Shown here piece by piece: positions 1 through 34,703 of a stretch of 34,703 nt of DNA (position 1 is its first letter; every line of letters begins with the position of its first letter). Location of the stretch: positions 1 through 34,703 of the forward strand of contig JAUQWQ010000047.1 in assembly GCA_030835085.1 (NCBI GenBank), written 5' to 3'. The notes beneath the pieces are model-generated. The model ran no database searches, had not been told where the DNA came from, and saw nothing but the letters and a program-made list of their open reading frames with translations. The stretch comes from Ignavibacteria bacterium (GTDB lineage Bacteria; Bacteroidota; Ignavibacteria; Tepidaquicellales; OLB5). The position numbers and the translations under genes were made by a program.

Positions 1-242
1 CCGAGTTTTTTCGGCATTAGTCTGAAAAAGCTAATATTTTCAATTAGTGATGGAATAGCTTTTCTTACTTAATTGCTTATAGTTACTACAAATTATCTAA
101 TTTTTTGGAAATTAGCAAGATTAATGTAACGGTAATAAGGTAACTGCACGGATTTAATAAAATGGTTTTACATTGATTTATCAAACAGGATTTATTATGT
201 TTTATCGATTTCATGTTTTACAATCCTGAAAAAGTAACAACT
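1..242. other. AT-rich leading intergenic stretch
   Basis: I see no gene here. A short hairpin-like string (ccgagttttttcgg) at the very left edge could be the end of a terminator for a gene outside the window. The remainder is AT-rich and probably holds the promoter for the P-domain gene cluster that begins at 243, but no clear -33/-7 pair is visible. Confidence 0.4.
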
Positions 243-1034
243 ATGAAAACCAAAAAATACATCTTTGCTTTATTTCTTCTAATAAATTCTATAAATATAA
301 TTGCTCAACCGCAACAAACTTTTTGCAGGAACGGAGTAAATATACCCGTCATAGATAATGGCACTGTACGTGATTCAATTTTAGTTAATGTTGTATTAAA
401 TAACGTCTTGGATGTAAACGTCAGAATTGACACCCTTCTGCACACCTGGGTTAGTGATCTTAAAATTGAACTTAGAAAGAACAATACTTCTGTCAGACTA
501 TTTAATAATACAGGAGGTTCTGGTGATAATTTTATAGGGACTGTGTTAAATGATTCTGCTACGCTTATTATTGACAGCGTCGCACCACCATTTACAGGTT
601 CATTCAGACCTAATCAGCTGTTGAATGCATTTAACAGTAATTCTGCCAATGGGTATTGGGTATTATCAATTACTGATAACGCTACGGGTGATACCGGACT
701 TCTGAAGACCTGGTGTTTGGTTATAACAATTGGATTTATAGATGGCATAAATGAATCATTTGAAATTCCCAATACATTCAGACTCTACCAAAACTATCCA
801 AATCCGTTCAATCCCGTTACCAAAATAAAATACGGACTGCCGAAAAATGGATACGTTAAGCTATCAGTATACGATGAACTTGGAAAAGAGGTCGCTGTTC
901 TTGTGGATGGATACAGGCAGGCAAATACTTATGAAGCTGAATTTAATGCAACAAATCTGCCAAGTGGTGCGTATTATTATAAGCTGGAAGCTGAAGGATT
1001 TAGTGATACTAAAAAAATGGTTATAATTAAATAA
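243..1034 (+). CDS. Secreted P-domain protein with T9SS sorting domain (copy 1)
   Basis: This gene encodes 263 residues. I chose the ATG at 243 because it gives a clean signal peptide (MKTKKYIFALFLLI..., cleavage near AQP); an upstream ATG at 213 adds ten non-signal residues. Residues about 25-165 resemble the P/Homo B domain that usually follows the catalytic domain of proprotein convertases and subtilisin-like proteases: HTWVSDLKIEL, GGSGDNF, then a NGYWVLSITD...GDTG...W ending. The last 80 or so residues are a T9SS type A sorting domain (LYQNYPNPFNPVTKIKY ... MVIIK). No protease domain is present, so the P domain stands alone. The product is probably exported across the outer membrane and anchored or released at the cell surface. 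It is the first of three tandem paralogues with 8-nt gaps, presumably one operon. Its function is unknown; a binding or adhesion role is a guess. Confidence 0.85.
   Translation: MKTKKYIFALFLLINSINIIAQPQQTFCRNGVNIPVIDNGTVRDSILVNVVLNNVLDVNVRIDTLLHTWVSDLKIELRKNNTSVRLFNNTGGSGDNFIGTVLNDSATLIIDSVAPPFTGSFRPNQLLNAFNSNSANGYWVLSITDNATGDTGLLKTWCLVITIGFIDGINESFEIPNTFRLYQNYPNPFNPVTKIKYGLPKNGYVKLSVYDELGKEVAVLVDGYRQANTYEAEFNATNLPSGAYYYKLEAEGFSDTKKMVIIK
786..1034 (+). repeat. Sorting-domain repeat, copy 1 of 3
   Basis: This 249-bp segment encodes the T9SS sorting domain and ends at the stop codon. It aligns without indels to 1589-1837 and 2407-2655. The first 51 bases and a 35-base block before the stop are identical in all three copies, whereas the upstream P-domain DNA is clearly diverged. 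Confidence 0.9.
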
Positions 1035-1042
1035 ATGGAATT

Positions 1043-1837
1043 ATGAAATTACAACTAATTCTAATCTTGGTTGCATCTTTATTTCCAATCTATAAACTGG
1101 AATCTCAGTTTCTGCAGCAAACCAACTGCAGGAATGGTCTAAATATCAGCATACAGCAGAACGCAACTACCAAAGATTCCGTTCTTGTTAATACCGGAGC
1201 ATGTGTTGTGTATGATCTAAATGTTATTTTAGATACGATACTTCATACATGGGATAGTGACCTGATTGTGTATATACAGAAAGGAAATACCGGAGTGCAG
1301 CTACTAAACAGAATTGGAGGCTCAGGCGACAACTTCATTAACACAAAGCTTGATGATTCGGCCTCAATCTTAATTTCTGAAGGAACTGCCCCTTTTAGCG
1401 GCAACTACAGACCAATAAACTCCCTTCATTCGTTTTACGGAATTAACCCAAACGGTTATTGGAGACTTCTGGTTAGTGATACTGCAAGCGGAGATACAGG
1501 AATAATAAAAGCCTGGTGTGTACAATTAACTATAAGTTGTGTTACAGGCGGGTTACAATCTTTACAGATCCCTAACACATTCAGGCTTTACCAAAACTAT
1601 CCAAATCCGTTCAATCCCGTTACCAAAATAAAATACGGAATGCCGAAAAATGGAAATGTTAAGCTAACGGTTTACGATGAGCTTGGCAAAGAGGTAGATG
1701 TACTTGTTGACAATTACAAGGAGGCAAATACTTATGAAGCTGAATTTAATGCTACTAATCTGCCAAGTGGTGTGTACTATTATAAACTTGAAGCTGATGG
1801 ATTTAGTGATACTAAAAAAATGGTTATAATTAAATAA
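1043..1837 (+). CDS. Secreted P-domain protein with T9SS sorting domain (copy 2)
   Basis: This 264-residue protein has the same architecture as its upstream neighbour. There is a signal peptide (MKLQLILILVASLFPIY...), a stand-alone P/Homo B domain (HTWDSDLIVYIQKG, GGSGDNFINT, NGYWRLLVSDT...GDTG...W) and a C-terminal T9SS type A sorting domain (LYQNYPNPFNPVTKIKY ... MVIIK). The ATG lies 8 nt after the preceding stop, so translation is probably coupled within one transcript. The P domain shares the fold-defining positions with copy 1 but is diverged in sequence. It carries cysteines near residues 53 and 167 that could form a disulfide, a pattern also seen in copy 3. No catalytic domain is present. 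Confidence 0.85.
   Translation: MKLQLILILVASLFPIYKLESQFLQQTNCRNGLNISIQQNATTKDSVLVNTGACVVYDLNVILDTILHTWDSDLIVYIQKGNTGVQLLNRIGGSGDNFINTKLDDSASILISEGTAPFSGNYRPINSLHSFYGINPNGYWRLLVSDTASGDTGIIKAWCVQLTISCVTGGLQSLQIPNTFRLYQNYPNPFNPVTKIKYGMPKNGNVKLTVYDELGKEVDVLVDNYKEANTYEAEFNATNLPSGVYYYKLEADGFSDTKKMVIIK
1589..1837 (+). repeat. Sorting-domain repeat, copy 2 of 3
   Basis: Second copy of the 249-bp sorting-domain segment, colinear with 786-1034 and 2407-2655. It shares the 51-base and 35-base identical blocks with the other two copies. Confidence 0.9.
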
Positions 1838-1845
1838 ATTAGATT

Positions 1846-2655
1846 ATGAAAAAGAAAATCTTACTGTTAATAATATATATGCTATTTGTTTCACTTATGA
1901 CAGAAGTTGTTTTACCGCAAAGCGCACAGCAAAGTTTCTGCAGAAGCGGATTGAATATACTGGTGTTGGATCATTCAACAGCCACTGATTCTATATTTGT
2001 ATTTCTAGGCAATGGGTGTATTGTAAATGACGTTAATGCAGTTCTGACAAATATTAATCACACATGGCTTTCTGATTTAAGGGTATATTTACGAAAAGGG
2101 AATACCGGTTCATTGATAGTCAATTTTGTGGGCGGTTCAGGTGATAATTTCATAAATACTGTACTTGATGATTCTGCATTGATCCCGCTTTCATCCGGCA
2201 CAGCCCCATTTACAGGCACATACAAACCCTCAAGCCCTCTTGCACCTTTCAATGGCATTAGTACTGATGGATACTGGAAAATGGCTGTAACAGATACAGG
2301 TAATTCCGGGGATACTGGTTCACTTCACGCCTGGTGCGTAAGATTAACATACACCTGTCCAACTGGCGGAATACAAACAGTAGAGATACCCAACTCATAT
2401 ATGCTTTACCAAAACTATCCAAATCCGTTCAATCCCGTTACCAAAATAAAATACGGAATGCCGAAAAATGGATATGTTAAGCTAACAGTATACGATGAGC
2501 TTGGCAAAGAAGTTGCTGTGCTGGTGGATGGATACAGGCAGGCAAATACGTATGTGGAAATATTCAATGCTACGAATCTGCCAAGCGGTGTGTATTATTA
2601 TAAATTGGAAACTGATGGATTTAGTGATACTAAAAAAATGGTTATAATTAAGTAG
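1846..2655 (+). CDS. Secreted P-domain protein with T9SS sorting domain (copy 3)
   Basis: This is the third member of the triplet, 269 residues. It has a signal peptide (MKKKILLLIIYMLFVSL..., cleavage near LPQSAQQ), a stand-alone P/Homo B domain (HTWLSDLRVYLRKG, GGSGDNFINT, DGYWKMAVTDTG...GDTG...W) and a T9SS type A sorting domain (LYQNYPNPFNPVTKIKY ... MVIIK). The start is again 8 nt after the preceding stop. It is closer to copy 2 than to copy 1 in the P domain (shared cysteines and the APF(S/T)G(N/T)Y(R/K)P stretch). A palindrome follows the stop and probably ends the transcript. Substrate or partner cannot be read from the sequence. Confidence 0.85.
   Translation: MKKKILLLIIYMLFVSLMTEVVLPQSAQQSFCRSGLNILVLDHSTATDSIFVFLGNGCIVNDVNAVLTNINHTWLSDLRVYLRKGNTGSLIVNFVGGSGDNFINTVLDDSALIPLSSGTAPFTGTYKPSSPLAPFNGISTDGYWKMAVTDTGNSGDTGSLHAWCVRLTYTCPTGGIQTVEIPNSYMLYQNYPNPFNPVTKIKYGMPKNGYVKLTVYDELGKEVAVLVDGYRQANTYVEIFNATNLPSGVYYYKLETDGFSDTKKMVIIK
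2407..2655 (+). repeat. Sorting-domain repeat, copy 3 of 3
   Basis: Third copy of the 249-bp sorting-domain segment, colinear with 786-1034 and 1589-1837. It differs from the others at scattered positions, including TAG instead of TAA as stop. Confidence 0.9.
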
Positions 2656-2658
2656 TTT

Positions 2659-2700
2659 TTGTTGTTAATGAACTGCCTAGGCAGTTGTAACACTAACAAA
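2659..2700. terminator. Probable bidirectional terminator between convergent genes
   Basis: A perfect 16-bp palindrome, AACTGCCTAGGCAGTT at 2671-2686, is extended by imperfect complementarity (TGTTGTTA to the left, TAACACTAACA to the right). It lies between the ends of two convergent genes and a T-rich run precedes it, so it plausibly terminates transcription from both sides. Confidence 0.55.
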
Positions 2701-2710
2701 GGGGTTAGAG

Positions 2711-3496
2711 CTATTTTTCTATAGCACGCTGTTTGAATTCATACAGCGCGATTCCCGCCGAAATTGCTACATTGAGTGATTCGCTTGCTGAGTATCCTTC
2801 AATTTTCACTTTCCCAAATCCCATATCCATAATTTCTTTTGAAATACCGTGGGCTTCGCTTCCAAACACGATCACAGATTTATCAGATTTCGCTGATTGA
2901 GTGATCTGCGATAATGAGCTTTCTGCATCAAGTGTAAACAGGTAAACTGAATACCCTTTTGATTCAAGTTTCTTCAGCTCAACTGCAAGATCAGCATCTT
3001 CGGTAATATTGGTATGGAAAATCCCGCCCTGGGTTGAGCGAACTACTTTGGGATTATACGGGTCAGCCGAGTCTTCGCTCAGCAGAATCTGGTCAACACC
3101 AAACCAATAAGCAGTACGGATTATTGTACCTAAGTTGCCGGGGTCGCTGACCTTATCAAGCGCAATTATCAGGTCACCTAGTGAGTTTGTTTTACTAATC
3201 TCAGGGCGGTTCACAACTCCCACAATTCCCTGTGAGGATTCAGTATCAACAAGTTTGTTAAATAATTTTTCCGGTAAAGGTTCGACAATTGTTTTATTCT
3301 GCGCAATTTTTTCGAGTATGGCTGTATGACCCTGCAGGTCAACATCATTTCGCAGAATGATGTACTCCAGCTCATGCGGCGAGCTGAGACACTCCTCTAT
3401 TAAATGAAAGCCTTCAATTAAATATTTGCCGTGCTCAAGCCTGAATTTTTTCTGTTTGAGCGAAGCGAATTGTTTTATTTCGTTGGTGGTTAACAA
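2711..3496 (-). CDS. SpoU/TrmH-family RNA 2'-O-ribose methyltransferase
   Basis: This 261-residue enzyme belongs to the SpoU (SPOUT) family that transfers a methyl group from S-adenosylmethionine to ribose 2'-OH in tRNA or 23S rRNA. Residues about 5-95 match the SpoU substrate-binding domain (LKQKKFR, YLIEGFHLIEE, SSQGIVGVV). Three knot motifs follow: SDPGNLGTIIRTA (117-129), FGSEAHGIS (211-219) and SESLNVAISAGIALYE (238-253). The start is a TTG: it gives the typical N-terminus MLTTNEIKQFASLKQKKFR, an in-frame TGA lies upstream, and there is no ATG. The substrate cannot be decided here; RlmB-like 23S rRNA methylation is most likely. The gene lies downstream of folE on the same strand, but palindromes in the 150-bp gap make cotranscription doubtful. 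Confidence 0.93.
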   Translation of the reverse strand: MLTTNEIKQFASLKQKKFRLEHGKYLIEGFHLIEECLSSPHELEYIILRNDVDLQGHTAILEKIAQNKTIVEPLPEKLFNKLVDTESSQGIVGVVNRPEISKTNSLGDLIIALDKVSDPGNLGTIIRTAYWFGVDQILLSEDSADPYNPKVVRSTQGGIFHTNITEDADLAVELKKLESKGYSVYLFTLDAESSLSQITQSAKSDKSVIVFGSEAHGISKEIMDMGFGKVKIEGYSASESLNVAISAGIALYEFKQRAIEK

Positions 3497-3515
3497 ATTA
3501 TTTATATAATCCTTT

Positions 3516-3540
3516 GTTGTTGGTCAACAATACCAACAAC
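3516..3540. repeat. Short inverted repeat upstream of the methyltransferase gene
   Basis: GTTGTTGG (3516-3523) pairs with CCAACAAC (3533-3540) around a 9-nt loop. A second, degenerate copy of the left part (attgttgttggtcaa) lies near 3562-3576, suggesting a decayed repeat element. On the minus strand it lies in the leader of the SpoU-family gene. Confidence 0.55.
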
Positions 3541-3601
3541 GGGGAAATTGGATTAAGACTCTATTGTTGTTGGTCAAAAAGTCAATCAATGGGTAATTAA
3601 C

Positions 3602-3640
3602 ATAACACTTCTGAAGTCTTAAAGACTTCAGAAGTGTTAT
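3602..3640. repeat. Perfect 19-bp-arm palindrome after folE
   Basis: ATAACACTTCTGAAGTCTT (3602-3620) and its exact reverse complement (3622-3640) flank a single A. It begins 7 bp beyond the folE stop. There is no strong T-run on the minus-strand exit side, so it is either a Rho-independent-like stop of weak type, an RNA-stabilising hairpin, or an intergenic palindromic repeat. Confidence 0.85.
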
Positions 3641-3646
3641 CACTTT

Positions 3647-4279
3647 TTACTTCCCTATCAGTTTCAAAAATTCTGTTCTGGTTTTTTCATCTGATTTGAA
3701 TCTGCCAAGCATCGCAGAAGCAGTTGCGACGGAATTCTGCTTTTCAACGCCGCGCATCATCATGCATAAATGTGAAGCTTCTGTCACCACGGCAACGCCT
3801 TTGGGTTCAAGTACTTTGTTTATCATATCCCCTATTTCGCGGGTCATACGCTCCTGCACCTGCAGGCGGCGGCTGAACATTTCAACCATCCTGGGCAGCT
3901 TGCTAAGTCCCACAATTTTACCGTTTGGTATATACGCGATATGGCACTTGCCGAAAAACGGCAGCAGGTGATGCTCACACAAACTATAGAAATCGATATC
4001 CTTTACAATTACCATTTCATCATAATGCTCATTGAATATAGCATTATTAAGAAGCTTTTCAATATCTTCGCTGTATCCCTTTGTCAAAAATTTGTAAGCC
4101 TTTGCAACACGGTTGGGGGTTCTGATCAATCCTTCCCGTTTGGGGTCTTCGCCTATTTCAGCAAGTATATTTACAACGCTTTCTTCAAGCTTCTTAATTG
4201 ATTCATCTGAATAATCTACCCTGATGATATTATTATCATCATCCTGTGTAATACCGTTACTTCTTTTTTTATCAGCCAT
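3647..4279 (-). CDS. folE: GTP cyclohydrolase I
   Basis: This 210-residue enzyme converts GTP to 7,8-dihydroneopterin triphosphate in the cytoplasm, the entry step to folate, tetrahydrobiopterin and queuosine. The zinc ligands are visible as Cys101, His104 (CEHHLLPF) and Cys172 (HLCMMMRG). The 71-residue spacing matches that of the E. coli enzyme (110/113/181), and the counterparts of its catalytic histidines 112 and 179 fall at 103 and 170. [13 protein letters not shown] and [10 protein letters not shown] are also diagnostic. The N-terminal 25 residues are a variable acidic tail. The ATG is 27 nt downstream of the pterin synthase stop, so the two genes probably share a transcript. That pairing suggests biopterin rather than folate as the main destination; other folate genes are absent from the window. 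Confidence 0.97.
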
Positions 4280-4306
4280 TATTAGTTCGTTAAACTCTAA
4301 AATATT

Positions 4307-4723
4307 TCAGTTATTTCCTTTGTACTCAACGGAATTATTTACCGTTTCCCGGATCTTAATGGAATACAGCTTCCTGCCGGGTGAATTGATCTTTTCTTCA
4401 AGCTGGTTCCAGAATGAGAATGCGATATTTTCCGTGGATGGTAACACACCGCTCATGAAATCGACATCCAGGTTAAGGTTTTTGTGATCGACCTTATTTA
4501 TAATAATCTTCTCAACAAGCAGTTTCAGCTCGGTCAGATCCATAACGTATCCTACAAGCGGGTCAACTTCACCTGCTACTGTTACATCCATTTCATAATT
4601 ATGCCCGTGCCCGTTTGGGTTTGAACACTTGCCGTAGCGCTTAAAATTATCTTCATCGCTCAGTTTGGGGTCATATACCCTGTGAGATGCTGAGAAATGG
4701 AATTTGCGGGTGATATAGAACAA
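4307..4723 (-). CDS. 6-pyruvoyl-tetrahydropterin synthase (QueD/PTPS family)
   Basis: This 138-residue protein removes triphosphate from dihydroneopterin triphosphate to give 6-pyruvoyl-tetrahydropterin, or in the QueD variant 6-carboxy-tetrahydropterin. Zinc ligands His14, His39 and His41, the catalytic Cys33 (GKCSNPNGHGHNY), Asp79-His80 (DHKNL) and Glu126 (IRET) are all present. The wording around these residues (FSASHR, LSDE, GKCxNPNGHGHNY, DHKNLxxDV, STEN, VEYKG at the C terminus) resembles animal PTPS more than typical QueD. Together with folE directly downstream, this points to tetrahydrobiopterin-type pterin synthesis. The start is TTG, 3 nt after the upstream stop; an in-frame TAA excludes a longer form. 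No sepiapterin reductase is visible in the window. Confidence 0.93.
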   Translation of the reverse strand: MFYITRKFHFSASHRVYDPKLSDEDNFKRYGKCSNPNGHGHNYEMDVTVAGEVDPLVGYVMDLTELKLLVEKIIINKVDHKNLNLDVDFMSGVLPSTENIAFSFWNQLEEKINSPGRKLYSIKIRETVNNSVEYKGNN

Positions 4724-4726
4724 AAT

Positions 4727-5599
4727 TTATGTTTTTAGTTTATTTACAGTTGATATGTAATGAAATACAACACTTAAAATTAGCAATAAGTTCATCAATA
4801 TTAAATTCACAAATATATAGTAGTCAAACCTGCCAATTATAGCTGAAATGCTTATCAGGAAGATATGCGTACCTATAGAAAGTGAGCTTGCAAACGTAAG
4901 GAATGGTCTGTTTTGGTACCATGCGCGCAGCTTAGTTTCATTACCGCTGAATCCGGAGATAAGTCTCTTATCAACTTTATAAAATAATTTATCCTGCCAG
5001 CCGTAAATGAGCATAAATATCCGCTGCAGAAAAGTTGTCCATTTATCCTGTTGAATTTTATCTTCATCGGTTACAGTTTCTAGAATACGGTTTACTGTAT
5101 CCTTTCCTGTAGACTTGATAAATGAAACCTGGTAGAATATGAAATATGAACATTGCAGCATAGAAAAAATCATGGCAGTGTAACCCAGAACAATTGCATA
5201 AACAGAATTGTACTGAAGATACAGGCTGTACGATATTGCCGTAAAGCTGGTGAATGTTACAATGAAGTCTGAAATTGAATCGTAGAACCTGCCGCGGCGT
5301 GAGTCGAGTCCTTTTGCACGCGCAAGCGAGCCGTCTACTTTATCAAGCACGTTCTTGTAAAATAACAGGATTGCTCCGATCACTGCATACAATTTTGAGG
5401 ACTGGATAATAAGGTAAGAAGCAGTAATGCCGAATATCATAGAAAGCAATATTACCTGGTGCGGTGTAACTCTTGTATAATAGAAAAACTGTGTAAGCTG
5501 TCTGGAAGTAATGAACAAAAATTGCTGCAGATTGAGGAATGAATTATCTTTATCAGTCTTAAGGGTCTTATCGTATGAGAATTTCTCTTTCGTAGTCAC
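4727..5599 (-). CDS. CDP-alcohol phosphatidyltransferase family membrane protein
   Basis: This 290-residue integral membrane enzyme would transfer a phosphoalcohol from a CDP-activated donor to an acceptor alcohol in phospholipid or related synthesis. The signature DxxDGxxARx8GxxxDxxxD is complete at residues 86-111 (DKVDGSLAR, then G103, D107, D111). Hydrophobic stretches lie on both sides (about 50-80, 112-160, 235-285). The protein is longer than small PgsA-type enzymes and has a soluble insert of about 60 residues (TGKDTVNRILETV ... RAWYQNRPF) between membrane segments. The start is GTG, 6 nt after the UPF0126 gene, so the cluster is tightly packed. Donor and acceptor cannot be deduced. 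The linkage to pterin genes may be incidental. Confidence 0.9.
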   Translation of the reverse strand: MTTKEKFSYDKTLKTDKDNSFLNLQQFLFITSRQLTQFFYYTRVTPHQVILLSMIFGITASYLIIQSSKLYAVIGAILLFYKNVLDKVDGSLARAKGLDSRRGRFYDSISDFIVTFTSFTAISYSLYLQYNSVYAIVLGYTAMIFSMLQCSYFIFYQVSFIKSTGKDTVNRILETVTDEDKIQQDKWTTFLQRIFMLIYGWQDKLFYKVDKRLISGFSGNETKLRAWYQNRPFLTFASSLSIGTHIFLISISAIIGRFDYYIFVNLILMNLLLILSVVFHYISTVNKLKT

Positions 5600-5605
5600 C
5601 CTGAA

Positions 5606-6223
5606 TTAAAATTTCAGCTGAATGTTATACTTAATGGATATCACACGCAGTGCAAACGCAGATGCAATACATGCTGCAAGCGGTACAAATGAATCAACCG
5701 GGAAATAATTAGCAAGTATTACAAATACCAATGAACCGATAAACGAACAGGTTGCGTATAATTGTGATTGTTTAAAAAATACCGGCACTTCGTTGCAGAT
5801 AACATCACGCAGTACCCCGCCGAATATACCTGTAACAACCCCTATCAGCACGGCATTGAACCAGAATACTCCCGCGCTCAATGCGTAGCTTGTACCCACG
5901 GCACTGAAAAGACCCAGTCCAAGTGCATCAAGCAAACCGAGTATCATAAGCACAGGTTTTGAAAAACTGTTTGATTTTCTGAGAATAAATATTGAAAAAA
6001 TTGCAAGGACAAGTATCATTACGGGGTAATTGTAGTTTTGGATCCAGAATAAAGGGTAATGATTTATGAGAACATCCCTTAGTGTTCCACCGCCGAAGGC
6101 TGTTATCATAGCGACGGAATACGTGCCGATAATATCCATCTGCTTCCTGCGGGCTTCAATGATACCCGTTATAGCAAAAGCAAATATACCGAGTATTTCG
6201 ATGGTTTTAAGTAATGCTTCCAT
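5606..6223 (-). CDS. UPF0126 (YicG/TRIC-like) membrane protein
   Basis: This is a 205-residue inner-membrane protein with about seven hydrophobic helices. It has the internal duplication typical of UPF0126: FGGGTLRDVL near residue 45 and FGGVLRDVI near residue 130, each followed by a hydrophobic hairpin. Members include YicG (assigned to glycine transport) and distant relatives of trimeric intracellular cation channels; the transported species here is unknown. I place the start at the ATG at 6223, because a longer reading frame to 6316 runs into an intergenic repeat and has no membrane or family character. The gene is first in a minus-strand cluster leading to the CDP-alcohol phosphatidyltransferase and the pterin genes. 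Confidence 0.9.
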   Translation of the reverse strand: MEALLKTIEILGIFAFAITGIIEARRKQMDIIGTYSVAMITAFGGGTLRDVLINHYPLFWIQNYNYPVMILVLAIFSIFILRKSNSFSKPVLMILGLLDALGLGLFSAVGTSYALSAGVFWFNAVLIGVVTGIFGGVLRDVICNEVPVFFKQSQLYATCSFIGSLVFVILANYFPVDSFVPLAACIASAFALRVISIKYNIQLKF

Positions 6224-6227
6224 TTGG

Positions 6228-6365
6228 CAATTAACAATTAACAATGAACAGTGAGCCTTCCTCCTGCGGAGTAAGGTTTCGCCGCAAAGTAATTGCGGCT
6301 CAACTACCTTTAACAATCAACAAACAAATACTTGAAACAGAATATTGATAATTGTTAATTACTCA
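6228..6365. repeat. Intergenic repeat patch (CAATTAACAATTAACAATG type) with hairpin
   Basis: CAATTAACAATTAACAATG at 6229-6247 and a reverse-oriented relative (taattgttaattactcattgttaatt) near 6348-6374 bracket a GC-richer core. In the core, GCCGCAA (6281-6287) pairs with TTGCGGC (6293-6299). The layout resembles a degenerate palindromic intergenic element between the UPF0126 gene and the tRNA gene. Confidence 0.5.
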
Positions 6366-6381
6366 TTGTTAATTGAATTTG

Positions 6382-6453
6382 TACTCCCGGAAGGACTCGA
6401 ACCCTCACCGGCAGGACCGGAACCTGACGTGCTATCCATTACACTACGGGAGC
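6382..6453 (-). tRNA. tRNA-Arg (anticodon CCG)
   Basis: A 72-nt cloverleaf can be folded on the minus strand. The acceptor stem is GCTCCCG/CGGGAGT with a G1-U72 wobble, the D arm GTGT/GCAC, the anticodon loop TTCCGGT with anticodon CCG, and the T arm GAGGG-TTCGAGT-CCTTC; the discriminator is A. The anticodon stem has a U27/C43 mismatch at its base. CCA is not encoded. It reads arginine codon CGG. Confidence 0.95.
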
Positions 6454-6582
6454 AGAATTATTCATACCGGTCTGCAAATTTAATGAAAAGTTTACTATGA
6501 AACGCTTACTTAAATTATTCCGTTCACTGCACTACATAGCAAGAACAAATTGTATTTTAGAACTTTGCTGTTTTATACCCTC

Positions 6583-6790
6583 ACCCCCTGCCCCTCTCCC
6601 AGAGGGAGAGGGGAGCATATTACTCTTTACTTGTTTCTCCCAACGAAGTTCTTTTTCGAAAATCCCCCTGCCCCTCTCCCGTAGGGAGAGGGGAGCATAT
6701 TACCCTTTACTTGTTTCTCTCAACGAAGTTCTTTTTCGAAAACTCCCCTGCCCCCATCCCGCTCAACAGGAGTTCCTTCGTGAAAGGGTG
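6583..6790. repeat. 80-bp tandem repeats with GC-rich hairpins
   Basis: Two nearly identical units (6583-6662 and 6663-6742) and a diverged third that begins at 6743 repeat with an exact 80-bp period. Each of the first two contains CCCCTCTCCC (6591-6600, 6671-6680) and its inverted partner GGGAGAGGGG (6604-6613, 6684-6693) with a 3-nt loop. Each then has a shared AT-rich tail including caacgaagttctttttcgaa. The GC content contrasts sharply with the AT-rich surroundings. A 137-codon reading frame across it (6497-6910) looks like translated repeat, so I do not call it a gene. Confidence 0.9.
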
Positions 6791-6899
6791 AGGGGAAATT
6801 CCCGGAGTTTAATGACCTTTCTAATAATAACTTATACTTCAATATATCAATTTCAGATATCATATATACTTTTTATATTGGATAAAATAATTCAGCATA

Positions 6900-7958
6900 T
6901 TGAAAAATAAACTATTCATCTATGCCCTCCTGCTCTTTAGTGCAATAAGTTTTGATTGCCGCCAAAAAACAGATGAGCTGACCGATACCCATAACAACAA
7001 ACGGCTGAGGGATGTAGTGGTAAGCTATATGTCTGAGCCACTGTTCAGAAATAAAGATTTTGTGCAGCAGGTAACGGGCACAGAAGCTGACCTGAAGCTC
7101 TACGATATGGATGAAAAAACCCTGTACTTCAGCATTAACAAAAAGGATTATGACAGCAGTACTACGCTGAATAAGCTTACTATTGACAGGAACGCTGTTG
7201 AATTCGGCTTTGAACAAAACGGCGATGTATTCCTGGGAGCATACACTCTCAAAGGTACAGGCAGAATGCTATTCAGATTCCCGAAGAATGATTTTAAGTC
7301 TGATAGTACAAGAAGTATAACTGTAAAACTCAGCAATGGAATTGAATATACCCAATCATTAAATGAGCTGGCGGATTTTGCCGATGATGTTACAATATAT
7401 GGCGGCAAGAATGACCCCGAAGTGAAAAAGAACAAATACCTGGCAAATCACGGTGCATTTGTATCAGTGCCGGGCGAAAAAAGTCTGACCCGCCTTGTTA
7501 AATTGATAGTAAAAGATGGTTCTTCAAAAGAAGAAACTGCACAGAGTTTACTTAATTTTGTAACTTCAGCAATCTCTTTCAGCCAGAAGGAAGCTTATGG
7601 CGGATATGAAGTATTGAAACGCCCCAATGAAGTGCTTATGACGGGTGTATCTGACTGCAGCGGGTTGACAATTCTTTATGCCTCATTATTAGAGCAGGCT
7701 GGAATTGATTACCTGCTGGTTTATTCACCCGGCCATATTTCGGTTGCAGTTGAAGGTAAATTCAGCAATACCAACGGACTGGCAATTACATTCAGCGGCA
7801 AAAAATATTCAATTGCCGAAACTACAATCAATGGTTTTATGATTGGCAATACTGTGCTTCAGCAGAAAGATATCACCAACGAAATTTCTTTTCTGCAGAG
7901 ACCGGCAAAGGATTCAAAATTTATTGACTATAAATCAGGCAAGGAAATCGGCAATTAA
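6900..7958 (+). CDS. Exported transglutaminase-like (papain-fold) protein
   Basis: This 352-residue protein starts with TTG; an in-frame TAA lies just upstream and the TTG gives a good signal sequence, MKNKLFIYALLLFSAISFDC. Cys20 could be lipidated, although the box SFDC is not canonical, so lipoprotein status is uncertain. Residues 25-180 are a beta-rich region without recognised motif. Residues about 205-310 match the transglutaminase-like core: Cys253 in GVSDCSGLTILYASLLEQAGI, His279 in SPGHISVAV, and a probable third member, Glu307 in YSIAETT. Such domains act as peptidases or amide-forming enzymes on proteins or peptides; the substrate is unknown. The gene follows a repeat-rich spacer with no clear promoter and ends 19 bp before a convergent gene. 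Confidence 0.85.
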   Translation: MKNKLFIYALLLFSAISFDCRQKTDELTDTHNNKRLRDVVVSYMSEPLFRNKDFVQQVTGTEADLKLYDMDEKTLYFSINKKDYDSSTTLNKLTIDRNAVEFGFEQNGDVFLGAYTLKGTGRMLFRFPKNDFKSDSTRSITVKLSNGIEYTQSLNELADFADDVTIYGGKNDPEVKKNKYLANHGAFVSVPGEKSLTRLVKLIVKDGSSKEETAQSLLNFVTSAISFSQKEAYGGYEVLKRPNEVLMTGVSDCSGLTILYASLLEQAGIDYLLVYSPGHISVAVEGKFSNTNGLAITFSGKKYSIAETTINGFMIGNTVLQQKDITNEISFLQRPAKDSKFIDYKSGKEIGN

Positions 7959-7977
7959 TTTAAACAGCTCCTTTTCG

Positions 7978-8328
7978 TTAAACAGATATACTCTGCTTAA
8001 TCTTTTTGGGGAGTTTATCATACACAAGCTCATATGATGTTTTGATAAGAGCTTTAAGCTCAGCGGGTTTTAGCCTGCAGTTCTTTTTTACGGCAATCCA
8101 TTTACTTTTCGCAAGGTATGGCGCAGGTACAATTCCTTCATTTTCCACAAGTTCATCAAATTCTTCCGGGTCACTTTTTAATGACATGATATTTTCTGCG
8201 GCATTATCCATAGCAGCAATTACAAAAATTTTTCCGCCTACTTTAAACAACAAATGATCTTCCCACTGAATTTCTTCAGTCGCACCCGGGAACTTCATAC
8301 AATAATCTCTAAGCCACTCAACATACAT
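7978..8328 (-). CDS. MmcQ/YjbR family protein
   Basis: This is a small 116-residue cytoplasmic protein of the MmcQ/YjbR family, a double-stranded-DNA-binding-like (CyaY-like) fold of unproved function. Diagnostic features are the N-terminal LRDYCMKFPGATEEIQW, the strand HLLFKVGGKIFVIAA, the pair SLKSDPEEFDELVE, and the C-terminal KSKWIAVKK...LIKTSYELVYDKLPKK. Length is normal for the family. It is convergent with the transglutaminase-like gene, with which it shares a 19-bp spacer. Nothing in the context suggests a specific pathway. Confidence 0.92.
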   Translation of the reverse strand: MYVEWLRDYCMKFPGATEEIQWEDHLLFKVGGKIFVIAAMDNAAENIMSLKSDPEEFDELVENEGIVPAPYLAKSKWIAVKKNCRLKPAELKALIKTSYELVYDKLPKKIKQSISV

Positions 8329-8406
8329 ATTATAAAATATTATAGTCCTTTAAGCCGGACGAAGACTTACTTAACAAGAGGATTGCTATTTGATATTTGA
8401 TATTAA

Positions 8407-8934
8407 CTATTTGCCGCCGTGTACCGCCGGGTGATTTGATTTATGCGTCAGATAAATTGATACAGCTATCAGCAATATGCCGATACTCAGGTAAAGCAGG
8501 TTTATCATTTCACCGTAGTGAAAATTGATTGCGTACTTAAAGAATGTCACTATAAGCACCATAATAACAACCTTTGCAATTTTTTCTTTCAGCGCATCAA
8601 GATCGTGAATGATAAGTACTTTTGAAGATGTTTCATCTTTTTCTGCAATATCAATTTTGCTGATAAACAGTTCATATAATCCTATTCCGAAAATCAGGAA
8701 TACTGTGCCTATAAGATAATAATCAATTGCTCCAACAAGGTGTGAGACTGCGTTCTTACCAAATTCTTCGTAAGCCTGTGTGCTGGAAAAAGCGTGGGAG
8801 AATTCACCAACAACACCAATTACTTCAATTGTACCCATAACAATCATTATCAAAGCGGAAAATATTGCTGATACTACAGCCAGAAAAACCATATACCGGC
8901 TTTTCCAAAGCATTTTTTCAATAAATTGCAGCAT
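8407..8934 (-). CDS. YqhA/UPF0114 family membrane protein
   Basis: This 175-residue inner-membrane protein of the UPF0114 family has four predicted membrane helices at about residues 15-40, 68-88, 118-137 and 145-165. Family-typical text includes EKMLWKSRYMVFLAVV, IDYYLIGTVFLIFGIGLYELFIS, IHDLDALKEKIAKVVIMVLIVTFFK and LLYLSIGILLIAVSIYL. The function of the family is unknown. The ATG is preceded by a strong Shine-Dalgarno sequence, AAGGAGG, 4 nt upstream, which is unusual in this window, where most genes lack one. It diverges from the Ycf48/BNR-repeat gene across a 220-bp spacer. Confidence 0.93.
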   Translation of the reverse strand: MLQFIEKMLWKSRYMVFLAVVSAIFSALIMIVMGTIEVIGVVGEFSHAFSSTQAYEEFGKNAVSHLVGAIDYYLIGTVFLIFGIGLYELFISKIDIAEKDETSSKVLIIHDLDALKEKIAKVVIMVLIVTFFKYAINFHYGEMINLLYLSIGILLIAVSIYLTHKSNHPAVHGGK

Positions 8935-9154
8935 GCTGCCTCCTTAATTTCTGCAAAAACAGTGATTTTTTCGATATTAAGGCAAAGATAACGATTTTAT
9001 TTAATTTTTAAAAGTTTTTATGGTTTTTTGCTAAATATTAGTAACTAAATCTGTTAGGATGTTTAATTATTACGTATTGCATTAATAGAAATCTTTCCAT
9101 ATTTTTACCAAATTATAATTAAATTTATTAATATTTAAACACTAAGAACGAAAA
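8935..9154. promoter_or_regulatory. Divergent promoter region
   Basis: This AT-rich spacer separates two divergently transcribed genes and must hold both promoters. The leftward side carries the Shine-Dalgarno AAGGAGG at about 8939-8945. No convincing TTTG/TAnnTTTG pair stands out for the rightward gene. Confidence 0.4.
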
Positions 9155-11317
9155 ATGAAGAAACTATTGACAGTTTTCTTAGGGCTTATTATGTTCGCAG
9201 TAAGCACCTATTCACAAACAGGATTCAATTCAGTTCATTCCAAAGACGGAAGTTTTGTAATTGCGGCAGGTGATGGCGGCGCGATATTTATTTCTTATGA
9301 TGGCGGCGCGAATTTCGGTTCATACCCCAACGCCGGTTCATCCAATTTTAATTCCGTTCATGCAATTAACCAGAAAATTTGGCTTGTTGGTGATGGCGGT
9401 GCAGTTCAGGTAAGCACAAACGGCGGCAGTACATATACAAACTATAGTGTTGGAGGAGCAGACGTAAACGGCGTTTACTTTGCTGATGAAAACACAGGAT
9501 GGTTAGTAGGTGCCGGCGGAAGAGTTATGAAATCTGTTAACGGCGGTGCAAACTGGTCACTGCAGACAAGCGGTACTTCAAACGATCTTAACGGTGTTAA
9601 ATTCTTAAATGCAAATACCGGTTATGCCTGCGGAAACAACGGTACAGTTATATATACTGTTAACGGCGGTACTTCATGGTCAAGCTATTCAACCGGCACT
9701 ACAACAAACCTGCTTTCAATTGATGCTGTGAATCCCGCAATTGTTGCAACAGGCGCTGATGGTGTTATAGCAGTATATAACGGTTCAAACTGGTCAATAA
9801 AAGATTATAAAAGCGCAGTAAGACCCGAGGTAAGAGGAGTATCAATGCTTAACGCTTCTGCTTTTTATACTTGCGGCGGAGGCGGTTTCATTAATTTTTC
9901 AAGTGATGCAGGCAATACAAGAGCATACCAGCAGAACCCGATGCAGGGATATTTAAGCGATATTTTCTTTTTCAACGGAAATAACGGCTGGGCAGTAGCA
10001 AATAATAACAAAGCAATTTTAAGAACAACAGACGGAGGTTCATCATGGAACTTCCAGAGCGGCGTTACTGTAACCAAGACACTTGTAAGGAAACAGAACA
10101 CAAGCGGAAATATCGGCAATCCTTTCTGCGTTCATCCAAAAAATAAAAATGGTATTTTTATTCTTGCAGGTACGGTTTTAAGAAGAAGTCTTGATAAAGG
10201 CGAAACCTGGATAACTTTGAACGGTTCTGTACCGGGCAGTTCATGCCACTCTTTTTTTGTTAATACCGTTGATACAAACCTGATGATAGCTTCAATGGGT
10301 TCATCCGGCGGAAGAGTAATTGTAAGCACGGATTACGGTACAACATGGACAAATTCAATTAACCCGATCAATTTAACTTCATACGGTATGCCTTTGGAAG
10401 TTGATCCCAACAATCCGAACACAGTGTACCTGGCGCCTGATAATGCGCCTTTAAGAGTTTCAACAAACTGGGGCGGAACGTGGACCCTGCTCAGCGGCGG
10501 CGAACCCGGCGGTACATTCAGAAGTCCTTGTGATGTAATAGTTCAGTTCGAAAATCCGAATACAATTATAATTGGCGACGGTACAACAGGTTCAGGTTCA
10601 GGAAAAGTATGGAAATCAGTTAACGGCGGAATGAACTGGACACTCATCAATACTGTTTCAGGTTCAGAGATCCCGATGATGGCAAATACTTCACAGGATT
10701 TAAACCTGATGTATCATACAACATGGTCATCCGGCAGTTTCTGGAAAAGCAACAATATGGCAACTTCATTCAATAATTTAAATCAATCAGGCAGCCTTTG
10801 GGCAACAGATATTGCTAAAGATGACCCAACTGCTGTTACATACGATCAGTACGGAACTAACACCTATCTTTCACTTGACCAGGGCTCGAATTTTCTGACA
10901 ATTCCTGCAACAAGCTCACCGGCAGCGGGTGTGGTATTCATGGATAAAGCAACTGTACTTTTCCAGCATGGCAGCGGTGTTGATAAACTTAACATTACTT
11001 ATAATGTTACACCGGTAGTTTCAAACGGCCAGATATCCTCTGAAGTGCCTGCATCATTCGGGTTAAAACAGAACTATCCAAACCCGTTTAACCCGACAAC
11101 ACAGATAAAATATGATATCGCGAAAGCATCATATGTTGCGATAAAAGTATTTGATGTACTTGGCAACGAAGTTGCCACCGTCTTCAACGGTAATCTTGCT
11201 GCAGGTAAATATTCAGCAGATTTTAATGCTTCAAATCTTGCAACCGGAATTTACTTCTATTCACTTTCTGTTGACGGACAGAAAATTGACACAAAGAAAA
11301 TGATATTGGTTAAATAA
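9155..11317 (+). CDS. Secreted Ycf48/BNR-repeat beta-propeller protein with T9SS sorting domain
   Basis: This 720-residue extracellular protein begins with a signal peptide (MKKLLTVFLGLIMFAVSTYSQ). Residues 22-620 are repeated propeller blades of the Ycf48/BNR (Asp-box) type. They read as SVNGGANW, TVNGGTSW, TTDGGSSWNF, SLDKGETW, STDYGTTW, STNWGGTW and SVNGGMNW, with interspersed NTGWLVGAGGRVMKS-type strands. The final ~80 residues are a T9SS type A sorting domain (LKQNYPNPFNPTTQIKYDI ... MILVK). Propellers of this kind bind proteins or glycans; the target is unknown and no catalytic residues are evident. A good terminator follows, so it appears to be a single-gene transcript. It opens the island of seven T9SS cargo genes. 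Confidence 0.92.
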   Translation: MKKLLTVFLGLIMFAVSTYSQTGFNSVHSKDGSFVIAAGDGGAIFISYDGGANFGSYPNAGSSNFNSVHAINQKIWLVGDGGAVQVSTNGGSTYTNYSVGGADVNGVYFADENTGWLVGAGGRVMKSVNGGANWSLQTSGTSNDLNGVKFLNANTGYACGNNGTVIYTVNGGTSWSSYSTGTTTNLLSIDAVNPAIVATGADGVIAVYNGSNWSIKDYKSAVRPEVRGVSMLNASAFYTCGGGGFINFSSDAGNTRAYQQNPMQGYLSDIFFFNGNNGWAVANNNKAILRTTDGGSSWNFQSGVTVTKTLVRKQNTSGNIGNPFCVHPKNKNGIFILAGTVLRRSLDKGETWITLNGSVPGSSCHSFFVNTVDTNLMIASMGSSGGRVIVSTDYGTTWTNSINPINLTSYGMPLEVDPNNPNTVYLAPDNAPLRVSTNWGGTWTLLSGGEPGGTFRSPCDVIVQFENPNTIIIGDGTTGSGSGKVWKSVNGGMNWTLINTVSGSEIPMMANTSQDLNLMYHTTWSSGSFWKSNNMATSFNNLNQSGSLWATDIAKDDPTAVTYDQYGTNTYLSLDQGSNFLTIPATSSPAAGVVFMDKATVLFQHGSGVDKLNITYNVTPVVSNGQISSEVPASFGLKQNYPNPFNPTTQIKYDIAKASYVAIKVFDVLGNEVATVFNGNLAAGKYSADFNASNLATGIYFYSLSVDGQKIDTKKMILVK

Positions 11318-11340
11318 GAATAACAATATTTTATATTTTC

Positions 11341-11380
11341 AACCCCGTTTAAGCATTTTAAACGGGGTTTATTATTTTCT
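11341..11380 (+). terminator. Rho-independent terminator
   Basis: AACCCCGTTTAA (11341-11352) pairs with TTAAACGGGGTT (11358-11369) around a 5-nt loop and is followed by a T-rich tail (tattatttt). It lies 24 bp after the propeller gene. Confidence 0.9.
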
Positions 11381-11434
11381 AAAAATTGGGTAAATTTACA
11401 ATAATCATTAATTTTATACTACAAAAACACAAAA

Positions 11435-12265
11435 ATGAAATTTAATTACAGAAAAATATTTTTTCCGGTAACGGCATTATTTGTTATCAGTTTATTCGCT
11501 TATTCGTTCTACTGGTTCCCCACCGGGTATACAGGGACAACAAAGAAGGGCGGAGAAGGCCTTGGATGCGTATGCCACGGGCTGCAGGTTAATACTCCGT
11601 CAGTATCCGTTAATATTACCGGTCCCGATAGTGTAGCTGCAGGACAAACAGTAAATTTCAGGGTAAGCGTTTCCCACGGTCCAGCAATTACAGGCGGATT
11701 CAATCTGGCATCTTATCTTGATACAAATTCTCTTCACCCTGTAGCGGGCGATACTATGGTTCGCAGGCAGGATTGGGAGTTAACTCATGCTCACCCGAAG
11801 CCATTCAGCAATGATACTGTAAGCTGGATAGTCAGGTATACAGCACCTGGTGCCCCGGGAATGGATACATTATATGCTACAGGTAACAGCACAAATAATA
11901 ATTTTGAGGCAGATACATCAGACCAATGGAACTGGAGCCTTAACAAGAACGTAAGGATATATATACCTATCGGGATAATTAACTTAAGTACAGTTGCCGG
12001 CGAATATTCTTTATCGCAAAACTTCCCGAATCCGTTTAACCCTGTAACACAAATTGATTTTTCAGTTGCAAAAACATCTGAAATAAAGATCAGGATATTT
12101 GATATCCTTGGAAATGAAATTGCTGTACCGGTCGCTCAGCAAATGAAACCCGGCAAATACAGGGTTGATTTCAATGGTTCTAACCTTTCAAGCGGTACGT
12201 ACTTCTATTCATTATCGGCTGATGGCAAAACAATTTCTACCAAAAAGATGTTGATGATAAAATAG
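11435..12265 (+). CDS. Secreted CxCH-motif protein (choice-of-anchor V/reeler-like) with T9SS sorting domain
   Basis: This 276-residue protein has an N-terminal hydrophobic signal or anchor (about 10-27, FPVTALFVISLFAYSFYWF). A glycine-rich segment follows with the motif GLGCVCHG (Cys45, Cys47, His48). Then comes a beta-sandwich of about 130 residues (VSVNITGPDSVAAGQTVNFRV ... THAHPKPF ... VSWIVRYTAP ... YATGNSTNNN) that resembles reelin-type 'choice-of-anchor V' domains. The end is a T9SS type A sorting domain (LSQNFPNPFNPVTQIDFSV ... KMLMIK). The CxCH is reminiscent of a haem c site but has one residue, not two, between the cysteines, so covalent haem is unproved. It sits between two terminators and is therefore probably monocistronic. 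Confidence 0.82.
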   Translation: MKFNYRKIFFPVTALFVISLFAYSFYWFPTGYTGTTKKGGEGLGCVCHGLQVNTPSVSVNITGPDSVAAGQTVNFRVSVSHGPAITGGFNLASYLDTNSLHPVAGDTMVRRQDWELTHAHPKPFSNDTVSWIVRYTAPGAPGMDTLYATGNSTNNNFEADTSDQWNWSLNKNVRIYIPIGIINLSTVAGEYSLSQNFPNPFNPVTQIDFSVAKTSEIKIRIFDILGNEIAVPVAQQMKPGKYRVDFNGSNLSSGTYFYSLSADGKTISTKKMLMIK

Positions 12266-12365
12266 TAACAGAATTCATGCTGCGAAGTCCTTGACCTGAA
12301 GATTTTTCGAGCTGTTGCCGTTTAAAATACTTACACCTTTAACTAATAGAAATAAATTGATTGGT

Positions 12366-12396
12366 AAAAAAAGGGGGATATCCCCCCTTTTTTTTG
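12366..12396 (+). terminator. Rho-independent terminator
   Basis: An A-run plus GGGGGATATCCCCC core (12373-12386) followed by an extra C and a run of eight or more T residues forms a strong hairpin with T-tail. It lies about 100 bp after the CxCH-motif gene. Confidence 0.85.
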
Positions 12397-12447
12397 AATT
12401 ATCAGGTACTCACGTATTTCGGTTAATTAAACTGCCCTGCTTAACTA

Positions 12448-12478
12448 TTGCATATATAGAGAAATGAGTTTATATTTC
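12448..12478 (+). promoter_or_regulatory. Possible Bacteroidetes-type promoter
   Basis: TTG at 12448-12450 is separated by 20 bp from TATATTTC at 12471-12478, a 7-of-8 match to the -7 box TAnnTTTG. The start codon of the next gene follows 40 bp downstream. Confidence 0.35.
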
Positions 12479-12518
12479 GAAAATCAATTAACATTTTCTA
12501 AAAACTAACAAATCACAG

Positions 12519-14543
12519 ATGAAAAAATTTACACAAGTTCTGCTGCTTTCGTTTTTTACCGCAGCAGGCATACTGCTTTTCCAGGCACAAGATATTTTCC
12601 ATAATTCTGATGATAGTAATCCTTATATAGATCAACCAACAATGGAATCTAAATCACATTTACATGCATTCCAGCAGAATGATAATTCGGGTGATATAAT
12701 TACAGATCAATCAGGATTTGATAATTATGATATCGGTATTGATTATGCTGAACAGCATGTAACATCTAATCCGTTGAATCCAATACAGATATTTGTCAGC
12801 GTAAATGGTTCAGGCTCTCCGCAAAATGCAAGAAATACAATGGATGGCGGTCTGACATGGACACTTAATAACCCGGCATACCATTCTAGCACATGTTGTG
12901 ACCCCTGGGCTGCCTATTTAGCAAACGGAACATTAATTTACGGCTCAGGTGTGAGCGGTCAATATATTTACCGTTCAACTACCAACGGAAACAGCTGGAC
13001 TTCCCCGGTACTTTCAGTTAGCGGAAATGACAGAAATACTTTAGCTGCTGAAGAAACCGGAACAGGTCCTTTTGCAAACTATTTGTATGCAGCCATAACT
13101 CCAGGTAACTTCGCAAGAAGCACTGATGGAGGTTTGACATGGACACAGACTTTCAGTTCTTCTAATATTACTCCCGGTACAATGATCGCTGTCGGACCAA
13201 ACGGCACTACAAACGGCGGATGCGTGATCTACGTAACAAATACAAACGCTAACCCCGTACCTGTACACTATAATTTTTTCCGTTCTACTAACGGAGGCGC
13301 TTCAGGTTCATTTTCTTTGATGTCTACAATAACAGATGCCGGTTATGTAGGAACATTGAATTCAGCATCGAGGCTGGTAATAAATAACGCGCGCACAAGG
13401 CCCTATCCAATGATAGCAATGGATAATTCAAATGGTCCATATAGAGGCAGACTGTATTGTGTATACGCATCAAATGAACCGGCAGGTAACGGAAATAAAC
13501 CGGATATAATTTTAAAATGGAGTTCTGATCAGGGCGCAACATGGTCACCAAGGATTAGAGTAAATGATAATGCTAATCCCCAGTTAAGTGATCAGTGGTT
13601 CCCGGCAGTATGGTGTGAAAAATCATCAGGTAAACTGTATATAAAGTGGTATGATACACGCGAGAACCCTGCATCATATACTACAGGTGTTTGGGCAACA
13701 TACTCAACAGATGGCGGTCAGACTTTTGCTGCAAACCAAAGAATTTCAAATGCATCATGGACATATCCATGTCCTGCATGCGGTGCAAACCAGAACTGTT
13801 ACAGAGGTGATTATGACGGTATTCATGCAAATCCAAAAGTTGGTTTTGCTGCATGGTGGGATCCAAGAAACTGCAACTACCAGACAATGGGAGCTTATTT
13901 CCCTGATTTCGCAATGAAGACAACTCCGGTTGTAAACATTTCAAACGGAACAAACGACAGCGGATTTGCTTATATAAGCATTCCGGCAGTTAAATTGTAT
14001 TCAGATACTGCATTATTTACTGCAACAGTTACCAATCCACCGGGTTCAGGCACAATGACATTAACATTCCTGAACAGGACAACTCCTGCAGCACAGGATA
14101 GATTAACAACTTTCCCTGATTCATTAAGATTGAGGGTAAAAACATCCGGCGGCGTTCCTTCAGCAATTTATACTATCAGTGTAAAAGGAAACGGACCGAA
14201 CGGAACACCTGTTCATGTACGGACAATAACCGTAAATGTAGGAGCAGTAGCAATTAATACCAACAGTACCAATATTCCCGAAAAGTTCTTCCTGTACCAG
14301 AACTACCCGAACCCGTTCAACCCGAACACGAAGATAAGGTTCGATCTTGCAAGATCAGGGAATGTAAAACTGGCTATTTATGATATTTCAGGTAAACAGG
14401 TTGCTGAAATAACAAACGCAAACTATAATGCAGGCGAGTATTCATTTGACTTTAATGCAGAGAATCTGGCAACAGGTGTTTATTTCTACAAGCTCGAAAC
14501 ACCTGATTACACAAGCATAAAGAAGATGATATTGGTAAAATAA
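12519..14543 (+). CDS. Secreted sialidase-fold (Asp-box) protein with T9SS sorting domain, paralogue A
   Basis: This 674-residue protein has a signal peptide (MKKFTQVLLLSFFTAAGILLFQAQ). Residues ~60-470 form a sialidase-fold propeller with Asp boxes (RNTMDGGLTWT, RSTTNGNSWT, RSTDGGLTWT, WSSDQGATWS, STDGGQTFA). It has the GDYDGIHANPKVGFAAWWDPR strand pattern seen in secreted exo-sialidase-like proteins of unknown activity. A CPACGANQNC motif and a CCDPW pair suggest disulfides. Residues ~480-590 form an Ig-like segment, and the last ~80 are the T9SS type A domain (LYQNYPNPFNPNTKIRFDL ... MILVK). I cannot see the arginine triad and Tyr/Glu pair of true sialidases with confidence, so enzymatic activity is uncertain. 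It is a close paralogue of the gene at 15534. Confidence 0.88.
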   Translation: MKKFTQVLLLSFFTAAGILLFQAQDIFHNSDDSNPYIDQPTMESKSHLHAFQQNDNSGDIITDQSGFDNYDIGIDYAEQHVTSNPLNPIQIFVSVNGSGSPQNARNTMDGGLTWTLNNPAYHSSTCCDPWAAYLANGTLIYGSGVSGQYIYRSTTNGNSWTSPVLSVSGNDRNTLAAEETGTGPFANYLYAAITPGNFARSTDGGLTWTQTFSSSNITPGTMIAVGPNGTTNGGCVIYVTNTNANPVPVHYNFFRSTNGGASGSFSLMSTITDAGYVGTLNSASRLVINNARTRPYPMIAMDNSNGPYRGRLYCVYASNEPAGNGNKPDIILKWSSDQGATWSPRIRVNDNANPQLSDQWFPAVWCEKSSGKLYIKWYDTRENPASYTTGVWATYSTDGGQTFAANQRISNASWTYPCPACGANQNCYRGDYDGIHANPKVGFAAWWDPRNCNYQTMGAYFPDFAMKTTPVVNISNGTNDSGFAYISIPAVKLYSDTALFTATVTNPPGSGTMTLTFLNRTTPAAQDRLTTFPDSLRLRVKTSGGVPSAIYTISVKGNGPNGTPVHVRTITVNVGAVAINTNSTNIPEKFFLYQNYPNPFNPNTKIRFDLARSGNVKLAIYDISGKQVAEITNANYNAGEYSFDFNAENLATGVYFYKLETPDYTSIKKMILVK

Positions 14544-14596
14544 CGCAGTAATTTTCAAACCTTGTTTCTATTATAGAAAAATAATCAACAATTAAA

Positions 14597-14628
14597 TATA
14601 AGAAACCCGGGAAACCGGGTTTCTTATA
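14597..14628. terminator. Stable hairpin after paralogue A
   Basis: A perfect 14-bp stem, TATAAGAAACCCGG (14597-14610) and its complement (14615-14628), is closed by a GAAA tetraloop (GNRA type). The exit side is A-rich rather than T-rich, so this is a likely but atypical terminator or a 3'-end stabiliser. Confidence 0.7.
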
Positions 14629-14703
14629 AAAATAAAATTAACCAATTAGAAAGGAAAAAATTTTACAGAATTAACAATTTTTTATAACTTTAAATTTAAA
14701 AAA

Positions 14704-15330
14704 ATGAAAACATTTAAATTTTCGAACCTGAAGTTAGTTTATGTTTCAATGTTAATTTTATTTACATACAATGTTCATTCCGTTGCTTGCCCACTTACAT
14801 TATCATTTCATACATACGACTATAGGGTTGGAGCACATATTTCCATATGGAATAATGGAGGTTTTAGTACTGAGTTAATTACAAACTCAAGTGGAGTTGC
14901 ATATTATACTTTCACATCTTCTTGTGATAGAATTCATTATGCTACTGTAAACGATATTGATTGCTCATATCCTCCTTGTCTACATTATTTCTATCCTCAA
15001 AATATTGTAGATGTCGGAATTGACGGAGATTGCTACTGTGAAACTGATGATAAAACAGCACCAGGTGGCTTAATTAATCTATTCCAGAATTTCCCGAATC
15101 CTTTTAATCCAATAACCGATATTTCTTTTTCAATCTCGAAAGAAATGAACGTTAAACTAACTATATATAATTCTGCTGGTGTAGAAATACAAACTCTAGT
15201 AGATACGTATTTGGGTTCTGGTATACATAAATACTCGTTTGACGGGACTAATGCGCCATCAGGAATATATTTCTATAAACTCGAAACACCTGATTATACA
15301 AGCATCAAGAAGATGATTCTTGTGAAGTAA
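14704..15330 (+). CDS. Small cysteine-rich secreted protein with T9SS sorting domain
   Basis: I do not recognise the main domain of this 208-residue protein. A hydrophobic signal sequence (about 10-28, LKLVYVSMLILFTYNVHSV) precedes roughly 95 residues containing about seven cysteines (ACPLTL, SSCDR, DIDCSYPPC, DCYCE). The pattern VGAHISIWNNGG ... TNSSGVAYYTF is reminiscent of a CnaB/carboxypeptidase-regulatory beta-sandwich, which is a tentative comparison. The C terminus is a T9SS type A sorting domain (LFQNFPNPFNPITDISFSI ... MILVK) whose last 20 or so residues match paralogue A exactly. The codons are visibly more AT-rich than those of its neighbours. It is embedded between the two sialidase-fold paralogues, with a hairpin on each side. 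Confidence 0.8.
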   Translation: MKTFKFSNLKLVYVSMLILFTYNVHSVACPLTLSFHTYDYRVGAHISIWNNGGFSTELITNSSGVAYYTFTSSCDRIHYATVNDIDCSYPPCLHYFYPQNIVDVGIDGDCYCETDDKTAPGGLINLFQNFPNPFNPITDISFSISKEMNVKLTIYNSAGVEIQTLVDTYLGSGIHKYSFDGTNAPSGIYFYKLETPDYTSIKKMILVK

Positions 15331-15352
15331 ACATAGTATTTTAAAACTCAGG

Positions 15353-15390
15353 AGGTCTGTTCTTTCGGTTGATTGAATAGACCTTTTTTT
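15353..15390 (+). terminator. Rho-independent terminator
   Basis: AGGTCTGTTC (15353-15362) pairs, with one G-U wobble, with GAATAGACCT (15375-15384) and runs into seven T residues. It lies 22 bp after the small cysteine-rich gene. Confidence 0.85.
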
Positions 15391-15533
15391 ATGCTGCTAA
15401 TGAAATTTATTGAACAAACTCTCTAAATTACCGAAATACCCGCAATTAATATACTACCGGGGACTTTTATTATTTTTCAAATATTATTATATTAAATGAA
15501 TTATATAATATTCCATAAATTAAACTATCATAA

Positions 15534-17549
15534 ATGAAAAATATTACAAAAATTCTGATGTTATGTTTTGCGGTAACCGCAGGTGTAATGCTGTTCCAGG
15601 CACAGGATTTTATCGGCAGAAATTATGACGATAATAACCCCAATATTGACCAGCCAACATGGGAATACATGAGCCATCACAAGGCATTTGAGCCTGATGG
15701 CAGCTTAGATGTGATTACTGATGCAGACGGTTTCGATAATCATAATATCGGAATAGACGGAGCTGAGCAGCATGCTGTTACAAATCCACTGAATCCGCTC
15801 CAGATTTTTGTAGGCGTAAATGGTAATCCTCAAAATGCCAGAAATACTATGGATGGAGGCTTAACATGGACTTTGAACCAACCGAGTTACCATCCTTCAA
15901 CATGCTGTGACCCGTGGTCAGCATATCTTTCCAACGGAAATTTACTTTATGGTTCCGGGGTAACAAATCAATATATTTACATTTCAACAACCAACGGAAA
16001 CAGCTGGACTGCTCCTATTTTTACTGTTTCAGGAAATGACAGAAATACAATAGCTGCTGAAGAAACCGGAACAGGACCGTATGCAAGTTATGTATATGCA
16101 GCAATAACTCCGGGCAATTTTTCGAGAAGCACAGATATGGGCTTAACCTGGGCGCAGACATACAATTCAAGTAATACAGTACCCGGAACAATGATAGCTG
16201 TAGGACCAAACGGCACAACAAACGGAGGCTGTGTAATATATGTAACCAATACCGGTCAGTCATTTGCTGTAAATTATACTTTTCACCGTTCAACTGATGG
16301 AGGCGCTACATTTCAGGTCATGTCAGCATTAAATGTAGCTGGATATGTTGGGACGTATTATCCTGCTGTACAGAGATTGACTATTAACAATGCCAGAACC
16401 AGACCCTACCCAATGATAGCAATGGATAACTCAAACGGCCCATACAGAGGCAGGCTGTATCTTGTATACGCATCAAACGTTCCGGCAGGCAGCGGGAATA
16501 AACCTGATATTATCCTGCAATACAGCTCCGACCAGGGAGCTAACTGGTCATCGAAAATTACCGTAAATGATAACGCAAATCCAGAGTTAAGCGACCAGTG
16601 GTTCCCTGCAATATGGTGCGAAAAAACTACAGGCAAGCTATATATTAAATGGTACGATACCCGTGAGAATCCCGCAAACTATACAACAGGTGTTTGGGGA
16701 ACATACTCAACAACAGGCGGAACCACATTTGCACCAAACCAGAGGATATCGAATGCAACATTTACATATCCATGCCCTGCATGCGGTGCGAACCAGAATT
16801 GTTACCGCGGTGATTATGACGGCATGACAGCTAATCCCGTAACAGGTTATGCGGTTTGGTATGATGCAAGGAACTGCAACTATTTAACAATGGGTTCCTA
16901 CTTCCCCGATTACGCTATGAAAGTTAATCCGGTATCTGATTCATTGAACAGCATTCAGGATAGTTCATACATATGGGTTTCAGTACCCGCAGTAAAGCTA
17001 TACAGCAATTCAGTTAAATTTACGGCGACAGTAGCACCACCTCCGGGAACAGGTTCTATTTCAGCTTCATTTGTGAACAAAACCAGTGATACACCGCTTG
17101 ATTCATTAACCACATACCCTGATTCACTCAGAATGAAAGTGGTAACATCAGGTAATGTGACTGCCGGAGCATACACCATTACTGTTAAAGGTACAGGTCC
17201 AAACGGTACTCCTGTTCACACAAGGGTTGTGAATATATTAACCAGTAATGTGATCGGTATTAATACAATAAGCAATGAAGTTCCGGAAAAATTCTACCTG
17301 TACCAGAACTATCCGAACCCGTTCAATCCTACAACAAATATCAGGTTTGATATTTCAAAAGCAGGTAATGTTAAGCTGACAGTATATGATATAGCAGGCA
17401 GGCAGGTTGCGGAGCTTATAAACGGAAATTATAATGCCGGTAAATATACATTTGATTTCAATGCTCAGAATCTCGCAACCGGTGTTTATTTTTACAAACT
17501 TGAAACACCTGTATACACCAGTATCAGAAAGATGATCCTGGTAAAATAA
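15534..17549 (+). CDS. Secreted sialidase-fold (Asp-box) protein with T9SS sorting domain, paralogue B
   Basis: This 671-residue protein has the same plan as the gene at 12519 and is highly similar to it along the whole length. It has a signal peptide (MKNITKILMLCFAVTAGVMLFQAQ), an N-terminal NPNIDQPTWEYMSH segment, and Asp boxes (RNTMDGGLTWT, STTNGNSWT, RSTDMGLTWA, RSTDGGATF, YSSDQGANWS). The cysteine motif CPACGANQNCYRGDYDG and CCDPW are conserved, and an Ig-like segment is followed by a T9SS type A sorting domain (LYQNYPNPFNPTTNIRFDI ... MILVK). Strict conservation of the cysteines and of NNARTRPYPMIAMDNSNGPYRGRLY suggests a shared functional face. Its ligand or substrate is unknown. The gene arose by duplication and has its own terminator. 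Confidence 0.88.
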   Translation: MKNITKILMLCFAVTAGVMLFQAQDFIGRNYDDNNPNIDQPTWEYMSHHKAFEPDGSLDVITDADGFDNHNIGIDGAEQHAVTNPLNPLQIFVGVNGNPQNARNTMDGGLTWTLNQPSYHPSTCCDPWSAYLSNGNLLYGSGVTNQYIYISTTNGNSWTAPIFTVSGNDRNTIAAEETGTGPYASYVYAAITPGNFSRSTDMGLTWAQTYNSSNTVPGTMIAVGPNGTTNGGCVIYVTNTGQSFAVNYTFHRSTDGGATFQVMSALNVAGYVGTYYPAVQRLTINNARTRPYPMIAMDNSNGPYRGRLYLVYASNVPAGSGNKPDIILQYSSDQGANWSSKITVNDNANPELSDQWFPAIWCEKTTGKLYIKWYDTRENPANYTTGVWGTYSTTGGTTFAPNQRISNATFTYPCPACGANQNCYRGDYDGMTANPVTGYAVWYDARNCNYLTMGSYFPDYAMKVNPVSDSLNSIQDSSYIWVSVPAVKLYSNSVKFTATVAPPPGTGSISASFVNKTSDTPLDSLTTYPDSLRMKVVTSGNVTAGAYTITVKGTGPNGTPVHTRVVNILTSNVIGINTISNEVPEKFYLYQNYPNPFNPTTNIRFDISKAGNVKLTVYDIAGRQVAELINGNYNAGKYTFDFNAQNLATGVYFYKLETPVYTSIRKMILVK

Positions 17550-17590
17550 AGTTGTTACCGCAGAATCAATTTAAACGAGGAATTTGCATT

Positions 17591-17618
17591 AAACCCGGTC
17601 TGAATGACCGGGTTTTTT
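17591..17618 (+). terminator. Rho-independent terminator
   Basis: AAACCCGGTC (17591-17600) and GACCGGGTTT (17606-17615) form a perfect 10-bp stem with a 5-nt loop and a T-rich tail. It lies 41 bp after paralogue B. Confidence 0.92.
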
Positions 17619-17830
17619 ATTTCTATTCCCGGGAATACTTAGTAATAATCTGTATAAATAAATGAAAATAAATGCGCTTAGGTAATTATCCAAAAATTGA
17701 ATTGTTATCGCTTTAAATGTTCAATATATTTGAAAAACATTTGATTATTTAAGTTTAATTAACATGCCTTCCGGAGGACGAAATTTTTAATTTCGGGAAG
17801 CTATTTTAAAAACATTAATTCATATCACTA

Positions 17831-20233
17831 ATGTATAAAAAAATATACTTGCTCACTTCGGTGATATTATTTTCTGCACTTTCCGTTTGTGCAGGAACTA
17901 AGATCAATCCGTACCTTATGGAAGAATTAAACAAAAATACCGATAACAGTTTTATACCTGTTTATATTACTTTTAATAATCCTCTGGTACTTCAGGATTT
18001 CGCGGATATTCCGTATGATACCCCGAAACAGGAAAGACGGAAAATTGTTATAGAACGGCTGATGAGACATGCAAATATTACACAGCAAAGAGTTAAGAAT
18101 TTTCTGGGTTCAAGAAACACTGAAATTGAAAATATGGAAATATTATGGATAGTTAACGCGATAAGTTTTAAAGCAGCCCCCAACCTTATATACTCGCTTG
18201 ATGCTGCCAATTACCCGGAAATTACCGGGATTAATTTAGACCCGCAATATCCTGCGGAATTGCTGATTGATGATATCATTACTCCCGCCCCGTTTAATTT
18301 GCTTGCTGCAGAACCGGGAATAGTGCTCATGAACGCCGATGACTGCTGGGCACTTGGCAACAAAGGCTGGGGAGTCAAAGTGGCAAATGCCGATGACGGC
18401 TTCTGGTGGAAACACCCTGATCTTGTAAAAGGAATATGGCAGAATATGGGAGAAGACGCCAACCATAACGGGGTGACGATAATATGGGCTTCAGGAACTG
18501 GTTCAACTATTGATGCCGGTGACGTGAACGGAATTGATGATGATGGAAACGGCAAAGTAGATGATTTTATCGGGTGGGATTACGGGACGAACAGCGGTAC
18601 CATAACTACAGCTTCCCACGGTTCAGCAACGCTTGGGCATGTGATAGGTGATGGTACTATGGGTACACAAACCGGAGTTGCGCCCTGGGCAAAATGCATG
18701 ATAATGAGAAATCCAAGCGGCTACACTCAGCAGATATCTGCGTTCCAGTATTCACTTCAGATGGGTATGGATGTAGTTACAAGCTCATTGAGCTTTAAAT
18801 GGTATTTTAACCCTAAACCAGATTATTCATTGGTAAGACAGGCAACAGATATGTCGCTTGCCGGAGGAATGATACATGCAAATTCTACCAGCAATGACGG
18901 AAATTCTACCGGTATTCCGCATAATATTTCTTCAGCAGGCTGTAACCCCGCTCCCTGGCGTCACCCGGATCAATTAAAGATAGGCAACCTAAGCGGTGTT
19001 ATAGGCGTAGGTAACGTGCATGTGAATACCGATGTAATTTATTCAACTTCTCCATGGGGTCCTACCACTTGGGGTAACTGGGCATTATGGGCAACTTATA
19101 CATATCCAATATTACCTGAACACATGGATTATCCATACAGCAGAATTGCACCGGTAGAAATGCCTGATTCAATGGGACTCTTGAAACCGGATGTTTCTGC
19201 ACCGGGAGAAGGTTCGATATCTACATATGTCAGTTCCGGTACCGGCTATGGTTCAGCATTCGGCGGTACTTCATCAGCAACACCTCACACTGCAGGCTGT
19301 CTTGCGCTGATGCTTTCAATTAATCCGGAAATGCTTCCGGGAGATATTGACAGGGTCCTTGAATTAACGGCAATTGAAAAAGGAGACCCCGGTAAGGATT
19401 ACAGATACGGCGCAGGAAGAATTGACGCGCTCCTTGCAACAACATCACCGGCATGCCTGACAGAAGGTATAAATGGAGGAAGCAACTGGCTCATTAATCA
19501 GACGACACCAGCAAATGATACAGCAAGGGAACTTGTTGGTTTGAAAATAAAGAATACAACTTCTCCCTGGATAGGCTCTTTAAAACAGCTTGTATTTTCA
19601 AGAAGCGGGACTGCATCCGGCACAGATATTGAAAAATTCAGGCTCTTTTGGGATGTGAATAAAAATAATATAGTTGATGCAGGCGACAGACTGCTGCATG
19701 AAACGAATTTTGACGCTTCCAACCAGATAGTAATGGATACTATAAAGTTCAAAATTACTGATTCACTTAGACATGTAATACTTTGTGCAAAAACCAAACC
19801 GGGTGCATCCGGATCAAATACAGTTGTACTTGGAATGCCGAACAACACATATTTTAAAAGCTATTACACCACAACAGCACAGGCTACAAACTTTCCTTAC
19901 GGCTCAACGCTTACCGGAACGGTAAATACAGAAACACCGGTTGTATTTGCGTTAAGTCAGAATTATCCTAACCCGTTCAACCCTGCAACTGTGATACATT
20001 ATTCACTGCAGAAACAATCGCTGGTTAGGGTTAAGGTTTATGACGCGATAGGAAGAGAAGTTGCAATACTGCTGAATAATGTGCGCGATGCAGGTAATCA
20101 TAATATAGAATTTGATGCTAATTTTCATATGGGTTTAAGCAGCGGGATATATTTCTATAAGCTCGAAGCGTTCAGCCCCGAGGGGAATTCATTATATTTC
20201 TCTGATATTAAGAAAATGGTTCTTGTTAAATAA
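17831..20233 (+). CDS. Secreted subtilisin-like (S8) protease with T9SS sorting domain
   Basis: This 800-residue serine protease has a signal peptide (to about Ala21), an N-terminal propeptide of about 140 residues (FIPVYITFNN ... GINLDPQY) and a catalytic domain at about 175-520. The triad is Asp188 (VKVANADDG), His263 (ASHGSATLGH) and Ser481 (GGTSSATPHTAG), with oxyanion Asn355 (TSNDGN). An insert DVNGIDDDGNGKVDDFIGWD (231-250) is a Ca-binding-like loop often seen in secreted bacterial S8 enzymes. A second Asp-rich loop (WDVNKNNIVDAGD) lies near residue 615. The C terminus is a T9SS type A sorting domain (LSQNYPNPFNPATVIHYSL ... MVLVK). The His region departs from the usual HGTHVAG, reading HGSATLGH. 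The enzyme would digest proteins outside the cell. It is followed by its own terminator. Confidence 0.95.
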   Translation: MYKKIYLLTSVILFSALSVCAGTKINPYLMEELNKNTDNSFIPVYITFNNPLVLQDFADIPYDTPKQERRKIVIERLMRHANITQQRVKNFLGSRNTEIENMEILWIVNAISFKAAPNLIYSLDAANYPEITGINLDPQYPAELLIDDIITPAPFNLLAAEPGIVLMNADDCWALGNKGWGVKVANADDGFWWKHPDLVKGIWQNMGEDANHNGVTIIWASGTGSTIDAGDVNGIDDDGNGKVDDFIGWDYGTNSGTITTASHGSATLGHVIGDGTMGTQTGVAPWAKCMIMRNPSGYTQQISAFQYSLQMGMDVVTSSLSFKWYFNPKPDYSLVRQATDMSLAGGMIHANSTSNDGNSTGIPHNISSAGCNPAPWRHPDQLKIGNLSGVIGVGNVHVNTDVIYSTSPWGPTTWGNWALWATYTYPILPEHMDYPYSRIAPVEMPDSMGLLKPDVSAPGEGSISTYVSSGTGYGSAFGGTSSATPHTAGCLALMLSINPEMLPGDIDRVLELTAIEKGDPGKDYRYGAGRIDALLATTSPACLTEGINGGSNWLINQTTPANDTARELVGLKIKNTTSPWIGSLKQLVFSRSGTASGTDIEKFRLFWDVNKNNIVDAGDRLLHETNFDASNQIVMDTIKFKITDSLRHVILCAKTKPGASGSNTVVLGMPNNTYFKSYYTTTAQATNFPYGSTLTGTVNTETPVVFALSQNYPNPFNPATVIHYSLQKQSLVRVKVYDAIGREVAILLNNVRDAGNHNIEFDANFHMGLSSGIYFYKLEAFSPEGNSLYFSDIKKMVLVK

Positions 20234-20258
20234 GAGAAATTGAATTTATTTAAACACA

Positions 20259-20290
20259 AAACCCCGCATTTATGCGGGGTTTATTTTTTT
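20259..20290 (+). terminator. Rho-independent terminator
   Basis: AAACCCCGC...GCGGGGTTT (20259-20267 and 20274-20282) forms a strong stem followed by TATTTTTTTT. It lies 25 bp after the protease gene and separates it from the convergent GH5-like gene. Confidence 0.92.
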
Positions 20291-20356
20291 TGTGAATTAT
20301 ATTTAAAAGTAAAGCTGCATTATCAGCTCAGAAACGAGGTTAATAAAATTACGGTG

Positions 20357-22048
20357 TTATTTTATTAATATCATTTTTTTGATTTCACTGTACCCGGCTG
20401 AACCATCTAATGGTATTGCATCGAGTCTGTATATATAAACACCGCTCGCAAGTGATGAAGCATTAAAAACAGCAGAATAATTTCCGTTAAGCTGAGCTGT
20501 GTTCACAAGATTTGCCACTTCCCTGCCTATCATATCATAGACCCTGAGCTTAACGTTGCTGTTTACAGCAAGTGAATAATTTATGTTTGTTACAGGATTG
20601 AACGGGTTAGGATAATTCTGTTCAAGACCGTATTTATTTATCTTAATTTCCGGTTTGTTATCAGTTGCTGCTAAACCAATTGTAAAAATCCTCGGTTCTG
20701 ACCATGCTGATATGTTCTCCGGGGTTCCTCCGGGGTTTTTAGCCCTGATGCGCCATGAATAGGTTTTTCCGTTTAAAAGGTTACTTTCACCAAAAACGTA
20801 ATTGCTTGAATTTATATCAGAAATTATAAAAATATCCGCACGTGAACCTCTGACCATACTGATCTCAAGATCGTATGAGGTAAAAGCCGTCATTGAATCC
20901 CATGTAAATACCGGAGAGGAAGAAACCATTTCTTCGTTAGCCGGTGAGATCTGTACAGGTACCGGGGGAGCATGGAATTTTGCAAGAACGGTTTTCCAGT
21001 GCATATCGCCCGGGTCGCTGAATTTTTCTATATTCCAGTCAGGCCCAGAACCTCTTCTCCAGTCCCAGAAAGCAAAATGCCATCCATAATCTTTAAATAT
21101 GTTCAACTGGTCATTCAGGTACTGGTCACCGCCGTTCTGGGGCTTGTACATTCCCATCTCACCAATAAACACAGGTGCGCCGGTAGATAGCTGAAAATCA
21201 CGAAGCTTGCTGAACACAGTACCACGCATGAATGCAGCATCATACAGCACCTGCGAAAGCGTTGAGATGTTCCAGTAAACTCCCGGGTACGTCATATTAA
21301 ACGGTACCGCTTCTTTGCTGAACTGAACCGGCTGGTAATTGTGTGCTGAGTAGATAATGAATGGATCGTTTACAGTGTACCCCGGGAAAAGTTCGGGGGT
21401 TGAGTAACCGAAACTCTCTAAGATTACAGGAAGCTCAGGCTCTGATTCACGAATTACTGAAACCCATGAGCTGTATACCTGATCCATATGTATGTTGTAA
21501 ATATTTTCTAAAAAGAATTTATAGGATGCGGATGTATTTGCAGGTATAACCCTGACTTTGGGTCTTGGTTCAATTACAAGATTCAATCCAACGAACAAGG
21601 TATCATTTCCGTACCGTTCGGTAACCATTTTAAGCATCTCTGCATACTTCGTCTGCTCAGTGGTATTGCCGCTGTTCCATACTCTTGATTCACCTGTAGT
21701 GCCCTGAGATTCATCAAATGTATCATATGCTCCCGGTCCTGAGCGCATTCCGATAACATAATGTATGCCTGCCTGCCTGCAGAAATTAACAAGCATATCG
21801 CAGCCATCTATGTTTGCCTGCACCAGATCATACGGAGCATCGCATGCTAAGAAACCATCCGGCTGGATATGGAATAGATTTCCGCCATAATTTTTGAAAT
21901 CAATAAAATCCTGCAGGTTCTTTGGTGATTCATAAAGAATGTTATATCCCCTGAAATATGAAGGGTCCTGCCACTTATCATATTTGGGATTTGCGAAGCT
22001 GTTTACAGCAAATATTGCTATGATTGCTAAAATAAGAGTTGTTTTCAT
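20357..22048 (-). CDS. Secreted GH5-like glycoside hydrolase with T9SS sorting domain
   Basis: This 563-residue protein starts at the ATG at 22048, which gives a signal peptide (MKTTLILAIIAIFAVNSFAN); an in-frame ATG 30 nt upstream adds a charged tail. Residues ~25-345 look like a GH5 (cellulase-family) TIM barrel: RGYNILYE near strand 1, NLVIEP with the probable acid/base Glu160, SAHNYQP (His236/Tyr238), and VFIGEMG with the probable nucleophile Glu297. The family usually has Asn immediately before the acid/base Glu; here it is Ile159. A fibronectin-like segment (PVPVQISPANEEMV ... YSWRIRAKNPGG) and a T9SS type A sorting domain (LEQNYPNPFNPVTNINYSL ... MILIK) follow. It would cleave beta-linked polysaccharide outside the cell if active. 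Confidence 0.88.
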   Translation of the reverse strand: MKTTLILAIIAIFAVNSFANPKYDKWQDPSYFRGYNILYESPKNLQDFIDFKNYGGNLFHIQPDGFLACDAPYDLVQANIDGCDMLVNFCRQAGIHYVIGMRSGPGAYDTFDESQGTTGESRVWNSGNTTEQTKYAEMLKMVTERYGNDTLFVGLNLVIEPRPKVRVIPANTSASYKFFLENIYNIHMDQVYSSWVSVIRESEPELPVILESFGYSTPELFPGYTVNDPFIIYSAHNYQPVQFSKEAVPFNMTYPGVYWNISTLSQVLYDAAFMRGTVFSKLRDFQLSTGAPVFIGEMGMYKPQNGGDQYLNDQLNIFKDYGWHFAFWDWRRGSGPDWNIEKFSDPGDMHWKTVLAKFHAPPVPVQISPANEEMVSSSPVFTWDSMTAFTSYDLEISMVRGSRADIFIISDINSSNYVFGESNLLNGKTYSWRIRAKNPGGTPENISAWSEPRIFTIGLAATDNKPEIKINKYGLEQNYPNPFNPVTNINYSLAVNSNVKLRVYDMIGREVANLVNTAQLNGNYSAVFNASSLASGVYIYRLDAIPLDGSAGYSEIKKMILIK

Positions 22049-22312
22049 GATGTTTTTATTCCCTTTTAAATTATTCATTCACGTAACAAAATTAATGCAA
22101 ATAAGGTATAAAGTTAATACCGTATTAGCGTTAGATTTAAAATGAGAAAATAATTCTAAAATTTACGTGGATTTATTGAAAAAAGATTTTTGCAGGAGTA
22201 TTTTTATGATTTGAAAATACCAGTCAATTGAAGATTACAATTGTTAGTTAATACATAGTACGAAGATAAGAATAATGTTGGAGTAACTGCTCATATGGAA
22301 TTATATCAGGGT

Positions 22313-22350
22313 ATAAAAAATAAAGACTCCGCTTCATCAGCGGAGTCTTT
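22313..22350 (-). terminator. Rho-independent terminator of the cold shock gene
   Basis: AAAGACTCCGCT (22322-22333) and AGCGGAGTCTTT (22339-22350) form a perfect 12-bp stem with a 5-nt loop. On the minus strand it exits into ATTTTTTAT. It lies about 28 bp beyond the stop of the cold shock gene. Confidence 0.93.
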
Positions 22351-22377
22351 CATTTATTCTCGTGTACTAAGACAAAA

Positions 22378-22578
22378 TTATGCTTTAGTGACGTTTCTTG
22401 CCTGTAAACCTTTATCGGTTTCTTCTACCTCATATTCAACTTCCTGTCCATCCTCGAGTGATCTGTAACCATCTCCGACTATTGACTTGAAATGCACGAA
22501 TACGTCCTTTCCATCATTACCAGTAATAAATCCAAATCCCTTATCAGCATTAAACCATTTTACTTTACCTTTCTGCAT
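22378..22578 (-). CDS. Cold shock domain protein
   Basis: This 66-residue single-domain RNA/DNA chaperone of the CspA family binds single-stranded nucleic acid and melts RNA structure. RNP1 (KGFGFI, residues 14-19) and RNP2 (DVFVHF, 26-31) are intact, as is the opening [12 protein letters not shown] strong Shine-Dalgarno sequence (AAAGGAGG) lies 9 nt before the ATG. A putative -7 box about 100 bp upstream implies a 5' leader of roughly 95 nt, in line with long leaders of csp genes. A strong terminator follows, so the gene is monocistronic. Confidence 0.97.
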
Positions 22579-22680
22579 TCGGCTTCTCCTCCTTTCTAAG
22601 TAATAAAATTCAAGCGTTAAATACTACGAAAATCAACGCCCTTGTAAAACATCCCCGCAAAATGCAGAGATTAATCTATG

Positions 22681-22688
22681 CAAATATA
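22681..22688 (-). promoter_or_regulatory. Possible -7 box for the cold shock gene
   Basis: On the minus strand this reads TATATTTG, an exact match to the Bacteroidetes-type -7 element TAnnTTTG. The expected TTTG-like -33 element is not clear. Transcription from here would give a leader of about 95 nt. Confidence 0.4.
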
Positions 22689-22730
22689 CTAAAATATTAT
22701 TAATAAATAACCATTTAGTAAAAATAATTG

Positions 22731-22802
22731 TGAGCCGGGGAGGTCTCGAACCTCCGACCCTCTCCTTAAAAGGGAGATGCTCTACCACTGAGCTACCGGC
22801 CC
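22731..22802 (-). tRNA. tRNA-Lys (anticodon TTT)
   Basis: A 72-nt cloverleaf folds on the minus strand. The acceptor stem is GGGCCGG/CCGGCTC, the D arm GCTC/GAGC, the anticodon stem TCTCC/GGAGA with loop CTTTTAA (anticodon TTT), and the T arm GGAGG-TTCGAGA-CCTCC; the discriminator is A. CCA is not encoded. It reads AAA and AAG lysine codons. Confidence 0.96.
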
Positions 22803-22912
22803 CGCCAAAAATCTATGTTTATATCAAAGATCGTAACAACAGAAAAACAATATACTTAAAAATTATTGCAAAAATAAGCTAAATCCATAACTTTTGCAAA
22901 TTACCGCAAAAA

Positions 22913-23320
22913 TCAGGCAGAAACAGCCTTAATTTTAGCCTTTGCTGTCAGCAAAACATGTTTTGCAGCAGCCTTATCCTGGCCTGGTTCTTTAGATTCC
23001 AGAACCCTTTCGGCTTCAATCTTTTCTTTTTCAGCCTGGGCAATATCAATATCCTCAACGGGGATTATTGATTCAGCAAGCATTGTGATATGATTATTGT
23101 GTACTTCCACGGTACCCCCTGATGTAACGAAATTCTTCGTTTCACCGCTGGATGCCGTGAATTTTACTGAACCCGGAATAATAGTTGAAATGAACGGGGC
23201 GTGGTTATGAAGTATCTGGAACATCCCTTCACTGCCCGGGGCGGTAAAACTTTTTACTTCTCCGGCAAAAACGATCCTGCCGGGCGTAACTATTTCTAAA
23301 TGGATCAAACTATCTGACAT
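22913..23320 (-). CDS. atpC: F1Fo ATP synthase epsilon subunit
   Basis: This 135-residue subunit belongs to the F1 rotor stalk, where it couples proton flow to catalysis and can inhibit ATP hydrolysis. The N-terminal beta-sandwich shows LEIVTPGRIVFAGEVKSFTAPGSEGMFQILHNHAPFIS and GGTVEVHNNHITMLAE. The C-terminal helices (about 90-135) are complete. It follows atpD on the same strand after 3 nt, the usual order. Only beta and epsilon genes are found here; the rest of the synthase must lie elsewhere, as is common in Bacteroidetes and Chlorobi. Confidence 0.96.
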   Translation of the reverse strand: MSDSLIHLEIVTPGRIVFAGEVKSFTAPGSEGMFQILHNHAPFISTIIPGSVKFTASSGETKNFVTSGGTVEVHNNHITMLAESIIPVEDIDIAQAEKEKIEAERVLESKEPGQDKAAAKHVLLTAKAKIKAVSA

Positions 23321-23323
23321 CTT

Positions 23324-24739
<1,416 letters not shown>

Positions 24740-24787
24740 TTATGCTAAAAATGATATATTTTATTGATTTATAATTAGTATAGATTA

Positions 24788-24795
24788 CAAATATA
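24788..24795 (-). promoter_or_regulatory. Possible -7 box for atpD-atpC
   Basis: The minus strand reads TATATTTG, matching TAnnTTTG. It lies about 50 bp upstream of the atpD ATG. A convincing -33 element is not visible, so this is a partial match. Confidence 0.4.
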
Positions 24796-25056
24796 TGGAA
24801 AATTTAAGAAACTTGAAAGTGTGAATTTGATACAAAAGCAAAGAATTAACCGCGAATTACCCAAATTGCAAGAATTTACCTCATTCAAATGAGTTGTCTT
24901 TGTACTTAATATTGAAAATTAGAAAGACAATCAGACGCCAAGAGCCCAAAGCACCGCCAAAGTTAAAATAAAGAAGTGCTGGAGCAATACTCCTTTTAGC
25001 AGAGAAGGAGACATTTCTCTGCTCCGCAGATTAAGGCAAGCCATACCAGGTATAGC
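24796..25056. other. Intergenic stretch with hairpins between atpD and the zinc-finger gene
   Basis: I see no gene here. AGCAGAGAA (24998-25006) pairs with TTCTCTGCT (25015-25023) in a stable stem downstream of the zinc-finger gene. A smaller stem CTCATT-CA-AATGAG lies near 24880. Neither has a clear T-tail. The part nearer atpD should hold its promoter. Confidence 0.45.
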
Positions 25057-25317
25057 TCAATATTTGATGAATACCTCGTCACTGTAGCACCAGGCCCACT
25101 GTTCACCCGGCTCGGCGGATATAATAATGGGATGTTTTGTACTGTGGTAATGTTTGGTTGCGTGTTTATTGGGTGAGTTATCACAGCAATGAGTGCCGCC
25201 GCAGGTCTGGCATGTACGCAGGTGCACCCAGCTATCACCGGTTTTTATACACTCATCGCATACATAATCTTTCGCTTTTTTGATGTCGGTGGAGTTGAAA
25301 TGATCGCAGTTTGGCAT
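25057..25317 (-). CDS. UBP-type zinc-finger protein
   Basis: This is a stand-alone 86-residue UBP-type (ZnF-UBP) zinc finger, a domain known from eukaryotic ubiquitin proteases and also found as small bacterial proteins of unknown role. Likely zinc ligands are Cys4 and His6, Cys20/Cys23, Cys36/Cys39, Cys44 and histidines in the NKHATKHYHSTKH segment. The WVHLRTCQTCGGTHCCD and EQWAWCYSDE stretches are characteristic. I start at the ATG at 25317, because the longer frame to 25410 adds residues unrelated to the family. It follows the ABC substrate-binding lipoprotein on the same strand; an intervening hairpin makes cotranscription uncertain. Confidence 0.88.
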   Translation of the reverse strand: MPNCDHFNSTDIKKAKDYVCDECIKTGDSWVHLRTCQTCGGTHCCDNSPNKHATKHYHSTKHPIIISAEPGEQWAWCYSDEVFIKY

Positions 25318-25399
25318 GATGGATTGAAAGTTATAATTATAGAAAATGAAGTCATTATTACTACACACCAGTTTAATTAAACGTATGAACAGTCTTAAA

Positions 25400-25420
25400 G
25401 CGTCAGGCAAGCCGTGACGC
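25400..25420. repeat. Hairpin with GTCAGGCAAG motif
   Basis: GCGTCA (25400-25405) pairs with TGACGC (25415-25420), with GGC/GCC pairing inside. It lies beyond the stop of the substrate-binding protein gene on the minus strand and may act in termination. The GTCAGGCAAG core recurs at 27165-27174 and 28368-28377. Confidence 0.6.
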
Positions 25421-25451
25421 CTACAAACAAATTTCGTAATATCTTATTGCT

Positions 25452-27131
25452 TTACTCAGCTATTATTACATTCTTCAGTATCATCGTATTCAGTCCATCG
25501 ATATACATCCTTGTTACCTTTTTATTTTTCAGATAAACTATCTGATTGTAGTATAAAATTATCATTGGTGAATCTTCAAGGACTATCTGTTCCATTTCAT
25601 TATATAGTTTTTTGCGCACTTCAAAATCGGTCAGCTTCATAGCAAGCTCGTATAATGAATCAGCCGCTGCATTATGGTAATGCGTATAGTTGGGTCCCAT
25701 AGGCGAGTGATTTTTGCTGTAAAACAGCGCCATGAAGTTTTCGGGGTCAAAGTAATCAGCCCCCCAGTTGCCCCGCCAGAAGGGAAGCTCGCCCCCGACC
25801 TGTGATGAACGCAGTGTTGAAGCCTGCATAAAATCAAGCTGCGCATCAATGCCTACATCCTTCAGCTGCGCCTGCACTGACTCCCCTATGAGCTTTTGTG
25901 TATCATCGTTAGAAACCACAAGCTTTATGGAAAGCCCTTTGCCATCCGGGTAGCCGGCATCGGTAAGCAGCTGTTTGGCTTTGGCTACATCGTAGCTGTA
26001 GCCCTTCAGATCTTTGTTGAAGCCCGGCATACCAGGCGGTATTGGACCGTTTACTCCCGGCGTTCCTCGAAACTTAAGCACATAGTTTATAATTTTAACT
26101 CTATCTATAGCATAATTTATCGCCTGTCTTAATTTGCGGTTATCTGTAAGCACATTGTTCTTTCCGCCGGGCACGTTCTTATCAAGCTGAACGCCAAGGT
26201 AAACCGTATTTAACCACGGCTGCTTAACAAGCTCAAAGTCATACTCAGGTTTTAATTTACCGTTCTCATCAGTGATCTGGCTCAATACCTCAGGAGATGG
26301 CTCATAGTAGTCAAACTTTCCCTGCTGGAAATCGAGGAAAGCGGTTTCGCTGGATTTGATGAAGTTTACTTTAATTCCATCAAGATATACGGCGGGCTTG
26401 CCCGCTTTGTTCAGGTTCCAGTAATTCTGATTCTTAGCCATTTCAAGCTCACGGTCAACTTCCCACTTCACGAATTTAAAGGGTCCGGTACCCACCGGAT
26501 TGTAGCCAAAGTTATCTTTGTAATATTCCACTGCTTCTTTCGGATACACGAAAGCATACGGCATTGTGAGTATGCTTAAAAAAGGTGCAAACGGCTTTGT
26601 GAGTGTGATAATGAGCGTTGTATCGTTGGGAGCCTGGATTCCCGTAATTTCTTTTACATTGTTATATTTTTCTTTGATCGAGGTAATGTATTCAATAGCG
26701 CCTTTGACCTTATCGCGGAAAAGCCATGCGCCGCGTGTTTTGGTAGATGGGTCGCAAACGCGCTCAAAACAATACTTAAAATCACTTGCTTTCACTTCCC
26801 TTCCCTTACCGTCAGGGAAACATGCATTATCATGGAAGAATACCCGCCTGCGAATAATGAATGTATAAGTTAATCCGTCAGCGGAAATACTGTGTGAAGA
26901 TGCGAGGTTATCCCTAAGCTCCATATCCAGTGAATATTCAAGGAGCCCTTCTGTTATCTGCTGCAGCGGCCATCCTGTGGGGTAGTTGCTGCACATTATG
27001 GGATCAAGGTTCTCTATTCCCTGTGACTCATTGTAGCGGAAAATATTGGATGAAGATTCCTTTTTGGAGCAAGATGAAAGCATTATTGATAAAAAAATAA
27101 TCGTGATAACGAGAATGATATTGGATTTCAT
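25452..27131 (-). CDS. ABC transporter substrate-binding lipoprotein (family 5, peptide type)
   Basis: This 559-residue lipoprotein of the OppA/DppA (SBP family 5) class captures oligopeptides or similar solutes for an ABC importer. The start at 27131 gives a lipoprotein signal, MKSNIILVITIIFLSIMLSSC, with Cys21 as the lipidated residue (box MLSSC). Family text includes IENLDPIMCSNYPTG, DLASS-like DNLASSHSISADGLTYTFIIR, FKYCFERVCDP, VGTGPFKFVKWE and LRQAINYAIDR. No permease or ATPase gene is next to it, so the transporter partner must be encoded elsewhere or the protein acts otherwise. The ligand is unknown. Confidence 0.93.
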   Translation of the reverse strand: MKSNIILVITIIFLSIMLSSCSKKESSSNIFRYNESQGIENLDPIMCSNYPTGWPLQQITEGLLEYSLDMELRDNLASSHSISADGLTYTFIIRRRVFFHDNACFPDGKGREVKASDFKYCFERVCDPSTKTRGAWLFRDKVKGAIEYITSIKEKYNNVKEITGIQAPNDTTLIITLTKPFAPFLSILTMPYAFVYPKEAVEYYKDNFGYNPVGTGPFKFVKWEVDRELEMAKNQNYWNLNKAGKPAVYLDGIKVNFIKSSETAFLDFQQGKFDYYEPSPEVLSQITDENGKLKPEYDFELVKQPWLNTVYLGVQLDKNVPGGKNNVLTDNRKLRQAINYAIDRVKIINYVLKFRGTPGVNGPIPPGMPGFNKDLKGYSYDVAKAKQLLTDAGYPDGKGLSIKLVVSNDDTQKLIGESVQAQLKDVGIDAQLDFMQASTLRSSQVGGELPFWRGNWGADYFDPENFMALFYSKNHSPMGPNYTHYHNAAADSLYELAMKLTDFEVRKKLYNEMEQIVLEDSPMIILYYNQIVYLKNKKVTRMYIDGLNTMILKNVIIAE

Positions 27132-27635
27132 TTTTACAATGATTGTTAGCCAACTGAAAAACCAGTCAGGCAAGACCAGTTATGCCGGTTAGTTTTGTGA
27201 TATTATTATTATCAGCAAAGATATGGGTTTAATGAGAAAGATAAAATTTAAATATGTATTCCGGAAATGGAACACGGATCTAACTGATGATACTGATTGA
27301 TACTGATTGATACAGATTGAGGCAAAGCCTGAGTTAACGTTCGATCCCCTTGGTGCTGCAATTGAATATGTCTAAGAGGCTCTATAAAATGCTAGACAAA
27401 AGTTGTTTAATTGATGGTATAGATTCATAAGAGATTCTTTAAGGAAATTTTTGATATTAGTGGAATAAGTGGTTATAATTCAGAATTTATTTTAGTGGCA
27501 CGGAAATCGCATTTTCTCAAATTTCGGAAATAAAATAACCCAAAAGAGTTAAAAAAACTTCAAAAACTGCAAAAATGAGTCCTAACAATATACCTGATAT
27601 AAGTTAGGGTTATATCGTAACTAAAATTTATATTT
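27132..27635. other. Gene-free stretch of about 500 bp
   Basis: I find no convincing gene on either strand. It contains a GTCAGGCAAG motif (27165-27174), three tandem copies of a 10-bp unit (27291-27320) and AT-rich sequence that should contain the promoters of the two divergent flanking genes. No riboswitch or RNA gene is recognised. Confidence 0.5.
27291..27320. repeat. 10-bp tandem repeat, three copies
   Basis: TACTGATTGA, TACTGATTGA and TACAGATTGA stand head to tail, preceded by a related ctgatga. They look like part of a degenerate intergenic repeat. Confidence 0.8.
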
Positions 27636-27641
27636 GTGGGA

Positions 27642-28133
27642 ATGACTAACCAAGCAAAGATGTTACAGCCAATTCAGAAAAACGTATTCATTTACAAGTT
27701 CTTAAGCGGGCTATCCCCGGTGGGATTCAGCAAATATACTATTTGCTATGTTTCATTTAAGCCTAAGCAGGATAAACACTACTTTGGAGTAATTGAAAAC
27801 GGCGAGTTCCGCGAGAAACTGGAAGGCAAGATTGTGGTTAAATCATGGAAAGAATTGCCATCAAAATTCCCGGTTTGTATATTGGGTGATTACTCGGTTT
27901 GTCCTGATTCATTCAGCGGTATAGTAATGATTGATAACTCGCAGGCACTGGATAACCCGAGGAAATATATCCCTAAAATACTTACAGCATTCAAGAATCG
28001 TTCAACAGTTCTGTTGAACCAGTTCCACGGTACACACGGCAGGGTATTCTGGGAAAATAATTACAGCGAAATAACAATTGACAGTGTTGAGTCGTTTAAC
28101 AAAGCGCTTAACCTGCTAAAAAAGGATAATTAA
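27642..28133 (+). CDS. Hypothetical protein of unknown function
   Basis: I do not recognise this protein. It has 163 residues from the ATG at 27642; an in-frame GTG two codons earlier (27636) is an alternative. No signal peptide or membrane helix is evident, so it is probably cytoplasmic. Residues ~10-60 (FIYKFLSGLSPVGFSKYTICYVSFKPK) and the stretch IVMIDNSQALDNPRKYIPKILTAF look like alternating strands and helices. The C-terminal portion ends in a helix (SVESFNKALNLLKK). It stands alone between a 500-bp spacer and a strong terminator, and its codons look like those of its neighbours, which supports a real gene. Confidence 0.75.
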   Translation: MTNQAKMLQPIQKNVFIYKFLSGLSPVGFSKYTICYVSFKPKQDKHYFGVIENGEFREKLEGKIVVKSWKELPSKFPVCILGDYSVCPDSFSGIVMIDNSQALDNPRKYIPKILTAFKNRSTVLLNQFHGTHGRVFWENNYSEITIDSVESFNKALNLLKKDN

Positions 28134-28182
28134 AATAAATTTTTAACTGTGCTTAGTTAATTAATAGTTACACTACTCAATT

Positions 28183-28216
28183 AAAAAGAGCGTTCCGGTA
28201 GGACGCTCTTTTTTTA
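28183..28216 (+). terminator. Rho-independent terminator
   Basis: AAAAAGAGCGT (28183-28193) pairs with ACGCTCTTTTT after a short loop with internal CC/GG pairing and ends in a run of seven or more T residues. It lies 50 bp after the hypothetical gene. Confidence 0.93.
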
Positions 28217-28346
28217 TGGGTAAAATTCTTTTTCTGGATTGATTTTGGATCAAGTAGGAACTAAGTATGAGGAAAATACAATTTGAGCTATCTCGATTAA
28301 TCTGAACTAATATAATACAAAGTTTAATAATGGAGTATGCAAGCAG

Positions 28347-28385
28347 ACCCTGAAAACTTAACAACAAGTCAGGCAAGTTCAGGGT
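28347..28385. repeat. CCCTGAA palindromic element after the histidine kinase gene
   Basis: ACCCTGAA (28347-28354) pairs with TTCAGGGT (28378-28385) around a 23-nt loop that contains GTCAGGCAAG. It lies just beyond the kinase stop on the minus strand. It may terminate the operon or be an intergenic repeat. Confidence 0.65.
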
Positions 28386-28397
28386 GACGTCAAAATC

Positions 28398-29690
28398 CTA
28401 TACAGATTTGAGCTTTATCAGTGCCTCGGTGCCTTCGTTAAGCTTGCTTGTAATGATAAGCTCGCCTTTATGGGCATCTATAATTTTTTTGCAGATTGAA
28501 AGTCCCAGTCCGAAACCGCCTGTAGTTCTGGAGCGTGATCTATCAGCCCTGTAAAAGGGCTCGAATATATTCTTAAGGTCATCCTGTGAAATACCGGTGC
28601 CTGAATCTTTAAAGCTTATAAGCACACTGCTTTTTTGTTCACTTATTGAAATTTCTATCTTGCCTTCGGAATACTTAAGCGCGTTATCAATCAGGTTACG
28701 GAAGACTACCTGCATCTTATCCATATCAATATTCGCGCAGATCTCTTTACCGGGTTTAACAAAGTTCAGCCTTGACTGATCGTCATACTCCAAAACCGTT
28801 TCCTCAAGCAGCTCTGCTGCGTCAGCCTTTTCAGGCTTAATGTGATTGAACCCTGCATCGGCTCTATAATTTTCCAGCAGACCCGTTATCATTCTTTCCA
28901 TCTCCAGAACATCTTCTTCAATTTTTTCTTTTGAGGAACCCACTTCGAGTCCGAGCTTTATTCTGGTGAGCGGTGAGCGCAGTTCATGCGATACATCAAT
29001 CAATAATTGCTCTTTTGATTTTATCGAACTGTTAATTTTATCTGACATCTCACCTATCGAGTCAGCAAGCTCTCCCAGCTCGTCTTTTCTGCCTTTGGGA
29101 AGTTTGATATCATAATTCCCTTCACCAATGCTTTCAACAGCATTAGATAGTTCCTTTAACGGACTGAAGAGGCTTCTCAGCAGGAAGTACAGGATAACTA
29201 TAATACAGCTGATAAACAGGATCAGCATAATTATAGCCCTTTCTGGCTTAAATATCCGCGGGTCAAACGGCTTTATGATAAACACACCCTGCGGAAACCT
29301 TATAATTGAGTAAGGATTACCTTTGTATGATACTATAAATGATTCATCTTCATCAAATCTCTTGCGATACTCAGGGTCTATAAGTATATCTCCCAGCAAC
29401 GGCATATCTTCGCTGGATGACCAGAAAGTTCCCGGCGGACCTTCAAATCTCATTTCAATTTCTAGATCATCGCATATCTGTTTTGCTTTTATCGTATCTG
29501 GAGGTACACCAATTTCATATATAAGGCTTCGTTCCATACGCCGTGAAAAATCACGCAGGAATTTGCGCGGTTTTTTATCCGAAGTAGCTTCGAAAACAAA
29601 CAGCACTATAACATTTAGCATAATACCGAAAATGAATACTATCAGTATAAGCTTTATGAAAATGGAAAGATTTGGTAATTTAAGTTTCAA
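28398..29690 (-). CDS. Sensor histidine kinase (CpxA/EnvZ-like)
   Basis: This 430-residue inner-membrane sensor starts with TTG (MKLKLPNLSIF), 16 nt after the response regulator stop. Membrane helices lie at about 10-33 and 151-172 and enclose a periplasmic sensor region of about 115 residues. A HAMP linker (about 173-225) is followed by HisKA with the phosphorylated His235 (DVSHELRSP) and the HATPase domain with the N box (RNLIDNALKY, 331-340), G1 (DSGTGIS, 362-368) and G2 (GGFGLGLS). All catalytic boxes are intact. It phosphorylates the adjacent regulator. The periplasmic domain and the upstream Spy-like gene suggest that it senses envelope stress. Confidence 0.95.
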   Translation of the reverse strand: MKLKLPNLSIFIKLILIVFIFGIMLNVIVLFVFEATSDKKPRKFLRDFSRRMERSLIYEIGVPPDTIKAKQICDDLEIEMRFEGPPGTFWSSSEDMPLLGDILIDPEYRKRFDEDESFIVSYKGNPYSIIRFPQGVFIIKPFDPRIFKPERAIIMLILFISCIIVILYFLLRSLFSPLKELSNAVESIGEGNYDIKLPKGRKDELGELADSIGEMSDKINSSIKSKEQLLIDVSHELRSPLTRIKLGLEVGSSKEKIEEDVLEMERMITGLLENYRADAGFNHIKPEKADAAELLEETVLEYDDQSRLNFVKPGKEICANIDMDKMQVVFRNLIDNALKYSEGKIEISISEQKSSVLISFKDSGTGISQDDLKNIFEPFYRADRSRSRTTGGFGLGLSICKKIIDAHKGELIITSKLNEGTEALIKLKSV

Positions 29691-29706
29691 CTAAATGCTC
29701 CTATGC

Positions 29707-30411
29707 TCACTTTGTTGCCTCTTCGAGAAAGAACATATAGCCTATGCTGTGCACGGTTTTTATTACCTGCTCTTTATCCTTTTTACTGCCAAGCGATTTG
29801 AATTTATTTCTTAAGCGTGATACCATTACATCAACTGAGCGGTCAAATGACATCCACGAAATTCCGCGGGTATTCTGCATAATTTCATCACGTGAAAGAA
29901 CCTTGCCGTTATTTTTAACAAACAGCAGAAGCAGTTCGTATTCTGTAGAAGTTAATTCCATATCTTTATTATGGAATGATGCAGTCCGTTTATTTGGGTC
30001 AACCACAAGATCTTTTAGCAGAATATTCTCGTTCTTTTTCAGCTTTAGCTCGCTTCTGCGCAGCACCGACTGAATTCTTGCAAGCAGTTCACGCGGTTCA
30101 AAAGGTTTGGGCATATAATCATCAGCGCCAAGCTCCAGGCCAACAACTTTATCTGTCACCTCTCCCCTTGCGGTAAGCATTACAACGGGGGTTTCGTGGT
30201 CTTTCCTTATCTGCTTAACGGTTTCAAAGCCATCCATTTCCGGCAGCATCACATCAAGTATGATAAGGTCATAATGATTGTTCTTAAGCTTCACCAGGCC
30301 ATCTTTGGGATTTTCAACCGCTGTGGTCGAAAAATTATTTTTCCCTAAATATTCCTGCAGAAGCTCATTTAACTTCGCATCATCATCTATTATCAGTATT
30401 GATTTTGACAT
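29707..30411 (-). CDS. OmpR/PhoB-family response regulator
   Basis: This 234-residue transcription factor has a receiver domain with acidic pocket Asp9/Asp10, phosphoacceptor Asp53 (ILDVMLPEMDG), Thr80 and Lys102. The C-terminal winged-helix DNA-binding domain (about 135-232) is of the OmpR type: SSTEYELLLLFVKNNGKVLSR begins as LTSTEYELL, followed by RSVDVMVSRLRNKF. It is the partner of the kinase encoded 16 nt downstream. By analogy with CpxR it may activate the upstream Spy-like gene, but no binding site was identified. Confidence 0.96.
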   Translation of the reverse strand: MSKSILIIDDDAKLNELLQEYLGKNNFSTTAVENPKDGLVKLKNNHYDLIILDVMLPEMDGFETVKQIRKDHETPVVMLTARGEVTDKVVGLELGADDYMPKPFEPRELLARIQSVLRRSELKLKKNENILLKDLVVDPNKRTASFHNKDMELTSTEYELLLLFVKNNGKVLSRDEIMQNTRGISWMSFDRSVDVMVSRLRNKFKSLGSKKDKEQVIKTVHSIGYMFFLEEATK

Positions 30412-30455
30412 TATATATTAGCTGCTCTTTCTATTTATCACTTTTTTCTTCAAAC

Positions 30456-30479
30456 AAAGGGGGATACGCTCCCCCCTTT
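30456..30479. repeat. Hairpin between the Spy-like and response regulator genes
   Basis: AAAGGGGG (30456-30463) and CCCCCTTT (30472-30479) form an 8-bp stem with an 8-nt loop. On the minus strand it exits into GTTTGAAG, a weak T-tail. It may partially terminate transcription so that the Spy-like gene is made in excess over the regulator and kinase. Confidence 0.6.
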
Positions 30480-30544
30480 AATTATAAAAATACATATCAA
30501 TAAATACAGTTACTACACATAAAATGTTTCACTTAACTTTATGC

Positions 30545-31099
30545 TTACTGCTTGCCGTCTTCTTTTCTGAACTTATCACGCATTTCGCGTTTTTTATCAT
30601 GGAATTCTTTCATCTTATCAACGGCTTTATTTCGCTGATCAGGAGTTAAAATAGCGTGAAATTTAGCAGTCTCGTCAAGCATGAACTGTCTCATTTCATC
30701 GCGCTCGGCATCACGTTTTTTCATAAGCTCAAGAGCTTTTGTTTTATCAAAAGTATCACCGCGGAACATCTGCATCATTTCATCCATCTCAGCTTTTCTG
30801 TCCGGCTTTTTCTGAGAATCCATTTTAGCCTGTATCTCATCTTTAAGTTTATTGACCTCAGTTTTCTGCTGATCGCTCAGATCAAGATCTTTTACAGCCA
30901 TTTCCATTAAGAAACCCAACGGACCGTGAGGTCTGTGTTTATCGTAAAATCCTTTTGCAAAGCCAAGACCGGCAATACCTGTTATTAATACAATAAGCAG
31001 GATTGAACTGATAATAATCTTTTTTCTTTTGTTTGGTTTCTTTTTTGGTGCCGGTTCTGTTACTTCCACCGGATTGTTGAATGTATTCATATCAGACAT
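30545..31099 (-). CDS. Spy/CpxP-like periplasmic stress protein (LTxxQ motif)
   Basis: This 184-residue protein has a basic cytoplasmic N-tail (PKKKPNKRKK), one hydrophobic segment at about 28-48 and a helical periplasmic domain rich in charged residues. It carries two LTxxQ-type motifs, LSDQQ (74-78) and LTPDQ (151-155), the hallmark of Spy/CpxP/ZraP proteins that chaperone or sense misfolded envelope proteins and metals. A Shine-Dalgarno AAAGGAG precedes the ATG by 7 nt. It is first in a unit with the OmpR-type regulator and kinase, which fits a feedback role on the sensor. The metal or protein ligand is unknown. Unlike Spy, it appears anchored by an uncleaved N-terminal helix. Confidence 0.85.
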   Translation of the reverse strand: MSDMNTFNNPVEVTEPAPKKKPNKRKKIIISSILLIVLITGIAGLGFAKGFYDKHRPHGPLGFLMEMAVKDLDLSDQQKTEVNKLKDEIQAKMDSQKKPDRKAEMDEMMQMFRGDTFDKTKALELMKKRDAERDEMRQFMLDETAKFHAILTPDQRNKAVDKMKEFHDKKREMRDKFRKEDGKQ

Positions 31100-31166
31100 T
31101 TTAATGCTCCTTTAATTTACCAGCAATATATTGCAGCTGTTTAATTTATTAACTTAATTTTCTTTA

Positions 31167-31174
31167 CAAAAATA
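31167..31174 (-). promoter_or_regulatory. Possible -7 box for the Spy-like gene
   Basis: The minus strand reads TATTTTTG, a match to TAnnTTTG, about 68 bp upstream of the start of the Spy-like gene. The -33 element is not clear. Confidence 0.35.
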
Positions 31175-31316
31175 GAGTTAACCATTACAAATATTATGAT
31201 TTTAATGTAATTATACTGTAAATAAATGTTACAGCAAGTGGTTTGTAAATTCAAAAAATATTGGGCTAAAAAAGTCTTAATTTCTTACTATTTTGCGTAA
31301 ATAACTTAGTGAATAA

Positions 31317-32336
31317 ATGAAAAAGATTACAGCTTTTTTTCTTTTTATCCTCTTAATTAACTCTTCATTTGGACAGGATACATTTTCGATCACAGCAGTG
31401 GATCCGGTAACAGGACTAGTTGGCAGCGCAGGTGCATCATGTATTGCAGGCTCAATTATTCTCAGCGATGTTCATCCCAACCGCGGTGTGATTCACACAC
31501 AGGCATCGTATAACGCAACAAATCAGAGTGTAGGAAGAAATCTGATGAATCTTGGATTTACTCCGCAGCAGATAATCGATTCCTTGATTGCCAGAGACGC
31601 CAACCATTTTGTAAGGCAGTATGGCATTACGGATTTCGTAGGTTCAACCGTCAGAACAGCGGGATATACAGGAGTAAACTGTACGAATTATAAAAATCAT
31701 AATCTCGGACCTACATTCACAGTTCAGGGAAATATACTGCTCGGGCAGCAGATACTTGATTCAATGTACAGCCGTTATATTAACACACCGGGTACCATGG
31801 CAGAAAAATTAATGGCAGCCCTGCAGGGAGCGAAAGTCATTGGCGCAGATACAAGATGCAACCCTATCAGATCGTCTATTTCAGCTTTTATTCGTGTTGC
31901 AAAACCAACTGACCCGCAAAGCGGACCGTACTGGCTTGACCTGAATGTACAGACCGTGCCTTCACCAAAGGATCCAATAGATTCATTACAGATATTATTT
32001 AACCAGTGGCAAACAACAGGGATATCAAATAACCAGGGAATTTATCCCGAAACATTTTCGCTTGAACAGAATTACCCGAACCCGTTCAATCCGGTTACAA
32101 ACATTACTTTTGATATTGGTACACTTTCTTTTGTTAAGCTCGCTGTTTACGATATAACCGGAAAAGAAATAGCTGTACTTGCTGATTATAATTTCCACCG
32201 CGGAAGGTATACAATTAATTTTGATGCAACCGGGCTTGCAAGCGGTGTTTATATTTACAGGATCTTTGCCGCTGATGTTTTGAATACTTCTAATAACATT
32301 TTTACTGATACCAAAAAATTAATTTTGTTAAAATAA
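31317..32336 (+). CDS. Secreted DUF1028-family protein with T9SS sorting domain
   Basis: This 339-residue protein has a signal peptide (MKKITAFFLFILLINSSFGQ). Mature residues begin with the DUF1028 signature DTFSITAVDPVTGLVGSAGASC and continue with GVIHTQASYN, NLMNLGFTPQQIIDSLIARD and FTVQGNILLG. The domain is placed among Ntn-hydrolase-like folds, but its activity is not established. After about 235 residues a T9SS type A sorting domain follows (LEQNYPNPFNPVTNITFDI ... LILLK). Extracellular export of DUF1028 is notable. A Nudix hydrolase gene starts 10 nt after its stop, so the two may be cotranscribed. Confidence 0.9.
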   Translation: MKKITAFFLFILLINSSFGQDTFSITAVDPVTGLVGSAGASCIAGSIILSDVHPNRGVIHTQASYNATNQSVGRNLMNLGFTPQQIIDSLIARDANHFVRQYGITDFVGSTVRTAGYTGVNCTNYKNHNLGPTFTVQGNILLGQQILDSMYSRYINTPGTMAEKLMAALQGAKVIGADTRCNPIRSSISAFIRVAKPTDPQSGPYWLDLNVQTVPSPKDPIDSLQILFNQWQTTGISNNQGIYPETFSLEQNYPNPFNPVTNITFDIGTLSFVKLAVYDITGKEIAVLADYNFHRGRYTINFDATGLASGVYIYRIFAADVLNTSNNIFTDTKKLILLK

Positions 32337-32346
32337 ATTTAAAAAA

Positions 32347-32805
32347 TTGCCGCAGATAGTAACCAATTACATCGAGCTTCACATTTGCAGAAAAACCGAC
32401 CAGGGTGATAAATTCCTTTTGTTAAAAAGAGCAGATGATGCAAAGATTTATCCCGGCATATGGCAGATGATAACGGGTACAATTGAATCACACGAGCATA
32501 CTAAGGATACCCTTATTCGTGAGCTTGAAGAGGAAACAGGATTGAAGCCTTCAAAGATCTACAGTATACCCAGGATTAACACATTTTATCTTGCAATATC
32601 GGATAAGATATGCATGTCACCTGTATTTTTGACAATAGTTGAAGATGAGAATGTAAAAATATCTTCGGAGCATTCAGAATACAAATGGGCAGGATATGAA
32701 CTGGCAAAAGATATGATACACTGGCCAAACCAGGTAGATAGTCTGGATATAATCAAGAGGTATTTGGACGACAGGGATCTGTTTTCGAAATTGGTAGAAG
32801 TATAG
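32347..32805 (+). CDS. Nudix hydrolase
   Basis: This 152-residue cytoplasmic hydrolase cleaves nucleoside diphosphates linked to another moiety, giving NMP plus a phosphate compound. The Nudix box Gx5Ex7REUxEExGU is complete at residues 44-66 (GTIESHE ... RELEEETGL). An N-terminal strand (YIELHICRKTDQGDKFLLLKRA) and the SEHSEYKWAGYELA C-terminal strand complete the fold. The start is TTG, 10 nt after the DUF1028 stop; there is no earlier ATG in frame. The exact substrate (for example dihydroneopterin triphosphate or oxidised nucleotides) cannot be told. It precedes ribD by about 110 bp. Confidence 0.9.
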   Translation: MPQIVTNYIELHICRKTDQGDKFLLLKRADDAKIYPGIWQMITGTIESHEHTKDTLIRELEEETGLKPSKIYSIPRINTFYLAISDKICMSPVFLTIVEDENVKISSEHSEYKWAGYELAKDMIHWPNQVDSLDIIKRYLDDRDLFSKLVEV

Positions 32806-32810
32806 ATTCA

Positions 32811-32831
32811 ATGAGCAATGAGCAATGAGCA
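32811..32831. repeat. 7-bp tandem repeat ATGAGCA, three copies
   Basis: Three perfect head-to-tail copies of ATGAGCA lie in the spacer before ribD. They resemble the tATGAGCAAT-type intergenic repeat sequence seen near 6240. I found no FMN riboswitch (RFN element) in this leader. Confidence 0.85.
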
Positions 32832-32913
32832 ATTTATATGAAACAATATTAGAAATTAAGAAAGAAACTCGACATAGATAGAGCCTGGATCACAGCATTT
32901 GCAGGGAAGGTTT

Positions 32914-33987
32914 ATGACTAAAGACGAACAATTTATGACGCGGTGTTTTGAGCTAGCCTTAAAAGGTGCGGGGCAGGTATCGCCAAATCCTTTAGTAGGT
33001 TGCGTTATTGTAAAAAACGGTAAGATTGTTGCAGAAGGGTATCATAAAAAGTATGGCGAGTATCACGCGGAAAGAAATGCAATCAACTCAGCGGTAAAAA
33101 AAGGAATAAATTTAAAAGGCGCTGAGCTTTATGTAAATCTTGAGCCATGCGCGCATTTCGGCAAGACTCCCCCGTGCAGTGACCTGATAATTGAACATAA
33201 ATTCTCAAAGGTCGTAATTGGTGTTAAAGATCCCTACCATGAAGTTGCAGGTAAAGGTATATCACGAATGAAAAAAGCAGGCATTAAGGTCATAACCGGC
33301 GTGCTGGATGAAGAAGCAGAAGAACTGAATAAATTCTTTTTTAAATTTGTTTCCACCGGACTTCCCTACATCACAATTAAAGCTGCACAAACAATTGACG
33401 GTAAAATTGCAGATGATAAGTACAGGTCAAAGTGGATATCATCCACAGAGTCCAGGCGCACTGTACATAAGCTGCGCTCAGTTTATGATGCAGTTCTGGT
33501 TGGCGCTAATACTGTGAAATATGATAATCCAAAACTAAACGTCAGGGATGTTAAGGGAAGGAATCCCTATCGCATTATAATTGATAAAGACCTGACATTA
33601 AAGCATGGTTACAATGTTTACAAGTATGCAGATGGTAAAACCATTATAATTACTTCACTGAATGCGGATATAAGCAAAATAAAATTGCTGCAAAAGAAAA
33701 ATATAATTGTTCTGCCGTGTAAGATAAGAAACAGTAAAATTGATCTTGCGGATGCTTTAAAAAAACTGGCCGCGCATAATATAACAAGTATAATGATAGA
33801 AGGCGGGGCCTTCGTGTACAATGAATTCGTGAAAGCAAGGTTGGTCGACGAGATGTTAATATTCATAGCCCCTGATATTATGGGCAGCGGTATTATGGCA
33901 TTCAGCGACAAAAAGGGTTTTAAGGATTTCAGCAGTGTTAATTATTACACATCCGGCAGAGATATTTTAGTGAATTTGAGGAAATAG
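32914..33987 (+). CDS. ribD: Riboflavin biosynthesis protein RibD (deaminase/reductase)
   Basis: This 357-residue bifunctional enzyme makes 5-amino-6-ribitylamino-uracil phosphate in riboflavin synthesis. The N-terminal deaminase has zinc ligands His51 and the catalytic Glu53 (HAE), Cys79 and Cys88 (EPCAHFGKTPPC). The C-terminal reductase (about 150-355) shows ITIKAAQTIDGKIA, WISSTESRRTVHKLRSVYDAVLVGANTVKYDNPKLNVRD and MIEGGAFVYNEF. I place the start at the ATG at 32914, preceded by AGGGAAGG; an in-frame TTG at 32899 gives five extra residues of no family character. It is followed by ribE after about 95 bp. Confidence 0.97.
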   Translation: MTKDEQFMTRCFELALKGAGQVSPNPLVGCVIVKNGKIVAEGYHKKYGEYHAERNAINSAVKKGINLKGAELYVNLEPCAHFGKTPPCSDLIIEHKFSKVVIGVKDPYHEVAGKGISRMKKAGIKVITGVLDEEAEELNKFFFKFVSTGLPYITIKAAQTIDGKIADDKYRSKWISSTESRRTVHKLRSVYDAVLVGANTVKYDNPKLNVRDVKGRNPYRIIIDKDLTLKHGYNVYKYADGKTIIITSLNADISKIKLLQKKNIIVLPCKIRNSKIDLADALKKLAAHNITSIMIEGGAFVYNEFVKARLVDEMLIFIAPDIMGSGIMAFSDKKGFKDFSSVNYYTSGRDILVNLRK

Positions 33988-34054
33988 GATTTATAAGCAA
34001 CATCAATCAATTTTTTATGTAGATTCAAAACATATTTTTAAAATAATAATCGGG

Positions 34055-34074
34055 ATTCCCGCTTTCGCGGGAAT
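34055..34074. repeat. dRS3-like palindrome in the ribE leader
   Basis: ATTCCCGC (34055-34062), loop TTTC, and GCGGGAAT (34067-34074) form a perfect 20-bp palindrome of the ATTCCC-N8-GGGAAT type. It ends 8 bp before the ribE ATG and would occlude its ribosome binding region. A CGGG precedes it, giving the longer consensus CGGGATTCCCGC... found in many bacterial intergenic repeats. Confidence 0.9.
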
Positions 34075-34082
34075 AATGGAAA

Positions 34083-34703
34083 ATGTTTACAGGAATAGTA
34101 GAAGAACAGGGAATCGTTGTAAAAAAAACCAAAATTAACGAAGGTTTTAAATTCAGGGTCAGAGCTAAGCAGGTGGGAAGAAAGCTTGCTAAATCTGACA
34201 GTGTATGTATAAACGGCGTATGTCACACAGTTACATCCATGAGCAAAACGGAGTTCGATTTTGTGAGTATGCATGAAACCCTTAAAAAAACCAATATCGG
34301 CGAGCTGAATGTTGGGGATAAAGTGAACCTGGAAGGGTCGCTGACAATGAATAAAAAGCTCGGTGGTCATTTCGTCGCAGGACATGTTGACGATACAGGT
34401 GTAGTTACTCAGGTTAAACAGATAAAGGCTGTAAAAAAAGAGGATTCAGATAATTGGGAATACAGGTTAAAGATACATAAGAAGCACGCTAAATTTGTAA
34501 TATACGTCGGATCGATAGCGGTTGATGGCGTTAGTCTGACAGTGGCAGAAGTAACCAAACCGAAGGGAAATTACTTTGATATCAAAGTTGCAATCATTCC
34601 ATACACATACCGTTATACAAATTTCGGCAGGTATAAAGTGGGTGATAGAGTGAATCTGGAATTTGATTTCTTAGGGAAGTATGTAATTAATCTATTGGGG
34701 TCA
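34083..34703 (+). CDS. ribE: Riboflavin synthase alpha chain (3' end cut by window)
   Basis: The reading frame is open from the ATG at 34083 to the window end (207 codons, no stop), so the gene is truncated here. Riboflavin synthase dismutates two 6,7-dimethyl-8-ribityllumazines into riboflavin. Visible are the start MFTGIVEE, the first lumazine-binding repeat (SVCINGVCHTVTS, VNLEGSL, LGGHFVAGHVDDTG) and the second (GSIAVDGVSLTVAEV, YTYRYTNFGRYKVGDRVNLEFD). The position after ribD supports the call. The usual ERA in the first repeat is replaced by EGS, otherwise the core is normal. Confidence 0.93.
   Translation, partial: MFTGIVEEQGIVVKKTKINEGFKFRVRAKQVGRKLAKSDSVCINGVCHTVTSMSKTEFDFVSMHETLKKTNIGELNVGDKVNLEGSLTMNKKLGGHFVAGHVDDTGVVTQVKQIKAVKKEDSDNWEYRLKIHKKHAKFVIYVGSIAVDGVSLTVAEVTKPKGNYFDIKVAIIPYTYRYTNFGRYKVGDRVNLEFDFLGKYVINLLGS

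Follow-up and report, generated by a model that had tools for sequence, protein, structure and literature searches.

Three adjacent genes near one end of the window, by which we mean the whole stretch of DNA analysed (contig C174, 34,703 nt, from a 4.05-Mb draft genome in 234 contigs), are best read as an old tandem array of T9SS P-domain proteins whose tails have been gene-converted while their P domains have not, an explanation to which we assign a probability of roughly 0.8. Judged from the aligned sequences, the P domains can be shown to have separated before the species did and to have stayed under purifying selection, and the tails to have been exchanged since then, with the exchange ending near the tail start.

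The array starts 242 nt inside the contig end. Its three genes lie on the forward strand at 243..1034, 1043..1837 and 1846..2655, separated by 8-nt spacers (ATGGAATT between genes 1 and 2, ATTAGATT between genes 2 and 3), and each encodes a signal peptide, a P domain and a type A T9SS tail in a protein of 263–269 aa. The open reading frame of gene 1 has an alternative start at 213; the start at 243 gives a signal peptide that matches those of the homologues. Profile matches agree with the original prediction of three tandem genes of this build with no protease. PF01483 (P_proprotein) scores 31.5, 23.2 and 26.2 bits for genes 1, 2 and 3 (Pfam cut-off 21), PF18962 (Por_Secre_tail) is above the Pfam cut-off in all three, and the TIGR04183 C-terminal domain scores 42–46 bits against a cut-off of 23, while the family profile search of the three proteins found no protease family above cut-off. 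They therefore lack the S8 subtilase upstream of the P domain by which a kexin/furin-like proprotein convertase is recognised.

A sequence search of solved structures returned nothing significant for the array protein. A fold search with the two-domain model was misled by the tail, and the P domain was therefore folded on its own (pLDDT 83). This model matches the P domain of Kex2 with a Z score of 12.5 (rmsd 2.3 over 120 residues) and that of furin with a Z score of 12.4, the next unrelated fold reaching only 8.7, and the array P domain is thus predicted to have the furin/Kex2-type jelly-roll P fold. Two cysteines are invariant in 13 of 13 P-domain homologues, and a second pair is either wholly present (8/13) or wholly absent (5/13). 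Because one pair is invariant and the other is kept or lost jointly, the pattern suggests two disulphides in the domain.

Diverged P domains had been predicted to stand beside near-identical tails, and the DNA alignment bears this out. In pairwise comparison within the array the P-domain part is 54–60% identical at the nucleotide level (pS 0.72–0.86) and its synonymous sites are saturated. The tails (786..1034, 1589..1837 and 2407..2655 on the forward strand; 249 nt each, stop included) are 88–90% identical (pS 0.28–0.33), that of gene 2 standing at this level with both others. Equal divergence of tail and body, which had been named as grounds for rejecting the idea, is absent, and the bootstrap intervals for the two parts do not overlap. 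The predicted 51-nt identical block and 35-nt terminal block are both present in the tails, the former extending to 66 nt between genes 2 and 3.

Comparison with relatives reverses the order of similarity between the two parts. For the gene 1 P domain the orthologue is the third gene of the G005 array (L092 8340–9131; 85% nucleotide identity, dS 0.68), and for the gene 3 P domain it is a gene of G012 (L091 8237–9040; 87%, dS 0.60), with L092 7475–8284 of G005 next nearest; no clear orthologue of the gene 2 P domain was found in the relatives compared. Genes 1 and 3 each have a P-domain orthologue of their own in a sister species, which makes the paralogues older than the species split, and with dN/dS of about 0.07–0.09 both P domains are, on coding-sequence evidence, under strong purifying selection. 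The tails show the opposite pattern, with dS of 0.35–0.44 between array paralogues and of 0.94 (gene 1 and G005c) and 0.79 (gene 3 and G012a) between orthologues.

This reversal is matched by a conflict between trees. AU tests gave p = 0.0016 for the body topology on the tail data and p = 2e-6 for the tail topology on the body data, and a monophyletic P-domain group of genes 1–3 was rejected (p = 3e-42). The tail tree is poorly resolved, from a short alignment of 246 columns, and the orthologue pairs alone were not rejected on the tail data (p = 0.136 for gene 1 with G005c, p = 0.215 for gene 3 with G012a). A MaxChi-type test, run to look for the predicted recombination breakpoints near the tail start, placed them there in both gene 1 and gene 3 (p = 0.0002, the lowest value that 5000 shuffles allow): about 20 nt or less from the tail start in gene 1 and 13–19 nt upstream of it in gene 3. 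One third-position run put a breakpoint some 50 nt upstream, and gene 2, which has no clear orthologue, gave no significant result (p = 0.55). The array tails thus show what is expected of concerted evolution, namely a segment closer within the genome than to its orthologues and a tree in conflict with that of the flank. The reversal in dS, the AU conflict and the breakpoints together make gene conversion, which had been proposed for the tails, the best reading of these sequences.

The array occupies the same place in relatives from the genus, with three genes in G012, four in G005 and one each in G001, G003 and G009, and in all five it lies between a PD40-OmpA gene and TrmH/FolE. To its left, the divergent neighbour (1..17, reverse strand, first codons MPKKL) is cut by the contig edge and is identified by synteny as encoding a PD40 propeller with OmpA. 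In the relatives the PD40 and OmpA parts of this neighbour were found, CRD was below cut-off and TPR was unmatched by Pfam, a partial likeness to PorE (PG1058), which combines TPR, a PD40 propeller, CRD and OmpA (PMC5053529). The divergent intergenic region (18..242) is strongly conserved in the sampled relatives over window positions 18–200. It contains two CTAAT/ATTAG inverted repeats and a non-coding core at about 88–135 that is nearly invariant in those relatives, and of which a 33-nt stretch has a single occurrence in this genome when up to 3 mismatches are allowed. Rfam gave no match at E ≤ 1 for window positions 1–400, and a promoter and terminator scan found nothing above chance level. 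To the right the conserved neighbour is a TrmH-type RNA methyltransferase gene (2711..3496, reverse strand), beyond which lie FolE and QueD homologues (all named by inspection). Further into the window, an open reading frame at 6497–6910 translates to repeated PSPPAPLPEGEGS/PLSRRERG-type sequence and is likely an interspersed repeat, not a gene.

The expectation that a P domain usually sits behind a protease proved only partly right. Elsewhere in the genome P domains stand directly before the tail, and the module ahead of them is in some genes an S8, C25 or M28 protease and in others BNR, SBBP or laminin-G (or, in a relative, Kelch). In the other Bacteroidota genomes sampled, P-domain matches occurred only in frames of at least 700 residues, with one exception, a 213-residue frame broken by a stop. 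The data therefore support the predicted P-domain-only T9SS family without a protease, conserved in position within the genus and unseen in other sampled Bacteroidota. A second stand-alone P-domain and tail gene, single-copy and beside a DUF4292 protein, is kept in two species (L075 4257–5910 and L094 8517–10188), and tandem arrays of P-domain and tail genes of about 525 residues are found in relatives and in this genome (L098, L099, L100 and L073).

Tail similarity follows gene neighbourhood well beyond the array. We compared 174 tail genes from stretches on 50 contigs of this genome, regions taken partly for their density or clusters of tails. All 14 tail pairs at least 80% identical lie within 20 kb of each other, as do 46 of the 60 that are at least 70% identical. 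For 60 of the 174 genes the most similar tail belongs to a neighbour less than 5 kb away (expected 2.1; maximum 9 in 2000 shuffles), and 25 such cases against 2.2 expected remain when only passengers unrelated by BLAST are counted. This unrelated-passenger effect is carried by a minority of pairs (Mann–Whitney p = 0.0096 below 500 bp and 1.5e-5 below 5 kb). In G009, a relative assembled in two contigs, the nearest tail is a neighbour's in 33 of 122 genes (2.3 expected), or 14 with unrelated passengers only (again 2.3 expected), and seven of the eight tail pairs that reach 80% identity are linked; the eighth, which has homologous bodies, is not. As a pattern, then, genes with near-identical tails are neighbours throughout the part of this genome that was sampled, and almost always in the relative, including neighbours with unrelated passengers.

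The clearest cases are adjacent genes with unrelated bodies at C51 16344–17777/17929–19110 (tails 90.7% identical) and C146 12359–13792/13899–15824 (89.4%), where the near-identical stretch begins close to the tail start and ends close to the stop codon. In the second C146 gene the tail is 65–72% similar to those of five orthologues and 89% similar to that of its unrelated neighbour. These two pairs, and a region of G009 (C1, 650–661 kb), combine neighbouring position, unrelated passengers and near-identical tails in the manner of the KLIKK proteases, whereas the passengers of the P-domain trio are homologous. In the G009 cluster (G009:C1:650241–661163, L187) the T9SS genes carry tails up to 87% identical. 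Window genes 12519, 14704 and 15534 were considered as a further case and rejected: their last residues are common, but unrelated pairs reach only 59% over 249 nt. At G000:C66:94000–110000 (L076) about eight short T9SS-tail genes stand in tandem, with partly homologous passengers and mutually similar tails.

Could the array tails have stayed alike without recombination? Strong purifying selection on protein or nucleotide sequence, with the P domains left to drift, has in its favour that the tail holds the sorting signal and that its protein sequence is retained between species, and selective conservation of the tail DNA had been suggested originally. Yet in the tails of the two clear orthologue pairs roughly every second synonymous site differs between species (pS 0.49–0.54), well above the within-array values given earlier. 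Synonymous identity within the array thus exceeds that of orthologues, which contradicts a selection-only account, and because the trees conflict and the breakpoints of genes 1 and 3 fall at the tail start we prefer gene conversion and consider selection very improbable. Even less credit can be given to a recent tandem duplication after which the P domains diversified rapidly. The tandem layout and the one to four copies at the locus in relatives would fit such a history, but it is contradicted by the sister-species orthologues of genes 1 and 3, with their low dN/dS, and by the saturated synonymous sites of the paralogues. The same observations tell against variable display through rapid divergence, since the divergence of the P domains is old. 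We likewise attach very little weight to collapsed or chimeric tails in a draft metagenome assembly, despite the number of contigs and the proximity of the contig end: the tails differ mutually at 10–12% of sites, arrays are also present in G012 and G005, and the linkage pattern recurs in the two contigs of G009.

The P-domain proteins might instead be C-terminal partners split off from a protease or from other large T9SS cargo, given that in other genes of the same genome a P domain joins the tail to an S8, C25 or M28 protease domain. We judge this unlikely, as none of the five relatives that preserve this gene order has a protease adjoining the array, whose neighbours are PD40-OmpA and TrmH, and the S8 gene in the window is 15 kb away. 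The possibility raised at the outset of an adjacent protease beyond the window falls with the identification of the edge gene by synteny. A more serious competitor concerns the neighbours with unrelated passengers, which could reflect one-off capture, in which a neighbour's tail was duplicated into a new secreted gene, and not repeated conversion. Module fusion of this kind has been proposed for the KLIKK proteases (PMC4404884), and the closest linked tail pairs are on the same strand, an arrangement that leaves unequal crossing-over or tail duplication unseparated from conversion. Against capture, the orthologues of C146_13899 in five relatives already bear their own different tails, so that an existing tail there was overwritten or donated to the neighbour, and the P-domain array itself requires exchange between existing genes. 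For these pairs we think capture the less probable course.

Under the conversion of tails favoured here, the YQNYPNPFNP motif and the C-terminal block would keep identical runs of 51–66 nt, enough for homologous recombination, and P domains at about 55% identity would be too diverged to recombine, which would limit copying to the tails. Sec export, T9SS transport and removal of the tail would leave a small P domain at the cell surface or close to it. There the jelly-roll domain, probably disulphide-bonded, may bind or stabilise a surface ligand or another secreted protein, and we infer a putative function for the array proteins as small surface-displayed binding or stabilising modules. The odds seem about even that, across this Ignavibacteria-like genus, the T9SS tail is a locally common recombining segment, with unrelated neighbouring cargo genes overwriting each other's tails.

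The closest precedent is found in Tannerella forsythia, whose KLIKK proteases are encoded by clustered T9SS genes that differ in passenger but end in a virtually identical C-terminal sorting domain; the origin of that common tail was left in need of explanation (PMC4404884). The likeness lies in clustered T9SS genes carrying one near-identical tail. There, however, the passengers are several protease families in one pathogen, whereas here the lineage is environmental, the passengers are P domains and beta-propellers, the pattern extends across the sampled genome, and orthologues reveal exchange between existing genes. The gingipain/HagA genes of Porphyromonas gingivalis, encoding T9SS surface proteins, have undergone recombination and domain rearrangement around a conserved C-terminal domain (PMC5266723). 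In that species exchange involves catalytic and adhesin domains as well as alleles from different strains, whereas in our case the passengers remain in place and the tail alone is swapped between genes of a single genome. With the proprotein convertases (furin, Kex2, Aeromonas sobria ASP) the array proteins have in common the jelly-roll fold and PF01483, but they are without a subtilase domain and the P domain is the sole passenger. Their tails match the T9SS type A sorting domain (TIGR04183/PF18962) with no structural difference, the local conversion being the new part. As in intragenomic gene conversion and concerted evolution generally, paralogues are closer than orthologues in one segment with a sharp boundary; unlike the usual case, the process is restricted to a secretion tag, and is suggested also between genes whose remainders are unrelated. 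Our literature search found no paper that presents gene conversion or concerted evolution as a general feature of T9SS tails, the single concerted-evolution match being PMC7323717, as far as the text available to us goes. Common tails on clustered T9SS genes and recombination among P. gingivalis T9SS surface proteins were thus already known; new here are the neighbourhood pattern and the evidence, drawn from orthologues, that conversion is confined to the tail.

T9SS bacteria of this kind have well over a hundred cargo proteins with one common tail type, and tail copying may explain how one export tag is re-used for so many. The history of the tail can be separated from that of the passenger inside single genes, with tail similarity tracking gene neighbourhood, and trees built from whole T9SS proteins should be treated with caution as they blend the two histories. 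The P-domain-only proteins offer a minimal system in which to study the role of the P domain without a protease. If the genus-wide proposal is true, tails evolve by chromosomal neighbourhood and passengers by descent, which would provide T9SS bacteria with a general route to recruit and keep export-competent passengers and would account for the common tails of systems like the KLIKK proteases.
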